Assembly (NCBI GenBank): GCA_016868665.1
Contig: VGGK01000002.1
Span: forward strand, 1-64,000
Source: Chlorobiota bacterium
GTDB taxonomy: Bacteria; Bacteroidota; Chlorobiia; Chlorobiales; Chlorobiaceae
Length of the DNA: 64,000 nucleotides
Reading direction: 5' to 3'
Within the stretch, counting starts at the first letter, position 1. The number at the start of each line of letters is the position of its first letter. Below, in pieces: positions 1-64,000 of this stretch. The translations under genes and the position numbers were made by a program. The notes beneath the pieces are model-generated. The model was not told the DNA's origin. It searched no databases and saw only the letters and a program-made list of their open reading frames with translations.

Positions 1-81
1 GTAAGAGATACCATGATCTCCTCTCTCGATGCCGTGTCCGATTTCAGGCGCAAGCTTGAGAAAAAAGCTCGCCTGAACTGA
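1..81 (+). CDS. 3' end of an unidentified gene (left edge)
   Basis: Frame 1 is open from the first base and ends at a TGA at 79-81. It encodes 26 residues ending in a charged, helix-like tail (FRRKLEKKARLN). The reading frame begins outside the window, so neither family nor function can be read. It converges on hsdR, with 30 bp between the two stop codons. It could also be a chance open frame because it is so short. Confidence 0.4.
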   Translation, partial: VRDTMISSLDAVSDFRRKLEKKARLN

Positions 82-111
82 TTTGCATCCGGCTTCAGTC
101 GCTCACCCCGC

Positions 112-3100
112 CTAACGGTTTATGTTTTCGAAGACGTTATGCATCAACTTCTGCGCAATGAACGTCTTGAAGGCTTCGTCGTTCATGATGCGGTTGAAGA
201 TGGCTTCGTTGCCGTTCATTCGGTCGAGCAGCAGGGTTTCGAGGTGCTGGTTGAACACCGGCTCGAAGTTGGAGATCGTGTTCGCCTCGGCAGCCTGCCG
301 GATTTTTTCGTTTTCCGTTGCTGCCGCCTGCACCTGATCGAAGAACAACTGATCGGCAGGGGTGAAATCCGTGCCGAACCGTTCGTTGAGCTGCTCGACC
401 AGCGTTGAAAGCCGTACCTCGTCCTCGGCGCTTCCCGTACCGACCTCTTTCGGTCCGCCGAGCGGCGGATTGTCGCCTTCTCGCAGCACAATGTTTCCCT
501 CACTGTACTTCTGCAGCCGATAATATTTCAACTGCACCTCGTCGTCGATCTGGATGTTCCGGCTGCTGTTGCGGGGCAGTTTCGAGAGCAGGTAACGCCC
601 GAAGGTGTAGAGTTTTTCAAGCTCGGAGTCCTGATAGGGTATCACCTGCGAAAGGAACGCGTACAGGTTTCGGAAACTCGCGAACTGGCTTTTGAACTGT
701 TCGATCTCTTCTTCCTCAAGCTCGGTAACGCGCTCGACCACAACATCGAGAATACTGTTGAGTTTTTTATGCTCGGCTCCTGTGGGGTGCATGCGGTTGC
801 GGAACCAGATTTCGCACCATGCGTCGATTTCCGGTTTGTCGTACACTTTCCACTCGTCGAGCTTGTGAGCCAGTTCGTTGAGCAGGTGCGGGTCCGCCTC
901 TTCCCCCATTTCCGTTGTTTCGTAATAGGGCTTGAAAGAGAGGTAGATCTCCTCCGGTTCGTTCACGAAATCGAGCACGAAGGTGTTTTCCTTTCCGGGG
1001 CAGGTGCGGTTCAGGCGCGAGAGCGTCTGTACCGCCTGAATGCCGGAAAGCCGTTTATCGACGTACATGGTGTGCAGGAGAGGCTGGTCGAAACCGGTCT
1101 GGTATTTTTCCGCAACAAGCAGCACCTGATACTCACTTGACCCGAAACGTTCCGGCAATTCTGCTTCGCGGATGCCGTGGTTCATGCCGACTTCCGTGAA
1201 CTTCTCGCCGGGATGGTCGCTCAGAGAGAGTTCGCCCGAAAAGGCCACAAGCGTCTTGATGTCGTGGTACTTTTTCGCTTTCAGGTACTTGTCGAACGCA
1301 AGCTTGTAGCGTACGGCATGTTCGCGCGAACCGGTCACCACCATAGCCTTTGCCTGCCCGCCGATCTTGTGCCGGGTATGCGTGCGGAAATGCTCCACGA
1401 TGATTTCAACCTTCTGCGTAATGTTGTACTCGTGCAGGTCAACATACCGAGCGAGCGCACGCGCGGCCTTTCTTCTCGGCAGTTCGGGGTCGTCTTCAAC
1501 CGTGCGGATAAGCTGGTAGTAGCGTTTGTAGCAGGTATACCCCTTCAGGACGTCGAGAATGAACCCTTCATCGATGGCCTGCCGCATGCTGTAGAGGTGG
1601 AACGGGGAGCCGCCGCTGTCGCCGGGCTCGTCGAACACGGCCAGCGTCCTGAACTTCGGAGTCGCAGTAAAGGCGAAAAAGCTCAGGTTCGGCTGTTTCG
1701 TGCGCTTGAGCTGTTCGCGGATGAGCGATCTCTTCGCCTCCTCCGATAGCGGTTCGTCGTTCATGTCGAGAATCTGTTCGGCAATGGCCGACTCGATACC
1801 TTCGCGGTTGAGAATTTTTTTCAGTTCCATGGCGGTTTCGCCGCTCTGCGAGCTGTGCGCCTCGTCCACGATTACCGCGAACCGCCTGCCTGACGTTGAA
1901 ATGTCGATACCTTTTCCCTGCTTTTCAAGCGTAGCGAGCGCCTGCGTGATAAAGGGAAACTTCTGGATGGTGGAGATGATGATCGGTACGCCGTCGGCCA
2001 GCGCTTTTGCAAGCTGCTGGGTGTTCTCGTCGATCTTCTGCACCACGCCCTGTTTGTGCTCAAACTGGAAAATCGTATCCTGCAACTGCCGGTCGAGCAC
2101 CACGCGGTCGGTGATCACCACCACCGAATGGAAGATTTTTTCGTCCTTTGTGTCGTGCAGGGTTGCCAGACGGTGGGCGAGCCATGCGATTGAGTTCGAC
2201 TTTCCGGAACCTGCCGAGTGCTGAATGAGGTAGTTGTGCCCCGTTCCGTGCTGCCGCGCATGCGCGGCAAGCCTGTGCACTACGTCGAGCTGGTGGTAGC
2301 GGGGGAAAATCATGTTTTCCCGGTGCTGCTTTTTCAGCCCCTTGCCGGTCGGAACGGTTTTTTCCTCAACCTGCAGGTGCAGAAACCCTCCGAGAATATC
2401 CATCAGGCACTCTTTTGCGAGCACCTCTTTCCAGAGGTAGGCGGTGCGAACCTCGCCCTCAACCGGGGGATTGCCCTTGCCGTTGTTGTATCCTTTATTG
2501 AAGGGCAGGAACATGGTGTCTCCACGATCAAGCTTCGTGGTCATCCAGACCTCTTCGGTATCGACCGCAAAGTGCACCAGGCAGCGCTGCTTGAAGGCGA
2601 AGAGCAGTTCGTTGGGTTCCCGGTTGCGGTACTGCTGTTTCGCATGCTCGACGTTCTGCCCGGTCATGGGGTTTTTCAGCTCTATCGACGCTACCGGCAG
2701 GCCGTTCACCGCAAGCACCATATCGGGAATCGCTCCGCTTTCGGTTTCAAGCTGGCGAATAACGGTGAGGCGGTTCCTGCTGAACCGTTCGACAGCAAGC
2801 GGGTCCATGCCGGTATTCGGGGCGAAGAACGCCATGCGCACGGTTTTGCCGAAACACTTGAATCCACTTCGCAGAATGGTGAGCATCCCTTTTGTACGCA
2901 GTTCGCGAACAAGACTCTCGATCAGCACCGATTCTGCATTGCCGCTGTTCAACGCCGAGAACCGCTCCCAGAAATCCGGTTGAGTATCCTGCACGAACGC
3001 CACAACCTCATCAGGAAAGATCGCCTGCTTCTTGTCGTACGCCAGTGGATCGCCCTTGATGTAGCCGGCGTGGAGCAGCAGTGATTGCTCTATGGATTGC

Positions 3101-3123
3101 TCGAAGTTCGATTCTCTGTGCAT
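112..3123 (-). CDS. hsdR: Type I restriction enzyme R subunit (HsdR)
   Basis: Restriction and translocation subunit of a type I restriction-modification complex: it pumps DNA using ATP and cuts away from the recognition site, in complex with HsdM and HsdS. The 1003-residue protein shows the N-terminal PD-(D/E)XK nuclease (D134, then E148-L-K150 in SIELKNP, Q163/Q164). It also has a Walker A loop SAGSGKS near 303-309, DEAH at 420-423, the motif III-like FAFTATP near 484-490, and a C-terminal helicase block with YQTGFDQP and the arginine-rich QTLSRLNR. The length is normal for the family and no interruption is seen. Its first 256 bases are also present as a truncated copy at 4623-4878. The gene lies 19 bp downstream of an AlbA_2-type gene and is separated from hsdM and hsdS by about 3.3 kb of inserted genes. 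Confidence 0.96.
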   Translation of the reverse strand: MHRESNFEQSIEQSLLLHAGYIKGDPLAYDKKQAIFPDEVVAFVQDTQPDFWERFSALNSGNAESVLIESLVRELRTKGMLTILRSGFKCFGKTVRMAFFAPNTGMDPLAVERFSRNRLTVIRQLETESGAIPDMVLAVNGLPVASIELKNPMTGQNVEHAKQQYRNREPNELLFAFKQRCLVHFAVDTEEVWMTTKLDRGDTMFLPFNKGYNNGKGNPPVEGEVRTAYLWKEVLAKECLMDILGGFLHLQVEEKTVPTGKGLKKQHRENMIFPRYHQLDVVHRLAAHARQHGTGHNYLIQHSAGSGKSNSIAWLAHRLATLHDTKDEKIFHSVVVITDRVVLDRQLQDTIFQFEHKQGVVQKIDENTQQLAKALADGVPIIISTIQKFPFITQALATLEKQGKGIDISTSGRRFAVIVDEAHSSQSGETAMELKKILNREGIESAIAEQILDMNDEPLSEEAKRSLIREQLKRTKQPNLSFFAFTATPKFRTLAVFDEPGDSGGSPFHLYSMRQAIDEGFILDVLKGYTCYKRYYQLIRTVEDDPELPRRKAARALARYVDLHEYNITQKVEIIVEHFRTHTRHKIGGQAKAMVVTGSREHAVRYKLAFDKYLKAKKYHDIKTLVAFSGELSLSDHPGEKFTEVGMNHGIREAELPERFGSSEYQVLLVAEKYQTGFDQPLLHTMYVDKRLSGIQAVQTLSRLNRTCPGKENTFVLDFVNEPEEIYLSFKPYYETTEMGEEADPHLLNELAHKLDEWKVYDKPEIDAWCEIWFRNRMHPTGAEHKKLNSILDVVVERVTELEEEEIEQFKSQFASFRNLYAFLSQVIPYQDSELEKLYTFGRYLLSKLPRNSSRNIQIDDEVQLKYYRLQKYSEGNIVLREGDNPPLGGPKEVGTGSAEDEVRLSTLVEQLNERFGTDFTPADQLFFDQVQAAATENEKIRQAAEANTISNFEPVFNQHLETLLLDRMNGNEAIFNRIMNDEAFKTFIAQKLMHNVFENINR
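2868..3123 (-). repeat. Direct repeat copy 1: 5' end of intact hsdR
   Basis: This 256-bp stretch covers the start codon and first 85 codons of hsdR. It recurs without gaps at 4623-4878 in the same orientation. The 96 bases furthest from the start codon (2868-2963) are identical in both copies. The remaining 160 bases, towards the ATG, carry about 20 mismatches by direct comparison. Both copies end exactly at the start codon. Confidence 0.95.
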
Positions 3124-3142
3124 AGTTTTAAAGAGTATACTG

Positions 3143-4516
3143 TTACAGTACCTGCCAGTAACCGCCTTTCTTAGGGCCGATATGTTTTAATTTCTTTTTA
3201 TTCTGTAAGTTAGCAACCCTTTTTTCAGTCGCTCTCAATGAAATGCCCAGTGTTTTTGCCAATGCATGAAGAGTCATTTCAGGATTCAGTCTGAACTGTT
3301 CGAGCACAGGATTATCGATTTCTACCGAACTTTCTACCGAACTTTCTACCGAACTTTCATTTGTTTTACGATGAACAGTGGCGGTAAACAAGCAACCATC
3401 ACGATCATCGATAAAGTCAATTTCCGGCCACGCATCAATTGCCCGTTTGATTCCAGAACCAAGCCCCCGGTATGGTAACAGCCCTTTTGCAACATAGGAG
3501 ACCAGAGTCGGATTACGGATATTGGAATTACCTGTTTTGATTTTGGCGACAGTCAGGTTGTTGGGGAGGTGCCCCGGACTGATAATGTCAATTCGATTGT
3601 CGAATAAAAACAGTCTGATTGGGGCGCTTACAAAATAATCCCGGTGTATCAGGGCATTAACCAGTAATTCTTCAAAAACCACCGGCGGTATTTCAGGGGT
3701 ACCTGGTGCATTGATTCCCCGCCCGGCCTGTACCTTGTGCATATTTCGCATCAAAAAGGCCATCGCTCCCTCAAAAATGGTTCCCAGCGTTCCGGTAAAA
3801 TCCTCAATATCCAGATACTCGCTCTGATGGATTTCATTGCCCGGAAAGCGAACCGCCTTCACAACAAATTGTGGTACGATCCATTCCGGTTTTTCGACAA
3901 ATAACAGTACACAAGCAAGGTTCAGTTGACCTGTGTCAGTAGCCAGATTCATATTCTGCAAAAGCTTTCTCAGCTTTTCATCTGTTTCGGGATACTCCTG
4001 TTGATAGGTTGTTTTAAGAAAATCCCTGAAACGAAGCTTATCGAGAGTGTCAACTCCTGCTTTTGATGGAAGCTCATCAGCGTGAAACTGATTGGATATC
4101 TGAAACAGTCGTCGTAATTCTTCCTTTGTATTGACTCGTCGCTTGTCAGCACCGCATTTGAGCCAGATAACTCCATTTTTATCGAAATAGGGTTTATCGA
4201 TGCCTTTTGGTACGGTAAGAACAATGACAACGCTTCGATTCTCAAGGAGAATATTTTCAGTTTGTACAGTAAGCGGACTTCGTACCAGATGGCTGGCGGC
4301 ATTGCTGATAAGCTGGTTGATGCGAGAAACGTCCGAGCTTTCAAGACCCTTTATGGAATCATTGTCAGCAACGCCAATGAGAATGATGCCACCATCAGCA
4401 TTGGCAAAAGCAGCCATTTCTGATGCCAGGGATTCAGCGTTCCGAATATCGGATTTGAACTGCCGGGCGCCGTCCTCTCCCGAAGCAACCAAATCCATTA
4501 ATTGTAAGAGGTTCAT
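3143..4516 (-). CDS. AlbA_2 (Schlafen-type AAA_4) and HATPase_c_4 domain regulator
   Basis: Putative nucleic-acid-binding regulator of the family often labelled RecG-like or 'transcriptional regulator with AlbA_2 domain'. The N-terminal third carries the AlbA_2 signature (FANADGGIILIGVADN, about residues 37-52). A GHKL ATPase-like C-terminal region follows with FEELLVNALIHRDYF, the glycine motif LLPYRGLGSGIKRA, and a final winged-helix region (TLHALAKTLGISLRATEKRV). Between the two is a linker with three tandem SSVE units encoded by a 12-bp repeat. Proteins of this class are common inside type I restriction loci and defence islands, where their exact role is not settled. It sits just upstream of hsdR on the same strand, and it is bracketed by the two copies of the hsdR 5' end, so it probably arrived together with one hsdR allele. 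Confidence 0.85.
   Translation of the reverse strand: MNLLQLMDLVASGEDGARQFKSDIRNAESLASEMAAFANADGGIILIGVADNDSIKGLESSDVSRINQLISNAASHLVRSPLTVQTENILLENRSVVIVLTVPKGIDKPYFDKNGVIWLKCGADKRRVNTKEELRRLFQISNQFHADELPSKAGVDTLDKLRFRDFLKTTYQQEYPETDEKLRKLLQNMNLATDTGQLNLACVLLFVEKPEWIVPQFVVKAVRFPGNEIHQSEYLDIEDFTGTLGTIFEGAMAFLMRNMHKVQAGRGINAPGTPEIPPVVFEELLVNALIHRDYFVSAPIRLFLFDNRIDIISPGHLPNNLTVAKIKTGNSNIRNPTLVSYVAKGLLPYRGLGSGIKRAIDAWPEIDFIDDRDGCLFTATVHRKTNESSVESSVESSVEIDNPVLEQFRLNPEMTLHALAKTLGISLRATEKRVANLQNKKKLKHIGPKKGGYWQVL
3321..3356. repeat. Three perfect 12-bp tandem repeats
   Basis: The unit tctaccgaactt occurs three times head to tail inside the AlbA_2-type gene and encodes the SSVE-SSVE-SSVE linker. The unit is a multiple of three, so copy-number changes would alter linker length without breaking the frame. 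Confidence 0.9.
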
Positions 4517-4536
4517 GGCACTGGTTCTGTTATTGT

Positions 4537-4878
4537 TCAGGCTGACAGGCTTTCCCTTTTTCCATACGAGTGAACATCCATTTTAACGTTTACCGCATTG
4601 GTATGGAAACTCATATACTTGATTCGCAGAATGGTGAGCATCCCTTTTGTACGCAGTTCGCGAACAAGACTCTCGATCAGCACCGATTCTGCATTGCCGC
4701 TGTTCAACGCCGAGAACCACCCCCAGAAATCCGGTTGGGTATCCTGAACGAACGCCACAACCTCATCAGGAAAGATCGCCTGCTTTTTGTCGTAAGCCAG
4801 CGGATCTCCTTTGACGTAGCCGCCATGCAGAAGCCGCGACTGCTCTATGGAGTGCTCGAAGTCGGATTCTCTGTGCAT
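4537..4878 (-). pseudogene. Truncated duplicate of the hsdR 5' end
   Basis: The first 86 codons are nearly the same as the start of the intact hsdR at 112-3123, including the same ATG and N-terminal MHRES. Similarity then stops abruptly at 4622/4623, and about 27 unrelated codons follow to a stop at 4537. The nuclease active site, which begins around residue 134 in the full protein, is absent, so the fragment cannot act as HsdR. It marks the place where hsdR would be expected directly behind the hsdS-linked genes and is most easily read as the relic of an allele swap or duplication. Confidence 0.88.
4623..4878 (-). repeat. Direct repeat copy 2: hsdR 5' end relic
   Basis: This is the second copy of the 256-bp repeat described at 2868-3123, with the same orientation and no indels. 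The intact AlbA_2-type gene lies between the two copies, so recombination between them would delete that gene and restore a single hsdR. Confidence 0.95.
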
Positions 4879-4893
4879 GATTAACTATATAAT

Positions 4894-5763
4894 TTATCGG
4901 CCTTGAGTTTTTATGATTTTCTCAGCTAAAAGAATAACCTTTTCTTCTTGTATTTGTGTTTCGATATATCTTTTGATGTCGTATTTTTGTAATAAAAACA
5001 GGAAGGTTACAAAAAGAAGGTGCGCGGTAATTGTTGTGTAATTGATTAGGATGTCAAAATATAAAGTATGAATTTTTTCTGGAAATATATGATAATGATT
5101 TTGTGTGTTTAAAAGTGTAATGATTATTGTTAATAAAAAAATTGACCGGAGTGTTATTTTTTTTAACTTCTCTTCAACTCCTATTGTTATTAGATATGTT
5201 TTTTCAGTGTGTTTTTTAAGAAAGACTTTTTTTACATATGGAGTGATTGCGTTCCGAATAGAAAAGTTGTATGCGAGAAATCCTAAAAATGCGCATATCA
5301 ATATTATTACTATGATAATGTTTAATGCCCCTATTTTATTTATTAAATCAACAATATATGAGTTTTTATTTGGATCAGCATGCTCTATAAGTATGATTGG
5401 TATTGATACTGCCATCGTTTGTAATAATCCAAAAGTAATGAGTATATAAGTGTCTTTGTGGTGTAGCTGCCAGCCAATTAATTGATGGTGATTGACATAG
5501 TTATGCCATAATAATATTGAGAATGAGAGCGTTGGTAAGAATAAGGCTGTGTTGTTAAAATCGCTGTAAGTAACACTTTTTAAAAATGGCCCTACTGAGA
5601 TTGAAAATATAACTCCTTGTATTATAGATAAGAATGTCATATATACATTGCTGAAGTATGAAAATGTTGGCTCATGAATTTCAGGTGATTCAAGTATTGA
5701 GTTCCATTCTTTGATGGGTTCCATTCTTAATTTTTTAAGATCAAATGATTTAAAAAAATGCAT
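4894..5763 (-). CDS. Unknown multi-pass membrane protein in the type I locus
   Basis: I do not recognise this 289-residue protein. It has about five to six hydrophobic stretches: around residues 40-60, 70-88, 105-125, 147-168, 205-220 and 238-258. It ends in a charged helical tail (YIETQIQEEKVILLAEKIIK) that is likely cytoplasmic. The base composition is far more AT-rich than the neighbouring housekeeping DNA, which suggests horizontal acquisition. It starts 11 bp after the stop of the DUF5677-like gene, so the two are almost certainly co-transcribed behind hsdS. A role in sensing or effector action at the membrane is possible but is only inferred from position. Confidence 0.75.
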   Translation of the reverse strand: MHFFKSFDLKKLRMEPIKEWNSILESPEIHEPTFSYFSNVYMTFLSIIQGVIFSISVGPFLKSVTYSDFNNTALFLPTLSFSILLWHNYVNHHQLIGWQLHHKDTYILITFGLLQTMAVSIPIILIEHADPNKNSYIVDLINKIGALNIIIVIILICAFLGFLAYNFSIRNAITPYVKKVFLKKHTEKTYLITIGVEEKLKKITLRSIFLLTIIITLLNTQNHYHIFPEKIHTLYFDILINYTTITAHLLFVTFLFLLQKYDIKRYIETQIQEEKVILLAEKIIKTQGR

Positions 5764-5774
5764 TTTGATAATAT

Positions 5775-6467
5775 TTATTTCTCATAAATTCCTTGTGAGT
5801 CGGTTTTTTTTAAGTCATGAAATTTTACCATGAATGGATCGTTGTTTATTCGCTCAATAATTGTCTCAATGTTTTCAATTGCCTTTCGGTCATGGTTGAA
5901 TTGATTCAGGGTGTCTTTTAATGTATCAGCGAAAAGAGTTACGACTATCAAAGTGTGCAGTTTAATAAAGTCCGTATTCTGTGTCGTCCCTAATAAGATT
6001 TTCCCGTCAATACTATGACTGGTTACTAACGCACTTATGTTTGAATGTGAGTGCATGCACAAATGAGCGTATAACCCAAGATAGGTTATTGACTCACTTA
6101 CATTGTTAAATAATTCTTTTATATGTGGACCCTTTTTTTTATCTCTATATTCATTTGTGTTTACAAATTTGACGTTTTCCAAGAATTTATGCATATCATA
6201 ATTAAACGAAAGCTTCATTGTCTCGATATGAAGCGGCTCTTGAAGGATTTTTAAAAGATGTATGTATGCTTCGATTGCACTTCTCAGTATGATAGGTAGT
6301 GCTGCTGATCTTTTTTCCTCAAGCAGGGTAATTGCATCAATACAAAGTTCTGTTACCCTGACAGCTAACAGAAGTAAATACTTTTCTTCAATAGTTTGAT
6401 GTTTGATTGTTGAGAGGGCTTTTTCCCTAATATTCAACAATTCATTCCAGTCGTCTTGAATTGGCAT
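5775..6467 (-). CDS. DUF5677-like (HEPN-like helical) protein
   Basis: This 230-residue, mostly helical protein resembles the DUF5677 group: a central RSAIEAYIHLLKI helix (about 62-74) and a later YAHLCMHSHSN segment (about 132-142) match the conserved Arg/Glu and Ser/His patches of that group. I assign it by pattern only. No biochemical role is established that I can cite. It overlaps the end of hsdS by 26 bp in another frame, a sign of translational coupling to the specificity subunit. It is followed after 11 bp by a membrane protein. The DNA is AT-rich like that neighbour. It may be an accessory or toxin-like component that travels with this restriction system. Confidence 0.65.
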   Translation of the reverse strand: MPIQDDWNELLNIREKALSTIKHQTIEEKYLLLLAVRVTELCIDAITLLEEKRSAALPIILRSAIEAYIHLLKILQEPLHIETMKLSFNYDMHKFLENVKFVNTNEYRDKKKGPHIKELFNNVSESITYLGLYAHLCMHSHSNISALVTSHSIDGKILLGTTQNTDFIKLHTLIVVTLFADTLKDTLNQFNHDRKAIENIETIIERINNDPFMVKFHDLKKTDSQGIYEK

Positions 6468-7755
6468 GGTTTGTTCCTTGATTGTAATAAGCTGTAATTT
6501 GAATGTTTCCCGTTACCGCATTGGTAATGAGTGACCTTCGGTATTCCTTTAGACGTTGAATTGCTTCAGTGACTTGTGCTCTCTGACGATCTATTATTGC
6601 GGTTTTCTTTTCTATATGTTCAGCTATGGCTTGCTGTTCTTCAATTGGAGGAGTTGGGATTCTTATATGTTTCAGATCTTCTAGGCTTAAGTTTGGCTGG
6701 CCGCCTCCAGTGGATTGAGATAATAATATTGGTTTTCGCATTATAAGCCAATAATAAAAAAAAACGGATACAAATGTCGCCGGTTGTGCAAATACACAGC
6801 AGGCTTGATTTACGGTGGCATCAACTCCCAGGATTCCCAGACGTCCGATAGTAGCGCCATACATAGCAATTACAATGCTTCCTGTTGGATAAATTTTTAA
6901 GGCAGAGTGGGTTTGAAATGCATCGATAGATATGTTTTGAGTAGTATTTTCAATGACAGTTTCACGAAGTTCTGAAGTTGTGACCCATGGTATGTTGCCA
7001 TCATAAAAATCAGAATTATCACTTTTAGGGGTGGTTCCGCTGCCTATGGTTTTAAAACCATGGGTTATTTTCAAGACTATCCAATGCTCCGGAATCTTCC
7101 CAATCCACTCAACCCCGGAATCTTTCATGGGTACAGACGGATCAAGGCCTTTGGTGACGGCTTGAGTGATGATGGCGGTGCGTTTTTCGTCGAGTTTTTT
7201 GAGCAGGGCTTCTTTTTTTGCAATCAGCTCATCGATTTGTGCTGTTTTCCGGTCAAGGAAGCTTGCAATGGCTCGCTGTTCTTCGAATGGGGGGAGAGGA
7301 ATCACTGTATTTCCCATGAATTCCCAGCTAACCCGAGGCATCTTTGCTCCAAATGTCGAACCATCGATCAGAGAGATGTAGCCCTGACTGAGCAACAGGT
7401 AACAAGCAAAGCGACCATCGAACACATTGCGTAAGCGTAAAACATGAAAGTCTCCAACGGCAGTTCCGTTGAATTCGGCAAGCCATGCTTTGGCGAGATA
7501 AGGGCGGAGTTTGCCAAAAAGAATATCGCCGCTCTCAAAACTCACCCCATCACCTTCAAACTCTGAATCCGTTGCAAGATATCGGGCCGTCCAACTCTCG
7601 ATATTTTCAAGAGCAACAGCCTGCTCATCCACACAGGATTTTCTTGTTATCAGTGTAGCTACATATTTTAGACGTTTCACTTCCCAGTGCTCAGGCACAT
7701 GGCCAAGCCACGGAACACCGCTCTCTTTGTATTCTGGATAGACAGAAATCGTCAT
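6442..7755 (-). CDS. hsdS: Type I restriction-modification specificity subunit (HsdS)
   Basis: DNA-recognition subunit that sets the target of both methylation and restriction. The 437-residue protein has the typical two-fold layout. Each half opens with a similar SGVxWxGxxPEHW block (about residues 12-24 and 213-225), carries a target recognition domain, and ends in a conserved coiled spacer (PPFEEQRAIASFLDRKTAQIDELI near 153-176; PPIEEQQAIAEHIEKKTAIIDRQR near 374-397). The two half-sites predict a bipartite recognition sequence, which cannot be read from the protein. The gene is intact. It is separated from hsdM by about 400 bp holding a gene relic, and its 3' end overlaps the DUF5677-like gene. 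Confidence 0.95.
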   Translation of the reverse strand: MTISVYPEYKESGVPWLGHVPEHWEVKRLKYVATLITRKSCVDEQAVALENIESWTARYLATDSEFEGDGVSFESGDILFGKLRPYLAKAWLAEFNGTAVGDFHVLRLRNVFDGRFACYLLLSQGYISLIDGSTFGAKMPRVSWEFMGNTVIPLPPFEEQRAIASFLDRKTAQIDELIAKKEALLKKLDEKRTAIITQAVTKGLDPSVPMKDSGVEWIGKIPEHWIVLKITHGFKTIGSGTTPKSDNSDFYDGNIPWVTTSELRETVIENTTQNISIDAFQTHSALKIYPTGSIVIAMYGATIGRLGILGVDATVNQACCVFAQPATFVSVFFYYWLIMRKPILLSQSTGGGQPNLSLEDLKHIRIPTPPIEEQQAIAEHIEKKTAIIDRQRAQVTEAIQRLKEYRRSLITNAVTGNIQITAYYNQGTNHANSRRLE

Positions 7756-7948
7756 ATTTTACACGTTCACTCAAGAATTAATAAATACGGCATTGATCTC
7801 TACTCAGTCATTAAAATTGAATCCAGTCAACCAACAGTCAACCAATCAGGAAAAAATAAAAAACTGTATTTAAATGATTTAACGTCGCGTTGTCCCTTGC
7901 AGAGGGCTTCTCAGTCAAGCAACGGTCAAACAAAACCGAGTGCTGTAT

Positions 7949-8161
7949 TCATGCCCACCAAGGCAAGTACTTTCTTGCTCGGCTTCCAACAGTCTCGTCA
8001 TGGCATCGATAGCGACATTGATGATGCTTGATACCAAAAAGATGTTTTTTATGTCGATTCGTACCTGTTTTATGAGTTTCAACCCATTCCGTCTCAACAG
8101 GCAGCTTTATCAGTTCAGTCAAAATGCCATGAAGCTCATGCTCTTGTCGTGCGATGCTCAT
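7949..8161 (-). pseudogene. Relic of an AlbA_2/Schlafen-type gene coupled to hsdM
   Basis: The ATG at 8161 overlaps the hsdM stop codon as ATGA, the classic arrangement of a coupled downstream gene. The first 25 codons include ELIKLPVETEWVE, the signature that opens many AlbA_2 proteins, where it is normally followed by FK and polar residues. Here the sequence changes to THKTGTNRH and runs to a stop at 7949, so the fold is missing. The frame at 7915-8097 (LEAEQESTCLGGHEYSTRF) may be the tail of another broken gene. The ancestral order was therefore probably hsdM, AlbA_2-type gene, hsdS. From here to hsdS (7756-7948) I see only a short direct repeat, agtcaacca twice. Confidence 0.6.
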
Positions 8162-10359
8162 GATGTCACCTCCCTGAGCAGGTTGAGGATATCGGCTTCG
8201 AGCGCCTTGATGTCTGCTTCGATCTCTTCGAGGTGGCGCGGCGGTTTGTACACATAGAAGTGCCGGTTGAGCGGGATTTCGTAACCGACTTTTGTTTTGG
8301 TGTGGTCTATCCATGCATCGCTGACGTGCGGCAGCACTTCGGCTTTGAGGTATGCTTCGCAGTGACTGCGCACCAGCTTGAGCAGTTTTTCGTTGCTTGC
8401 GTCTTTCTGGTACCCGATCGGCAGGGGGAGAATGGCGTCGTCCGGCAACGGGAGCAGTTCGGTGTCGCGCAGTTCGGGATCGGGTTCCGGGTTTCCTTTG
8501 CTGTCGCGGCAGATTTCCGCTGTTTCGTCGCGTTCGCCGAGTGCATTGAGGATCGCCTTTTTCAGCGGGGCATCAATTTTTATTTCGGCACTTTTCAGTG
8601 CAGCATCGAGTGCTTTAACGAAGTCAGGGCGGCTGAGGTGGAGTGTTTCGCTCTGCATGCCGTGCAGGGCATCGAGCAGAGCCTGCTGAAGGACTTTGCC
8701 GTTTCGGAAATCCTCTTGCTGCGCTTCGACGGACTTCTTTTTACTCAGTATCAGATTATGGAATGCAGTCTCGTTTTTCAGCCGTTCGATGCGTTCTGGG
8801 CTTGCCTGAAAGTTCAGGCGCAGGGGGCGTTCGACCGTCATTTTCAGGTATCCGAAATCGCAGTTGCGGAAGATTTTCGAGCAGATTCGCTTTTCCGTTC
8901 CGCCGTTGCTCTGTATGTCGCATTCGGCGTTGTGCCTGAAGTCTCCGTAGAGCCTGACCAGTTCGCTGATGTGTTCGTCTGACAGCTCGTTGCGCTTGTT
9001 GCCCATGCTCTTTTTCATCTTCCGGTAGTGCCGGGTGGCGTCGATGAGCTGCACATAGCCTTTGCGGTTCCCGGGTTTTTTGTTGGTGACAAGCCAGATG
9101 TAGGTGAAAATGCCGGTGTTGTAGAACATCTGGTCGGGCAGGGCGACGACCGTATCGAGCCAGTCGTTTTCGATGATCCAGCGCCGTATGTTGCTTTCGC
9201 CGCTTCCGGCGTCGCCGGTGAAAAGGGGTGAACCGTTGAAGACGATTGCTATGCGAGAACCGTCGCCGCCTTCGGACGGCGAGCGGTGAAATTTGGAGAT
9301 CATATGCTGCAGAAAGAGCAGCGATCCGTCGTTGATGCGCGGCACTCCGGCTCCGAACCGTCCGCTGAATCCGTTTGCGGCTTCGTCCTCGACATAGCTT
9401 TTCTCCGGCTTCCACTCCACGCCGAAAGGGGGGTTGGAGAACATGAAGTGAAACCGTTTGTCGGGGTGGCCGTCGTGCGGTACGAAGTTGTATGAGCGGC
9501 TTTTTGCGTCCTTGATGCCGAGCGTGTCGCCATAGACCAGGTTTCCGATCTCTTCGTCCTTGATCAGCAGATCCGAGCAGCAGATGGCATAGGATTCGGG
9601 GTTGTACTCCTGGCCGTACAGTTCGATATTTGCGTCGGGGTTGTTACGCTTGATGTACTCTTCGGCAACCGAAAGCATCCCGCCGGTTCCGGCCGTAGGG
9701 TCGTAAATGGAGCTGTATTTTCCGGCCTTGAACACCTCGTCCTCATAGACGAACATCATTTCGACCATCAGCCGGATCACCTCGCGCGGGGTGAAGTGGT
9801 CTCCGGCCTCCTCGTTGGCCTGTTCGTTGAATTTCCTTACCAGCTCCTCGAAAAGGTAGCCCATCTGCAGGTTCGAGAGTCTGGACGGAGAGAGGTCGAA
9901 CTCCGTGCTGCAGAACTCCTTGACGATGAGGTAGAGCCGATTGCTGTCGTCGAGCTTTTCGATCTCTTTTTCGAATTCGAATTTTTCGAAGATGTCGCGC
10001 ACGCGGGGCGAGAATTCCCTGATGTATGAGATCAGGTTGTCGGCGATATTGGGCGCGTCTCCGAGCAGCTTCTGAAAGGTGAATGGGCTGGTGTTGTAGA
10101 GCGCCTGTTTGCGGTTTCCGCCGTTTGCCACTCTCGACAGTGCGGCTTCGAGCGCCGGGCCGATCATCCCTTTTGCCTTAAGTTTTTTCTGTTCTTCAAG
10201 AACCTGTTCTTTGGTTGGTTCAAGTACCAGGTCGAGACGGCGCAGGATGGTCATGGGCAGCATGACATGCCTGTATTGGGGAGGGCGGTATGGCCCCCGC
10301 AGCTTGTTTGCGATGTTCCAGATAAAGCCGACGATGTCCTGATGATTGCCTGATGCCAT
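8158..10359 (-). CDS. hsdM: Type I restriction-modification DNA methyltransferase subunit (HsdM)
   Basis: N6-adenine methyltransferase that protects host DNA and forms the core of the restriction complex. The 733-residue protein has an N-terminal helical HsdM_N region (IVGFIWNIANKLRG, about 9-22), the SAM-binding motif DPTAGTGGML near 221-230 and the catalytic NPPF (NPPFGVEWK, about 310-318). The FTPREVIRLMVEMM block lies just before the SAM motif. It is longer than the roughly 500-residue classical HsdM because of a C-terminal extension of about 200 residues rich in charged helices, a known variant form. It ends with an ATGA overlap to the gene relic at 7949-8161. Two copies of ggtattac lie at and just upstream of the start codon. 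Confidence 0.95.
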   Translation of the reverse strand: MASGNHQDIVGFIWNIANKLRGPYRPPQYRHVMLPMTILRRLDLVLEPTKEQVLEEQKKLKAKGMIGPALEAALSRVANGGNRKQALYNTSPFTFQKLLGDAPNIADNLISYIREFSPRVRDIFEKFEFEKEIEKLDDSNRLYLIVKEFCSTEFDLSPSRLSNLQMGYLFEELVRKFNEQANEEAGDHFTPREVIRLMVEMMFVYEDEVFKAGKYSSIYDPTAGTGGMLSVAEEYIKRNNPDANIELYGQEYNPESYAICCSDLLIKDEEIGNLVYGDTLGIKDAKSRSYNFVPHDGHPDKRFHFMFSNPPFGVEWKPEKSYVEDEAANGFSGRFGAGVPRINDGSLLFLQHMISKFHRSPSEGGDGSRIAIVFNGSPLFTGDAGSGESNIRRWIIENDWLDTVVALPDQMFYNTGIFTYIWLVTNKKPGNRKGYVQLIDATRHYRKMKKSMGNKRNELSDEHISELVRLYGDFRHNAECDIQSNGGTEKRICSKIFRNCDFGYLKMTVERPLRLNFQASPERIERLKNETAFHNLILSKKKSVEAQQEDFRNGKVLQQALLDALHGMQSETLHLSRPDFVKALDAALKSAEIKIDAPLKKAILNALGERDETAEICRDSKGNPEPDPELRDTELLPLPDDAILPLPIGYQKDASNEKLLKLVRSHCEAYLKAEVLPHVSDAWIDHTKTKVGYEIPLNRHFYVYKPPRHLEEIEADIKALEADILNLLREVTS

Positions 10360-10385
10360 GGTATTACGGTACTGCTTGGTATTAC
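10360..10385. promoter_or_regulatory. 8-bp direct repeats at the hsdM start
   Basis: The octamer ggtattac occurs at 10360-10367 and 10378-10385, an 18-bp period, abutting the hsdM start codon. Spaced direct repeats at this position could bind a repressor that limits hsdM expression. No binding protein is known here and chance occurrence cannot be excluded. Confidence 0.25.
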
Positions 10386-10452
10386 GAGGGAGCGGGTTCG
10401 ATAAACTTCAATCAAAATAGTGAATTATCCCTACAGCTCTTGGGCTTGAAGG

Positions 10453-11421
10453 CTATTCCTGCACGTCGATTTGCAGTTTCGATCGGATGAAGCTTTTGAT
10501 TTCCCTGTGCACCTCGTCGTACTCCTGACCATGAATGCGTTTTGATTCATAGTCGATTTTCACGTCCTGCAGGAATTTCTCGAAGTCCCTGTTCTGCTCG
10601 CAGAGCTTGTTGATGGTTTCCCAGTCAAGGATTTCTCTCCGGCGGGCAGGGTAGAGGATTGATGATGCGTCGATATCTGCCGGGTCGAGCTGGATGATGC
10701 CGATGCCGAAAGATGAAGCGAGGCGGTCGAGTTCGGAAAGAAAGTCGTCATTCTGCAGGATGTTCGCCGCTACGAGATAGCCTTCGTGAGCCCATGATGA
10801 GTTGGAGACAGCCTGGAAGAATGATTCGCGATAGTTGGACTGGTCGAGTGACTTTTTCAGTTCGAACGAATACAGTCTGAGCGAGTTGTTGTCCGAAAGC
10901 CTGTTGAACTCGATAACCTCGGCTTTCCAGTCCTCAACCGGAAGGTAAAATCCTACCATGTCGGGATGAATCCACTCGTTGTAGCCGTTCTTGCGCGATT
11001 TTTCGTGAAAGATCGTTTTGGTATAGATCGGCCTGCCGCGGTTGAATGAAGGGTTTGAGTAAACGAAATAGGTCAAAAGAGGATGCAGATCGCGCTCATG
11101 GTATTTTGGTTTTGCGCTTCCCGTATTCTGCTCTTCTTTTTCGATTCCGGTGATTACGTCCGCCGTCAGTTCTTGTTCTCGTTCGGCAAGAAAGAAGCGG
11201 GCAGGCCTTTTTCCGACCTTTATGAATTGCGACTGTTTGTTGTCGCGCACATCGACATAGAGCTGTGCTCCCATGCTCGCCCACGGGGTTTTACCCGAGG
11301 TACGGATTTTTGCGGTTAATTCATTATCCGACCCCAGTTGCCAGATTTCCTGATAGGTCAGGGGGATTGGAGATGTTTTCAAGACATCACAGGCCAGATC
11401 GAGAAAGGAGTATACAGGCAT
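10453..11421 (-). CDS. HARE-HTH winged-helix protein, possible nuclease-associated regulator
   Basis: The first 75 residues fit the HARE-HTH domain (SFLDLACDVLKTSPIPLTYQEIW ... TPWASMGAQLYVDV ... FIKVGKRPARFFL). This is a winged helix shared by restriction enzymes, RNA polymerase delta and eukaryotic chromatin proteins, and thought to contact modified or melted DNA. The C-terminal half (about 150-320) has alternating strands with FELKKSL and a following SSWAHEGYLVAA segment. It could be a PD-(D/E)XK-like fold but is not certain. The ATG at 11421 is preferred because the upstream extension lacks domain similarity. The gene is divergent from a nuclease pair and may regulate or partner them. Confidence 0.75.
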   Translation of the reverse strand: MPVYSFLDLACDVLKTSPIPLTYQEIWQLGSDNELTAKIRTSGKTPWASMGAQLYVDVRDNKQSQFIKVGKRPARFFLAEREQELTADVITGIEKEEQNTGSAKPKYHERDLHPLLTYFVYSNPSFNRGRPIYTKTIFHEKSRKNGYNEWIHPDMVGFYLPVEDWKAEVIEFNRLSDNNSLRLYSFELKKSLDQSNYRESFFQAVSNSSWAHEGYLVAANILQNDDFLSELDRLASSFGIGIIQLDPADIDASSILYPARRREILDWETINKLCEQNRDFEKFLQDVKIDYESKRIHGQEYDEVHREIKSFIRSKLQIDVQE

Positions 11422-11481
11422 GGCGGTCTCTATCTGTTGGAGAGGTACTATGTTAATGTACAACAAATATACGTTGTGCGG

Positions 11482-11496
11482 AGCAATTGAATTGCT
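11482..11496. promoter_or_regulatory. 7-bp dyad in the divergent intergenic region
   Basis: The sequence agcaatt-g-aattgct is a perfect inverted repeat around one central base. It sits between the divergent HARE-HTH gene (start 11421) and the nuclease gene (start about 11521). A second, weaker dyad (acaac and gttgt, 11460-11477) lies beside it. Position and symmetry fit an operator for a dimeric regulator. Confidence 0.35.
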
Positions 11497-11520
11497 AACT
11501 TCGATGATCAGGAAAAGTTT

Positions 11521-12273
11521 TTGCCGTACAATTTTTACATGATCGATATGGGAAATATTTGCGAACATGCCGGTTCAGCTTCGGCTCATTTGGATTACGA
11601 CCATTATAACAGGGAAGAGCGGTATTTGTGTTCTCATTTGTTTCGGCTGCTTCATGAGCCGAAAGACGATTATGCAGTCTTACGGAAATTCACGGGAGGT
11701 GTGCCGGAAATTACTGATTTCAGGATTTTCGCCGAGGTCGCGTTGATTCGCGATGCCTACCATGTCAGAAAAGCTAATCCGTTTGATTATATGGATTCGA
11801 TTGTCCGGATGGTTGCCGGTCAGGAGCAGGTTACCGATTACCGGAGCTACTCCGGGCTTCCTGAAGAGCTAAGAACGCCTCACCTTACCCATCCAAGACA
11901 GATTCTTCAGAAAGGGGGTGACATCCTTACTGCAGATGAGAAGAAAATCTACGGTTCCTTACAGGGCATGTTCAATGCAAAGCCTGATCTGGCAATCTGT
12001 TGCGGTCAGGAACTGTTTGTTTACGAAGCGAAGTGGACGCTTGGTTTCGACAGTGAACAACTCAGGAGAACGGAGAACATCGCAGCTATCTGGGCAAAAT
12101 TGCTTTACCGTGACCTTGGATTCAGCGCTGAACCAGTCGTCAAGGTAAAGAAATTGGGACTGAAAAAATTCGAGCCTGACGTTTCCTGGGAGGAACTCTA
12201 TGCTATCGCTTGTGATGTGTATCCCGAGTCTGACCGTTCAAGGAAAGCGCTGGCACAAGCAATAATTAACTGA
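11521..12273 (+). CDS. PD-(D/E)XK nuclease-like protein
   Basis: I do not recognise the family of this 250-residue protein. Its C-terminal part carries the hallmarks of a restriction-endonuclease fold: KPDLAICC (D near 155), then LFVYEAKWT (E-A-K near 168-170) and a downstream glutamine in SEQLRR. The N-terminal 140 residues are unassigned. The TTG at 11521 is favoured as start because AGGAAAA stands a few bases upstream. ATG codons at 11539 and 11548 are alternatives. It is followed after 22 bp by a second nuclease-like gene and lies divergent from the HARE-HTH gene, which points to one functional module, probably directed at foreign DNA. Confidence 0.65.
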   Translation: MPYNFYMIDMGNICEHAGSASAHLDYDHYNREERYLCSHLFRLLHEPKDDYAVLRKFTGGVPEITDFRIFAEVALIRDAYHVRKANPFDYMDSIVRMVAGQEQVTDYRSYSGLPEELRTPHLTHPRQILQKGGDILTADEKKIYGSLQGMFNAKPDLAICCGQELFVYEAKWTLGFDSEQLRRTENIAAIWAKLLYRDLGFSAEPVVKVKKLGLKKFEPDVSWEELYAIACDVYPESDRSRKALAQAIIN

Positions 12274-12295
12274 TGAAAATTCAAATATCATATTC

Positions 12296-13510
12296 ATGAA
12301 AGAACGTGACATACAGGATTATCTTTTTCGGCATCCTGAAGTGCTTTTTTCATCCGGGAAGATAACTGAGAAGGCAAGCGAGTATTCTATTCAGGGTAAA
12401 AGGATCGATCTGCTTTTCGTTGTTGACGGATTCCGCTATATCGTTGAAATAAAAAAAGTACCTATTCAGCGCGAGCATATAGGGCAGGTTGTCGAGTATT
12501 ACGGTTTGATGAAGACCTACATGCAGGATGCCGGGCTCAAGATGATTCTGGTTTCCCCGTCGATTCCTGAATGGCGTTCAGCATACCTTGAAGAACTGGG
12601 GATTCGTTGTGTCGAGATCGGTGCTGTACCATCAGACGAACAAGAGGTGAATCGCATCAGGAAAAGTACCGTGTCTTATCAGAACAGGGAAAAGGATAAA
12701 CAGGAAATAGTCAGTATTCTCAATGACGGCGCAGGAGTAAGTTTTTTTGATATTGCCGGTCCAACAACGCCGAGAGGAATGGCGTTTACCCGCAGAATGC
12801 TTCAGGATACTCTTGTGCCAATTAAGAGCGCTTACGACAGTTACGATGTCATGCCGTTCTGTATTGCCCGTTCCAATTCGCCGCATTACTATCTGGAATA
12901 TAACGGGGAACACGGCCATGGAAAAAATGTGCTGGGCCATTGCGGTGTCTGGTGGGCTTATCGCTTTGGATTTTCAGAGGATATGAAAAGGAATGACGTT
13001 CCCAATATCTCGATCATCTCAAACATTACAGGGCTCGATATCATCGTAAACGCGGAGCTGCAGCCTTCGCAGAAGGCTCTGAGGCTGCGTATAGAAAAAG
13101 ACCTTTCAGCGTTTGACCACCTCTTGCAGGAACATGGCGGACTCTGGCTCAAGACATACCTCAAATACGAGCATCAACCCCGTGTCTATCAATGGATTCT
13201 GGCCGATCTTAAGGCTCCGGGCGAATTCGACGGAGAAACTATTCTGAGAGTTCAACAAAAACATGGGCTTGATTTTTCTGAAGAAAGGGCGTACTGGCTG
13301 AATCGCATCATTGAAGAGAATCATGAACTTTCGGAAAAGCAGATCGCTCAATTGCGAGATAAAAACAAAACGCTGAATCTTGCTATACGGCTGGTTTATC
13401 CCTTCAAAAGAGATGCCTCGATCTGGTCGATGGATTTGAAGGGACAGCGATCAGAGATTGTTGAAGCTGTCAACAAGATGAAGCCTCTTATTGACTTTTT
13501 TGTTCGATAA
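12296..13510 (+). CDS. NucS-like PD-(D/E)XK endonuclease-domain protein
   Basis: The N-terminal region of this 404-residue protein matches the NucS/DUF91 endonuclease pattern: RIDLLFVVDGFRYIVEIKK, with D near 38, E and K near 52-54, followed by an HIGQVVEYYG helix with the usual glutamine. The remaining 270 residues (from about 135) contain a conserved-looking GHGKNVLGHCGVWWAYRFGF segment and charged helices, and I cannot assign them. It is the second gene of the pair with 11521-12273 and may form a defence unit with it and the divergent HARE-HTH protein. Role in the cell is inferred from domain and context only. Confidence 0.7.
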   Translation: MKERDIQDYLFRHPEVLFSSGKITEKASEYSIQGKRIDLLFVVDGFRYIVEIKKVPIQREHIGQVVEYYGLMKTYMQDAGLKMILVSPSIPEWRSAYLEELGIRCVEIGAVPSDEQEVNRIRKSTVSYQNREKDKQEIVSILNDGAGVSFFDIAGPTTPRGMAFTRRMLQDTLVPIKSAYDSYDVMPFCIARSNSPHYYLEYNGEHGHGKNVLGHCGVWWAYRFGFSEDMKRNDVPNISIISNITGLDIIVNAELQPSQKALRLRIEKDLSAFDHLLQEHGGLWLKTYLKYEHQPRVYQWILADLKAPGEFDGETILRVQQKHGLDFSEERAYWLNRIIEENHELSEKQIAQLRDKNKTLNLAIRLVYPFKRDASIWSMDLKGQRSEIVEAVNKMKPLIDFFVR

Positions 13511-13579
13511 GACAAGCGGTAATGTAGAGGGATCATTCATGCAACTGGTAAGAATTCCTTACAGGTTCATCAGGATACC

Positions 13580-13930
13580 ATGACCGACGTCAACGTATCC
13601 CGTCTGCTGCAGGAGTTGCAGATAACGAACCCGGAGCGGTACGAACTGGTTCAGGCCGTTCGTCAGGCGATTTACAGCGTTGTGCTGGATGCTTCGGAGC
13701 GGGTGATGTATGACGGGTTCATGTTTTCGGGCGAGGCTCAGTTCTGCGGGGTGTTCGCATACAGGGAGCATGTCAGCGTGGAGTTCGGACGCGGGTGCTA
13801 TCTCGACGATTCGCACTGTGTGCTGGAGGGCGGCGGAAAGCTGCGGCGGCACATCAATCTGTTTTCGGCAGCCGATATCACCGCGAAGTTCCTTGAGCAG
13901 TATGTCGATGCCGTTTACAGGAACAGTTAA
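13580..13930 (+). CDS. DUF1801 (YdhG-like) protein
   Basis: This 116-residue protein fits the DUF1801 pattern: a short helical start, ASERVMYDGFMFSG with the usual aromatic and glycine positions, a strand segment CGVFAYREHVSVEFGRG, and the ending LEGGGKLRRHINL. The family adopts a small alpha/beta fold of unknown biochemical function. It is a single gene 70 bp after the nuclease pair. An AGGAT before the ATG supports this start. Confidence 0.75.
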   Translation: MTDVNVSRLLQELQITNPERYELVQAVRQAIYSVVLDASERVMYDGFMFSGEAQFCGVFAYREHVSVEFGRGCYLDDSHCVLEGGGKLRRHINLFSAADITAKFLEQYVDAVYRNS

Positions 13931-14147
13931 TGCAAATGATGGTGCTTTTGGCTATCAGGAAACCTTTTTCTCTTTCGTGCTGTATATGCATGCATCCCAT
14001 TATTGAGCACGTCAGCGCCGGATATATGCATAAAAGCAGATAACGGCTTAAGAAAAAGAAAATTCCGATATTCAGGAGAGACGGGAAAGCAGAGACTTTT
14101 GGCTTTCATGAAGATTTGAGCGGCTATGATTATTTTCGGCTGACAGT

Positions 14148-17015
14148 ATGAAAAGAATTCGTTTATCTGAAACGCAATTTGGTACCATGCCCACTGAAAT
14201 TCCCGGACGATCTGATACCAGTGCTCTCAATGGCAAGCCCTGGCACACGCTGACGATCGAGAGTTCGCTCGACCGGCTCGGCCTTTCGCACAGAGGGCTG
14301 ACCACCGCGGAGGCAAATGCCCGCCGTGAACGGTACGGTCCGAACGAACTCCAGGAAAACGGGGGACGCACCGTCTGGCATATTCTGTGGGAGCAGGTCA
14401 GCTCGGTGATGATTGTGATTCTGCTGATCGCGGGCGTGCTGGCGCTGCTTTTCAAGGGGGGCGGCGGACCGCCGATCGACGCCATAGCGATTTTTTCGAT
14501 CGTGGTGCTGTTCGTGGTGCTGGGCGTGATGCAGGAGTACCGCGCACAGAAAGCCATCGCCGCCCTGAAGCAGATGTCGTCGCCCACCGTCAGGGTGGTG
14601 CGCGACGGGCTGGTGCAGGAGATGAGCGCACGCGATCTCGTTCCTGGCGATCTCGTGAAGCTTGAGACGGGAAGCGTTGTGCCGGCCGACTGCCGGATCG
14701 TCGAGAGCGTGAACCTGCGCATCCAGGAGGCCGCTCTTACGGGCGAATCGGAACCGATCGAGAAGTCTCCTGGCGCACTCGAAAGCGAGGATCTTTCGCT
14801 CGGCGACCGGACGAACATGGGCTACATGGGCACCTTTGCCAGTTACGGACGGGGCGAGGCGCTGGTGGTTGAAACCGGAATGCGCACCGAGCTGGGCAAG
14901 ATTGCCTCGATGATCCAGAACGTCCGGCACGAGGAGACGCCGCTTCAGAAAAAGCTGGACAGGCTCGGCAAGACCCTCGCGGTTATCGCGCTCGTCGTTG
15001 CGGCGGTTGTGGCTCTCACCGGCGTCTACATCGAGGGCAAGAGCTGGGCCGAGGTGCTGATCATCGCAATCGCGATTTCGGTGGCGATCGTCCCCGAGGG
15101 ACTGCCGGCGGTGCAGACTTTTTCACTGGCTATCGGCGCCCGGCAGATGGTCAGGCGCAAGGCGCTTATCCGGAAGCTGCCGGCCGTCGAGACGCTTGGT
15201 TCGGTGACCGTGATATGCAGCGACAAGACCGGCACCCTCACCCAGAACAGGATGACCGTGACGGCGCTGGAAACCCTCGATCAGAGGGTGGAACCTGATA
15301 CGCGCTCGAGGCACTACGATATCGAAGACGGCCAGTCGTCGCTCGCGGCGCTGGTGGCGGGCGCCGGGCTCTGTTGCGATGCGGTGCTGAACCCCGACGG
15401 CGAAACCGGCGTCGGAGATCCCACCGAGGTGGCGCTTGCCGTGGCGGCGCACCGCTACAGCCTCGGCCGGAGCGATCTCGAAAAGGCGCTGCCGCGAGTG
15501 GCCGAGATTCCGTTCGATTCCGATCGCAAGCTCATGACGACCATACACAAGGTGCCGGAGGGCGGCGCGATGCCTCCCGCGCTTTCCGCTATGACGGCAG
15601 GCCTGAACGGCAATCCTTATGCGGCCTTCACCAAGGGTGCAGCCGACAACATGCTGGCGGTCTGCGACCGAGTCTTCACCGGCGGGCAGGTACGGTCCCT
15701 GAGCGACGATGAACGGTCAAGGATCCACGAGGCCAACAGCATGATGGCCTCGAACGGTATTCGCGTGCTGGGCGTCGGATACCGTGGTCTCGCGGATCTG
15801 CCGGAGATCGAACATCCCGGCACAGTTGAGCGCGAGCTCGTGTTTCTGGGACTGGTCGGCATGATCGATCCGGCCCGGCCCGAGGCCAGAGAGGCGGTGG
15901 CAAAGTGCAGGACGGCCGGAATCCGCACGATCATGATCACCGGCGACCACCCGGACACAGCACGTTACATCGCTGCCGATCTCGGAATCACCACGCCCGA
16001 CGGGCGGGTCATCACCGGCGTCGAGCTTGAGAAGATGGGCGACGCGGAGCTGAAGAAGGCGCTGAGGGAGGACAATACGAACTGCTTCGCACGCGTTTCG
16101 CCTGAGCACAAGCTTCGCATCGTCGGTGCCCTGCAGGAACTGGGCAACATCGTCGCCATGACCGGCGACGGGGTGAACGACGCTCCGGCCCTCAAGCGCG
16201 CCGACATCGGCGTTGCGATGGGCATCACCGGCACGGACGTATCGAAAGAGGCTGCGGACATGGTGCTGCTTGACGACAACTTCGCCACCATTGTTGCCGC
16301 GATCGAAGAGGGTCGCGTGGTGTACGACAACCTCAGACGCTTCGTCATGTTCTCGATCTCTGGTAACATTGCCAAGGTAATCATTGTTGCGTTTTCGCCA
16401 CTGATCGGGCTTGCCGTGATGCTCAAGCCGATTCAGATCCTGTTCTCCAATCTGCTCACCGACGGCCTGCTTGGTCTCGGCATGGGGATGGAGGCTGCGG
16501 AAAAGAACACCATGCAGCGGCCGCCGTATTCGCCGCAGGAGAGCATCTTTTCCCGCGTTGTGGGCCGTCACATCGCCATTATAGGCCCCGCGATCGGGCT
16601 GTTGCTCCTCGCTGTGGGTTATCTGCAGTGGCAGCAGCTCGACCTTCCGAATCTGCTGCTGATCAAGGACGAGGCGGATCGAAGCGCACTGTTCAATGAC
16701 CCCAAGGTGCTGATGTGGGGAACGCTCATGTTCACGGCCCTCGCGATGATGCAGGTTGGCCGCGCGCTCAGCTCGCGTTCGTTTCTTGAACCGTTCTGGA
16801 AGCAGCCGCTCAGTACGAACAGGGTGCTGATGGGCATGATTGTCGCCGTCGTGGCGTTGCAGCTGTTCGTCGTCTACACGCCCGGCGTCCAGACCTTCTT
16901 TTCCGCTGTCAGCCTGAGCGGCGCTAATATCGGCTTGTGTATCGCGTTTGCCCTGGTTGTGCTCGCTATCATGGAGCTGGTGAAGGCGTTCGAGCGGCGC
17001 AAAGCGTCAACATAG
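14148..17015 (+). CDS. P2-type cation-transporting ATPase (Ca2+-like)
   Basis: Inner-membrane ion pump driven by ATP. The 955-residue protein has an N-terminal Cation_ATPase_N domain ([25 protein letters not shown]), the TGES actuator loop near 205, and the M4 motif IVPEGLPA. The phosphorylated aspartate is in CSDKTGTLT (D359), and the nucleotide-binding and hinge motifs [10 protein letters not shown] and [11 protein letters not shown] are present. About ten membrane segments are visible. PEGLPA in M4 and NLLTDG in M6 place it near SERCA/PMR1-like and KdpB-unrelated P2 pumps, so Ca2+ is the likeliest cargo, but K+/Na+-type P2 pumps share these motifs. It appears monocistronic, with a 217-bp upstream gap in which no riboswitch was recognised. 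Confidence 0.9.
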
Positions 17016-17519
17016 CCCCCTCTGCGACGATCGCCGGTGCGATTGAGGTATCTTTTGTTGTGGGGGTACGATGGGGATTTATGGGGGGCTCACAATTGCG
17101 TAAACTCACTGCGAATGTCAGATGCTTATCTACAGCATAACGCTCAGACGATCAATTTATCCGTTCTCGGAGGAGGGGACTCTCGGTGTCAGCCACACAT
17201 GCGTCCGCAACGATCCGGATCTCCTGCAGTAAACCTTCATGGTGGCGATCGTACCTCCCTTACCAGTACAGGCAAGCGTCTGGTCATAACTCCGAAGGTC
17301 TGTATTTCCTATACCGGCAGTGTTACGGCTCTGCTTGGACGGGGGCGACGGGATTGCCGGCCACCCGGTGTTCGGGTCTTTGTGGGACATTGCAGGAGCA
17401 GATTGGAGAGGTGGGAAATTCAGGATAATAGGATTTGTTAATTCCCTGCATCCCGATCACCGAGAAGGCAAGGGCGTGCATTCTAAACCATAAACACTCA
17501 CCAACAGGCCGGTGTTCCG
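17016..17519. other. 504-bp stretch without a recognisable gene
   Basis: Open frames here (for example 17037-17441) have irregular composition, no start signals and no family resemblance. There is no clear terminator, tRNA or repeat. The sequence may be a decayed gene or long untranslated region between the P-type ATPase and the P-loop kinase. Confidence 0.5.
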
Positions 17520-18134
17520 ATGCAGATATTTTTAACAGGGGTCAGTTGTGTCGGGAAATCAACAATTGGGGCAATCATTGCCGATTTGCTCGGAGTGACG
17601 TTTTTCGATCTGGATCTGGAAGTTGAAGCCTTTTTCAAAACCAGTATCGAGAGACTTCAGAAAAGATGCATCAATATGCGCGAGTATCGGAACGAAGCCG
17701 CAAATGCGCTTGAACATCTCCTGACTCGTCCGGAAAGCGAGGAGTGTGTTATTGCGATGTCGCCCGCCGGTCTGATGGGAGGATACCTGAGGGTATTGAA
17801 AAAACATACGGGTATCAGAGTGGTTATTACCGATAAGCCTGAAAATATTCTGGGGAGGCTCAGATTCTACGACATCGACTCCCGTCCGATCAAAAAAGAG
17901 TTGTCGCAGAAAGAGAGGGAGTTTTATTTGCGGGGGTTAAAGAAGGATATGACCTACTTCCGGAAAAGTTACGGGAGGGCCGACCTGCAGGTTGACATTT
18001 CAGGTTTTGATCCGGTTCAGGCTGCACATGCAATTATTGCATTGGTCAATGCATACAATCGCGGATTGCATCGTTCAGTTCCGGTTATCAGTCGAGGAAA
18101 ACACCATCAGAGTTCAACATCTGTTCGATCCTGA
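17520..18134 (+). CDS. Shikimate-kinase-like P-loop protein
   Basis: This is a 204-residue protein with Walker A GVSCVGKST (residues 7-15) followed by FFDLDLEVE, matching the DxD region of shikimate kinase and related nucleoside/acid kinases. The central region (INMREYRNEAANALEHLL) and C-terminus depart from true AroK, and the usual RP/R substrate-binding patches are not evident. It is therefore probably a paralogue with another small-molecule substrate. It stands alone with no aromatic pathway neighbours. The last 20 residues (GKHHQSSTSVRS) look like unstructured tail. Confidence 0.65.
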   Translation: MQIFLTGVSCVGKSTIGAIIADLLGVTFFDLDLEVEAFFKTSIERLQKRCINMREYRNEAANALEHLLTRPESEECVIAMSPAGLMGGYLRVLKKHTGIRVVITDKPENILGRLRFYDIDSRPIKKELSQKEREFYLRGLKKDMTYFRKSYGRADLQVDISGFDPVQAAHAIIALVNAYNRGLHRSVPVISRGKHHQSSTSVRS

Positions 18135-18304
18135 GCATCAGGTGCAACGTTAAGGCTTTGCTTCGTTGTGATGATGTCAACGACATGACTGCGTTTCATG
18201 CATCCGGGGCATCGTTGCGGGAAACTTTTGCGGAAGTATTGTTGCCTGAAATCCGGGCGGGTTGTCCTATATTCGGAGTAAAGAACTGAAAAACAAGGAA
18301 AACC

Positions 18305-18817
18305 ATGCACCCTGACATCACCATCAGAAACGAGCAGCCAGGCGACGCTTCTGCGATATTCGACCTTACCGTCGAGGCATTCAGCACGCTGGAGATCAGC
18401 GATCATACCGAGCAGTTCGTGATTGAGGCATTGCGCGATGCCGGAGCTCTTGCGGTATCGCTTGTGGCGGAGCTCGATGGCCGGATTGTCGGCCATATCG
18501 CGTTTTCTCCTGTGACAATGTCGGACGGCAGTGCCTGCTGGTACGGCCTCGGGCCGGTTTCGGTGGAACCGGAGCTGCAGCGGCAGGGCATTGGCACGGC
18601 TCTGATCGGGGAAGGGCTTTCGAGGCTTAAAGATCTCGGCGCGCATGGCTGCTGTCTCGTGGGGCATCCGGAGTACTACCGGAAATTCGGGTTCGTGAAT
18701 CCGGAAGGGCTTGTATTTGAAGGAGTGCCTCCTGAGGTGTTTTTCGCTCTTTCCTTCGATGGAGGAGTGCCGCAGGGCAGCGTTGCGTTTCATGAGGCGT
18801 TCATGGCCCGCGGCTGA
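18305..18817 (+). CDS. GNAT family N-acetyltransferase (YhbS-like)
   Basis: Acetyl-CoA-dependent acyltransferase of the GNAT superfamily. The 170-residue protein has the N-terminal IRNEQPGDASAIFDL strand-helix, the core strand VAELDGRIVGHIAFSPV, and the acetyl-CoA pyrophosphate loop VEPELQRQGIGTALI (about 96-110). It ends with the YhbS-type VGHPEYYRKFGFVNPEGL segment. The acceptor substrate is unknown. It has a leader of about 170 bp after the kinase-like gene and is followed 27 bp later by a VOC protein on the same strand. Confidence 0.9.
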   Translation: MHPDITIRNEQPGDASAIFDLTVEAFSTLEISDHTEQFVIEALRDAGALAVSLVAELDGRIVGHIAFSPVTMSDGSACWYGLGPVSVEPELQRQGIGTALIGEGLSRLKDLGAHGCCLVGHPEYYRKFGFVNPEGLVFEGVPPEVFFALSFDGGVPQGSVAFHEAFMARG

Positions 18818-18844
18818 GTTTGTCAATTATATACTCAATGCACG

Positions 18845-19240
18845 ATGAAAACAAGCGAGCTCTCAACCTGTTTCGTAACAACCAATGTCGATGCCTGCCG
18901 TGATTTCTACGAGCGCCATTTCTCGGCGAAAGCGATATTCGACTGCGGGTGGTACGTGAATCTGCGCATTGGAGGCGACGGGCCGACGATACAGTTCATG
19001 CAGCCGCAGGAGGGCATGCCGGAGTTCGGGGGTCAGGGCGTGATGCTCAATTTCAGGGTGGATGACGTGGACGACGAATATCGTCGGATGACTGAGGCCG
19101 GTCTGCAGGTCGTCATGCCGATCGAGGACCATCCGTGGGGAGATCGCGGCTTTTCGGTAATTGACCCGATCGGGAATGCGGTTTACATCTATACAGACAG
19201 GGAGCCTTCGGCGGAGTTCAGGAAATTCTACAAGAGATGA
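18845..19240 (+). CDS. VOC (glyoxalase/bleomycin-resistance fold) protein
   Basis: This 131-residue vicinal-oxygen-chelate protein shows two beta-alpha-beta-beta-beta modules: STCFVTTNVDACRDFYERHF at the start, and later MLNFRVDDVDDEYRRMTEAG with DHPWGDRGFSVIDPIGNAVYIY. Metal-ligand positions are not fully obvious, so it may bind or detoxify a small ligand instead of catalysing glyoxalase chemistry. It probably shares a transcript with the GNAT gene upstream. Confidence 0.85.
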   Translation: MKTSELSTCFVTTNVDACRDFYERHFSAKAIFDCGWYVNLRIGGDGPTIQFMQPQEGMPEFGGQGVMLNFRVDDVDDEYRRMTEAGLQVVMPIEDHPWGDRGFSVIDPIGNAVYIYTDREPSAEFRKFYKR

Positions 19241-19268
19241 ATGGGTGTGTTCATGCTCCAGTCCCTTG

Positions 19269-19793
19269 TTATTTCGATAACACTTCGAGCTTGACCCTCG
19301 CGGTGCCTTTGTTGTAGAAACCGAGCTGTTTGGCAGCTTCGGCGGAGAGGTCGATCACCCGGTTTCCGATGAAAGGTCCCCGGTCGTTGACGCGCACGAT
19401 GATCGATGCGTTGTTTTCGAGGTTCGTGACCCTGACGACTGCGGGCAGGGGAAGATATTTGTGCGCTGCGCTTGGCCTGTCGGGGCGGAAAATTTCGCCG
19501 TACGCGGTCGGCTGGTTGTTGTGCTGGTCGAGGGTTTCCTGTCCGTACCATGAGGCGTGGCCGGTTTCCTGATAACCGAGCGATTCCCGGTAATCCATCG
19601 GAACGTAGAGCTTGCCGTCGATGAAGTAGGGTTTGTTCTTGAGTTTTCCGAGCCTGTAGGCCTCTTCAGGGGAAATCAGGCTTCCCGTTGCTCCGGGGGA
19701 GATCGGCCCCCTGCTTGTCGAACAGGAAGCGAGGCCCAGAACAACAGCCATCATCAGGGTAAAAATCAACCGGTGTGTCATTATCAGCGTCAA
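19269..19793 (-). CDS. rlpA: RlpA family septal ring lipoprotein
   Basis: Envelope lipoprotein of the RlpA group, which acts on denuded peptidoglycan glycan strands at septa. A signal peptide ends in the lipobox LASC (about residues 21-24). The double-psi beta-barrel contains GHASWYGQE, NNQPTAYGEIF (the asymmetry of the DPBB), VRVTNLEN and the family hallmark VRVNDRGPF with the catalytic aspartate. There is no C-terminal SPOR domain, so this is a short form of 174 residues. It is convergent with the VOC gene, 28 bp apart. An internal ATG 12 bases later is an equally possible start. Confidence 0.9.
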   Translation of the reverse strand: MTLIMTHRLIFTLMMAVVLGLASCSTSRGPISPGATGSLISPEEAYRLGKLKNKPYFIDGKLYVPMDYRESLGYQETGHASWYGQETLDQHNNQPTAYGEIFRPDRPSAAHKYLPLPAVVRVTNLENNASIIVRVNDRGPFIGNRVIDLSAEAAKQLGFYNKGTARVKLEVLSK

Positions 19794-19975
19794 TTATGAT
19801 TAGCTGAACGTCCTGCAATGAATGATCGTATGTGCGCAACAACTCAGACGGCTCTCCTGAAAAATAGCCAATTGACAGGAATATTCCCGCACCCGCCTTA
19901 TATTCACCGTTTTGATATTCAATGCGATCCCGATGCCGGATGTAACCGCGTCCGGCATCTTTTTCCGTAATCATT

Positions 19976-20746
19976 ATGCCAGAACACCATCAGCGAGCGG
20001 CTATCGGCGTCCTTCTCATTCACGGTTTCACCGCGACTCCGGACAGCCTTGCCATTCTTGAAGGCCCGCTGAAGTCCCTGGGGCTGCCGGTCGCCATGCC
20101 ACTGCTGACCGGGCACGGAGAACTCTCTCCCGAATCGCTCAGGGGAGTATCCTGCAGGCAGTGGATCGACGATGTTTCACGGGCGTTGCAGGAGATGTCG
20201 GCAGAGGCAGAAAAGATCGTTGTCGTCGGTCACAGTATGGGAGCGCTGCTTGCATTGCAGCTTGCCGGTGCTTACCCGGGGATCGTCGATTCCCTTGTGC
20301 TTGCCGCTCCGGCCCTGAGGCTTTCGTCCCCTCTGGCTCCGGGGCGTCCGTTGCATTTCATTGCCGAGCCGCTCGCCTCGGTAATCAGAAAATGGGAGAT
20401 CAAGCCCGTCTATGCCGGAGAGGATGTTCTCCGTTGCCCCGGCCAGTACGACTGGGCTCCGACCGATGCCATTCTCTCTCTGTTCAGGCTTATCGGCATG
20501 ACCGAGCCTCTGCTTGCCGATGTTCATGTGCCGCTGCTGATTCTGCATAACAGGAGTGAAACGACCGTGCTGGCCGAAAGCGCGGATATGCTCTATGAAC
20601 GCATCGGTACGTCGCCGAACCGGAAGCGGATCGTCTGGCTGGATCGGTCGGAGCACCAGATCTTCTGCGACTGCGAGAGGAATCGCGCGATGCAGGTGGT
20701 TGTGGATTTTGTCAGAGGGCGGCTTCGGCCGCTCAGTAACTGTTAA
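19976..20746 (+). CDS. Alpha/beta hydrolase (carboxylesterase/monoacylglycerol lipase-like)
   Basis: Esterase of the Est30/monoglyceride lipase type. Visible features are the oxyanion HGF (residues 16-18), the nucleophile elbow GHSMG with S87, and a late SEHQIF histidine (about 225). An aspartate lies in the preceding strand region near RSETTVLAESAD or WLDRS. At 256 residues it has the usual length. Its natural substrate is unknown, but a short-chain acyl ester is likely. It is followed after 21 bp by a PagL-like outer membrane protein, which hints at lipid turnover. Confidence 0.88.
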   Translation: MPEHHQRAAIGVLLIHGFTATPDSLAILEGPLKSLGLPVAMPLLTGHGELSPESLRGVSCRQWIDDVSRALQEMSAEAEKIVVVGHSMGALLALQLAGAYPGIVDSLVLAAPALRLSSPLAPGRPLHFIAEPLASVIRKWEIKPVYAGEDVLRCPGQYDWAPTDAILSLFRLIGMTEPLLADVHVPLLILHNRSETTVLAESADMLYERIGTSPNRKRIVWLDRSEHQIFCDCERNRAMQVVVDFVRGRLRPLSNC

Positions 20747-20767
20747 CCATTAATACCAGAAAATATC

Positions 20768-21382
20768 ATGAAATATCACAGCTCTTTTTTGTGCCCCCTG
20801 TTTTTTGTTTTTGTATTTGCGATGTCCATTCCCTTCCGCCATGCCGCTGCCGAAAGTTTGCCTGATGGAGGCAAACCGGCCGTCTACCTGAACGAAACCG
20901 GCATAGGTTCGGGTTATGCCTGGGGTTCACTGAAGGGGAATGACCAGGATATGTCGATCTATCCTGCTTTCGTTCGTATCGGTTTCAACGCCAACGGGCT
21001 GTTCGGTATAAAAAGCAGGAAAAGCACTCTGCAGTTGACACTCGAACCCTTCGTCAATATTGTTTCCGGGTCTGAGGACGGAGTCGAGGCCGGCTGTGGT
21101 TTCGGCGTGCGTTACCTGCATGAAGTCGCATCTCCCGTCGATCTGTTTGTCGAGGCAAGCGTGGCTCCCATGTATTACAGTATCGACACGAAGGAGCAGG
21201 GTGCGGCCGGCTTCAATTTCCTCGACCAGTTCGGTGCCGGTCTGCAGTACCGGTTCGCTCCCGGAAAAGCGCTTTTTGCAGGGTATCGCTTCAGGCATAT
21301 CTCGCATGCCGGCCTTGCTGATCGTTCAAATGACGGGATCAATTCAAATGCCATCGTTGCCGGGTTTTCCTGGCTTTACTGA
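20768..21382 (+). CDS. PagL-like lipid A 3-O-deacylase (acyloxyacyl hydrolase)
   Basis: Outer-membrane beta-barrel enzyme predicted to remove an ester-linked acyl chain from lipid A. The 204-residue precursor has a signal peptide (residues 1 to about 28, ending RHAAAES). Amphipathic strands follow, and the C-terminal family signature is FRHISHAGLADRSNDGINS, containing the catalytic His-x-Ser. It ends in an aromatic residue (GFSWLY) as barrel proteins do. The N in the common HxSNAG is replaced by H here. It sits downstream of an alpha/beta hydrolase and upstream of a terminator. Confidence 0.8.
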   Translation: MKYHSSFLCPLFFVFVFAMSIPFRHAAAESLPDGGKPAVYLNETGIGSGYAWGSLKGNDQDMSIYPAFVRIGFNANGLFGIKSRKSTLQLTLEPFVNIVSGSEDGVEAGCGFGVRYLHEVASPVDLFVEASVAPMYYSIDTKEQGAAGFNFLDQFGAGLQYRFAPGKALFAGYRFRHISHAGLADRSNDGINSNAIVAGFSWLY

Positions 21383-21467
21383 TGGACGGATTGCGTAGGG
21401 GAGCTACTCTTGTAACGCACCCGTAACAAACGGAACCGGTTGCGTTTCCTATCTTCATAAAGTTCAG

Positions 21468-21502
21468 GGCGACACGTTATGCGCTGCGGTGTCGCCTTTT
21501 TT
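21468..21502 (+). terminator. Intrinsic terminator after the pagL-like gene
   Basis: A perfect 8-bp stem, ggcgacac (21468-21475) with gtgtcgcc (21489-21496), has a 13-base loop and is followed by six thymines. It ends the hydrolase/pagL transcript about 85 bp past the stop codon and lies 33 bp before the alkaline phosphatase start. Confidence 0.85.
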
Positions 21503-21534
21503 ACTTTCCAGCAATCCTGTCGAAGGAGCTTGCC

Positions 21535-23004
21535 ATGCTGCTGCTGTCCGGAAGAAAACCATTGTCGGCCACCCTGACATTTCTCATGTTCGTTCTTTTT
21601 CTGTTGACGGCGGCCTGTGCCGGCGGCAGGGTGGTGCAGGTGCCCGCAGAAGGCCGCTTTCCTGTGCCGAAGTACATATTTCTCTTTATAGGTGACGGCA
21701 TGGGCCCTGCGCAGGTCGGTCTCGCCGGCGCCTTGCTTGACTCTTCCGGTACGCTGGCGATGACAGGATTTCCGGTACTCGGTACGATTACGACCCATGC
21801 CGAAAATCGTTACATCACAGATTCCGGTGCTGCCGGAACGGCGCTGGCGACAGGCAGCAAGACTTCCGTCGGGACTATCTCAATGAAGAGCAACCACCGC
21901 GATACGCTTCGCACGGTGGCCGAGCTGGCCAGACTCAACGGCATGCGGGTGGGAATCGTTTCAAGCGTCGGCATCGACAATGCGACGCCGGCCTGCTTTT
22001 TTGCGCATAATGCAAAAAGAAGCAGTTACTACGATATCGCCGTGCAGATGGCTACAAGCGGTTTCGACTATTTCGGCGGTGGCTATGCCGAGGGCGATTT
22101 TCCTCGGAATCGGCTCAAGGGGGGCGTCAATCGTCCGGATATTCCGGATCTCATGAAACGCGCCGGATACCGGGTGGTTTCAGATCGTTCATCCTTGCGT
22201 TCCGTGCTTCCCGGCACGAAGTGCTGGGCATATACCGGTTTCGACGACAAGGCAGCCATAAGTTTCGAGATGGACAGGAAGGAGCAGGAGCTGTCGCTGG
22301 CAGAGTTCACCAGGGAAGGGATACGTCTGCTCGACAATCCGAAAGGTTTTTTCATGATGGTCGAGGGAGGAAAGATCGACTGGGCGTGTCATGCCAACGA
22401 TGCCGCTGCGGCAGCCCATGACGTTGTCGCTTTCGATGATGCGGTCAGGGAAGCCGTGGCTTTTTCCCGAAGCCATCCTGACGAGACGCTCATTGTGGTG
22501 ACGGCCGATCACGAATGCGGAGGACTTTCGCTCGGTAACGGCAGGCGCGGGTATGATAGCAGGATATCGCTGCTGCTCCGCCAGAAGGTTTCGCTTGACG
22601 GGTTCACCCGGAAGGTTGCCGGGTGGCAGGCGAGCCGCAACGTTTCTTTTTCGATGGCGCTCGACAGCGTTAGGGTCTATTACGGACTCGGCGACGCTTC
22701 GACGGATTCTTCTCTTGCGCTTTCGGGCGAAGAGAGGCTTGCCTTGAGCAAGGCATATCGGGAAGGTTCTGCGAAAGGAGCGGGGGGTTCGACGGCTACA
22801 GTCAGCGCCGGAGGGTTCGCTTCCTCAGTTACCGCGATGCTGAATGCAAGAGCGGGGATCGGCTGGGCCAGCGATGCGCATACGGCAGTTCCTGTACAGG
22901 TGTTCGCTGCAGGGCCTGGTTCGGAGGTGTTCGGTGGTTACTACGATAATACCGGTATAGCCGGAAAACTGATCCGGCTTGCGCGGTTTGGCGCACGGAG
23001 GTAA
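21535..23004 (+). CDS. Alkaline phosphatase, lipoprotein
   Basis: Phosphate-monoester hydrolase of the PhoA superfamily, exported and probably lipid-anchored: the lipobox TAAC has Cys28. Metal and nucleophile motifs are clear: FIGDGMG with D54, and TDSGAAGTALATG with the nucleophile S97. VEGGKIDWACHAND and TADHECGG supply further zinc ligands. The 489-residue length is normal. It likely scavenges phosphate in the periplasm. It is a single gene between a terminator and the convergent SRPBCC gene. No Pho box was recognised. Confidence 0.92.
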   Translation: MLLLSGRKPLSATLTFLMFVLFLLTAACAGGRVVQVPAEGRFPVPKYIFLFIGDGMGPAQVGLAGALLDSSGTLAMTGFPVLGTITTHAENRYITDSGAAGTALATGSKTSVGTISMKSNHRDTLRTVAELARLNGMRVGIVSSVGIDNATPACFFAHNAKRSSYYDIAVQMATSGFDYFGGGYAEGDFPRNRLKGGVNRPDIPDLMKRAGYRVVSDRSSLRSVLPGTKCWAYTGFDDKAAISFEMDRKEQELSLAEFTREGIRLLDNPKGFFMMVEGGKIDWACHANDAAAAAHDVVAFDDAVREAVAFSRSHPDETLIVVTADHECGGLSLGNGRRGYDSRISLLLRQKVSLDGFTRKVAGWQASRNVSFSMALDSVRVYYGLGDASTDSSLALSGEERLALSKAYREGSAKGAGGSTATVSAGGFASSVTAMLNARAGIGWASDAHTAVPVQVFAAGPGSEVFGGYYDNTGIAGKLIRLARFGARR

Positions 23005-23026
23005 CCGTCAAACAGGCGGATTCGCC

Positions 23027-23458
23027 TCAGGATGTTTCGAGAATCCTTTTGAGATTGTCGAGGTTAGCCCTGAACCTGAAGCCGAAAAACAGCTCCATGA
23101 GCGGATCGAGAAGTGCAGCCAGGCCTTCGGTTTTGGTTGAAAACGCATAGGTCAGTCGGGTGCCGCCATCGACAGCCGAAAACTCCATGGAGCCTTCGTA
23201 CGGAAACGCGCTTGCAGTACTTTCGAAACGGAGCAGTTTTTCGGGTTCATAGGCGGTTACGATCCATTCAGTGCGCATGGGAAAGCCCATGATCGATCGA
23301 ACTTCGAATCCTGCTGTTCCTTTTCCGACAGGGCCGGCGGTCGTAACGGCAGATTCGAGCACATCTTCCTGCCAGACGCTGTCGTTGGCTATATCGGACA
23401 GGTATGCTGCGACCTCCTTTACCGGACGGCTGATGACGATGTCGTGCGAGATGTTCAT
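23027..23458 (-). CDS. SRPBCC (START/polyketide cyclase-like) family protein
   Basis: This small 143-residue helix-grip protein opens with the typical ISHDIVISRPVKEVAAYLSD and ends with LMELFFGFRFRANLDNLKRIL. Strands such as GTAGFEVRSI, RTEWIVTAYEPEKLLRF and GGTRLTYAFS lie between. These bind hydrophobic ligands, and which one is unknown. The ATG at 23458 is chosen because upstream codons run through a long hairpin and lack family similarity. It is convergent with the alkaline phosphatase and divergent from the dihydroorotate dehydrogenase-like gene. Confidence 0.85.
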   Translation of the reverse strand: MNISHDIVISRPVKEVAAYLSDIANDSVWQEDVLESAVTTAGPVGKGTAGFEVRSIMGFPMRTEWIVTAYEPEKLLRFESTASAFPYEGSMEFSAVDGGTRLTYAFSTKTEGLAALLDPLMELFFGFRFRANLDNLKRILETS

Positions 23459-23493
23459 AATGGTATGCTTTTTCAAAGCAGCAACAGCGAAGC

Positions 23494-23539
23494 TGCGGCG
23501 AGAGTTCCTCAGGGGCAGCCAGAAGGAACTCTCGCCGCA
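23494..23539. promoter_or_regulatory. Perfect 16-bp inverted repeat between divergent genes
   Basis: Arms at 23494-23509 and 23524-23539 are exact reverse complements (tgcggcgagagttcct), with a 14-base loop. No T-run follows on either strand, so it is unlikely to be a simple terminator. It lies 36 bp upstream of the SRPBCC start and about 108 bp before the start of the opposite gene. A weaker hairpin, acagcg/cgctgt (23600-23618), lies closer to the latter. Confidence 0.7.
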
Positions 23540-23646
23540 CGGTGCTGTTTTCCTGTGCAAGTAAGGAGTTTCTTTGTTAGCTTTACTGGAGAAAACAAGA
23601 CAGCGCGGTTTCCGCTGTGCAGAAAAGCAACCTTTGGCAATCACTT

Positions 23647-24633
23647 ATGGCAGATATTTCAACGACATGGATGGGGCTGAAGCTCCGTAATCCTGTTATC
23701 GTGGCAAGTTCGGGGCTGACAGGAACCCTCGAAAACGTCAAGGCAGCCGCTGCTCACGGAGCCGGTGCCGTAGTGCTGAAATCGCTCTTCGAAGAGCAGA
23801 TTCAGCTTGAATCCGGCTTTTCCGAGGCCGCGAATGCTCAGGATTATTACTATGCGCAGGCTGAGGATTATATCCGGGAATATACCAGAGGCAATGCTCT
23901 GTCGGCCTATCTCGATCTCGTCAGGCAGTGCAAGGATTCCGTCGATATTCCGGTTATCGCCAGCATCAACTGTGTTACGTCGGGAGAATGGACGGCGTTT
24001 GCTGCCGAGATAGAGCGGGCAGGCGCTGACGGACTGGAAATCAACATTTTCGTGCTGCCTTCCGATCCCTGCAGAAGCGGTGCAGAGAATGAGCAGGTTT
24101 ACGTGGATGTGCTCGAAACGGTATCGAGGTCGGTGCGGATTCCCGTTGCCGCTAAAATAAGCAGTTATTTTTCCAGTCTTGCCGGAGAAGCCGTGAAGCT
24201 TTCGGGTACCGGCATCGGCGGCCTGGTGCTGTTCAACCGGTTTTTTTCTCCCGATTTCGATATTGAAACCTTCGACGTGACGGCCAGCGGGGTGTTCAGT
24301 TCTCCTGCCGATCTTTACCATTCGCTGCGCTGGATCGCCATTCTGTCGGGAAGGGTGAAGTGCGACCTGGCCGCGTCGACCGGCGTGCATGACGGCAATG
24401 CGCTCATCAAGCAGCTTCTTGCAGGAGCCAGAGCTGTCGAGATTGCATCAGTACTCTACCGGAAAGGACTTGGAGAGATCAGAAACATGGTTTCGGAACT
24501 GGAACAGTATATGGAGCGGCACATGTTCTCTTCGGTGGGCGAACTGGTCGGCAAGATGAGCATGGCGCGCGCCGGCAATCCTGCCGTGTACGAACGGGTA
24601 CAGTTCATGAAGTTTTTCGGTGGCATTCATTGA
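23647..24633 (+). CDS. Dihydroorotate dehydrogenase-like flavoprotein
   Basis: FMN-binding TIM-barrel protein of the PyrD superfamily. It begins with TTWMGLKLRNPVIVASSGLTG and continues with GAGAVVLKSLFEEQ (the active-site-like lysine), ASINCVTSGEW, VAAKISSYFS, and a phosphate-binding end, LAASTGVHDGNALIKQLLAGA. It differs from canonical PyrD in the catalytic loop and is the 'PyrD-like' group of about 330 residues found in several phyla, whose substrate is not settled. The ATG at 23647 is preferred over an in-frame GTG 30 bases upstream because similarity starts there. Confidence 0.85.
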   Translation: MADISTTWMGLKLRNPVIVASSGLTGTLENVKAAAAHGAGAVVLKSLFEEQIQLESGFSEAANAQDYYYAQAEDYIREYTRGNALSAYLDLVRQCKDSVDIPVIASINCVTSGEWTAFAAEIERAGADGLEINIFVLPSDPCRSGAENEQVYVDVLETVSRSVRIPVAAKISSYFSSLAGEAVKLSGTGIGGLVLFNRFFSPDFDIETFDVTASGVFSSPADLYHSLRWIAILSGRVKCDLAASTGVHDGNALIKQLLAGARAVEIASVLYRKGLGEIRNMVSELEQYMERHMFSSVGELVGKMSMARAGNPAVYERVQFMKFFGGIH

Positions 24634-24685
24634 TGGGTAACTCCTTTTGTTCTGTCCTTCCGGACAATCGGCCGCGGCATTTCAC

Positions 24686-25405
24686 ATGATGTGCAGCAGG
24701 ACGTCAGGAACGCCGGAGGAGTATGCGCATGCAGAGCGTGTTGTGGACCTCACCCGGACGTTAGGGCAGGGCATGTCGTGCTATCCCGGTACTCCGCCGC
24801 CTGACTCCCTGCCGCTATGCACCATAGCGGAGCATGGGTTCAATGAGCGGCAGCTGACGTTTTCCTCGCATACCGGTACCCACATCGATTTTCCCCTGCA
24901 TATTTTTCCTGACGGGAAATCGCTTGACGGCTTTTCTGCCGAACAGTTCATCGGTTCGGCGGCGGTGATCGATGTTTCAGGCCATTGCGGATCGCTCATC
25001 ACAGGCGATCTTCTTCGCCCTTATGCCGAGCTTGCGGAGCGGAGCGAGTTCCTGCTTATCCGTTCCGGATGGGGGCGGTACTGGGGTACAGAGGCATATC
25101 TTTCAGGCTATCCCGTTCTCGATCTCGAGGCTGCAGGGTGGTTGGCCCAATTCGCCCTCAAAGGGATCGGCGTCGACATGATTTCCGTTGATGCGGCCGA
25201 TTCAGCCGCTTTGCCGGTACACCGGATTTTTCTTGAAAAGAACATCGTCATCATTGAAAATCTTGATATTCCCGAAGAGCTTGCCGGGCGCCGGTTTCTG
25301 TTCTGCGCTCTGCCGCTGAAACTCGAAGGCGCCGAAGCGTCTCCGGTGCGCGCAATCGCAATCGTCGGGCAAACAGCGGATTTATTTTGCAATTTCAAAA
25401 GATGA
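24686..25405 (+). CDS. Cyclase family protein (kynurenine formamidase-like)
   Basis: Metal-dependent amidohydrolase fold of the cyclase/arylformamidase family. The diagnostic HTGTHIDFPLH (HxGTHxDxPxH) supplies metal and catalytic ligands. VDLTRTLGQGMSCYPGTP opens the domain, and GIGVDMISVDAAD and the late ENLDIPEEL complete the pattern. No tryptophan catabolism genes are nearby, so the real substrate is open. It follows the PyrD-like gene by about 50 bp. Two adjacent ATGs (24686, 24689) and an upstream TTG (24647) are possible starts. Confidence 0.85.
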   Translation: MMCSRTSGTPEEYAHAERVVDLTRTLGQGMSCYPGTPPPDSLPLCTIAEHGFNERQLTFSSHTGTHIDFPLHIFPDGKSLDGFSAEQFIGSAAVIDVSGHCGSLITGDLLRPYAELAERSEFLLIRSGWGRYWGTEAYLSGYPVLDLEAAGWLAQFALKGIGVDMISVDAADSAALPVHRIFLEKNIVIIENLDIPEELAGRRFLFCALPLKLEGAEASPVRAIAIVGQTADLFCNFKR

Positions 25406-25471
25406 TAGTACTTTTCACCGCCGGATAGTTGCCGGCGCCTGTTCTTTACCATTGCACAGAATCCTTTATGT

Positions 25472-26134
25472 ATGAACAAGTTATTGCAGTATTCGTCTAT
25501 TGCCTCAAAAGTGGCGATGGCGCTTGCCGGCCTGTTTCTGGTTACGTTTCTCGGCGTGCATCTCGGCATCAATCTGTTGCTTCTCAAGGCTGACGGCGGG
25601 CGATCTTTTTCAGAAGCGGCGGAATTCATGGGGACGAATCCCCTGATAAGGATATTTGAAATCGTGCTGATGGCCGGGTTTCTCATACATATTTTTATCG
25701 GTTTTCTCGTTTCCGGAAAGAACCGTGCATCCCGACCAGCCGGTTACGAGGTCGGAAACCGCACTGAGACCTCTTTCCTCTCCAAATACATGATGCATAG
25801 CGGCGTTGTCGTACTGCTTTTTCTTGCCCTTCATTTTTCCGATTACTACTTCGTCAAGATCGGCATTGTGTCGCCTCCCGAGGGGATCGATGCTCACGAC
25901 TTCTATGCGATGACCCTGCATCTTTTCTCCAGTACATGGTACGCGCTCTTCTACATGTTCAGCTTCATACCCCTCGGTTTCCATCTCAACCACGCGATAC
26001 AGTCCGCATTTCAGACCATGGGCTGGAACCACTCAAGGTATATGGACGCGGTCAAGGTTACGGGCACCATCTATTCCGTTGCGATATCGCTCGGTTTTAT
26101 GGTGATTCCCCTCTATTTTCTCCTTTTCAGATAG
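25472..26134 (+). CDS. sdhC: Succinate dehydrogenase/fumarate reductase cytochrome b subunit
   Basis: Membrane anchor of complex II that carries heme and the menaquinone site. The 220-residue protein has five hydrophobic helices (around 10-30, 55-75, 103-121, 150-175, 190-215). Histidines fitting heme ligation are seen in [20 protein letters not shown] and [13 protein letters not shown] fused single-chain, B-type layout (no separate SdhD) is usual in Bacteroidetes/Chlorobi. It starts the sdhCAB operon, with sdhA 28 bp later. A small GC-rich hairpin (25419-25437) precedes it. Confidence 0.92.
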
Positions 26135-26162
26135 GTTAACAATTGCTGAAAACACTTATTTC

Positions 26163-28103
26163 ATGAAGCGCCTCAATGCCGGAATTCCGGAAGGACCGAT
26201 CGCTGAAAAATGGACCTCCTACCGCTCGAAAGCAAAGCTGGTCAACCCGAACAACAAGCGCAAGCTTGATGTCATCATTGTGGGAACCGGGCTTGCAGGG
26301 GCCTCCGCCGCAGCGACGCTCGGCCAGCTCGGCTATAATGTGAAGGTGTTCTGTTATCAGGATACTCCGCGCAGAGCGCACAGCATCGCGGCGCAGGGCG
26401 GAATCAATGCGGCGAAAAACTATCCCAACGACGGCGACAGCATCTACCGCCTGTTCTACGATACCATCAAGGGCGGCGACTACCGTTCCCGCGAGGCGAA
26501 CGTCTACCGTCTTGCCGAGGTCAGCAATCAGATCATCGATCTCTCGGTTGCGCAGGGGGTGCCTTTCGCCAGGGAGTACGGCGGTCTGCTGGCCAACCGT
26601 TCGTTCGGCGGTGCCCAGGTTTCGAGGACATTCTATGCCCGGGGCCAGACGGGGCAGCAGCTGCTTCTCGGGGCATACAGCGCCCTGAGCAGGCAGATCG
26701 AAGCGGGGAACGTCAGTCTCTATAACAGGCGCGATGTGCTCGATATTGTTATTGTTGAGGGCAAGGCGCGCGGCATTGTTGCGCGCAATCTCGTTACCGG
26801 AGCCATAGAGCGCCATGCGGCTCATGCGGTGGTGCTTGCCAACGGCGGGTACGGGAACGTGTTCTACCTATCCACCAACGCCATGGGCTCCAACGTTACG
26901 CCTGCCTGGAGCGCCTACAAACGGGGTGCGATGTTCTCGAATCCCGCATTTACACAGATTCATCCCACCTGCATTCCGGTTCACGGCGAGTTTCAGTCAA
27001 AGCTGACCCTGATGAGTGAAAGCCTTCGAAATGACGGCCGGATTTGGGTTCCGGCTTACAAGAAGGATGTCGAAAAGCTTCGCGCCAAGGAGATCGAGCC
27101 GTCGGATATTGCGGAGAAGGATCGCGATTATTATCTCGAACGGCGATATCCCGCTTTCGGGAATCTCGTGCCGAGGGACGTCGCTTCGAGAGCCGCCAAG
27201 GAGCGGTGCGATGCCGGTTATGGCGTCAGCACTACCGGAGTGGCGGTATTCCTCGATTTTTCCGACGCTATCAGGCGGAAGGGAAGGGATGCGATCGAAG
27301 CGAATTATGGCAATCTGTTCCAGATGTATGAACAGATAGTTGCCGCGAATCCGTATGAAACCCCGATGATGATTTACCCTGCGGTGCATTACACCATGGG
27401 AGGCCTCTGGGTCGATTACGAACTGATGACGACGGTTCCCGGCCTTTATGCGATAGGAGAGTGCAATTTCTCCGATCACGGCGCCAACCGTCTTGGCGCA
27501 TCGGCGCTCATGCAGGGGCTTGCAGACGGCTATTTCATTCTTCCGGCAACAATCGGAAATTATCTTGCCTCCGAAATCCACACCCCGCGGTTCGATCCCG
27601 ACGGTGCGGAGTTCACGCTTGCGGCGGAGCAGGTCAGGGAGCGGCTGGTTCGACTGAAGAATACCGGCGGTACACGGTCGGTAGACCATTATCACCGCCA
27701 GCTCGGCCGGCTCATGTGGGAGTTTTGCGGTATGGCGCGCAACAGAAGCGGACTGGAGCAGGCGCTCACGGAAATTCCGCAGCTGCGCGAAGAGTTTCAC
27801 CGGAACGTCCGTATTCCCGGAGGGCTTGAAGAGTATAACCCGGAACTTGAAAAAGCATGGAGAGTTTCGGATTTTCTCGAACTCGGCGAGCTGATGGTGC
27901 GTGACGCCCTGCAGCGGGAAGAGTCGTGCGGGGGACATTTCAGGGAGGAGTACCAGACCGCGGATGGAGAAGCGCTGCGAAATGATCCGGAATTTTCATT
28001 TGTTTCGGCCTGGGAGTACAGAGGGCGGAACGAACCGGCGACGATGCACAGGGAGGATCTCCAGTTCGATGTGGTATGGCCCTCACAACGCTCCTATAAA
28101 TAA
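26163..28103 (+). CDS. sdhA: Succinate dehydrogenase/fumarate reductase flavoprotein subunit
   Basis: Catalytic subunit interconverting succinate and fumarate, part of the (reductive) TCA cycle at the cytoplasmic membrane face. The FAD-binding [14 protein letters not shown] (38-50) is followed by the covalent-flavin histidine H73 in AHSIAAQGG. Active-site elements include [19 protein letters not shown], the capping-domain DVASRAA, and [12 protein letters not shown]. The 646-residue length is typical of the B-type enzyme. The next gene, sdhB, follows after 10 bp. Confidence 0.96.
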
Positions 28104-28113
28104 ATAACAGGTT

Positions 28114-28887
28114 ATGAATTTCACGCTCAGGATCTGGCGGCAGCAGAACGCAACGGAGCGCGGCGCAATGGTCACCTATCAGGTGAGCGGCATTTCGCCC
28201 GACATTTCTTTTTTTGAAATGCTCGACGTGCTCAACCAGCAGCTGATCGAACGGGGCGAAGAGCCCGTCTCGTTCGATCATGACTGCCGGGAGGGTATCT
28301 GCGGAACCTGCAGTCTTTATATCAATGGCCGCCCGCACGGCCCGGTTCGGGGGGTGACAACCTGCCAGCTGCATATGCGTTCGTTCAGCGACGGGGATGT
28401 GATCCATATAGAGCCGTGGAGGGCGAAAGCCTTTCCCGTGATCAGGGACCTTGTGGTAGACCGGAGCGCGCTGGACAGGATCATTCAGGCCGGGGGATAT
28501 ATATCGGTGAATTCCGGCGGCATTCCCGATGCCAATACCATTCCGGTGCCGAAAGAGGATGCCGACGAGGCATTCGATGCAGCAGCATGCATCGGCTGCG
28601 GAGCCTGCGTCGCGGCATGTCCGAATGCCGCTGCCATGCTGTTCACCGCTGCCAAGGTTTCGCATCTCGCGCTTCTGCCGCAGGGAAAGGTGGAGGCCGC
28701 CGCGCGCGTCAGGAAGATGGTTTCCGAAATGGACCGTCTGGGTTTCGGCAACTGCAGCAACAGCTACGCATGCGAAGTCGAGTGCCCGAAAGGAATATCC
28801 GTTACGACAATCGCCCTGATGAACCGGGAATTTCTTTCGGCAAAGCTTTTTTCCCGGAAGGAGCGGGTAATCAGGGATTCGATCTGA
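28114..28887 (+). CDS. sdhB: Succinate dehydrogenase/fumarate reductase iron-sulfur subunit
   Basis: Electron-transfer subunit linking flavin to quinone. All three clusters can be traced: 2Fe-2S ligands C58, C63, C66, C84 (CREGICGTC); a 4Fe-4S set C159, C162, C165, C169 ([11 protein letters not shown]) plus C224; and a 3Fe-4S set including C214 and C220 with C169 shared by pattern. The 257-residue length is normal. It is the last gene of sdhCAB and converges on a FISUMP lipoprotein gene only 6 bp away. Confidence 0.96.
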
Positions 28888-28904
28888 AGGAGTCTACTCC
28901 TTCA
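28885..28904. terminator. Possible shared hairpin between sdhB and the FISUMP gene
   Basis: An 8-bp perfect stem (tgaaggag/ctccttca) with a four-base loop spans the stop codons of both convergent genes. It lacks a T-run, so factor-independent termination is doubtful. It may act as a bidirectional RNA end or be coincidental. Confidence 0.35.
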
Positions 28905-29562
28905 CGCAGCGCACCGCGAATCCCAGCCGCTTGTGCGCCTGTCCACGGCGCAGAGCGGAATCGAAATGGCCTGCCGCGCGTCCCCAGGCTCGAATGGAAT
29001 CTGTTTCTGTTGATGACCACAGCCTGCTGTACTCTCCCTGCAGTACGAAAGCGCCGTCAGTATCCCGCCGCGCTCCTGCCGGCAGCAGCTCAAAACCGCT
29101 TTTTCCCGCTTCGCTGTCCGACTGCTGCCAGAGTCGAGCTGCCTTGATGCGTCCACCGGCGACGTTATCGCCTCCAAGCGCTTCGGAGAGCGCGGCCCAG
29201 TCCTCGTCGGTCGCCACTCGCCATCCTTCAGGCGCCAATCCTCTCGGATCGTTTACTGCATACCAGTTGTAGAGGCGGCCGTATGTTTTTCCGTTGTCCT
29301 CGCTGTTTTCATACCGGCACCAGGCGCCGGTCTTCAGTTTAGACCACTCTTCGGGGTCGCGAACTTCGGGAATCGGATCGCCGTTCCGGTAACGGGTGAC
29401 GTTGAGGTTTTCGGCAGTCCAGATACGGTTACCGATGGATACGGCAGCGTAGCTGTTCCCGTCGATGTCAGTCACGGGTTTCGGTTTTCCCCCGCTGCAG
29501 GCGCTTATAACCATAAGGAGGAACAGCGCAACCGCGCCGGAGACGGGGTTTCTTGAGATCAT
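28894..29562 (-). CDS. FISUMP-domain lipoprotein
   Basis: Secreted lipoprotein with a Fibrobacter-succinogenes-major-paralogous (FISUMP) domain. The signal peptide ends with ISAC (lipobox, about residue 22). The domain is obvious from VTDIDGNSYAAVSIGNRIWTAENL, YGRLYNWYAVNDPRGLAPEGWRVATDEDW, the LPAGARRDTDGAF segment and SRLWSSTETDS, ending GFAVRCVKE. The domain is C-type-lectin-like in appearance and its function is unknown. This is a single-domain form of 222 residues. Confidence 0.85.
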   Translation of the reverse strand: MISRNPVSGAVALFLLMVISACSGGKPKPVTDIDGNSYAAVSIGNRIWTAENLNVTRYRNGDPIPEVRDPEEWSKLKTGAWCRYENSEDNGKTYGRLYNWYAVNDPRGLAPEGWRVATDEDWAALSEALGGDNVAGGRIKAARLWQQSDSEAGKSGFELLPAGARRDTDGAFVLQGEYSRLWSSTETDSIRAWGRAAGHFDSALRRGQAHKRLGFAVRCVKE

Positions 29563-29610
29563 GAGTGTTCTCGTATGTGTTCGCTATTATTCTGGCATAT
29601 GCTTAAAATA

Positions 29611-29640
29611 TGGGCATCAAAAGATTTTTTCAAGTATAAT
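29611..29640 (+). promoter_or_regulatory. Promoter upstream of the small ORF/CorC-like gene
   Basis: A perfect TATAAT -10 box lies at 29635-29640. The best -35 match is tgggca (29611-29616) with an 18-base spacer. Transcription would start near 29647, giving the CorC-like gene a leader of about 295 bases. Confidence 0.5.
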
Positions 29641-29660
29641 GTCGCGTAACATCAGGAGAA

Positions 29661-29774
29661 ATGATTATAATGAATCTTTTTATCAGTATGCGGGTTAACA
29701 TGTGTTACGAGCAGGCACAGTATGCGGGTTCTGCCGTATCGTCCGTACGAGAGGTGGTTTTAGCGGATTCGTAA
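29661..29774 (+). CDS. Candidate 37-residue leader peptide
   Basis: A small open frame starts with ATG just after an AGGAGA ribosome-binding site and directly downstream of a good -10 box. A second in-frame ATG at 29670 has better spacing to that site. The peptide begins MIIMNLFISMRVNMCYEQ and ends VVLADS. No family is recognised. It may be a regulatory upstream ORF of the CorC-like gene that starts 167 bp further on, or a free-standing small protein. Confidence 0.35.
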   Translation: MIIMNLFISMRVNMCYEQAQYAGSAVSSVREVVLADS

Positions 29775-29888
29775 CGGAGGCGATCTTTATAAGTGTGTTT
29801 AATTGAGCAGCCGATAACCTCGGCAGAGTATCGTTAATATTAAATTTTGTCAATCAGAATTCCGACGGCGAAACATAGAGCTTTGAGA

Positions 29889-29912
29889 GCACTGCAACTC
29901 AGAAGGCAGTGC
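29889..29912 (+). promoter_or_regulatory. Hairpin just before the CorC-like start codon
   Basis: A 7-bp perfect stem (gcactgc/gcagtgc) has a ten-base loop and ends 28 bp before the ATG at 29941. The gene has no Shine-Dalgarno match in that interval, so this leader structure may matter for translation. Similarity to a tRNA T-arm nearby was examined and rejected. Confidence 0.35.
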
Positions 29913-29940
29913 GCACGTCCGAGGGTTCAAACTCCCATGT

Positions 29941-31278
29941 ATGGAAATACTATTTCTGTTATTACTGATTGTTCTTAATGGCATGTTCGCCATGTCCGAG
30001 ATCGCTCTTGTTACCGCAAAGCGTTCACGTCTCCAGAAACTCACCAGCGAAGGCGACAAATCGGCTGAAGTCGCCCTGAAGCTCGGCCAGGAGCCGACAA
30101 AATTTCTTTCTACCATCCAGATCGGCATCACCTCGATCGGCATTCTCAGCGGTATCGTCGGCGAAAGCGCACTTGCCGGGCCATTGTCGCTCTGGCTCAA
30201 TTCGCTGGGAATGGATTCCGAGATCAGCGGCATTCTCTCGATGGTGCTGATCGTTGTCATCATCACCTATACGACCATCGTTATCGGGGAGCTGGTGCCC
30301 AAGCGTCTCGGTCAGTTCAACCCCGAAGGGGTAGCCAGGATCGTGTCGCGTCCCATGCTCGCCCTTGCTACCGTTACCAGGCCGTTCGTTCGACTGCTTT
30401 CGGTTTCCACCGATACCATCCTGCGGCTGCTCGGCAAGAACCCGCAGATGCTGCCGAGCGTGACTGAGGAGGAGATCCATGCCATGCTCGAAGAGGGTTC
30501 CGAGGCCGGCATCATCGAGCAGCAGGAGCACGAGATGGTGCGCAACGTGTTCCGGCTCGACGATCGTCAACTTGGCACCCTGATGGTTCCGAGAGCCGAT
30601 ATCATTTTTCTCGATATTTCTCTTCCGATTGACGTGAACATTGAGCGGATGGCCGGTTCGGAGCACTCCCGTTTTCCTGTCTGTCAGGGTGGCCTGCAGC
30701 AGCTGCTCGGCGTGGTCAACGCAAAGCAGCTGCTTGCCCAGACGCTGAAGGGCGGGCTGACCGATTTCACTGCCCAGTTGCAGCCGTGCGTCTATGTTCC
30801 CGAATCCCTTACCGGCATGGAACTGCTCGAGCATTTCAGATTGTCGGGCACGCAGATGGTGTTTGTCGTAGATGAGTACGGCGAAATTCAGGGACTGGTC
30901 ACCCTTCAGGATCTGCTTGAAGCTGTGACCGGCGAATTCGTGCCCAGGAACCTCGAGGATTCATGGGCAGTAGAGCGCGAAGACGGTTCCTGGCTGCTTG
31001 ACGGTATGATTCCTGTACCGGAACTGAAGGATACTCTCGATCTGAAGAGCGTGCCCGAAGAGGATAAGGGCCGCTACCATACTCTGAGCGGTCTTCTGAT
31101 GTGGCTGCTGGGCAGGATGCCGGATACCGGCGACGTGACGGAGTGGGAGGGCTGGCGGCTTGAAGTTATCGATCTCGACGGCAAGCGCATCGACAAGGTG
31201 CTTGCATCCCGCCAGGTGACCCTGACCGAAAAAGAGGAGGCCGCTATGGTATCGCGCGGTACGGAAGAGCAGTCATGA
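29941..31278 (+). CDS. CorC/HlyC-CNNM family transporter
   Basis: Membrane protein of the CNNM/CorC (often called hemolysin-like) family linked to Mg2+ and Co2+ efflux. An N-terminal DUF21 region (residues 1 to about 185) has helices such as LNGMFAMSEIALVTAKRSRL and TYTTIVIGELVPKRLGQ. Two CBS domains follow (about 205-325, including MVPRADIIFLD and FVVDEYGEIQGLVTLQDLLEAVTGE) and a CorC_HlyC C-terminal domain (about 340-430). The ATG matches the usual family start, but no ribosome-binding site precedes it. It is read from a promoter about 300 bp upstream. Confidence 0.92.
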   Translation: MEILFLLLLIVLNGMFAMSEIALVTAKRSRLQKLTSEGDKSAEVALKLGQEPTKFLSTIQIGITSIGILSGIVGESALAGPLSLWLNSLGMDSEISGILSMVLIVVIITYTTIVIGELVPKRLGQFNPEGVARIVSRPMLALATVTRPFVRLLSVSTDTILRLLGKNPQMLPSVTEEEIHAMLEEGSEAGIIEQQEHEMVRNVFRLDDRQLGTLMVPRADIIFLDISLPIDVNIERMAGSEHSRFPVCQGGLQQLLGVVNAKQLLAQTLKGGLTDFTAQLQPCVYVPESLTGMELLEHFRLSGTQMVFVVDEYGEIQGLVTLQDLLEAVTGEFVPRNLEDSWAVEREDGSWLLDGMIPVPELKDTLDLKSVPEEDKGRYHTLSGLLMWLLGRMPDTGDVTEWEGWRLEVIDLDGKRIDKVLASRQVTLTEKEEAAMVSRGTEEQS

Positions 31279-31371
31279 TGCCTGCTCTTCTTTCTTTTTT
31301 TATGCAATTATGTACATTTAGAGGGTGATGTTCAATGGCTCCATGGAACTCTAATTCCGAATCGTCCACTC

Positions 31372-31893
31372 ATGATACAATCCTCTGTTCTCCATAAGGG
31401 CATAGTGCCTCTGCTTATTGCGGGTTCAGTCATATTCCTTGCTTCCTGCCAGAAGAAAGCTGAAGATGCGATCCTCGAAAAAGTAATAGAACACTCCACC
31501 GGAAGCGATGTCGAGCTGAATACCGGATCCGGCAGGGTTTCCATAGAATCCGAGGGAAAGAAATTCGAAATTACGCAGGATAAGGCGACCTGGCCTGACG
31601 ACATGCCTTCCGTCGTTCCAAGGTTTGCCTATGGTACCGTCATGATGGCCACCAGAACGGCGACCCCCGAGTCTGACGGATGGTCCGTCACGGTCGAAAA
31701 GGTTCCTGCCAACGCATTCAGGGAGTACGACGCGCTTCTGAAAAAAGCCGGTTTTGAAACGACCCTGACCACGGTGACGTCGGCCGAGGGATCGGGAGGT
31801 ACAATTCAGGCGACAAATGGCGCGGTAACGGTATTTCTGATGGGTGACGGTAAAACGCTTTCGCTTGCCGTTTCGCAGGAGAAAAAGCAGTAG
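31372..31893 (+). CDS. Hypothetical lipoprotein
   Basis: This 173-residue protein has a signal peptide and a clear lipobox LASC (C26), followed by a charged region QKKAEDAILEKVIEHSTG. The mature part alternates beta-strand-like stretches: VELNTGSGRVSIESEGKKFEIT, then WSVTVEKVPANAFREYDALLKKAGFETTL. No family is recognised. Location is probably periplasmic, attached to the inner or outer membrane. It stands alone between the CorC-like transporter and the HIT gene. Confidence 0.75.
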   Translation: MIQSSVLHKGIVPLLIAGSVIFLASCQKKAEDAILEKVIEHSTGSDVELNTGSGRVSIESEGKKFEITQDKATWPDDMPSVVPRFAYGTVMMATRTATPESDGWSVTVEKVPANAFREYDALLKKAGFETTLTTVTSAEGSGGTIQATNGAVTVFLMGDGKTLSLAVSQEKKQ

Positions 31894-31942
31894 AGCCGGG
31901 TTTATGTCCGCAACAGTTCCGCAATCATGACCGTTTTTATTC

Positions 31943-32329
31943 ATGAACACGATTTTTCATAATCCCGAATGTCTTTTCTGTCGCATTGTCCGTGGAGAGA
32001 TTCCGGCTACGGAGGTCTACCGCAACGAACATGTCGTGGCTTTCAGGGATATTTCTCCGGCGGCGCCGCAGCATGTGCTGATCATTCCGGTCCGGCATAT
32101 TGCTTCTCTCAGCGATCTGCAGCCTGAAGATCTCGATATTGCCGGCCATATCCTTCTTGCGGCCCGGAATGTTGCTGCAATAACCGGAGTCCTTGAGTCC
32201 GGCTACAGACTGGTATTCAACAACGGCCCGGATGCCCTGCAGAGCGTCTTTCATATCCACGGCCATCTGATTGGCGGACGCAGGATGGGATGGCCACCTT
32301 TTCCCGGAGAGGCTTCCATCCACGGCTGA
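31943..32329 (+). CDS. HIT family (histidine triad) nucleotide-binding protein
   Basis: HINT-type phosphoramidase/nucleotide hydrolase. It shows CLFCRIVRGEIPATEVYRNEHVVAFRDI at the start and the triad FHIHGHLIGGRRMGWPP near the C-terminus. At 128 residues it has the classical length. The usual fourth position of HxHxHxx is present as H-I-H-G-H. Its substrate is likely an adenosine phosphoramidate. It is followed after 40 bp by aconitase on the same strand. Confidence 0.93.
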   Translation: MNTIFHNPECLFCRIVRGEIPATEVYRNEHVVAFRDISPAAPQHVLIIPVRHIASLSDLQPEDLDIAGHILLAARNVAAITGVLESGYRLVFNNGPDALQSVFHIHGHLIGGRRMGWPPFPGEASIHG

Positions 32330-32369
32330 GCTGTTTTTTTCTGCGAACTGTCGGTAAAAAGCATGTACG

Positions 32370-35102
32370 ATGAGTTCTGTCGATCCTGCCGAATGCATTC
32401 GGACGCTTCTGACCCCGGCGGGGCCGGTTTCGTTTTATTCTCTCCATGCGCTTGCCGAAAGCGGTTTCAACGGTATCTGCACCCTGCCGAAATCGCTGAA
32501 AATACTGCTTGATGCCGCGCTTCGGGGTTGCGACGGGTATCTCGTTACGGAAGAAGATGTTCGCTGTCTTGCATTATGGGAGCCGGCGACGGCAGGTTCC
32601 GCCGACATCGCCTTCAGACCTGCACGGGTGCTTCTTCAGGATTTTACCGGTGTTCCCTCGATCGTCGATCTTGCCGCGCTTCGCGATGCCTGTGCGGAAC
32701 TTGGCGCCGATCCGCAACGGATCGATCCGCTTGTGCCCTGCGATCTGGTGATTGACCATTCGGTTCAGGTAGATTTTTTCGCAGACGCCGGGGCGTTTGA
32801 CGGCAACCTTGCGCTTGAGTTCGCCCGTAATCGCGAACGTTACGAATTCCTCAAATGGGGACAGAGCGCCTTCCGGAACCTGAGGGTAGTGCCTCCCGGC
32901 ACCGGAATTGTGCATCAGGTCAATATCGAATATCTATCGGGCGTGGTTTCAGTCCTGGATGGTACCGCATTTCCGGATTCTCTGGTCGGTACGGACAGTC
33001 ATACCACCATGATCAATGCTCTTGGCGTTGCCGGATGGGGCGTAGGGGGCATAGAAGCGGAAGCAGTTATGCTTGGCCAGCCGATCTCCATTCCCTTGCC
33101 GAGGGTAACCGGCGTGCGCGTTTCAGGCGGCCTGCGTGAAGGGGTGACGGCAACCGATCTGGTTCTGAGCGTAACGGCAATGTTGCGCAAGATCGGCGTC
33201 GTGAACGATTTTGTCGAGTTTTTCGGGTCAGGACTCTCCAGCCTTTCGCTGCCGGATCGGGCTACCATAGCTAATATGGCCCCGGAATACGGCGCGACCA
33301 TGGGATTTTTTCCTGTTGACGGCGTTACCGTCGCATACCTGAAGATGACCGGGCGGGGTGCGGCGGCAGAACTTGCCGAGTGCTATTGCAGAGAGCAGGG
33401 ACTCTGGAGGGAAGAGGATGACGCTCCGGTTTTTTCAAGGATTTTCGATCTCGATCTTTCATCCATCGAACCCTCTCTTGCCGGCCCGAAACGGCCACAG
33501 GACAGGGTGCCGCTCGCCTCTGTCGCTTCCGACTGGCGCAAGGAATCCGCCGTTCTCCGCGACGCAGCCCGGGAGGTCAATGGCGCCACCGGGATGGAAA
33601 ACGAAGGCCTTGCCGGAAGCGGCTGCGGTCACGGCTACGGACCGACAGGCTGCGATTCGCCGGTTCTGCCGGGACACGGGGCGGTCGTGATTGCCGCGAT
33701 CACCTCGTGTACCAATACGAGCAATCCTTCGGTCATGGTCGCTGCCGGTCTTGTGGCTCGTGCCGCCCTTAAGCGGGGGCTCCGGTCAAGGCCGTGGGTC
33801 AAGACATCGCTTGCACCGGGATCACGGGTCGTTACCGACTATCTCGACGAATCAGGTCTCTCAGCCGATCTCGACGCTCTCGGGTTTGCGACGGTCGGCT
33901 ACGGGTGTACAACCTGTATCGGAAATTCCGGTCCGCTGCCGCCGGCCGTTTCGGACGATATCGAGAGGAGGGGCCTCGTCGCTGCCGCGGTGCTTTCCGG
34001 AAACAGAAATTTCGAGGGACGGATTCATCCGCAGGTGAAGGCCAACTATCTTGCCAGCCCGCCGCTGGTCGTGGCGTATGCGATTGCCGGGACTATCGAT
34101 ATCGATCTTGCCGTCGAACCGCTCGGATACGACGATAAGGGCGAGCCGGTTTATCTCAGGGATCTCTGGCCGGCGGATGAAGAGATCGCCGATGTCGTCG
34201 CCCGGTTTGTTTCCGGAGATCAGTTCATCTCCCGGTACGGCGACGTTTTTAAGGGTACGGCGGCGTGGCGGGAAATTACGGTAGCAGGGGGAACCCGATA
34301 TGCATGGAATCCCTCGTCATCATATATCAGGAAGCCGCCCTTTTTCGACGGTATGGCCATGGATTCCTCTTTGCCGGAGCCGATAGAGGGTGCCCGCGCT
34401 CTTGCGGTATTCGGTGATTCCGTGACGACCGATCATATCAGTCCGGCAGGATCGATCAGGGCAACGCAGCCGGCAGGGATCTATCTGCAGGAACTCGGAG
34501 TATCTTCCCTGGATTTCAACAGTTTCGGTTCACGCAGGGGGAACCATGAGGTGATGATACGCGGTACGTTCGGAAATATCCGGATTCGCAACCGGATGGC
34601 TCCCGGAATCGAAGGAGGGTATACGACATGGTTTTCTTCTGACGGAACAGGGAACGAGATCATGACCATCTACGATGCAGCCATGCGTTACCGCAGCGGG
34701 GGCGTTTCTCTTGTCATCCTGGCAGGTTGCGATTACGGCATGGGGAGCAGCCGTGACTGGGCAGCCAAGGGCACAAGGTTGCTTGGAGTTCGTGCGGTTC
34801 TTGCCCGGAGTTTCGAACGGATCCACCGATCGAATCTGGTCGGCATGGGCGTGCTTCCGCTTGAATTCTGCGGCGATGACGATGCCGACTCGCTCGGTCT
34901 TGAGGGGTCTGAACTATTCGATATTCCTGCTGTGGGTTCTCTTGTGCCGGGTGCGATCGTGCAGGTGACTGCCCGTTGGCTCCGAACCGGCGAGTCGAAA
35001 CGGTTTTCCATGCGTTCACGCATCGATACATTGCCCGAGGCGGATTATTTCCGGAACGGGGGTATCCTTCAGACGGTGCTTCGCCGTCTGGTGAGGGCAT
35101 AA
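32370..35102 (+). CDS. acnA: Aconitate hydratase (AcnA type)
   Basis: Isomerises citrate and isocitrate via cis-aconitate in the TCA or reductive TCA cycle. The 910-residue protein has the 4Fe-4S ligands in TSCTNTSNP and GCTTCIGNSG. It also has the substrate region VGTDSHTTMINALGVAGWGVGGIEAE and the swivelling domain with FGDSVTTDHISPAGSI and SRRGNHEVMIRGTFGN. The C-terminal block CDYGMGSSRDWAAKG completes it. The length fits AcnA, not AcnB. The neighbouring sdhCAB operon serves the same cycle. Confidence 0.95.
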   Translation: MSSVDPAECIRTLLTPAGPVSFYSLHALAESGFNGICTLPKSLKILLDAALRGCDGYLVTEEDVRCLALWEPATAGSADIAFRPARVLLQDFTGVPSIVDLAALRDACAELGADPQRIDPLVPCDLVIDHSVQVDFFADAGAFDGNLALEFARNRERYEFLKWGQSAFRNLRVVPPGTGIVHQVNIEYLSGVVSVLDGTAFPDSLVGTDSHTTMINALGVAGWGVGGIEAEAVMLGQPISIPLPRVTGVRVSGGLREGVTATDLVLSVTAMLRKIGVVNDFVEFFGSGLSSLSLPDRATIANMAPEYGATMGFFPVDGVTVAYLKMTGRGAAAELAECYCREQGLWREEDDAPVFSRIFDLDLSSIEPSLAGPKRPQDRVPLASVASDWRKESAVLRDAAREVNGATGMENEGLAGSGCGHGYGPTGCDSPVLPGHGAVVIAAITSCTNTSNPSVMVAAGLVARAALKRGLRSRPWVKTSLAPGSRVVTDYLDESGLSADLDALGFATVGYGCTTCIGNSGPLPPAVSDDIERRGLVAAAVLSGNRNFEGRIHPQVKANYLASPPLVVAYAIAGTIDIDLAVEPLGYDDKGEPVYLRDLWPADEEIADVVARFVSGDQFISRYGDVFKGTAAWREITVAGGTRYAWNPSSSYIRKPPFFDGMAMDSSLPEPIEGARALAVFGDSVTTDHISPAGSIRATQPAGIYLQELGVSSLDFNSFGSRRGNHEVMIRGTFGNIRIRNRMAPGIEGGYTTWFSSDGTGNEIMTIYDAAMRYRSGGVSLVILAGCDYGMGSSRDWAAKGTRLLGVRAVLARSFERIHRSNLVGMGVLPLEFCGDDDADSLGLEGSELFDIPAVGSLVPGAIVQVTARWLRTGESKRFSMRSRIDTLPEADYFRNGGILQTVLRRLVRA

Positions 35103-35121
35103 GGGGGTTGCAGATTATCGG

Positions 35122-35149
35122 CTGAAAAAAAATCAGCAAGAATTTTTTC
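35122..35149 (+). terminator. Weak terminator after acnA
   Basis: The short stem gctga/tcagc (35122-35138) with a seven-base A-rich loop is followed by a T-rich tail ending at 35149. Stability is low, so termination may be partial. Confidence 0.4.
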
Positions 35150-35162
35150 TGTTCCATGGCAG

Positions 35163-35189
35163 TTATTTACATTCGATCCAGTTAAATAA
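35163..35189. promoter_or_regulatory. 7-bp inverted repeat upstream of feoA
   Basis: The arms ttattta (35163-35169) and taaataa (35183-35189) are exact reverse complements separated by 13 bases, just before the first possible feoA start. An AT-rich dyad at an iron-uptake operon is a plausible site for an iron regulator, but it does not match the canonical Fur box. Confidence 0.35.
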
Positions 35190-35219
35190 TCTGTCATGTA
35201 TTTTATCGGGACAAGCGGT

Positions 35220-35513
35220 ATGAAAATGTCGGAGCTGCAGGTCGGCGACAAGGCCGAAGTTACAGGGGTAAAAGCCGACCAGGCTTTGCGTCGCCGGATA
35301 CTCGATATGGGGCTTATCAGCGGAACGCGCTTCAAGGTGCTGCGCGTCGCTCCGCTTGGAGATCCTATGGAGATATATTTCAAGGGGATGTACCTGAGCC
35401 TCAGAAAAAGTGAAGCCGAAGGCATATCGGTGCGCAAAACCGGCCAGGCCGGAGACGGTGTTCCGATGTCGGGTGAGAACGGGAGACGCTCCTGCCGCGG
35501 AGGATCGCAATGA
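35220..35513 (+). CDS. feoA: Ferrous iron transport protein A
   Basis: Small SH3-like cytosolic partner of FeoB. The recognisable core is LQVGDKAEVTGVKADQALRRRILDMGLISGTRFKVLRVAPLGDPMEIYFKGMYLSLRKSEAEGI (shown here by key segments: GDKAEV, RRRILDMGL, GTRF, APLGDP). The ATG at 35220 sits close to that core. Upstream and internal ATGs at 35196 and 35226 are alternatives. The last codons overlap the feoB start by 4 bp (ATGA), so the pair is translationally coupled. Confidence 0.92.
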   Translation: MKMSELQVGDKAEVTGVKADQALRRRILDMGLISGTRFKVLRVAPLGDPMEIYFKGMYLSLRKSEAEGISVRKTGQAGDGVPMSGENGRRSCRGGSQ

Positions 35514-37648
35514 CAAACGTGAAGGAGATCAGCGTGGCGCTTGCCGGCAATCCTAATTGCGGGAAGTCTTCGCTTTTCAATGTTCTGACCGGTTCCCACC
35601 AGAAGGTCGGCAATTTTTCGGGCGTCACCATCGAGAAACACGAGGGCTATCTTGATTATGGCGCTTACCGGATACGGTTTGTCGATCTTCCTGGCATATA
35701 TTCGCTTACCCCATACTCTCCCGAAGAACTGGTTACCCGCCGTTACCTTATAGACGAGCGGCCCGATGTGGTAGTCAACGTGCTCGAAGCTCCTAATCTC
35801 GAGCGGAACCTTCAGCTCACCACACAGCTCATGGAGATGAACGTCGATTTTCTTGTCGCGCTGAACATGATTGACGAGGTGGAGGACAAGGGAATTGCGA
35901 TCGACGTCAAGCAGCTTCAGCGCCTTCTCGGTTGCCATATCGTTCCCACATCGGCAAAGAAGAAAACCGGTATGGATTCTCTTCTGGCGCATATCGTGAG
36001 GGTGTATGAAAAAGATATCGAAATACAGAAGAACAAACTTTCGTTCAGACCGGAAGTGGAGGAATGGGTCGATACTGTCTCGGGGTTGCTGAAGCGGGAA
36101 AAGGAGTTTGGCGGAGTCGAGCCTCGCTGGCTTGCCGTCAAACTGCTTGAGAACGATCGCGAGGTCTATCATCAGGTACAGCAGTATCCTGTATGGGTGA
36201 AAGTCGAGCTTGCCCTGCAGGATGCTCTCCGCTCATCGGCGAAGCTGTTCGATTCGGATCCTGAAATGCTGATCACCGAGGACCGTTACGCGTTCATCCG
36301 TGGCGCGGTAAAAGAGTGCGTAAGGGTTTCCGAATCCGGGAAATCGACGATGACGGACTATATCGACATGGTGGTGCTCAACCGGGCGCTTGGCCTTCCG
36401 GTTTTTCTGCTTGTGGTCTGGGGGATTTTTCAGATCACCTTTACGCTCGGCACCCCGCTTATGGACATGCTCGAGTTTCTGTTCGGCGCGTTTGCCGGCG
36501 CTGTAGAACCGCTTCTTCCTCATCCCACGCTCCGTTCGATCGTCATAGACGGCATCATTGCCGGCGTTGGCAGCGTGCTGGTGTTTCTTCCCAATATCGT
36601 GCTGCTTTTCTTCGGGCTTTCCTTTCTCGAGGCGTCGGGGTATATGGCAAGGGCGGCGTTTGTCGTCGACAAGGTGATGCACCGGTTCGGCCTGCACGGC
36701 AAGTCGTTCATTCCCATGATCACGGGATTCGGATGTTCCATTCCGGCCATCATGGCAACGCGGACGCTCAAAAGTCCAACCGACCGTCTTGCCACCATTC
36801 TCGTGATTCCCTTCATGAGCTGCGGCGCAAAGCTTCCGGTCTATGTGCTGCTTGCCGGAGCGTTCTTTCCGCCGGATGTTGCCGCCAACGTGATGTTCTC
36901 TATCTATCTGTTCGGGGTGGTCGTAGCTCTCCTCGTGGCGAAGCTCCTGAAATCAACCGTGCTGAAAAGCGATTCGGAGCCATTCGTGATGGAACTTCCT
37001 CCCTACCGGTGGCCGACGCTGCGGTCGGTGCTGTTTCAGGCCAGGATAAAGGCTATGATGTATGTTAAGAAAGCCGGAACGCTTATTCTTATGGCCGTCA
37101 TCATCATCTGGGCCGTCAGCAACTATCCGCACAGCGCAGCGATTGACAGTGCTGCTGCAGTGGAGCGCGTCCGCATCGAAAAAGGCGCCGGCTCGCCGGC
37201 TGAAAAGAAGGCGGCTCTCGATGAGCTGGAGTACAGGACGCAATCTGAACAGTTGCAGCACTCCATTGCGGGCAGGGTAGGCAAAGTTATCGAACCGGCC
37301 ATAGCTCCGCTCGGGTTCGACTGGCGGATCGGAATAGCGCTGGTCACCGGGCTTGCGGCAAAAGAGGTCGTTGTGTCGACCATGGGTACGATCTATGCTC
37401 TCGGAGAGACCGACGAGTCCTCGGCTGAACTCGCAACGATTCTGAAAAACGATCCGGCTTTCAGTCGCGCTACCGCGCTCAGCCTCATGGTTTTCGTACT
37501 TCTCTATATTCCCTGCGTTGCGGCGGTCGGCGTCATGAAAAAAGAGATCGGGCAGTGGAAACCTGTTCTGCTCTATTCGGTTTTTGTGCTTGCGCTCGCC
37601 TGGGCACTTTCATTCATTACCTATCGTGCGGCTCTCCTTATGCTGTGA
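35510..37648 (+). CDS. feoB: Ferrous iron transporter B
   Basis: Inner-membrane Fe2+ importer with an N-terminal G protein. G1 is GNPNCGKSS (residues 13-21), G2 is VTIEKHEG, G3 is VDLPGIYS and G4 is NMID. The membrane part holds two gate regions (GVGSVLVFLPNIVLLFFGLSFLEASGYMARAA and its later repeat) and the conserved CGAKLPVY and FIPMITGFGCS motifs. The 712-residue length is normal. The final 11 bp overlap the end of topA on the opposite strand. Confidence 0.96.
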   Translation: MTNVKEISVALAGNPNCGKSSLFNVLTGSHQKVGNFSGVTIEKHEGYLDYGAYRIRFVDLPGIYSLTPYSPEELVTRRYLIDERPDVVVNVLEAPNLERNLQLTTQLMEMNVDFLVALNMIDEVEDKGIAIDVKQLQRLLGCHIVPTSAKKKTGMDSLLAHIVRVYEKDIEIQKNKLSFRPEVEEWVDTVSGLLKREKEFGGVEPRWLAVKLLENDREVYHQVQQYPVWVKVELALQDALRSSAKLFDSDPEMLITEDRYAFIRGAVKECVRVSESGKSTMTDYIDMVVLNRALGLPVFLLVVWGIFQITFTLGTPLMDMLEFLFGAFAGAVEPLLPHPTLRSIVIDGIIAGVGSVLVFLPNIVLLFFGLSFLEASGYMARAAFVVDKVMHRFGLHGKSFIPMITGFGCSIPAIMATRTLKSPTDRLATILVIPFMSCGAKLPVYVLLAGAFFPPDVAANVMFSIYLFGVVVALLVAKLLKSTVLKSDSEPFVMELPPYRWPTLRSVLFQARIKAMMYVKKAGTLILMAVIIIWAVSNYPHSAAIDSAAAVERVRIEKGAGSPAEKKAALDELEYRTQSEQLQHSIAGRVGKVIEPAIAPLGFDWRIGIALVTGLAAKEVVVSTMGTIYALGETDESSAELATILKNDPAFSRATALSLMVFVLLYIPCVAAVGVMKKEIGQWKPVLLYSVFVLALAWALSFITYRAALLML

Positions 37649-40037
37649 CCTCGGCCGGCTCTTCGGTTTCCGTACTTACGAGGCCGGCCTGTTCCGCACG
37701 CATAATGATCTCTTCGACGGGAAGGTTCATCGGCACCTTGTTGCCGTCTGTCATGAGGATAACGACGTCGGGATGCGCCTTGCGATGTTCGGCCATCACC
37801 GATTCCCAGTGCTGCTGCAGTGCCGGGTCGAGAGAGTTCCATGCCAGGCGTCCGCGGCATTTAGGGAATTTCGAGCATCCGAGCCACAATCCCCGCTTTC
37901 CGCTTCTGAGATAGAGCGGGGCCCCGCATTTGGGGCACGGCAGGTCGGTCTGGACCGGAGGGGTTTTGAGCGGCTCGATATGGCGCTGCTTGCTGAGGTT
38001 CAGCAGGGTATTGCATTTCGGGTACCCGGAGCAGGCAAGGAACGGCCCAAGCCTTCCGTCGCGAAGGAGCATCCGGCCCTCTTCGCAGGAGGGGCATTTG
38101 ATGCCGGTCTGCCTGGCTTTAGGTTTCGTGGAACTGATGGGCTTGATGTTCTTGCAGGAAGGGTAGCGCGAGCAGCCGAGAAATTTGCCGCTTGCCGTCC
38201 ATTTGATGATCATGTGCCCTTCGCCGCATTTATCGCATAATTCAGCAGCGGAGTTCTGAGGAATGAGCGGATCGTTTTTCCTCAGCCCGAGAGCGGTCTC
38301 CAGCGGTCGGTAAAAGCTGTCGAGTACCTGTTCGTACTCATCCTCTCCGGCAGCGACCTTATCGAGTTCGTCTTCCATGAACGCGGTAAAGCGCACGTTG
38401 AAAATATCGGGAAAATTGGCGACAAGTATCAGCGAGACGTCTTTTCCAAGCTCGGTCGGGATGATTTTCTTTTTCTGCAGTTCCACGTAGCGGCGCTCCT
38501 GAAGCGTCGAGAAGATCGAGGCATAGGTCGATGGGCGTCCGATGCCGTAGTTGTCGAGATCCTTGACCAGCGTGGCCTCGCTGTATCTGGCCGGAGGTCT
38601 GGTGAAGCTCTGTTTGCGGTCCATGCCGCCAAGGCTGAGCGCGTCAAGTACGGCCAGGCCCTCGGGAATTCTTACGAGCTGCTCTTTTTCGGCGTCTTCA
38701 TCTTTTGTGGAGGTTCTTGCTTCATAATCGAGTTCCTGCTGGTCGTCGTATACCCGCATGAAACCCGGAAAGAGTACCCTGCTGCCGTTGGCGCGGAAGA
38801 CGAGCTGTTTTTCCCGGTCCTCAACATCAACCTTTGTCTGCTCGATTTTTGCAGGGGCCATCATTGCCGCTATAAGTCGTTTCCAGATGAGTTCATAGAG
38901 CCGGTACTGATCGCCGGAGAGATAGTTGCGGAGCGCTTCCGGCGTTCGCACAACCGAGGTCGGCCTGATGGCTTCATGGGCATCCTGTGCGTTTTTCGAT
39001 GATCTGGTGGCGGTGTTGCCTCCGGTGTAGTCGTTACCGAAAGATGCGCGGATATAGCTGTGGGCTTCGGCAACGGCTTCAGTTCCGATGCGCGTCGAAT
39101 CGGTTCTCATGTAGGTGATCAGGCCGGTAGCGCCTTCTCGGCCGAGATCGATACCTTCGTAGAGCTGCTGGGCAATGCGCATGGTTTTCTGCGAACCGAA
39201 ACCGAGCTGGTTCGATGCAGCCTGCTGCAGGAGCGAGGTTGTGAACGGCAAAGGAGGTTTTCGCAACTGGGTTTTCGTAGCAATATCTCCGACGGCGTAG
39301 AGCCGTTTTTCTGCAAGTGTGGCAATGGCTTCGGCCTGTTCCTGCGAGGAGAGTTCGGGCTTGCCGCCGTTATATCTTACAAGTCTGGCGCGGAACGAAT
39401 CCCCTTTGCCGGTTATGAAATCGGCGGAAATCGTCCAGTACTCCTGCACTTCGAACCGACTGATCTCTTCTTCGCGTTCGCAGATGAGCCGCAGGGCCAC
39501 CGACTGAACCCTTCCTGCAGAAAGCCCTCGCAGCACGACATTCCAGAGGAACGGACTGATTTTGTAGCCTACGATTTTGTCGAGCCCCTGCCGGGTCTGC
39601 TGCGAGCGTACGAGGCGGAAGTCGATCTGGCGAGGTTCCCTGATAGCTGCGAGGATGGCGTTTTTGGTGATTTCGTTGAAGAGTACCCGGTAGACCGGTT
39701 TGTCGTGCGCATCGATTTCGTTTGCGATATGCCAGGCGATGGCCTCACCTTCCCGGTCAGGGTCGGTTGCGATCATGATCGCGTCAGCTTCAGATGCGAG
39801 TTTCTTGAGCTGGCGGACAACTTTTTCCTTTCCGGCGATTATTTCATACCGGGGTTCGTAGTGATGATCGAAATCAAGGCCGATCTCCCGTTTCGGCAGG
39901 TCCTTGATGTGCCCGACGGAAGCGAACACCGTGTAGCGGTCGCCGAGGTACTTGTTGATGGTTTTCGCCTTTGACGGGGACTCAACGACAATAAGGGTTC
40001 TGTTCTTGGCTGAAAGAGCCGGTGTTTTTGATGCCAT
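37638..40037 (-). CDS. topA: DNA topoisomerase I
   Basis: Type IA enzyme that relaxes negative supercoils. It has the Toprim domain near the N-terminus (IVVESPSKAKTINKYLG ... ATDPDREGEAIAWH) and the catalytic tyrosine region GLITYMRTDSTRI. Three C-terminal zinc ribbons follow, each with four cysteines (CDKCGEG...CSRYPSC, CPSCEEG...CSGYPKC, CPKCGAP...CSKFPKC). At 799 residues it is complete. A good AGGGA site stands before the ATG. It is convergent and slightly overlapping with feoB, and divergent from the amidase gene. Confidence 0.96.
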   Translation of the reverse strand: MASKTPALSAKNRTLIVVESPSKAKTINKYLGDRYTVFASVGHIKDLPKREIGLDFDHHYEPRYEIIAGKEKVVRQLKKLASEADAIMIATDPDREGEAIAWHIANEIDAHDKPVYRVLFNEITKNAILAAIREPRQIDFRLVRSQQTRQGLDKIVGYKISPFLWNVVLRGLSAGRVQSVALRLICEREEEISRFEVQEYWTISADFITGKGDSFRARLVRYNGGKPELSSQEQAEAIATLAEKRLYAVGDIATKTQLRKPPLPFTTSLLQQAASNQLGFGSQKTMRIAQQLYEGIDLGREGATGLITYMRTDSTRIGTEAVAEAHSYIRASFGNDYTGGNTATRSSKNAQDAHEAIRPTSVVRTPEALRNYLSGDQYRLYELIWKRLIAAMMAPAKIEQTKVDVEDREKQLVFRANGSRVLFPGFMRVYDDQQELDYEARTSTKDEDAEKEQLVRIPEGLAVLDALSLGGMDRKQSFTRPPARYSEATLVKDLDNYGIGRPSTYASIFSTLQERRYVELQKKKIIPTELGKDVSLILVANFPDIFNVRFTAFMEDELDKVAAGEDEYEQVLDSFYRPLETALGLRKNDPLIPQNSAAELCDKCGEGHMIIKWTASGKFLGCSRYPSCKNIKPISSTKPKARQTGIKCPSCEEGRMLLRDGRLGPFLACSGYPKCNTLLNLSKQRHIEPLKTPPVQTDLPCPKCGAPLYLRSGKRGLWLGCSKFPKCRGRLAWNSLDPALQQHWESVMAEHRKAHPDVVILMTDGNKVPMNLPVEEIIMRAEQAGLVSTETEEPAEVTA

Positions 40038-40234
40038 TGATCGATCCCTGCTGAAAAGGAGGTTATCCGAGAATGTACCGTCTGCCTGCGGGCCGTCGAG
40101 GTGCCCTGAAATTTGAAAAAAGATAGGTGTTGGTTGTCAAAAAACAAATTTCTCTCTCATTGTGCCTCATGATCCTGAGTCCGTACGTGTCGCCGATGTC
40201 GGAAAGAACACAATTATATATTATTATTACAAAC

Positions 40235-40252
40235 TGTTACTGTACAGCAACA
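40235..40252. promoter_or_regulatory. 18-bp palindrome upstream of the amidase gene
   Basis: The sequence has the form TGTTnCTGTACAGnAACA, symmetric except for one base pair. It lies 13 bp before the amidase ATG, downstream of an AT-rich stretch that could contain the promoter. It is a candidate repressor operator. Confidence 0.4.
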
Positions 40253-40265
40253 AGCTGATCATATT

Positions 40266-41996
40266 ATGATACTTTTTTATTATCGTTCCTGCGCTGCCCT
40301 TGCAGCGCTCCTGATAATGCTTGGTTCGTTGATTCCGATGATCGCGCATGCCTCGCCATCTTTCACCCGCGCAGAAGATACCACGGTTCCACTCCGGGTA
40401 TCGACGGGAAACGAAGAGGGCTATACCATCAAGGTGATCGCTCTGAGGACCGACAGCGGACTGTTCGTCGATATCGAGTCGTTCGCGCGCGCGCTCCGTC
40501 TCAGTTCACGGCAGGAGTCCGGGGTTCTCCTGATGGAGGAGACCGATGCATCTCCGGGAAGCAGCTGCCAGTTGAGGAGTGACAATAATTTCGCGATGTT
40601 CGTTCCGAAGGATGCCCAGCGCATGAAACGCATCGTACAGCTTCAGTCCGCCCCGGTACTCAGGGACGGACGGCTTTTCCTGCCGGTGCTTCATGCCTGC
40701 AGGCTTTTCACGCTCTGGCTCGACAAGGACGTTGTGTACGATTATTCCTCGGGCATCATGACCGCCTGGCTCTGGGGTACGCGGCTCGGCGACTCGGTGG
40801 GTTATGTCGGGTCGTTAAGGCCGGGAGAAATTCAGGCTGCCATAGAAGACAGAAAGCAAATTCCCGTCGAGCAGGGAACTGTTATCAAAGGCGTCAATGT
40901 CGAGAACAAGGCGAACGGGGCGGTTGTCATGTTCGCAGCATCGGGCAAGTCCGTCAGGGCCAGGTTGAAGAAGCCCGATGCGAACGGCAGGGCATATTTA
41001 ACGCTGCAGAATGCGTCGTGCGATGTCGATGCCCTGACGAAGCTGTTCAGCGGAGGGCTGGTGAAATCCGTTACGCCGATCTCTTCGTCCGGCGGGGAAC
41101 TGCAGTTCGCAATAGATCTCGATAAAGAAGGATACCGGATAAAGACCGTCGATTTCCAGCGTGATGAGCCGAACAACCGTTATCTCGTCTATATCATGAG
41201 CGAGGCGGATGTGAAGGATATCCGGATGAAAGAGAAGGAACAGCAGATAGCAAGCGTGCTCAACAGCGATGTCGAGAAATGGAGGCTCAATACCATTGTG
41301 CTCGATGCGGGTCACGGGGGCCACGATCCCGGAGCAATAGGCGTAAGGGGAACTCGTGAAAAGGATGTGGTGCTCAACATCGTAAGGGATCTTGGTAACC
41401 TCATTGCTCAGAAATGGCCGGATGTCAAGGTTGTTTATACGAGAAAGGACGACCGGTTCATTCCGCTTCACGAACGTGGTAAAATCGCCAACAGGAACGG
41501 TGGCAAGCTGTTCATCAGCGTGCATTGCAATGCGAATAAAAAAAATCATATAAAGGGTTCCGAAGTCTATATTCTCGGACCGCATAAAAGCAAGGACGCT
41601 CTTGAAGTGGCTATGTTCGAAAACTCCGTCATTACGAAAGAGAGCGATTACAAGGAGCGCTACAAGGGTTTTTCGGCCGAGTATCTCATCATGAGCAGCA
41701 TGGCGCAGAGCGCGTTTGCAAAACAGTCGGCCGATCTTGCCGTTGAGGTTCAGAACCGGATAGGCAGACCGGACAGCACGAACGGAAGAGGGGTGCGTCA
41801 GGCTGGCTTCATGGTACTCTGGACGCCCTCCATGCCGAGCATTCTTGTCGAAGCGGGTTATCTGTCGAATGTCGAAGAAGAGCGGGTTCTGCGCGATCGC
41901 CAGGAACAGACGAAGATCGCCTACAGAGTGTTCCAGGGTATTGAAAGCTACCGCAAGAACTACGAGCGGGAACAACTTGCAGCAATGGGTAAATAA
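40266..41996 (+). CDS. N-acetylmuramoyl-L-alanine amidase (AMIN plus Amidase_3)
   Basis: Periplasmic zinc amidase that cleaves the bond between MurNAc and the peptide stem, used in cell separation. A signal peptide (about 1-29, ending MIAHASP) precedes a copper-amine-oxidase-like/AMIN N-terminal part (to about residue 310). The Amidase_3 catalytic domain follows, with VLDAGHGGHDPGAIG, TREKDVVLNIV (zinc-ligand glutamate), FISVHCNANKK and a late SILVEAGYLSN glutamate. The 576-residue size fits AmiC-like enzymes. Confidence 0.92.
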   Translation: MILFYYRSCAALAALLIMLGSLIPMIAHASPSFTRAEDTTVPLRVSTGNEEGYTIKVIALRTDSGLFVDIESFARALRLSSRQESGVLLMEETDASPGSSCQLRSDNNFAMFVPKDAQRMKRIVQLQSAPVLRDGRLFLPVLHACRLFTLWLDKDVVYDYSSGIMTAWLWGTRLGDSVGYVGSLRPGEIQAAIEDRKQIPVEQGTVIKGVNVENKANGAVVMFAASGKSVRARLKKPDANGRAYLTLQNASCDVDALTKLFSGGLVKSVTPISSSGGELQFAIDLDKEGYRIKTVDFQRDEPNNRYLVYIMSEADVKDIRMKEKEQQIASVLNSDVEKWRLNTIVLDAGHGGHDPGAIGVRGTREKDVVLNIVRDLGNLIAQKWPDVKVVYTRKDDRFIPLHERGKIANRNGGKLFISVHCNANKKNHIKGSEVYILGPHKSKDALEVAMFENSVITKESDYKERYKGFSAEYLIMSSMAQSAFAKQSADLAVEVQNRIGRPDSTNGRGVRQAGFMVLWTPSMPSILVEAGYLSNVEEERVLRDRQEQTKIAYRVFQGIESYRKNYEREQLAAMGK

Positions 41997-42039
41997 CCGG
42001 GGCTCTATATGGATATGATGGCGCTTTTTTGTTGGATAG

Positions 42040-42071
42040 TTGTAAACCGGCACATAAATTCAGGTTGACAA
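42040..42071. promoter_or_regulatory. BirA operator upstream of the biotin operon
   Basis: TTGTAAACC (42040-42048), 14 bases, then GGTTGACAA (42063-42071) matches the known BirA operator form TTGTAAACC-N14/15-GGTTTACAA with one mismatch. It is the only such site seen in the window. It fits repression of birA-bioBFGCDA by BirA loaded with biotinyl-AMP. Confidence 0.85.
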
Positions 42072-42093
42072 CGGGCTGGCTTCGGCGTGCAAT
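42065..42093 (+). promoter_or_regulatory. Promoter of the biotin operon
   Basis: A consensus -35 box TTGACA (42065-42070) overlaps the right half of the BirA operator. A 17-base spacer leads to tgcaat (42088-42093), a four-of-six -10 match. BirA binding would cover the -35 box. Confidence 0.55.
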
Positions 42094-42126
42094 TAAGGTG
42101 TTTCCGGTTATTAAAAAGGTGATTTC

Positions 42127-43116
42127 ATGAGCGGTCTGACTTCCGGCATTCTTGCCCGTCTGCATTCGGCGGATGGCTATCTTTCCGGAGAGCGGCTTTG
42201 CCGGGAGTTCGGCATTACCAGAAGCGCAGTATGGAAGCATATCCGGCAGCTCCGCCTGAGCGGCTGCCGGATCGAGGCCGTTACCGGTTCGGGGTACAGA
42301 CTGCTCGCTCTTTCCGGTGCTCCGGTGTCGGCGGAGGTAGCACTTTTTCTGAACACCGGGTTTGCAGGGCGCATCCTTCACTACCGGATGGAGACGGAAT
42401 CGACCAATCTTGAGGCTAAACTGCTTGCGGCAGCGGGAGCTCCGGAGGGAAGCGTCGTCACGGCGGATTTCCAGAGCGCCGGAAGGGGCCGTCTCGGCAG
42501 GAGCTGGGTTTCTCCTGCAGGGGAGAACCTTTATTTTTCCGTTATTCTTCGTCCTCCGGTGGCATCGTACAGGGTTCCGCAGATAACCCTGCTTTCGGCA
42601 GCCGCGATTCATCGGGCTCTCGTCGAGGCTCTTTCCGGTATCGACGCGCGAATAAAGTGGCCGAACGATATTGTCGTCGGAGGCAAAAAACTCTGCGGTG
42701 TGCTCTGCGAAATGCAGGCCGATCCCGACACCGCGCATTTCGTTGTCGTAGGGATCGGCATTAACGTCAACCAGGGGGAGTTTCCTCCCGATCTGCTTGA
42801 CCGGGCAACCTCGCTGCGTTGTGAATCAGGTTTTTCTCTGTGCCGACCGGAGCTGCTTGCAGGAGTGCTGAACCGGTTCGAAGAGCTCTATCTGCAATGG
42901 CTCCGCGAAGATGATCTCGGGTTTATCCTGCCCTATCTTGAGCGGTATTCGCTTCTGCATGGAAGGGATGTGATTGTTGACCAGCTGACCCGGCAGATTG
43001 CAGGGACGGTGAAAGGTATTGCTCCCGGAGGGGAACTGCTGCTCGGTATGGCCGACGGCACAGTACGGCCGATATCATCCGGAGAGGCATCGCTTTCCAG
43101 TGCGTATACCATGTGA
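42127..43116 (+). CDS. birA: Bifunctional biotin-protein ligase and biotin repressor
   Basis: Activates biotin to biotinyl-AMP and attaches it to the acceptor lysine of carrier proteins. With its N-terminal winged helix it also represses the biotin genes. The HTH is visible as YLSGERLCREFGITRSAVWKHIRQLR (about residues 18-43). The catalytic glycine-rich loop GRGRLGRSW lies near 122-130, and KWPNDIVVGGKKLCGVLCE and VVVGIGINVNQ complete the active site. The C-terminal SH3-like domain is present. It is the first gene of the bio operon, 20 bp before bioB, with a matching operator upstream. Confidence 0.96.
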   Translation: MSGLTSGILARLHSADGYLSGERLCREFGITRSAVWKHIRQLRLSGCRIEAVTGSGYRLLALSGAPVSAEVALFLNTGFAGRILHYRMETESTNLEAKLLAAAGAPEGSVVTADFQSAGRGRLGRSWVSPAGENLYFSVILRPPVASYRVPQITLLSAAAIHRALVEALSGIDARIKWPNDIVVGGKKLCGVLCEMQADPDTAHFVVVGIGINVNQGEFPPDLLDRATSLRCESGFSLCRPELLAGVLNRFEELYLQWLREDDLGFILPYLERYSLLHGRDVIVDQLTRQIAGTVKGIAPGGELLLGMADGTVRPISSGEASLSSAYTM

Positions 43117-43136
43117 ACCGATTAACATAACCATTT

Positions 43137-44150
43137 ATGAGTACCATTATACATCAGGCTGTCAGCAGGGCATACCGGGTACTTGAGACCGGTGAGCCTC
43201 TTGGCCGGGAGAGCGCCCTTGAGCTTGCCGGCATTCCGGGAGATGCGGTGCTCGATCTCGCTTCCCTGGCGCATAAGGTGCGTCTTCGTTATTCAGGAGA
43301 ATCCGGAGCTCTCCATACCTGTTCCATCATGAATGCCAAATCAGGTGAGTGCGGGGAGAACTGCCGGTTCTGCGCCCAGTCGCGCCATAACAGCGCGAAG
43401 ATCGATATTTACGATCTTGCCTCCGAAGACGCGGTAGTGGAACAGGCGACGGAGACCTTTGCTCAGGGAGTGCGGCATTTCGGCATTGTGACGAGCGGAT
43501 ACGGGTACCTGAAACCGACGCCGGAATTCCGCAGGATCGTTGCCATGATCGACCGGCTGCGGCGCGAACTGCCGGGACTTAACGTCTGTGCATCGCTCGG
43601 CGTGCTCGGCGAGGAGACCGCGGCCTCGCTTGCGGAGCACGGGATTGCTCATTATAATATCAATATTCAGGTCGATCCGTCACGTTACGGAGAACTGATC
43701 GCCGATACCCATACGGTCGAAGAGCGCATCGCAACGGTCAGGCTGCTCCGCAAATACGGCATACCGGTCTGCTGCGGCGGCATAATCGGCGTTGGCGAGA
43801 GTATGACTGAACGCATCGGGATGATCTTTGCGCTTGCGGATCTTGATGTTGCGGTCATACCTCTCAACGTGCTGGTGCCGATCGACGGCACGCCGCTCGA
43901 AGCGGCTCCGGCGACCGGTCTTTCCGATATCGTCAAGACTTTCGCGATCTGCCGCCTCGTCCATCCCCGCAAAATCATAAAGTTCGCCGCGGGGCGAGAG
44001 ACCGTAATGAAGGATTTTCAGGGGCTGCTCATGCTCTCCGGAGCGAACGGTTTTCTGACCGGAGGATATCTCACAACGAGAGGCAGGGAGGTCGGCGCTG
44101 ACAGGGCGTTCGTCAGCCAACTTGCGCAGTTCGGCGGGAGGGCGTCGTAA
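43137..44150 (+). CDS. bioB: Biotin synthase
   Basis: Radical SAM enzyme that inserts sulfur into dethiobiotin. The cluster-binding CxxxCxxC is C72, C76, C79 ([12 protein letters not shown]). [21 protein letters not shown] and GGIIGVGES are family landmarks. The end of the TIM barrel reads [32 protein letters not shown]. The length of 337 residues is typical. bioF starts 2 bp after the stop. Confidence 0.97.
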
Positions 44151-44152
44151 TC

Positions 44153-45319
44153 GTGGAATTTCATGCGTTTATCCATGGCAGGCTCGATGCGCTTCGCCGT
44201 GACAACAGGCTTCGCGTGCTTCCCGATATCGGGGAACGGAGCGGAAAGAATATTTGTGTCGCTGGAGAGCCTCGCCTGAACCTGTCGTCGAACGACTATC
44301 TCGGTCTCGCTGAAGATCGTTTTCTTCGCGGTTCCTTCATTGAGGCCTGCAGGGATGAGGGATTCGCCATGACAAGTTCGTCTTCCCGACTTCTTACCGG
44401 AAACCATCGCTGGTACGATCAGCTTGAACGGGAACTTGAGCGTCTCTACGGCAGAGAGGCCGCTTTGGTCTTCAACAGCGGCTACCATGCCAACGTAGGG
44501 ATCCTTCCGGCCCTTGCCGGACGCAGCGACCTCATTCTTTCCGACAGGCTCAACCATGCAAGCATCATCGACGGAACAGGTATTTCCGGAGCGGCGCATC
44601 AGCGCTACCGACATAATGATACCGTACATCTCGAAGAGCTGCTTGAAAGAGCGAAGGGTCGTTACAGGCATACGTTCATCGTGACCGAATCGGTATTCAG
44701 CATGGATGGAGATCTTGCCGATCTCCGGAAGCTCGCGGAAATCAAGAAACGCTTCGGGGCTGTGCTGATAGTCGATGAAGCCCATGGTGCCGGCGTGTTG
44801 GGGGAGAAAGGGCTTGGACTGTGCGAGTCAACCGGAACCGTTGCCGATATCGACATCATCATCGGAACTTTCGGCAAATCCTTCGCTTCGACAGGGGCTT
44901 ATGCCGTCATGGATACCGTCCTTCGCGATTATCTGGTCAACACCATGCGCTCGTTCATCTTTACCACGGCACTGCCGCCGGCGGTACTTGCCTGGAGCCT
45001 CATGACTCTCCGGAAACAGACGGAGATGCAGGTCGAAAGGGTCCACCTGCAGCGTATTGCAGCCATGCTGCGCGGGCGGCTTGAAGAGGAGGGATTCGAG
45101 GTGCCGGGTGAGAGCCATATCGTGCCGGTCGTTACCGGGAGCAACGACAGCGCGGTCAGTCTCGCTGAAAAGCTGCGAATCGGCGGAGTGCTCGGCATGG
45201 CTGTCAGGCCTCCGACTGTTCCTGAAAACCGTGCAAGAATCCGGCTTTCCCTCAGGGCGAACCTGCAGTGGGACGATATCGGCTTTATTCCCGATATCAT
45301 AAAGGCAGGTTTGGTATGA
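44153..45319 (+). CDS. bioF: 8-amino-7-oxononanoate synthase
   Basis: PLP enzyme that condenses pimeloyl-ACP (or -CoA) with L-alanine. Counting from the GTG start, the PLP lysine is K242 in IIGTFGKSFASTGAY, and D208 sits in IVDEAHGAG. LSSNDYLGL and SSSSRLLTGNHRWYDQLE are family motifs. The 388-residue length is normal. The stop overlaps the next ATG by 4 bp (ATGA). Confidence 0.95.
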   Translation: MEFHAFIHGRLDALRRDNRLRVLPDIGERSGKNICVAGEPRLNLSSNDYLGLAEDRFLRGSFIEACRDEGFAMTSSSSRLLTGNHRWYDQLERELERLYGREAALVFNSGYHANVGILPALAGRSDLILSDRLNHASIIDGTGISGAAHQRYRHNDTVHLEELLERAKGRYRHTFIVTESVFSMDGDLADLRKLAEIKKRFGAVLIVDEAHGAGVLGEKGLGLCESTGTVADIDIIIGTFGKSFASTGAYAVMDTVLRDYLVNTMRSFIFTTALPPAVLAWSLMTLRKQTEMQVERVHLQRIAAMLRGRLEEEGFEVPGESHIVPVVTGSNDSAVSLAEKLRIGGVLGMAVRPPTVPENRARIRLSLRANLQWDDIGFIPDIIKAGLV

Positions 45320-45996
45320 TTGCCGAATGGATCATCCGGCAGGGCTTCGGAGAGGCGCTGCTTTTCTTTTCCGGCTGGGGGATGGACCGACGGATCGCGG
45401 ATTATCTTTCGCGGTATCACGCATCGCCAGCATATGACATTCTGGCGTTCCATGACTATCGCACCGGGGAGATCGATGCGACGACATACGGTGCCTTGTG
45501 TTCGTACCGCAAGCTTAACGTTGTCGCCTGGTCTTTCGGCGTCTGGTCGGCGGTCCATGCCGGGCTCCCTCCCGTTTCACATGCCGTGGCGGTGAACGGT
45601 ACGCTCTGGCCCGTCGATCGCGAAAGGGGTATCGATCCCGAGGTTTTTCAGGCTACGCTCGATACATACAACGACGGAAACCGGCTTCGGTTCAACCGCA
45701 GGATGTGCGGAGGCGGTGAGATTCTGGAGCACTTTTTTTCGGTTCAGCCCGAACGGACGGCTCTCTGCCAGCAGGAGGAACTGGCCGCATTTTCAGGGCG
45801 GCTGAAGGCTGGCGAGGGGCGGGAACGGTTCATGTACGACCACGTCATTATCGGCGGCCGGGACATGATCTTTCCCGCATCCCGGCAGTTCGTCGCATGG
45901 AAAGGATATCGGCAGACGGTGATTGCCGATATGCCGCACTACCCGTTTTTTCATCTTGCCGGTATGGAAGAGGTGCTTGCATGCGGCAGGGAATAG
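45316..45996 (+). CDS. bioG: Pimeloyl-ACP methyl ester esterase BioG
   Basis: DUF452/BioG-type alpha/beta hydrolase that removes the methyl group from pimeloyl-ACP methyl ester, ending the BioC-dependent chain-building step. The nucleophile elbow is VVAWSFGVW (S73), with LLFFSGWGMD as the start of the fold. The terminal histidine lies in MPHYPFFHLAG. The ATG overlaps the bioF stop. BioG replaces BioH here, and no bioH or bioZ is needed. It overlaps bioC by 16 bp. Confidence 0.92.
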   Translation: MIAEWIIRQGFGEALLFFSGWGMDRRIADYLSRYHASPAYDILAFHDYRTGEIDATTYGALCSYRKLNVVAWSFGVWSAVHAGLPPVSHAVAVNGTLWPVDRERGIDPEVFQATLDTYNDGNRLRFNRRMCGGGEILEHFFSVQPERTALCQQEELAAFSGRLKAGEGRERFMYDHVIIGGRDMIFPASRQFVAWKGYRQTVIADMPHYPFFHLAGMEEVLACGRE

Positions 45997-46763
45997 ACAA
46001 GCGGCTTGTTTGCGAGCGGTTTGCAAAAGCGCTCGGCTCGTATCGCGAACATGCCGTCGTTCAGCGCGAGATGGCTATCGTGCTTGCCGACATGGTCTGT
46101 GCCGCGACTCCGTCGCGCAGCTTTGGAAGGGTTTTCGAAGTAGGGGCAGGAACCGGAGCGCTGACCGGGGCTCTGCTCAGCCGTTCTGACATCGATACGT
46201 ACATTGCCAACGATATCGTCGCCGAGAGCCGATGCTACATCGCTCGCGAAGCTGCGCTTCAGGGGCATGTCCGGTTTGAATTTCTTCCGGGCGATGTCGA
46301 AACGCTCGAAGAGCTGCCCGCAGAACTCGATCTTGTTGTTTCGAATGCCACGGTGCAGTGGCTGACAGATCTCGACGGTTTTTTCAGAAAGATTGCCGGC
46401 TGTCTGAAGCCGGGAGGCATCCTTGCATTCAGCACGTTCAGCAGTCTGAACATGCTCGAAATCGCCTTGCTTGAAGAGGAGGGGCTCAGCTATCCGGAAC
46501 TTTCCGATCTGGAAGCCCTTGGCAGTCGTCATCTGGAACCGCTCGTACTGAAGGAAGAGCATCGTCGGGTGGCATTCGATTCGCCGGTTTCGGTGCTGCA
46601 TCATATCAGGAAAACAGGAGTTAACGGCATCGCCCGGCGCATCTGGACGAAAGGCGGCTACCAGCGCTTTCTTCGTCGTTACCAGGAGGAGTACGCCTGT
46701 GAAGAAGGGGTCTATCTTACCTATCATCCGGTCTACTGCTGTTTCAGGAAGCTATTGCCATGA
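45981..46763 (+). CDS. bioC: Malonyl-ACP O-methyltransferase
   Basis: SAM-dependent methyltransferase that methylates malonyl-ACP so that it can prime synthesis of the pimeloyl chain by the fatty acid machinery. It shows the SAM-binding VFEVGAGTGALTG, the IANDIVAES acidic region, LDLVVSNATVQWLTDLDGFF, and LKPGGILAFSTF. The early FAKALGSYREHAVVQ is the usual BioC opening. The start ATG at 45981 lies inside bioG. It overlaps the bioD start by 4 bp. Confidence 0.94.
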   Translation: MRQGIDKRLVCERFAKALGSYREHAVVQREMAIVLADMVCAATPSRSFGRVFEVGAGTGALTGALLSRSDIDTYIANDIVAESRCYIAREAALQGHVRFEFLPGDVETLEELPAELDLVVSNATVQWLTDLDGFFRKIAGCLKPGGILAFSTFSSLNMLEIALLEEEGLSYPELSDLEALGSRHLEPLVLKEEHRRVAFDSPVSVLHHIRKTGVNGIARRIWTKGGYQRFLRRYQEEYACEEGVYLTYHPVYCCFRKLLP

Positions 46764-47446
46764 AAGGAAAAGTAATTGCGGTTTCCGGCATCGACACAGG
46801 AACGGGGAAAACCGTTGCGACCGGCCTGCTTGCAAGGGCCCTGCTCGATCGGGGGTTACGGGTCATAACCCAGAAGCTCGTGCAGACCGGATGTTCCGGA
46901 AGGATTGCCGAAGACATCGTCGAGCACAGACGGCTCATGGGCATCGGACTGATGCCGGAAGACATTGACGGGATAACTTCTCCCTATGTATTCGCTTATC
47001 CGGCATCCCCACATCTCGCGGCAAGACTGGAGAGCTGCACAATAGACCCGATAGCCATCAGACGAGCAACCTTCAGGCTCCAGCAGAGCTATGGCACCAT
47101 TCTGCTCGAAGGTGCGGGAGGGCTGCTGGTGCCCCTCGAAGGAGACCTGCTGCTTGCAGATTATATCCGCGATGCCGGTTACCCGCTGCTGCTGGTGACA
47201 TCCTCGCGACTCGGCAGCATCAATCATACCCTGCTTTCCATCGAAGCCTGTCTGAAGCGGGGAATTTCACTCAAGGGGATCGTTTTCAACCGGTTCAGGG
47301 AAGCCGACCGGACGATCGGAGATGATGCCTTCGGGACGATTCTCAATTTTCTTAAACGCTACGGTATTTCCGCACCGATAGCCACGCTTGACGAATACGG
47401 GCTTGAAGCCGGCTCGGCAGAGATGTTCGGATTTGCAGGCGACTGA
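46760..47446 (+). CDS. bioD: Dethiobiotin synthetase
   Basis: ATP-dependent carboxylase that closes the ureido ring of dethiobiotin. The P-loop is [14 protein letters not shown] (residues 7-20). [18 protein letters not shown] holds the substrate-binding part, followed by [12 protein letters not shown] and [18 protein letters not shown]. At 228 residues it is complete. It is coupled to bioC and followed after 23 bp by bioA. Confidence 0.95.
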
Positions 47447-47469
47447 AGAACCAGAGACCATTTCATTGC

Positions 47470-48759
47470 ATGAAAACGATCGATCTCGATTTCGACCGCG
47501 CCCATATCTGGCACCCTTATACTTCGATTACCGGGCCATTGCCGGTCTATCCGGTAAAAGGCGCCCGCGGGGTGCATATCGAACTTGAAGACGGACGCAA
47601 GCTCGTGGACGGCATGTCATCCTGGTGGGCTGCAATCCACGGGTACAACCATCCCGAACTCAATCGCGCGGCGCGCGAGCAGCTCGAAAGCATGAGCCAC
47701 GTTATGTTCGGAGGTCTTACCCATCAACCAGCGGTCACGCTGGCCAGAGAACTTCTGGGGATTACCCCTGAACCGCTTGACAGGGTGTTTTTCTGCGATT
47801 CCGGATCGGTAGCGGTGGAGGTTGCCCTGAAAATGGCGATCCAATACTGGGACGGACATGGCAATCCCCGGAAGAAGCGGATGCTGACCGTTCGTTCGGG
47901 TTATCACGGCGATACATTCGGCGCCATGTCGGTCTGCGATCCTGAAACAGGCATGCACCACCTTTTCCGGGGTATTCTACCTGAACAGTACTTTGCCGAA
48001 GCCCCGCAGTGCGGTTTTTCCGATATTTGCAGTGAAGAGCATATCGCCGATCTGCGTCTGAAGCTCGAACGACATGCGGACGAACTTGCCGCCGTGATCA
48101 TCGAACCTGTGGTACAGGGCGCCGGAGGCATGCGGTTTTATTCTCCGCACTACCTGAATCGGCTGCGCCAGCTTTGCGACCTGTATGGCGTGCTGCTGAT
48201 TTTCGACGAAATCGCAACCGGTTTCGGGCGTACGGGAAAACTCTTCGCGCTCGAACATGCCGGGGTTGTGCCTGATATCCTCTGTCTCGGCAAGGCGCTG
48301 ACCGGCGGGTACATGACTCTTGCCGCGACGCTTGCTACTGCAGATGTTGCCGAAAAGGTCTGTTCCGGTGAGGCCGGGGCGTTCATGCATGGCCCGACCT
48401 TCATGGCCAATCCTCTCGCTTGTGCCGTTGCCGTTGCAAGCCTCCGGCTTCTGCTCGGATCGGAATGGCAGGATACGGTGCTTCGCATCGAGCGGCAGCT
48501 GCAGGAGGGGCTCGAACCCTGCCGGAAGTTCGACGGTGTTGCCGATGTCCGCGTGCTTGGCGCTATAGGGGTTGTGGAGCTGAAACGTCCTGTCGATATG
48601 GGGGAAATCCAGAAACGATTCGTCGAAAAAGGGGTCTGGGTACGTCCTTTCGGCAGGCTGGTCTACCTGATGCCGCCCTTCATCATCGGCACGGGCGATC
48701 TTGAGCTCCTGACAACCGCTGTCTGCGATATTGCGGGGGAATACGGTCCACATTTTTGA
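47470..48759 (+). CDS. bioA: Adenosylmethionine-8-amino-7-oxononanoate aminotransferase
   Basis: PLP transaminase using SAM as amino donor to make 7,8-diaminopelargonate. Key features are the N-terminal IWHPYTSI (SAM/substrate), [11 protein letters not shown], and [17 protein letters not shown]246 is in [13 protein letters not shown] and the Schiff-base lysine K275 in [11 protein letters not shown]. It is the final gene of the operon and of normal length. A 66-bp gap separates it from the acyl-CoA ligase, which may have its own promoter. Confidence 0.96.
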
Positions 48760-48825
48760 TTTATCCCTGCAGAGTGCGTAAACTGAGATTTTTATGCTGT
48801 TTCACCAACGCAAGACGCAATTGTC

Positions 48826-50529
48826 ATGACCATTGCCAGACCCTGGATCCATCATTACGATAAAGGAGTTCCCCATACGCTTGAGCCCTATCCGGAACAC
48901 TCGCTTGTCGATATCGTGCGCAAGAGGGCATCGGAACATCCGGAGACGCCGGCTATGCATTTCAAGGGCCGGGAGCTCTCCTGCGGGTTGATAGAGAGGG
49001 AGAGCAATGCTCTTGCCGAATCGCTCAAAGAACTTGGCGTTGCGTCCGGCGACAGAGTGGCAATGCTTATGCCCAATTCTCCGCAGATGATTATCGGCGA
49101 ACTCGCTGTCTGGAAAACAGGCGCGATCGTCGTGCCGCTGAACCCGCTCTATACGGAAAACGAGCTGGCATACGCGCTCAACGAATGCGGGGCGGAAACC
49201 GTTATCGTGCTCAGCGCTTTTTACGGCAAGATCAAAGCGGTCAGTCCGGATACCCGACTCAGAAGGGTGATTGTTTCGAGCATCAAGGAGTATCTGCCTC
49301 CTCTGAAAAACCTGCTGTTCACATTGCTGAAGGAAAAGAAGGACGGTCATCGCATCGAGCTGCAGAAAGGAGATTTTCAGCTGCAGGATCTTGTTCGGCG
49401 GCATGTCGGAGCAGGAGCCCGGCCAATGCCTGTCAGCCATGAGGCTCCGGCGCTTTTCCTTTTTTCCGGCGGTACGACCGGAAATCCGAAATGCGCCGTC
49501 AGCACCCACAGCAGCCTTGTCATATCGGGCATGCAGATTGCGGCATGGTTCAGCGTGATCCTCGAAAAGGGGAAAGATTCCATTATTCTCAATATGCCGC
49601 TGTTCCACGTCTATGGTCAGGCCGGAATCTTGCCGGCTGCCCTGATGGGTGGATACCCTCTTGTTCTGATACCCAACCCTCGCGATCTCGACGACCTGCT
49701 GCACTCGATCCGAACTCTTCGACCTGCCGTTCTTCCCGGCGTTCCGACGCTCTTTACCGCGCTGCTCAACCATCCGGTTGTGAAGAAGCAGCGGGGAGTC
49801 ATGCAATCCATCAAGCTTTGCGTCTCGGGAGCCGCCCCGCTCATGCAGGAGACCAAGCGCAGTTTCGAAGAGTTGACAGGAGGAAGGATCATCGACGCTT
49901 ACAGCCTTACCGAAACCACTCTCGCTTCGACCTTCACGCCCATTCTCGGGACCTATAAGCCGGGTTCGGTCGGAATTCCCGTCCCCGATGTCGAGGTTCG
50001 TATCGTCGATCAGGATACCGGAGTCGGGACTCTTGGTTCCGGAGAGGTCGGCGAGGTGCTCATGCGCGCACCCCAGCTTATGAAAGAGTACTGGCAGAAT
50101 CCTGAGGAGACTGCTCTTGTCTTACGGGATGGATGGCTGTATACGGGAGATCTCGGTTATCTCGACGAGGATGGCTATCTTTTTATTGTCGATCGCAAAA
50201 AAGATGTCATCAAACCTGGCGGTTTCCAGGTATGGCCCAGAGATGTCGAAGAGGTGATTGCCCGCCATCCCGCCGTGCAGGAGGTAAGCGTTGCCGGAGT
50301 GCCCGATGCGTACAAGGTTGAGGCGGTCAAGGCCTGGGTCGTGCTGCGCTCGGGTTATACGCTCGCTGCAGATGAACTCTGCGACTATTGCCGAAAGGAT
50401 CTTGCCGCCTACAAGATTCCCCGGCACGTTGAATTCATCGAAGCGCTTCCGAAATCAACGGTAGGCAAAGTGCTCCGCAGAAAACTCGTCGAGGAGCACT
50501 GCAAGAAGGCCGGGACAAAAGGGAAATGA
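48826..50529 (+). CDS. Long-chain acyl-CoA ligase (AMP-forming)
   Basis: Adenylating enzyme of the ANL family that activates a fatty acid to its CoA thioester. ATP-binding is shown by FLFSGGTTGNPKCAVSTH (P-loop-like region), then AYSLTETTLAST and GWLYTGDLGYLDEDGYLFIVDRKKDVIKPGGFQVWPRDVEE (hinge). The catalytic lysine is in PKSTVGKVLRRKLVEE. The 567-residue length fits FadD. It overlaps the following methyltransferase gene by 4 bp. Confidence 0.92.
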   Translation: MTIARPWIHHYDKGVPHTLEPYPEHSLVDIVRKRASEHPETPAMHFKGRELSCGLIERESNALAESLKELGVASGDRVAMLMPNSPQMIIGELAVWKTGAIVVPLNPLYTENELAYALNECGAETVIVLSAFYGKIKAVSPDTRLRRVIVSSIKEYLPPLKNLLFTLLKEKKDGHRIELQKGDFQLQDLVRRHVGAGARPMPVSHEAPALFLFSGGTTGNPKCAVSTHSSLVISGMQIAAWFSVILEKGKDSIILNMPLFHVYGQAGILPAALMGGYPLVLIPNPRDLDDLLHSIRTLRPAVLPGVPTLFTALLNHPVVKKQRGVMQSIKLCVSGAAPLMQETKRSFEELTGGRIIDAYSLTETTLASTFTPILGTYKPGSVGIPVPDVEVRIVDQDTGVGTLGSGEVGEVLMRAPQLMKEYWQNPEETALVLRDGWLYTGDLGYLDEDGYLFIVDRKKDVIKPGGFQVWPRDVEEVIARHPAVQEVSVAGVPDAYKVEAVKAWVVLRSGYTLAADELCDYCRKDLAAYKIPRHVEFIEALPKSTVGKVLRRKLVEEHCKKAGTKGK

Positions 50530-51782
50530 CTCTCGACGAACTCCGGCAACTGCTGCTGCCGGAAAATCTCGCACTGCTCGAAGAACCCGGTTCCGACGAC
50601 CCTGCAGATTTTGCCATGCGGTTTCAGGGCCGCAAGGATATTCCCGCAAGGGCGATCGCCGAACAGATCGCCTGCCGAAGGAAGGCGGTTAAAAAGCTGC
50701 CGATGCTCTCGCTGCATGGTCTACTCTATACCTCTCTTGCTCTCGAACAGGCATCGGGCGAAGCGGCGGCGGCATACAAGGCTTCGATTATGAACGGAGA
50801 GAGGGCGATTGATCTTACCGGAGGCCTTGGCGTCGATACCATTTTTTTTTCAAAGGTGTTTTGTGGCGTGGTGTATTGCGAGCGCGATCCGGTGCTTGCG
50901 GAGCTTGCCGTGTACAATTTTTGCAAGCTCGACAGTGCCAATGTGGAAATGCAGCATGGAGAGAGTCTTTCCATGCTGCATTCGTTTCCCGATAACCGCT
51001 TCGACTGGATTTTCGTCGATCCTGCCCGGAGGGAGAGCGGGCGGCGTTCCGTCGGCCTCGCTGCGGCGAGCCCTGACGTCACAGCCGCTCATGACCTGCT
51101 GCTCAGTAAGGCGCCGAGAGTGATGATAAAGGCCTCTCCGGCTCTCGAACCGAGTGGATTGATGGCTGATCTGCCATCGCTCTCGGAAATACGCGTGGTT
51201 TCAGTTGACGGCGAGTGCCGGGAATCGCTGCTGCTGCTTGAGCGGGGCGGGCCGAACGATCACGGCGTGCTGCGAACGGCCGTGCTGCTCTCAAAAGATG
51301 GCACCGTCGAGCATGCAACATCGGGAACCGGCACGGAAGAAAGAGTTGTGTCACAGCAGGTGCAAACATATTTCTACGAACCTGATGCTGCAGTCATCAG
51401 AGCCGGTCTTGCCGGAAAGCTCGCTCTTGATCTCGGATTGTCATTCGTGAACGGCAGCGTCGATTATCTTACTGCCGACGTGCTGATCGCCGATTTTCCC
51501 GGACGCGTCTTCCGTGTTATTGCAGTCGAGCGATACAGGCCAAAAACCTTCAGGGATTTTCTCCGGTGGCACGATATTTCGGGGGCGGCTCTTCAGCGAC
51601 GCGATTTTCCTCTGAAACCGGAAGAGATACGCAGGAAGTTCCGGCTCAGGGAGAGCGACAGCCGCTATCTTTTTTTTACAAGGGATTGCGACGGCGAGCC
51701 GGTCTGCATTTACGGCGTCAAGGCTGCTGCAGGCGGAGCAGCTCTTTCTGCGCAAGCCCGAAACGCAGCCCCTGGATGCTGA
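50526..51782 (+). CDS. Class I SAM methyltransferase with Thump-like domain
   Basis: RNA-type methyltransferase-like protein of 418 residues. The SAM-binding core AIDLTGGLGVDTIFFSKV is followed by YCERDPVLAELAVYNF and the catalytic-like FVDPARRES. A C-terminal THUMP-like region (from about residue 320) is characteristic of a family seen in Bacteroidetes and Chlorobi. Its substrate is unknown to me. It is coupled to the acyl-CoA ligase by overlap, and its last 65 bp run antiparallel into the end of the ppx/gppA gene. Confidence 0.82.
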   Translation: MTLDELRQLLLPENLALLEEPGSDDPADFAMRFQGRKDIPARAIAEQIACRRKAVKKLPMLSLHGLLYTSLALEQASGEAAAAYKASIMNGERAIDLTGGLGVDTIFFSKVFCGVVYCERDPVLAELAVYNFCKLDSANVEMQHGESLSMLHSFPDNRFDWIFVDPARRESGRRSVGLAAASPDVTAAHDLLLSKAPRVMIKASPALEPSGLMADLPSLSEIRVVSVDGECRESLLLLERGGPNDHGVLRTAVLLSKDGTVEHATSGTGTEERVVSQQVQTYFYEPDAAVIRAGLAGKLALDLGLSFVNGSVDYLTADVLIADFPGRVFRVIAVERYRPKTFRDFLRWHDISGAALQRRDFPLKPEEIRRKFRLRESDSRYLFFTRDCDGEPVCIYGVKAAAGGAALSAQARNAAPGC

Positions 51783-52650
51783 CCCTCACTTCAGCTACGC
51801 CGAGCAGCCGCATGAACTGGTGCAGAATGAGCGTCCCCATGACGATGACGTCGGCGCGCCCTTCAGGAATTCCCTCGGCGACGATTTCTCCGAGCGAACA
51901 ACTGCCGAAATGTTCGAGCAGCCGATCCACCTCTGCATAGGAAAGCCGATAGTGCTGCACCTTTGCGGCATCGAATCCTTTCAGCCCCAGACTGACCTGC
52001 GCAAGTGTCGTAAGCGTGCCGGCAACCCCGTAAACCGATTCCCGGGCTTCGAAGAACGGAATGATGCACCCTGTCAGTACCCTGTTGATCTCATTCCTTG
52101 CGGCTTCGAACTCGTCAGCAGAAGGGGGCTGTGACCTGAAAAAACGTTCGGTAAGCCGTACCGAGCCGATATCCATACTGATGCTCTCTTCCAGGCAGTT
52201 GATGCTCCCCATGGAGATTTCCGTGCTTCCTCCGCCGATGTCGATGACAAGAAAGCTATCGGGCAGGTCGCTCATTCCTGCAACCGCTCCAAAAAATGTA
52301 AGCTCGGCTTCCTCTTCGCCGGAGAGGCAGGCGATTCCGATGCCGGTTTTCTGGCCGACTTCTTCGATAACCTCGTCACGGTTTGCCGCATCGCGCAGGG
52401 CGCTGGTGCCGCAGGCGATGACTGCTTCTGCGCCATGTTCTTCGGACAGCCGCCGGTACTCCTGCATGCAGGCGGCAAGACGCCGTATTGCTTCTGCGGA
52501 GATCAGTTTCCGTTCATCGACTCCCTCGCCGAGCCGGACTATGGTCTGACGGTGCAGCAGGGGAATGATGGAGCCGCTTTCAGGTTCAAGGTCGGCAATA
52601 AGCAGCAGGGCTGTATTTGTGCCGATATCGATGCAGGATACCCGTCTCAT
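51718..52650 (-). CDS. Ppx/GppA family exopolyphosphatase
   Basis: Hydrolyses inorganic polyphosphate or pppGpp. The ASKHA fold is seen in the opening CIDIGTNTALLLIADLE, the EAVIACGTSALRDAANRDEV segment and VIDIGGGSTEISMG (the second phosphate loop). YGVAGTLTTLAQVSLGL completes the fold. At 310 residues it is the short Ppx form without the C-terminal HD-type extension. The gene overlaps the preceding methyltransferase at the 3' ends and is followed upstream on its own strand by prmA. Confidence 0.92.
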   Translation of the reverse strand: MRRVSCIDIGTNTALLLIADLEPESGSIIPLLHRQTIVRLGEGVDERKLISAEAIRRLAACMQEYRRLSEEHGAEAVIACGTSALRDAANRDEVIEEVGQKTGIGIACLSGEEEAELTFFGAVAGMSDLPDSFLVIDIGGGSTEISMGSINCLEESISMDIGSVRLTERFFRSQPPSADEFEAARNEINRVLTGCIIPFFEARESVYGVAGTLTTLAQVSLGLKGFDAAKVQHYRLSYAEVDRLLEHFGSCSLGEIVAEGIPEGRADVIVMGTLILHQFMRLLGVAEVRVSIQGLRFGLAQKELLRLQQP

Positions 52651-52662
52651 GGATGGAAAAAC

Positions 52663-53544
52663 TCAGGATTTCGCAGCGGTCTCCGTACGCACAAGGCTCG
52701 ATAGCCACTCATCCTCGTATATGGTTTTTATGTTGACGTAGCCGAGCCGCTTCAGGAGTTTTTTCAGCCATGGCTCATCGTACACAAGGATTCCCGACAG
52801 CAGTACGTCCGCTTCCGAGGCATAGTTTCTGATGACAGGAAGTATCCGGTCGATTACGTTTTTATTGATGTTCGCAAGGATCAGGTCATAACCTTCACGG
52901 AGGTTTTTTACCAGTTCCTCTTCGGCATCTATCAGTTCTATGCGGATATCTGCCGCATCGTTTTCTTCAGCATTTTCAACCGCGTTTTCTGCGGCCCATG
53001 CATTATTGTCGAAAGCGAGGATGGGATGCCGGTTTCCGAGTTTTCGGGAGGCGATGGCCAGCACGCCGGTTCCCGTGCCGATATCCATTATTTTTCGATC
53101 CTGCAGGTCGAGATTCTCCATCTGCCGAAGCATGAGGCGGGTGGTGGCGTGGTAACCGGTGCCGAACGACATTTTCGGGTTGATCTCGATGACGATCTGC
53201 CCGGGTTTCGGAGAGACCTCCTTGTTTTTCTGAACGATCAGGAACCGGTCTGAAATTTCGATCGGCTGCAGGTGGGCCTCCCATTCGGCGTTCCAGTTTC
53301 TGTCGGCCATGAAGCTTGCCCTGTATGGCGGTACGCTGCCGAACGTCTCTTCAAGAAGGCTTCGCACGGCAAACTCCTTATCCTCATTCCACAGGGATTC
53401 GGGGAGGTATGCAAGCAGGCGGTCGTCATCTTCGAGGAAGTATTCGATGCCTTCTTCGGAAAGAATGGCTATATAGGGCTCGAAAAGAGCCGGTGCGATC
53501 GTTATGGCGAGTTCGATATAGTTGTGTGTTCCTGTCGGCAGCAT
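52663..53544 (-). CDS. prmA: Ribosomal protein L11 methyltransferase
   Basis: Trimethylates L11 during ribosome assembly. The N-terminal half has the PrmA substrate-binding pattern. The SAM core is MDIGTGTGVLAIASRKLG, with LILANINKNVIDRILP (NINxxV catalytic region) and LLSGILVYDEPWLKK. The ATG at 53544 gives 293 residues, the usual length. A longer open frame upstream runs through the NlpC/P60 gene and is not used. It precedes ppx/gppA by 12 bp on the minus strand. Confidence 0.93.
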   Translation of the reverse strand: MLPTGTHNYIELAITIAPALFEPYIAILSEEGIEYFLEDDDRLLAYLPESLWNEDKEFAVRSLLEETFGSVPPYRASFMADRNWNAEWEAHLQPIEISDRFLIVQKNKEVSPKPGQIVIEINPKMSFGTGYHATTRLMLRQMENLDLQDRKIMDIGTGTGVLAIASRKLGNRHPILAFDNNAWAAENAVENAEENDAADIRIELIDAEEELVKNLREGYDLILANINKNVIDRILPVIRNYASEADVLLSGILVYDEPWLKKLLKRLGYVNIKTIYEDEWLSSLVRTETAAKS

Positions 53545-53638
53545 GATGGCAGAATCGATAACCGGTTTTTTGAATATGTTCAGGCGGGCAATATAGGGAA
53601 AAATTCCGAGGCATGCCGGTCGGGTGTGCGGTTTCCGC

Positions 53639-54262
53639 TCAGTCCGGCATGATGATGCGGGCCGCGCATGCGAACCGCTGATCGTAATAACGGGAATCAA
53701 GCCGGTCGATACGTACGCCGCTGCTTGTCGATACATGAGCGAAGCTGTTATCACCCATATAGATGCCCACATGGTCGATGGTTCTGCCTCCGTTACTGAA
53801 AAAAACAAGATCACCCGGCTGGAGTTTTCTGCGGGGAACCACCTGGCCGAGCGATGCCATATCGGCAGATGTTCTCGGCATAAGGAGCTGGAAGGATTCC
53901 TCGTACAGGTACTGAACAAAGCCCGAGCAATCGAAGCCGTCGAGCGATCTGCCGCCCCATACGTATGTTGTGCCGAACCGCTCCCTGACCGAAGAAAACA
54001 TCTGTTGGACAGAACGCTCCGGCACCTTGACCGGAAGTTCTTCCGTCACCGGGACAGGGGAACCCGGAACGATTCTCGATATATGTGTTTTTCTCTTTTT
54101 TAAGCTATATTTGCAGTCCGGATCGTAGCGGGAGCTTGTGGAGATGCTGTTGCATCCGGCAAGCGTTGCCAGCAGCAGCGTGAGAAGAAACGTTGTACGC
54201 AGGTTGCCGTAATAGTGGTGTTTCGGTGAAGATCCGTTCAACCGTCCGGGGTTTTCTGTCAT
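53639..54262 (-). CDS. NlpC/P60 family peptidoglycan hydrolase lipoprotein
   Basis: Cell wall endopeptidase cutting D-gamma-Glu-mDAP-type links. A signal peptide ends in the lipobox LAGC. The NlpC/P60 domain has the catalytic cysteine in GFDCSGFVQYLY and LQPGDLVFFSNGG. The histidines lie in TIDHVGIYMGDNSFAHV. The ATG at 54262 is preferred because it puts the signal peptide at the N-terminus. A start at 54358 is possible. It is divergent from lysC. Confidence 0.92.
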   Translation of the reverse strand: MTENPGRLNGSSPKHHYYGNLRTTFLLTLLLATLAGCNSISTSSRYDPDCKYSLKKRKTHISRIVPGSPVPVTEELPVKVPERSVQQMFSSVRERFGTTYVWGGRSLDGFDCSGFVQYLYEESFQLLMPRTSADMASLGQVVPRRKLQPGDLVFFSNGGRTIDHVGIYMGDNSFAHVSTSSGVRIDRLDSRYYDQRFACAARIIMPD

Positions 54263-54391
54263 ACAGAGTCTGTTCTGTTTTTTTTTCGGACGGGGGATGA
54301 CGTTTATCCGGAAAAGCTTCGACAGCTTATGAGTGCAAATAAGCGAAAACTTCGGCAATAAGAAAACTTAATCCTTTACTGTTTGCAGGTT

Positions 54392-55807
54392 ATGGCGGTT
54401 ATGAAATTCGGCGGAACCTCTGTGGGTAACGCCCGGGCGATGCAGCAGGCAATAGATCTTGTCGTTCGTGAACAGCAGAACGGTACGCCGCTCGTGGTGC
54501 TCAGCGCATGCAGCGGCATTACGAACAAACTCGTCCGGCTGGCCGATGCCGCCGGCTGCAGCGATATTGACGAAGCGCTTCTGCTTGCAGGGGAGGTGCG
54601 GGATCACCATGTTTCGCTTATCGAAGAACTGATAACGGATCAGGCGGCGAAACCGCAGCTGGCCGCGAAGGTCGACGGATATGTGTCGAAACTCGAAATG
54701 CTTGCACGCGGCGTCGATATCGTCGGAGAACTGACCGAACGGTCGAAAGACATGTTCTGCTCTTTCGGAGAACTGCTTTCGACTACCGTGTTTTCCGCCG
54801 CCTTGATCGAGCAGGGGCACCAGGCAGAGTGGGTAGATGTCCGCAGGGTGATGATCACCGACGACAATTTCGGAGCTGCCAGGCCGATCACTCCTGTTTG
54901 CGAGGCAAATACCGCAGCCATCATCAGGCCGCTGCTCGAATCGGGAACCATCGTTGTCACCCAGGGATATATCGGCGCTACTGAATCAGGTCGCACCACC
55001 ACGCTCGGACGGGGCGGTTCCGACCTTACAGCGGCGCTGTTCGGCGCATGGCTCGGCTCCAACGCCATACAGATTTGGACCGATGTCGACGGCGTGATGA
55101 CCTGCGATCCGAGGCTTGTTCCCGAAGCTCGCAGCATCCGGATCATGACGTTCAGCGAAGCCGCTGAACTCGCTTATCTCGGCGCCAAAGTGCTTCACCC
55201 CGATACCATAGCACCCGCCGTGGAGAAGAATATTCCGGTCTGGGTGCTCAATACCTGGCATCCCGACGCGAAAGGAACGCTCATTACCGACGATCCCGAG
55301 CGGCTTGTCGGCATGAGCTATGGAGGGCTGGTCAAGTCAATCGCCGTCAAGAAAGGCCAGTGCATCATCAACATCCGTTCCAATCGCATGCTTGGGCGCT
55401 ACGGATTCATGACCGAGCTTTTCGGCGCGTTTTCTCGTCACGGGGTCTCGATAGAGATGATTTCGTCAAGCGAGGTGTCGGTTTCGGTGACTGTAGACGA
55501 CAAATCTTTCAGCGAAGAGCTGCTCCAGGAATTGAAGGCTCTGGGCCAGGTCGATATCGAGCATGCCGTTGCCACGGTCAGCGTGGTAGGCGACAATCTC
55601 CGGATGTCGAAAGGCGTTGCCGGAAGAATTTTCAGTTCGCTCCGCAATGTCAACTTACGGATGATTTCACAGGGTTCATCCGAGATCAACGTCGGTTTCG
55701 TCGTTCAGGAACAGGATGTCAATGATGCGGTCAATACCCTGCATCACGAGTTCTTTTCCGGCGAAGAGACTGCCGGTATTTTTGAAAAGCCCGCAGGGAT
55801 CCCGTAG
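54392..55807 (+). CDS. lysC: Aspartokinase
   Basis: Phosphorylates L-aspartate at the head of the lysine, threonine and methionine pathway. The catalytic region opens with [31 protein letters not shown] and [13 protein letters not shown] follow. Two ACT domains at the C-terminus include [14 protein letters not shown] and [18 protein letters not shown], the sites of feedback control. It is monofunctional, about 470 residues. An internal ATG at 54401 is also possible. No lysine riboswitch is seen upstream. Confidence 0.95.
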
Positions 55808-55879
55808 GGTGCCGGCGGAGCGCAACGCGCTCAGCTCAGTGATATGGACAATAACGCTTAAAAAACAGAATACGCCATC

Positions 55880-56869
55880 ATGGATTACAAGAAAGCCGGA
55901 GTGGATATCAGTGCGGGAGAGGAGTTCGTTCGCCTGATCAAACCCCAGGTGCGCCAGACCTTTACTCCGGGAGTCATAACCGATATAGGCGCTTTCGGCG
56001 GTTTTTTTCAGCCGGATTTTACAGGATACAGCAAGCCTGTGCTGGTCAGCAGCATCGATGGCGTAGGCACCAAGCTTAAGATCGCCATCGAACTTGGCAT
56101 CTACGATACGGTCGGTTCATGTCTGGTGAATCACTGCGTGAACGATATTCTGGTTTGCGGAGCCAAACCGCTCTTTTTTCTCGATTATTATGCCTGCGGC
56201 AGACTTTCACCCTCGATAGCAGCGGGGGTTGTTACCGGGATGGTGAAGGCCTGCCGGGAGAACGGCTGCGCGCTTATCGGAGGCGAGACCGCCGAGATGC
56301 CCGGCGTTTACGACGAGGCGGACTTCGATCTTGCCGGTTCGATCGTGGGAGTGGTCGATCACGCGAAAATCGTGAACGGATCGACGATCGGGGAGGGGGA
56401 CGTGCTTGTCGGGCTTCCATCTACAGGCTTGCATACCAACGGCTATTCGCTTGCACGAAAAGTGTTCGAGGGCAGGATGCGCGAGCGTTTTGCGGGGCTT
56501 GACGGCACTGTCGGCGAAGAGCTGCTCAGGGTGCACCGCAGCTATCTGCAGGTTATCGCCCCGCTGTCGGGCAATATCGATGTGAGGGGCCTCTCTCATA
56601 TCACCGGCGGCGGGCTGACCGGCAACACCATGCGTATCGTTCCCAAGGGGCTCGATCTTTCAGTTGACTGGTCTTCATGGCCCGAACCGGCCATTTTCGA
56701 TATCATCCGGAAAGAGGGAGAGGTTCCTGAAGAGGACATGCGCCGTACCTTCAATCTCGGCATCGGTCTCGTGATGGTAATTCGCCGGGAAGGGGTTGCA
56801 GCTATCATGGACTATTTGAAATCAAAGGGTGAAATTGCATACATTATAGGTTCAGTGACCAGAGCATGA
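55880..56869 (+). CDS. purM: Phosphoribosylformylglycinamidine cyclo-ligase
   Basis: AIR synthetase that closes the imidazole ring in purine synthesis. Family marks are [14 protein letters not shown] at the start, the GVGTKLKIA and [17 protein letters not shown] core, [14 protein letters not shown], and ALxGL-like [34 protein letters not shown] completes the set. The 329-residue length is standard. It has its own 72-bp upstream gap after lysC. Confidence 0.96.
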
Positions 56870-57003
56870 TGCTTTTTGCATTTTTTCGCAGAAAAAGGCA
56901 TTATTTCTTATAGTGAGCGGTATCTGATCGAAGCTGACGGGGGTTCCGGAAGCGTCAGGGAGCTATTCCCGGATTGTGTCGCGCAATAATTAACAAATAC
57001 GCT

Positions 57004-57711
57004 ATGCTGACGTTAATTGCCATTATAGCAGTGAGCTACATTATCGGATCCATTCCCACCAGCATCATGGCGGGAAAAATGCTCAAAGGCATCGATGTGC
57101 GTAAGTTCGGCAGCGGTAACGCCGGAGGGACGAACGCTTTCAGGGTACTTGGCTGGAAAGCAGGCCTTACGGTCACGCTGATCGATATCGTCAAGGGCGT
57201 CGTTGCCGCTGTTTCCGTGGTTGCTTTTTTTCGCCATTATCCCATCGATATTTTTCCTGATATGAACGAAGTAGCCTTGCGACTGGTTGCCGGAATGAGC
57301 GCAGTGGTCGGTCATGTCTTTACGGTTTTCGCCGGTTTCAAGGGGGGCAAGGGGGTCAGCACTGCGGCCGGCATGCTTATCGGCATAGCTCCCGTCAGCA
57401 TGCTCATGGTGATCGGCGTTTTTTTGCTCACCATCTATGTCTCCCGTTATGTTTCGGTGGCATCTATGCTTGCTGCAGTCGCGTTTCCGCTGATCATCGC
57501 CATACGCAAGTATATTTTCGAGCTTGGAAGCGGTCTGGATTACTATATCAGGCTGTTCGGCGCCCCGGTTTCATTTCATGACAGTCTCGACTATCACCTG
57601 CTGATTTTCGGTCTGATCGTAGCCCTCGGGATTCTTTACACCCATCGAGCCAACATCAGGAGACTGCTGGCCGGCACCGAGAATCGGGTAACTTTCGGCA
57701 AGCATTCGTGA
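57004..57711 (+). CDS. plsY: Acyl-phosphate glycerol-3-phosphate acyltransferase
   Basis: Membrane enzyme that transfers an acyl group from acyl phosphate to glycerol-3-phosphate, starting phospholipid synthesis. The motifs [26 protein letters not shown] and [20 protein letters not shown] are family signatures. About five membrane helices are visible. The 235-residue length is typical. The stop codon overlaps the gpsA start (GTGA), so both enzymes of early phospholipid synthesis are coupled. Confidence 0.95.
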
Positions 57712-58730
57712 CTGTTTCCGGGGATTTTCTCAACATAGCCGTTCTTGGCGCGGGAAGCTGGGGTACGACACTTGCCGTGCTTCTGGCCAGAAAGGGTCAC
57801 TGCGTTTCGTTGTGGGCTCATCGTCCTGAATTCGCCCGGCAGCTCTCCGCCGAGCGTGAAAATCGCCGATACCTTCAAGGCGTCGCATTTCCTGCAAATC
57901 TAAGGGTCACGGATTCGATCGTCGATGCGGTAACTCCTGCCTCCATGATCGTGACTGCCGTACCTTCCCAGGCTCTTCGCGAAACCGCCGAACAGCTCAG
58001 AGGGATTTCCATGCAGGGACGCATCATCGTGAACGTCGCCAAGGGTATCGAGCTGCGGACAGGGAAACGCATGTCGGAGGTGCTGCTTGAAACGATTCCG
58101 GAACTTGTTCCTGCGCAGGTTTCCGCTCTTTACGGGCCGAGTCATGCAGAAGAGGTTTCAAGGGAGTTGCCGACCACGGTCGTGGCCTCATCTCCGTCGC
58201 GGGAAACGGCTGAAAAGATTCAGGACGCGTTCCGCACCAGCATGTTTCGCGTTTATACCAACACTGACATCGTCGGGGTTGAAATAGCCGGTTCGGTGAA
58301 GAACGTCATCGCCATCGCTGCGGGTATTTCGGACGGTATCGGTTATGGCGATAATGCGAAGGCGGCAATCATCACCCGCGGCCTCGCTGAAATATCGAGG
58401 CTATGCGAGCGACTGGGCGGCGATCCGGTAACGGTTTCGGGGCTTTCGGGCATCGGCGATCTTGTGGTTACCTGCCTGAGCAGGCACAGCCGCAATCGCT
58501 ATGTCGGTGAAGAGATCGGCAAGGGTCGTTCGCTCGACGATGTGGTGAGCCATATGGATATGGTCGCAGAAGGGGTGCTTACCTCGAAATCCGTCTACGA
58601 ACTGAGCCGTACCTGTGGCGTCGAAATGCCTATAACCCAGGCGGTCTACGAGATGCTCTTCGAGCAGAAACCGGTTCTGCAGGCAACCCTCGATCTGATG
58701 ACCCGCGAGCCGAAGACGGAGATCTATTAA
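57708..58730 (+). CDS. gpsA: Glycerol-3-phosphate dehydrogenase [NAD(P)+]
   Basis: Makes sn-glycerol-3-phosphate from dihydroxyacetone phosphate. The NAD(P) fold is [21 protein letters not shown] (residues 11-31). The catalytic lysine is in [13 protein letters not shown], and [21 protein letters not shown] is conserved. The GTG start overlaps the plsY stop. It converges on sixA, with 5 bp between stop codons. Confidence 0.96.
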
Positions 58731-58735
58731 TCGCC

Positions 58736-59227
58736 TCAATCCTTTTTTTTAGGGTAGTCGTACCATACCCCTTTTCCTGTTCGTTCTCCGGTTTCCTTCC
58801 AGCTTTCTCCCATATCGATCCGCATCACGCCGCAGGTGACCATGTTTTCGAGGTACTCTCCTGTCAGCAGGTTCGAGAATTCCGTCATGACAGGATTGTG
58901 CCCGAACAGTATCGCCGACTGGCAGCTGTCGGGAAGCGTACGAACTATCCTGAGAAGATCCGATGTGCTGCCGGTATAGATATCCATATTCTGAACAATA
59001 GCCTCTTTCGGATAACCGAGGATGCCGGCGAATATTTCAGCTGTTGTGATTGCCCGGATTGCTGGGCTCGATACCATTATGCCGGGAACTATATGTTTCT
59101 TTTTAAGCCGTTCAGCCATGATTGGAGCTGATTCCATTCCGCGATCGTTCAGGGTTCGTTCGAAATCACTGAGCTGCTGGTTGTCCCAGCTTGATTTGGC
59201 GTGTCTGACGAGGTAGAGGGTTTTCAT
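58736..59227 (-). CDS. sixA: SixA-like phosphohistidine phosphatase
   Basis: Histidine phosphatase superfamily member that can remove phosphate from phosphohistidine. The catalytic motif is LYLVRHAKSSW (R8, H9), the usual second histidine is in AILFGHNPVM, and SDFERTLNDRG is the family-specific loop. It is 163 residues. The start overlaps the end of nagZ by 4 bp, making it the third gene of a coupled trio. The substrate may be a phosphorelay or PTS-type protein. Confidence 0.9.
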   Translation of the reverse strand: MKTLYLVRHAKSSWDNQQLSDFERTLNDRGMESAPIMAERLKKKHIVPGIMVSSPAIRAITTAEIFAGILGYPKEAIVQNMDIYTGSTSDLLRIVRTLPDSCQSAILFGHNPVMTEFSNLLTGEYLENMVTCGVMRIDMGESWKETGERTGKGVWYDYPKKKD

Positions 59228-60348
59228 TTGCAGTAATAAATAAAGCGTTCCTTGAGCTTCATGATCCGGTGATATGATCGATCGATTCGGGTTTTGCTGA
59301 TGGTTCCCTCCTTAACCAGGCGGTGAAGGATCGACGTTGCTTTTTCCGCTATGTCAGGATCGTAGGCTGTATTGTTGCCGAAGAGCAGGATATCCACGCC
59401 GGCTTCCACGGCAAGCCGAATGGCTTCATCAAGCTCGTAATGGGCAGCAATGGCCTGCATCTGCATGTCATCGCTGAGAATCACGCCTCCAAATCCGAGT
59501 TTCTGCCTGAGGCGATCGTCCAGAACCTTTTTCGAAAGGGTTGCCGGAAAGCGGCTGTCGAGTTTCCGGTTGAATACGTGTGCGGTCATGACGGCATCGT
59601 CGTAACCGGCTTCTGTCATGACCCGGTAGGGTTCCAGCTCTTTTTCCGACCAGCTTCCGGTAACGTCGGTGAAGTCCTTGTGTGTATCGGTTTTCGAACT
59701 GCCGTGTCCCGGAAAATGCTTGAATACCGGAATGATTCCCTCTTCGCGGAACGCTGCCGCAGTCAGCATGGCATGCCGGGCGACAATCGCCGGATCTGCA
59801 GAGTAGCTGCGTCCGAGTCGGCCTATGACCGGGTTGTCCGGATTGACGTTCAGATCGAGTACCGGTGCGAGGTTCATATTTATGCACATCGATTTCATGG
59901 TCGCTGCGGTTTTTCGTGCAGCGGAGGAGGTGCTGTCGGGATTGTCGAGCATACCGAGATATGCTGCGGAAACTGATGCCGGAAAGCCTTTCGATGCTTT
60001 CAGTCGGTTCACTTTTCCTCCTTCCTGATCTATTGCGATGAAGAGCGGTATTTCCGACAGTTCCTGCAGACCGGTTGTCAGCTTCGAGAGCTGTTCCCGG
60101 TTTGCGATGTTTCTTGTCGGCGATTTCAGGGGCACATCGTAATCGAACAGTACTACCCCGCCTATATGGCGGGAGCGGATATCTCCGACGATTTCCGGAG
60201 CATCAGCTACAGTCATGCCCCGGAAGCCTATCATGAGCATCTGGCCTATCTTTATGGAGAGGCTGTCCGTCCGGGTGGAGGCCTGCAGGGGCGGGCCGGG
60301 AAAGATCGCGAAAAGCAGCAGGGCGGCCAGAGCGATCAGCTGTTTCAT
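59224..60348 (-). CDS. nagZ: Beta-N-acetylhexosaminidase (GH3, NagZ-like)
   Basis: Glycoside hydrolase family 3 enzyme that removes N-acetylglucosamine in peptidoglycan recycling. The NagZ signature is [14 protein letters not shown] (K210-H211, acid/base histidine in the following loop). The nucleophile is D293 in [10 protein letters not shown] signal peptide-like start ([21 protein letters not shown]) suggests export, in contrast to the cytoplasmic E. coli enzyme. It overlaps clpB and sixA by 4 bp each. Confidence 0.9.
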
Positions 60349-61673
60349 GCGACTCCCGTGTTTTTGGTTATCTGCAGTTCGCCTTCAGTCATGCGGACAA
60401 GCACGCTGTCTCCCTCCTGAACCGTCCCGGAGAGGATCATCTCCGAGAGTCTGTTGGTAATTTTTCTCTGCATCACGCGTTTGAGCGGACGGGCGCCGAA
60501 CGCCGGATCGAATCCCGCATCGGCAAGCCAGTCCAGTGCTTCAGGGGTAATCTCCATCGAAATACGCTGGCGCATGGCCGTAGCCCTGATGCGATCGAAC
60601 TGTACCAGCACGATATGGCGGAGATCTTCTCTGGAGAGCGGAGTGAAGAGGATGATCTCGTCGATCCTGTTCAGGAACTCGGGCCGCACCTGCTGCTTGA
60701 GCAGCTGAAAGAGCTTGTCGTGCAGTCCGGACAGCACGGCGTCCCTGCCTGCACCGTCCATTTTTTCCATTTCCGACTGGATAAGATGGGCACCGATGTT
60801 GCTAGTCATGATGATGATGGTGTTCTTGAAATTCACCGTATGACCCTTGCTGTCGGTCAGACGTCCGTCATCGAGAATCTGCAGAAGGATATTGAAGACG
60901 TCGGGGTGCGCTTTTTCGATCTCGTCAAGCAGAACTACCGAAAAGGGTTTGCGTCTTACGGCTTCGGTCAGCTGTCCCCCTTCCTCGTAGCCGACGTAAC
61001 CGGGAGGGGCGCCCACCAGCCGGCTTACGTTGTGCGACTCCATATATTCGCTCATGTCGATGCGTATCAGCGAATCTTCATCGTCGAACAGGTATTCCGC
61101 AAGGGTGCGCGCAAGCTCGGTTTTTCCGACGCCGGTCGGACCGAGAAAAATGAAGGAGCCGATAGGGCGCTTTTCGTCTCCCATACCGGCGCGCGATCGC
61201 TTCACTGCCTCGCTGACTGCGCTGACTGCCTCGTGCTGCCCGATCACCCGTTTGTGCAGTTCGTCCTCGATGCCGAGCAGCTTCTGTCGTTCCGACTGCA
61301 GCATCTTGCTGACCGGTATGCCGGTCCATCGGGAGACGATATCGGCGATATCCTCGGCATCGATCTCCTCTTTCATGATGAGGTCGCCTGCGGCCTGTTT
61401 CTCTTCTATTTTTCTGCGGTTTTCCTCGATGTCGCGCTCGATGCGCGCAATGCTGCCGTAACGGATTTCGGCCACTTTGCCGTAGTCGCCCTGCCGCTCA
61501 TATTCTTCGGCCTGCACTCTCAGCTGTTCGAGTTCTGACTTCAGGTCGCGCGATCCTCTTATAAGCTCTTTTTCGCTTTCCCACTGGGCTTTCACTCTGG
61601 TCTGTTCTTCGACAAGCCCGGCAAGCTGCTTTTCAATTTCCTGGAGGCGCTGTCTGGTATCTGCGTTACTCAT
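60345..61673 (-). CDS. C-terminal half of ClpB chaperone (NBD2 only)
   Basis: AAA+ protein matching only the second half of ClpB. It starts inside the coiled-coil middle domain ([26 protein letters not shown]) and continues through one ATPase domain. That domain has Walker A GPTGVGKT (178-185), Walker [12 protein letters not shown], the pore loop [13 protein letters not shown], the arginine finger RPEFLNRID, and the C-terminal sensor 2 GARPLKR. The N-domain and the first ATPase domain are absent (442 of about 860 residues). The truncation is not an interrupted gene, because kdsA lies divergent upstream. It is coupled to nagZ. Its partner, if any, is unknown. Confidence 0.9.
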
Positions 61674-61800
61674 ATTTTTTCTCTTGTTTGATTACCGGAT
61701 GCGAATAAAAAATAATGTTGTAAATTTAACATCAGTCGAAAATTTCATTTCCTCTCATTCAGGGGTAAAGGTAACTATCAGTAAAACAACCGGTAACACC

Positions 61801-62631
61801 GTGCAAAAGTTCTCAATCGGCACTATTGACCTGCCCGCGGACGGTTCTCTTTTTTTTATTGCCGGTCCCTGCGTCATCGAGAGCCGCGCGATGGCTCTCG
61901 AAGTTGCAGGGGAGCTGCGGCGCATTTCCGCCGAGGGGGGGGGGCGCTTCATATTCAAGGGTTCCTACCGCAAGGCTAACCGTTCGTCGGCTTCGTCCTT
62001 TACCGGTATCGGGGACAACGAGGCTCTCGATATTCTTGCAGAGGTCAGGGAGGGGTTCGGCATGCCTGTGCTGACCGATGTTCACGAGGTAGCGGAGGTG
62101 GAACGTACGGCGCCCTCTGTCGACGTGCTCCAGATACCGGCATTTCTGTCGCGTCAGACAGATCTGCTGGTGGCCGCCGGCCGCAGCGGGCTGGCCGTCA
62201 ATATCAAGAAAGGACAGTTTATGGCTCCCGGCGATATGGCTCATGCCGCAGCGAAGGTTTCCGCTACCGGCAACAGGAGGATCATGCTGACGGAACGCGG
62301 TTCCAGTTTCGGCTATCATAACCTCGTGGTCGATTTCCGGGGTATTCCGCAGATGGCCGAGACCGGCTATCCGGTGGTTTACGACGCAACCCACAGCCTG
62401 CAGCTTCCCGGTGCAGGCAACGGAGTTTCGGGAGGTGAGCGCCGCTATCTGCTTCCGCTCGCGCGTGCTGCCGTGGCTGCTGGAGTGAACGGACTTTTTT
62501 TTGAAGTGCATCCGGATCCTCCGTCGGCGCTTTCCGATGCGGCGACACAGATTCCTCTCGGTGATTTTGCCGGCGTCGTCAGGGAACTGCAGCGGCTTTC
62601 GCAGTGCATGCAGTCGATTCATTCACGTTAA
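61801..62631 (+). CDS. kdsA: 3-deoxy-8-phosphooctulonate synthase
   Basis: Condenses arabinose-5-phosphate with phosphoenolpyruvate to make KDO-8-phosphate for lipopolysaccharide. The family start is [20 protein letters not shown], followed by [37 protein letters not shown] and [30 protein letters not shown] lies near the end. The GTG at 61801 aligns with the usual start. The extra upstream frame to 61684 lacks similarity. It is co-transcribed with the KdsC-like gene. Confidence 0.93.
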
Positions 62632-62646
62632 AACAGGAAGAACGTT

Positions 62647-63219
62647 TTGTCAGGTTTTCAGTATTTCGGCATGGAGCCTTCGCTGGCCGATCCATCTTCA
62701 AAGATCCAGCAGGCACTGCAGGCCGTCAGGGCTGTCATCTTTCCGGTTGACGGCGTCCTGAACGGGCCGCGTATGAACTTCGACGGTAATGGGGGGGAGA
62801 TTGTCTCAATTTCCAATCGGGACGCTTCCGCTATCCGGGTCGCACTCAGTCAGGGTCTGCATATTGCCGTGCTCTCGGATCGGGATGCGGCAGGATTCCG
62901 CCCCCTCCTTGAATCGCTCGGCGTGACCGGCATTTATCTCGGGTCATCAAGCCTTCTCGATGCCTACGACGCTTTCCTTAGGGATAGCGGTCTCGATGAC
63001 GAAGCCTGTGCCTATATCGGTGACGATATTGCCGATCTTTCCCTGCTCGAGAGAGCGGGTTTTCCTGCAACGCCGATAGACGGAGCCGACTATCTCCGGA
63101 ATCGCGTGGGCTATATTTCCGCTTACGAAGGCGGAAAGGGGTGTATCCGGGAAATTGTCGAAATGGTGTTGCAGCAGCAGGGAAAGTGGGTTTACAGCGA
63201 TCGGGAGACCGAAAGGTAG
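62647..63219 (+). CDS. KdsC-like HAD protein lacking the catalytic aspartate
   Basis: This protein is homologous to the KDO-8-phosphate phosphatase family of the HAD superfamily. It has a VDGVL segment, SNRDASAIRVAL, LSDRDAAGF and YIGDDIADLSLLERAG (metal ligands present). At the first motif the expected DVDG is IFPVDG, so the nucleophile Asp is proline (P33). The second acid D35 stays. The usual lysine of motif III is also not visible (GSSSLLDAY). It is likely inactive as a phosphatase or has another role. TTG with AGGAAG upstream is the best start. It follows kdsA by 15 bp. Confidence 0.8.
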   Translation: MSGFQYFGMEPSLADPSSKIQQALQAVRAVIFPVDGVLNGPRMNFDGNGGEIVSISNRDASAIRVALSQGLHIAVLSDRDAAGFRPLLESLGVTGIYLGSSSLLDAYDAFLRDSGLDDEACAYIGDDIADLSLLERAGFPATPIDGADYLRNRVGYISAYEGGKGCIREIVEMVLQQQGKWVYSDRETER

Positions 63220-63227
63220 CTCCGGGT

Positions 63228-64000
63228 TTATCGTCTTCTTTCTGAAGAGCATTCAGGGATCGTTCCATGCGGAACAGGCCCGTTCAGAAACCGGGCAGTC
63301 TCCTCGAGACTCAGAACTCCCACGATGTTCGTGCCGTGGTGCGGTTCGACATGCACGTCGCCCCGATATACTTTTCCTGATACGAGCGCCTGTTCGAGCG
63401 CCTTGATTTTCCCGAACAGGCTGTATGCTGCCGACTGGGGTGTCGAACAGGAAACCGGCGGGTTTTTCCGGCCGTGCATGAAGTACCCGACCGGGAGGGT
63501 CGAGACGTCGGGGTACCCATGCCAATGGGTCATAGACGCCCCCTTTTCTTCAAGTATCCCGGGAAAAACCGCTCCGGGCATCAGAGTTTTCATAATGGAC
63601 GCGATGAACGCATTGCCAAGTGCATGGGCAAGGATGGTGAAGGTATCGAACGAGGGCCTGCTTCCGGTTCCTTCCGGAAGCTCCGACGGTGTCTTGAGGT
63701 ATGCTTTTCCCTGTTCGATTCCGATTTCGACAAGGTCGGTTTCGCAATTCAGCAAGTGCTTCCGGCATCCTGACCGGGTAGTGAGCACCCGTACGTCCGG
63801 CACAGGCACGAGCATTGTCCGATCCGCGATTCTGACCGGTACCCATCCCTGAACGCTTTCTCCCGCAGGTTTTGCAGGCTGGACGGTGACCGGAAGCTGT
63901 TTTGCAAAAAATCCGTAGCTCATGCCGCTGCGCTTGTCGAGATATCTCGCTACGATTTTCCGGTAAAAATCATTGCGGTATTCAAGCCCATCGGTCGATG
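63228..64000 (-). CDS. Unidentified protein, continuing past the right edge
   Basis: The frame is open to the last base of the window, so the start is outside. I do not recognise the family. At least 257 residues are visible. Notable segments are TFTILAHALGNAFIASIMKTLMPG, a histidine-rich MTHWHGYPDVSTLPVGYFMHG and a late GDVHVEPHHGTNIVGVLSLEETARF. The clustered histidines may bind a metal. It converges on the KdsC-like gene, 8 bp apart. Confidence 0.7.
   Translation of the reverse strand, partial: STDGLEYRNDFYRKIVARYLDKRSGMSYGFFAKQLPVTVQPAKPAGESVQGWVPVRIADRTMLVPVPDVRVLTTRSGCRKHLLNCETDLVEIGIEQGKAYLKTPSELPEGTGSRPSFDTFTILAHALGNAFIASIMKTLMPGAVFPGILEEKGASMTHWHGYPDVSTLPVGYFMHGRKNPPVSCSTPQSAAYSLFGKIKALEQALVSGKVYRGDVHVEPHHGTNIVGVLSLEETARFLNGPVPHGTIPECSSERRR

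Follow-up and report, generated by a model that had tools for sequence, protein, structure and literature searches.

A predicted BirA operator ahead of birA-bioBFGCDA in Chlorobiaceae, with a conserved promoter-like element between its arms

Described BirA operators and the site ahead of birA

In Escherichia coli the biotin operator bioO overlaps promoters and sits ahead of biotin genes, between the diverging bioA and bioB, while birA is located away from it; its half-sites, TTGTAAACC and GGTTTACAA, are separated by a spacer of 16. The same half-sites make up the BirA consensus given by PMC545781, TTGTAAACC-[N14/15]-GGTTTACAA, and for the deltaproteobacteria Geobacter and Desulfuromonas Table 1 of that paper prints the variants TTGTcAACC and GGTTgACAA with N14. 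According to the excerpted text of PMC545781, birA lies apart and is unregulated in deltaproteobacteria outside Desulfovibrio. In Desulfovibrio itself birA was predicted to be autoregulated through a site that also serves the bio operon (excerpts of PMC545781 and PMC5343134); a 2016 survey of Proteobacteria, as excerpted, finds autoregulated birA only in Desulfovibrionales (PMC5343134). Predicted autoregulation of BirA is already known, and it is not common.

The locus considered here lies in a stretch of 64 000 nucleotides from a member of Chlorobiaceae (the window). As in Desulfovibrio, one site is shared by birA and the bio operon; however, the two diverge from the site in Desulfovibrio and are co-directional in the window, and the D. 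vulgaris site is printed with N15 (excerpts of PMC545781 and PMC5343134) whereas the window has N14. The spacer is also shorter than the one in E. coli, and, in contrast to the other deltaproteobacteria, the window has birA as the first gene downstream of the site. What follows is a family-wide, alignment-backed prediction of a biotin switch in green sulfur bacteria, with the bifunctional repressor in its own operon; since autoregulation in Proteobacteria appears limited to Desulfovibrionales in the excerpted survey (PMC5343134), the Chlorobiaceae case would be a useful comparison for how autorepression alters the biotin response. Titles and abstract starts among the matches listed from the open-licence literature included none on a birA-bio operon in Chlorobi.

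The predicted operator and the genes behind it are the following:

42040..42048, + strand: left BirA half-site TTGTAAACC (sequence, pattern scan, alignment of relatives)
42063..42071, + strand: right BirA half-site GGTTGACAA, which includes TTGACA at 42065-42070 (sequence, alignment)
42117..42122, + strand: putative Shine-Dalgarno-like AGGTGA ahead of birA (read from the sequence)
42127..43116, + strand: birA, bifunctional biotin-protein ligase and repressor (HTH_11, BPL and BPL_C domains)
43137..44150, + strand: bioB, biotin synthase (TIGR00433 above cut-off)
44153..45319, + strand: bioF, 8-amino-7-oxononanoate synthase (TIGR00858, 407 bits, slightly below the cut-off of 426)
45316..45996, + strand: bioG, pimeloyl-ACP methyl esterase (PF04301 above cut-off; 45316 is a probable start, the ORF as listed starting at 45268)
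45897..46763, + strand: bioC (TIGR02072 above cut-off; ORF as listed)
46760..47446, + strand: bioD (TIGR00347 above cut-off)
47470..48759, + strand: bioA (TIGR00508 above cut-off)

The site at 42040-42071 reads TTGTAAACC GGCACATAAATTCA GGTTGACAA, that is, TTGTAAACC-N14-GGTTGACAA; it is a palindrome with an N14 spacer, one base off the consensus printed in PMC545781, and its arms mirror each other perfectly except for one base. The relaxed pattern TTGTNAAC-N12-18-GTTNACAA had one match in the window and none in 100 dinucleotide shuffles, and TTGTNAAC-N13-17-GTTNACAA had a single match across the whole 2.38-Mb genome. With up to three mismatches allowed, six places in the genome matched, against five for a reversed control pattern. 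The five extra places carried 2-3 mismatches each and, being no better than the control, were rejected as further BirA targets and regarded as background; the genome thus has one credible BirA site. We consider the predicted operator in front of birA-bioBFGCDA, judged from the DNA and its alignment, to be real.

In the window's BirA the N-terminal HTH (PF08279, residues 8-58) scored 51.3 bits against a cut-off of 25, and both the ligase core (PF03099) and the C-terminal domain (PF02237) were above the Pfam cut-offs. Among NCBIfam models, the ligase-domain model TIGR00121 was above its cut-off, the repressor-domain model TIGR00122 scored 45.6 (below its cut-off of 70) and the full-length BirA models matched below theirs. 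The protein also matched solved BirA structures, best 3v7c (E 9e-35), and 1bia (E 2e-31). As judged from its HTH, ligase core and C-terminal domain, it fits Group II, the bifunctional biotin protein ligases. The genes birA-bioBFGCDA, tightly spaced on the same strand and conserved in order behind the operator, would share one transcript. The bioG and bioC ORFs as listed share 100 bases (45897-45996); bioC likely starts at a later ATG. An acyl-CoA ligase gene 3′ of bioA (48826-50529), matched in 61 of 80 relatives with some of the fetched stretches ending sooner, may be a further member of the operon.

Conservation of the operator in Chlorobiaceae

A BirA match was found in 81 of the 86 Chlorobiaceae genomes searched, the window's genome counted; the 80 others are the relatives referred to above, and the region around the best match was taken from each. 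The order amiC-birA-bioBFGCDA holds across these loci, save for six ended early by the contig and two with no amiC match (L113 and L135). Two loci have in-frame TAA codons inside the BirA match: L117 (G117:C3) and L115 (G218:C470).

We scanned each locus from 400 bases upstream of birA to 30 bases inside it, allowing spacers of 13-16 (ties going to 14) and scoring position 5 of each arm leniently, with three bases permitted. In 79 of the 80 relatives an operator precedes birA with a score of 16-18 out of 18, the best spacer being 14 in each; in a shuffled control (five shuffles per locus, 81 loci) none of 405 regions reached 16. The exception, L151, is explained by its contig, which starts 132 bases before birA: in its nearest relatives, L156 and L158, the site ends 113 bases before birA, so that a site placed likewise would run off the contig. 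Identity to the window's BirA drops to 52% among the relatives. The proposal of one site ahead of birA and the entire biotin operon, to be sought in other Chlorobi, is supported by this conservation of gene order and operator.

Candidate promoter elements at the operator

The window and 79 loci were aligned on the operator, and 61 nonredundant loci were kept (<80% identity over a 92-base stretch). Two blocks are conserved besides the arms: one, TTGCAAAG, abuts the left arm on its 5′ side, and the other, TA[AC]ATTC, occupies operator positions 16-22 within the spacer. Counted column by column, positions -7, -6 and -5 are T, T and G in 60, 59 and 55 of the 61 loci; operator columns 16, 17 and 19-21 are conserved and asymmetric, though they lie outside both half-sites. 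A run of T at -16 to -11 is likewise conserved; downstream of operator position 34 conservation stays within 0.25 bits in every column. A gap of 17 bases, the distance expected of -35 and -10 boxes, separates the family hexamers TTGCAA and TAMATT. Their counterparts in the window are:

42032..42037, + strand: candidate -35 hexamer TTGGAT (family consensus TTGCAA), two bases before the operator (sequence and operator-anchored alignment)
42055..42060, + strand: candidate -10 hexamer TAAATT (family TAAATT/TACATT) inside the N14 spacer, 17 bases past the -35

The TA[AC]ATTC block is asymmetric, lies on the sense strand and keeps a fixed orientation relative to birA. One would expect this of a promoter but not of a repressor that reads a palindrome. 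We also considered a palindrome extended past the arms (as TTGCAAAG...CTTTGCAA in some loci) and rejected it: at flank positions 1-8 and 10 the mirror matches came close to what column composition predicts, and position 9 exceeded it, with 31 observed versus 20.3 expected of 80.

A promoter test requiring TTG, at least 3/6 matches in the -35, at least 4/6 in the -10, and A and T at -10 positions 2 and 6 was passed by 48 of the 61 nonredundant loci with the -35 at -7 and a spacing of 17, the top of 429 combinations of offset and spacing. A simpler test (TTG, 17 bases, TA...T at the conserved geometry) was passed by 67 of all 80 loci. The window's own hexamers match the consensus at 3/6 (TTGGAT) and 4/6 (TAAATT) positions only, which is why a sigma-70 scan of 41000-50000 listed four sites, none of them at the operator. 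Just upstream of the site a hairpin with the T-run could form: the 40-base folding energy is -8 kcal/mol or lower in 50 of 80 loci and a weak -4.9 in the window, figures that stand without a shuffled control. The hairpin and T-run suggest that amiC transcription stops before the operator in many relatives.

The initial annotation had the operator built around a -35 box, with BirA blocking a promoter whose -35 is TTGACA at 42065-42070 and whose -10 lies near 42088-42093. We regard this arrangement as very unlikely. The departure from consensus does give a perfect TTGACA, exact in the window and present in the right arm in 33 of 80 loci, and the mean number of matches to the 12 consensus bases is as high there (7.07-7.26) as at the conserved offset (7.20), a consequence of the right arm's own likeness to TTGACA. 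Only when a -10 is demanded do the offsets come apart. At 17-base spacing the window offers TGCAAT (42088-42093), a 4/6 match lacking A at position 2, and none of the corresponding columns (48-53) exceeds 0.09 bits across the 61 nonredundant loci. The promoter test at this offset was passed by 2, 0 and 2 of 61 loci at spacings of 16, 17 and 18; of the 33 loci with TTGACA, an acceptable -10 at 16-18 bases is present in only three, which do not include the window. The hexamer is there, but a role as -35 box has no conserved -10 to go with it, and the conserved geometry lies elsewhere.

The G by which GGTTGACAA differs from GGTTTACAA argues in the same direction. It is found in 36 of the 80 right arms, whereas its mirror image, which cannot act as a -35 for the birA-bio operon, is commoner, occurring in 54 of 80 left arms; Table 1 of PMC545781 shows the same substitutions as lower-case letters in sites from Geobacter and Desulfuromonas. 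Judging by these counts, the right-arm G is a common symmetric variant of the half-site. Moreover, in 13 of 80 loci (six of them with TTGACA) the birA start codon is 9-27 bases past the operator, too near for the promoter first proposed: its transcript would there begin at or inside birA. Promoter prediction can be misled by a TTGACA within one arm of a palindrome.

One could also imagine tandem promoters, with a weaker start from TTGACA in addition to that of the conserved promoter, so that two starts would be under one operator. Both -35-like hexamers are indeed present in the window; with the second -10 not conserved, we give this combination a slightly smaller chance still.

The TTG/TA...T geometry is missing from 13 of the 80 loci, in L082 at the -35 and in the other 12 at the -10. 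In L082, the window's nearest relative, the -35 reads TAGGAT and the -10 is normal; L110, a separate locus, keeps the operator and lacks the -10. The remaining 11 (L088, L089, L090, L094, L097, L100, L105, L108, L116, L121 and L134) form a group with tree support of 83/88, below the starred level of the tree tool, and keep the operator without a TAMATT -10, although L105 (TATAAG) and L134 (TTAATT) come near one. The right arm contains TTGACA in 10 of these 11 versus 23 of the 69 other loci. The best hexamers 16-18 bases downstream reach 4/6 in three of the group (L094, L097 and L108), and no convincing promoter was found at the operator region in the 11. TATATT is common just 5′ of the left arm in this group; no -35 was seen for it. 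One could speculate that in these loci the promoter shifted its position while the operator stayed in place, and that the geometry of the initial annotation, wrong for the window, works there; we hold this to be unlikely. If true, the group would represent natural turnover of a promoter under a constant repressor site.

Proposed switch and its wider distribution

The reading that we prefer, and consider very probable, is an ordinary BirA operator controlling one sigma-70-type promoter for birA-bioBFGCDA, with the -10 between the arms. The -35/-10 spacer would contain the left half-site, the N14 would contain the -10, and the expected transcription start, at about 42067, would fall under the right half-site. 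With biotin plentiful, BirA would make biotinyl-AMP, dimerise and bind both arms; the bound dimer would cover the -10 and the start site and block RNA polymerase, so that less BirA and less of the biotin enzymes would be made. As carboxylases use up biotinyl-AMP, the block would be lifted. BirA binding, the biotin response and the shared transcript are what we infer from what is known of BirA, and use of the conserved promoter is a prediction; for Bacillus subtilis BirA, operator binding requires both biotin and ATP, as given in excerpts of PMC4016012.

That the site is a remnant, with BirA a ligase only and the operon constitutive, is extremely unlikely: TIGR00122 is below its cut-off, but HTH_11 is above its own in the window's BirA, 79 of 80 relatives retain both arms and their 14-base spacing even as BirA identity drops to 52%, and 12 order-level relatives have neither a repressor-domain match nor more than a weak BioB.

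Those 12 genomes (L167-L178) belong to Chlorobiales outside Chlorobiaceae. A ligase match was found in 10 of them; BirA residues 1-75 were not aligned in any of the 10, a result in which a diverged HTH could be missed. BioB gave one weak match in the 12 (22% identity, E 3e-5). The repressor domain and the biotin operon seem to go together in Chlorobiaceae, and, from the 12 order-level genomes, the biotin pathway and the repressor look as if they were gained or lost together.

Phylum-wide, the strict pattern matched in 39 of 198 genomes. Matches outside Chlorobiaceae (14 of 154 versus 32 of 154 for the reversed control, by table count) were set aside.

The distant BirA loci L008-L022 were also scanned for BirA-like sites. 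Three candidates with a score of 15, located inside, after or 2.5 kb before birA, were rejected. A fourth, in the spirochaete Candidatus Marispirochaeta associata (L021, 7947-7978), scored 17 of 18 with N14 and ends 22 bases before the matched stretch of birA; no bio gene was matched near it. From the position of this site, birA may be autoregulated in the spirochaete too.
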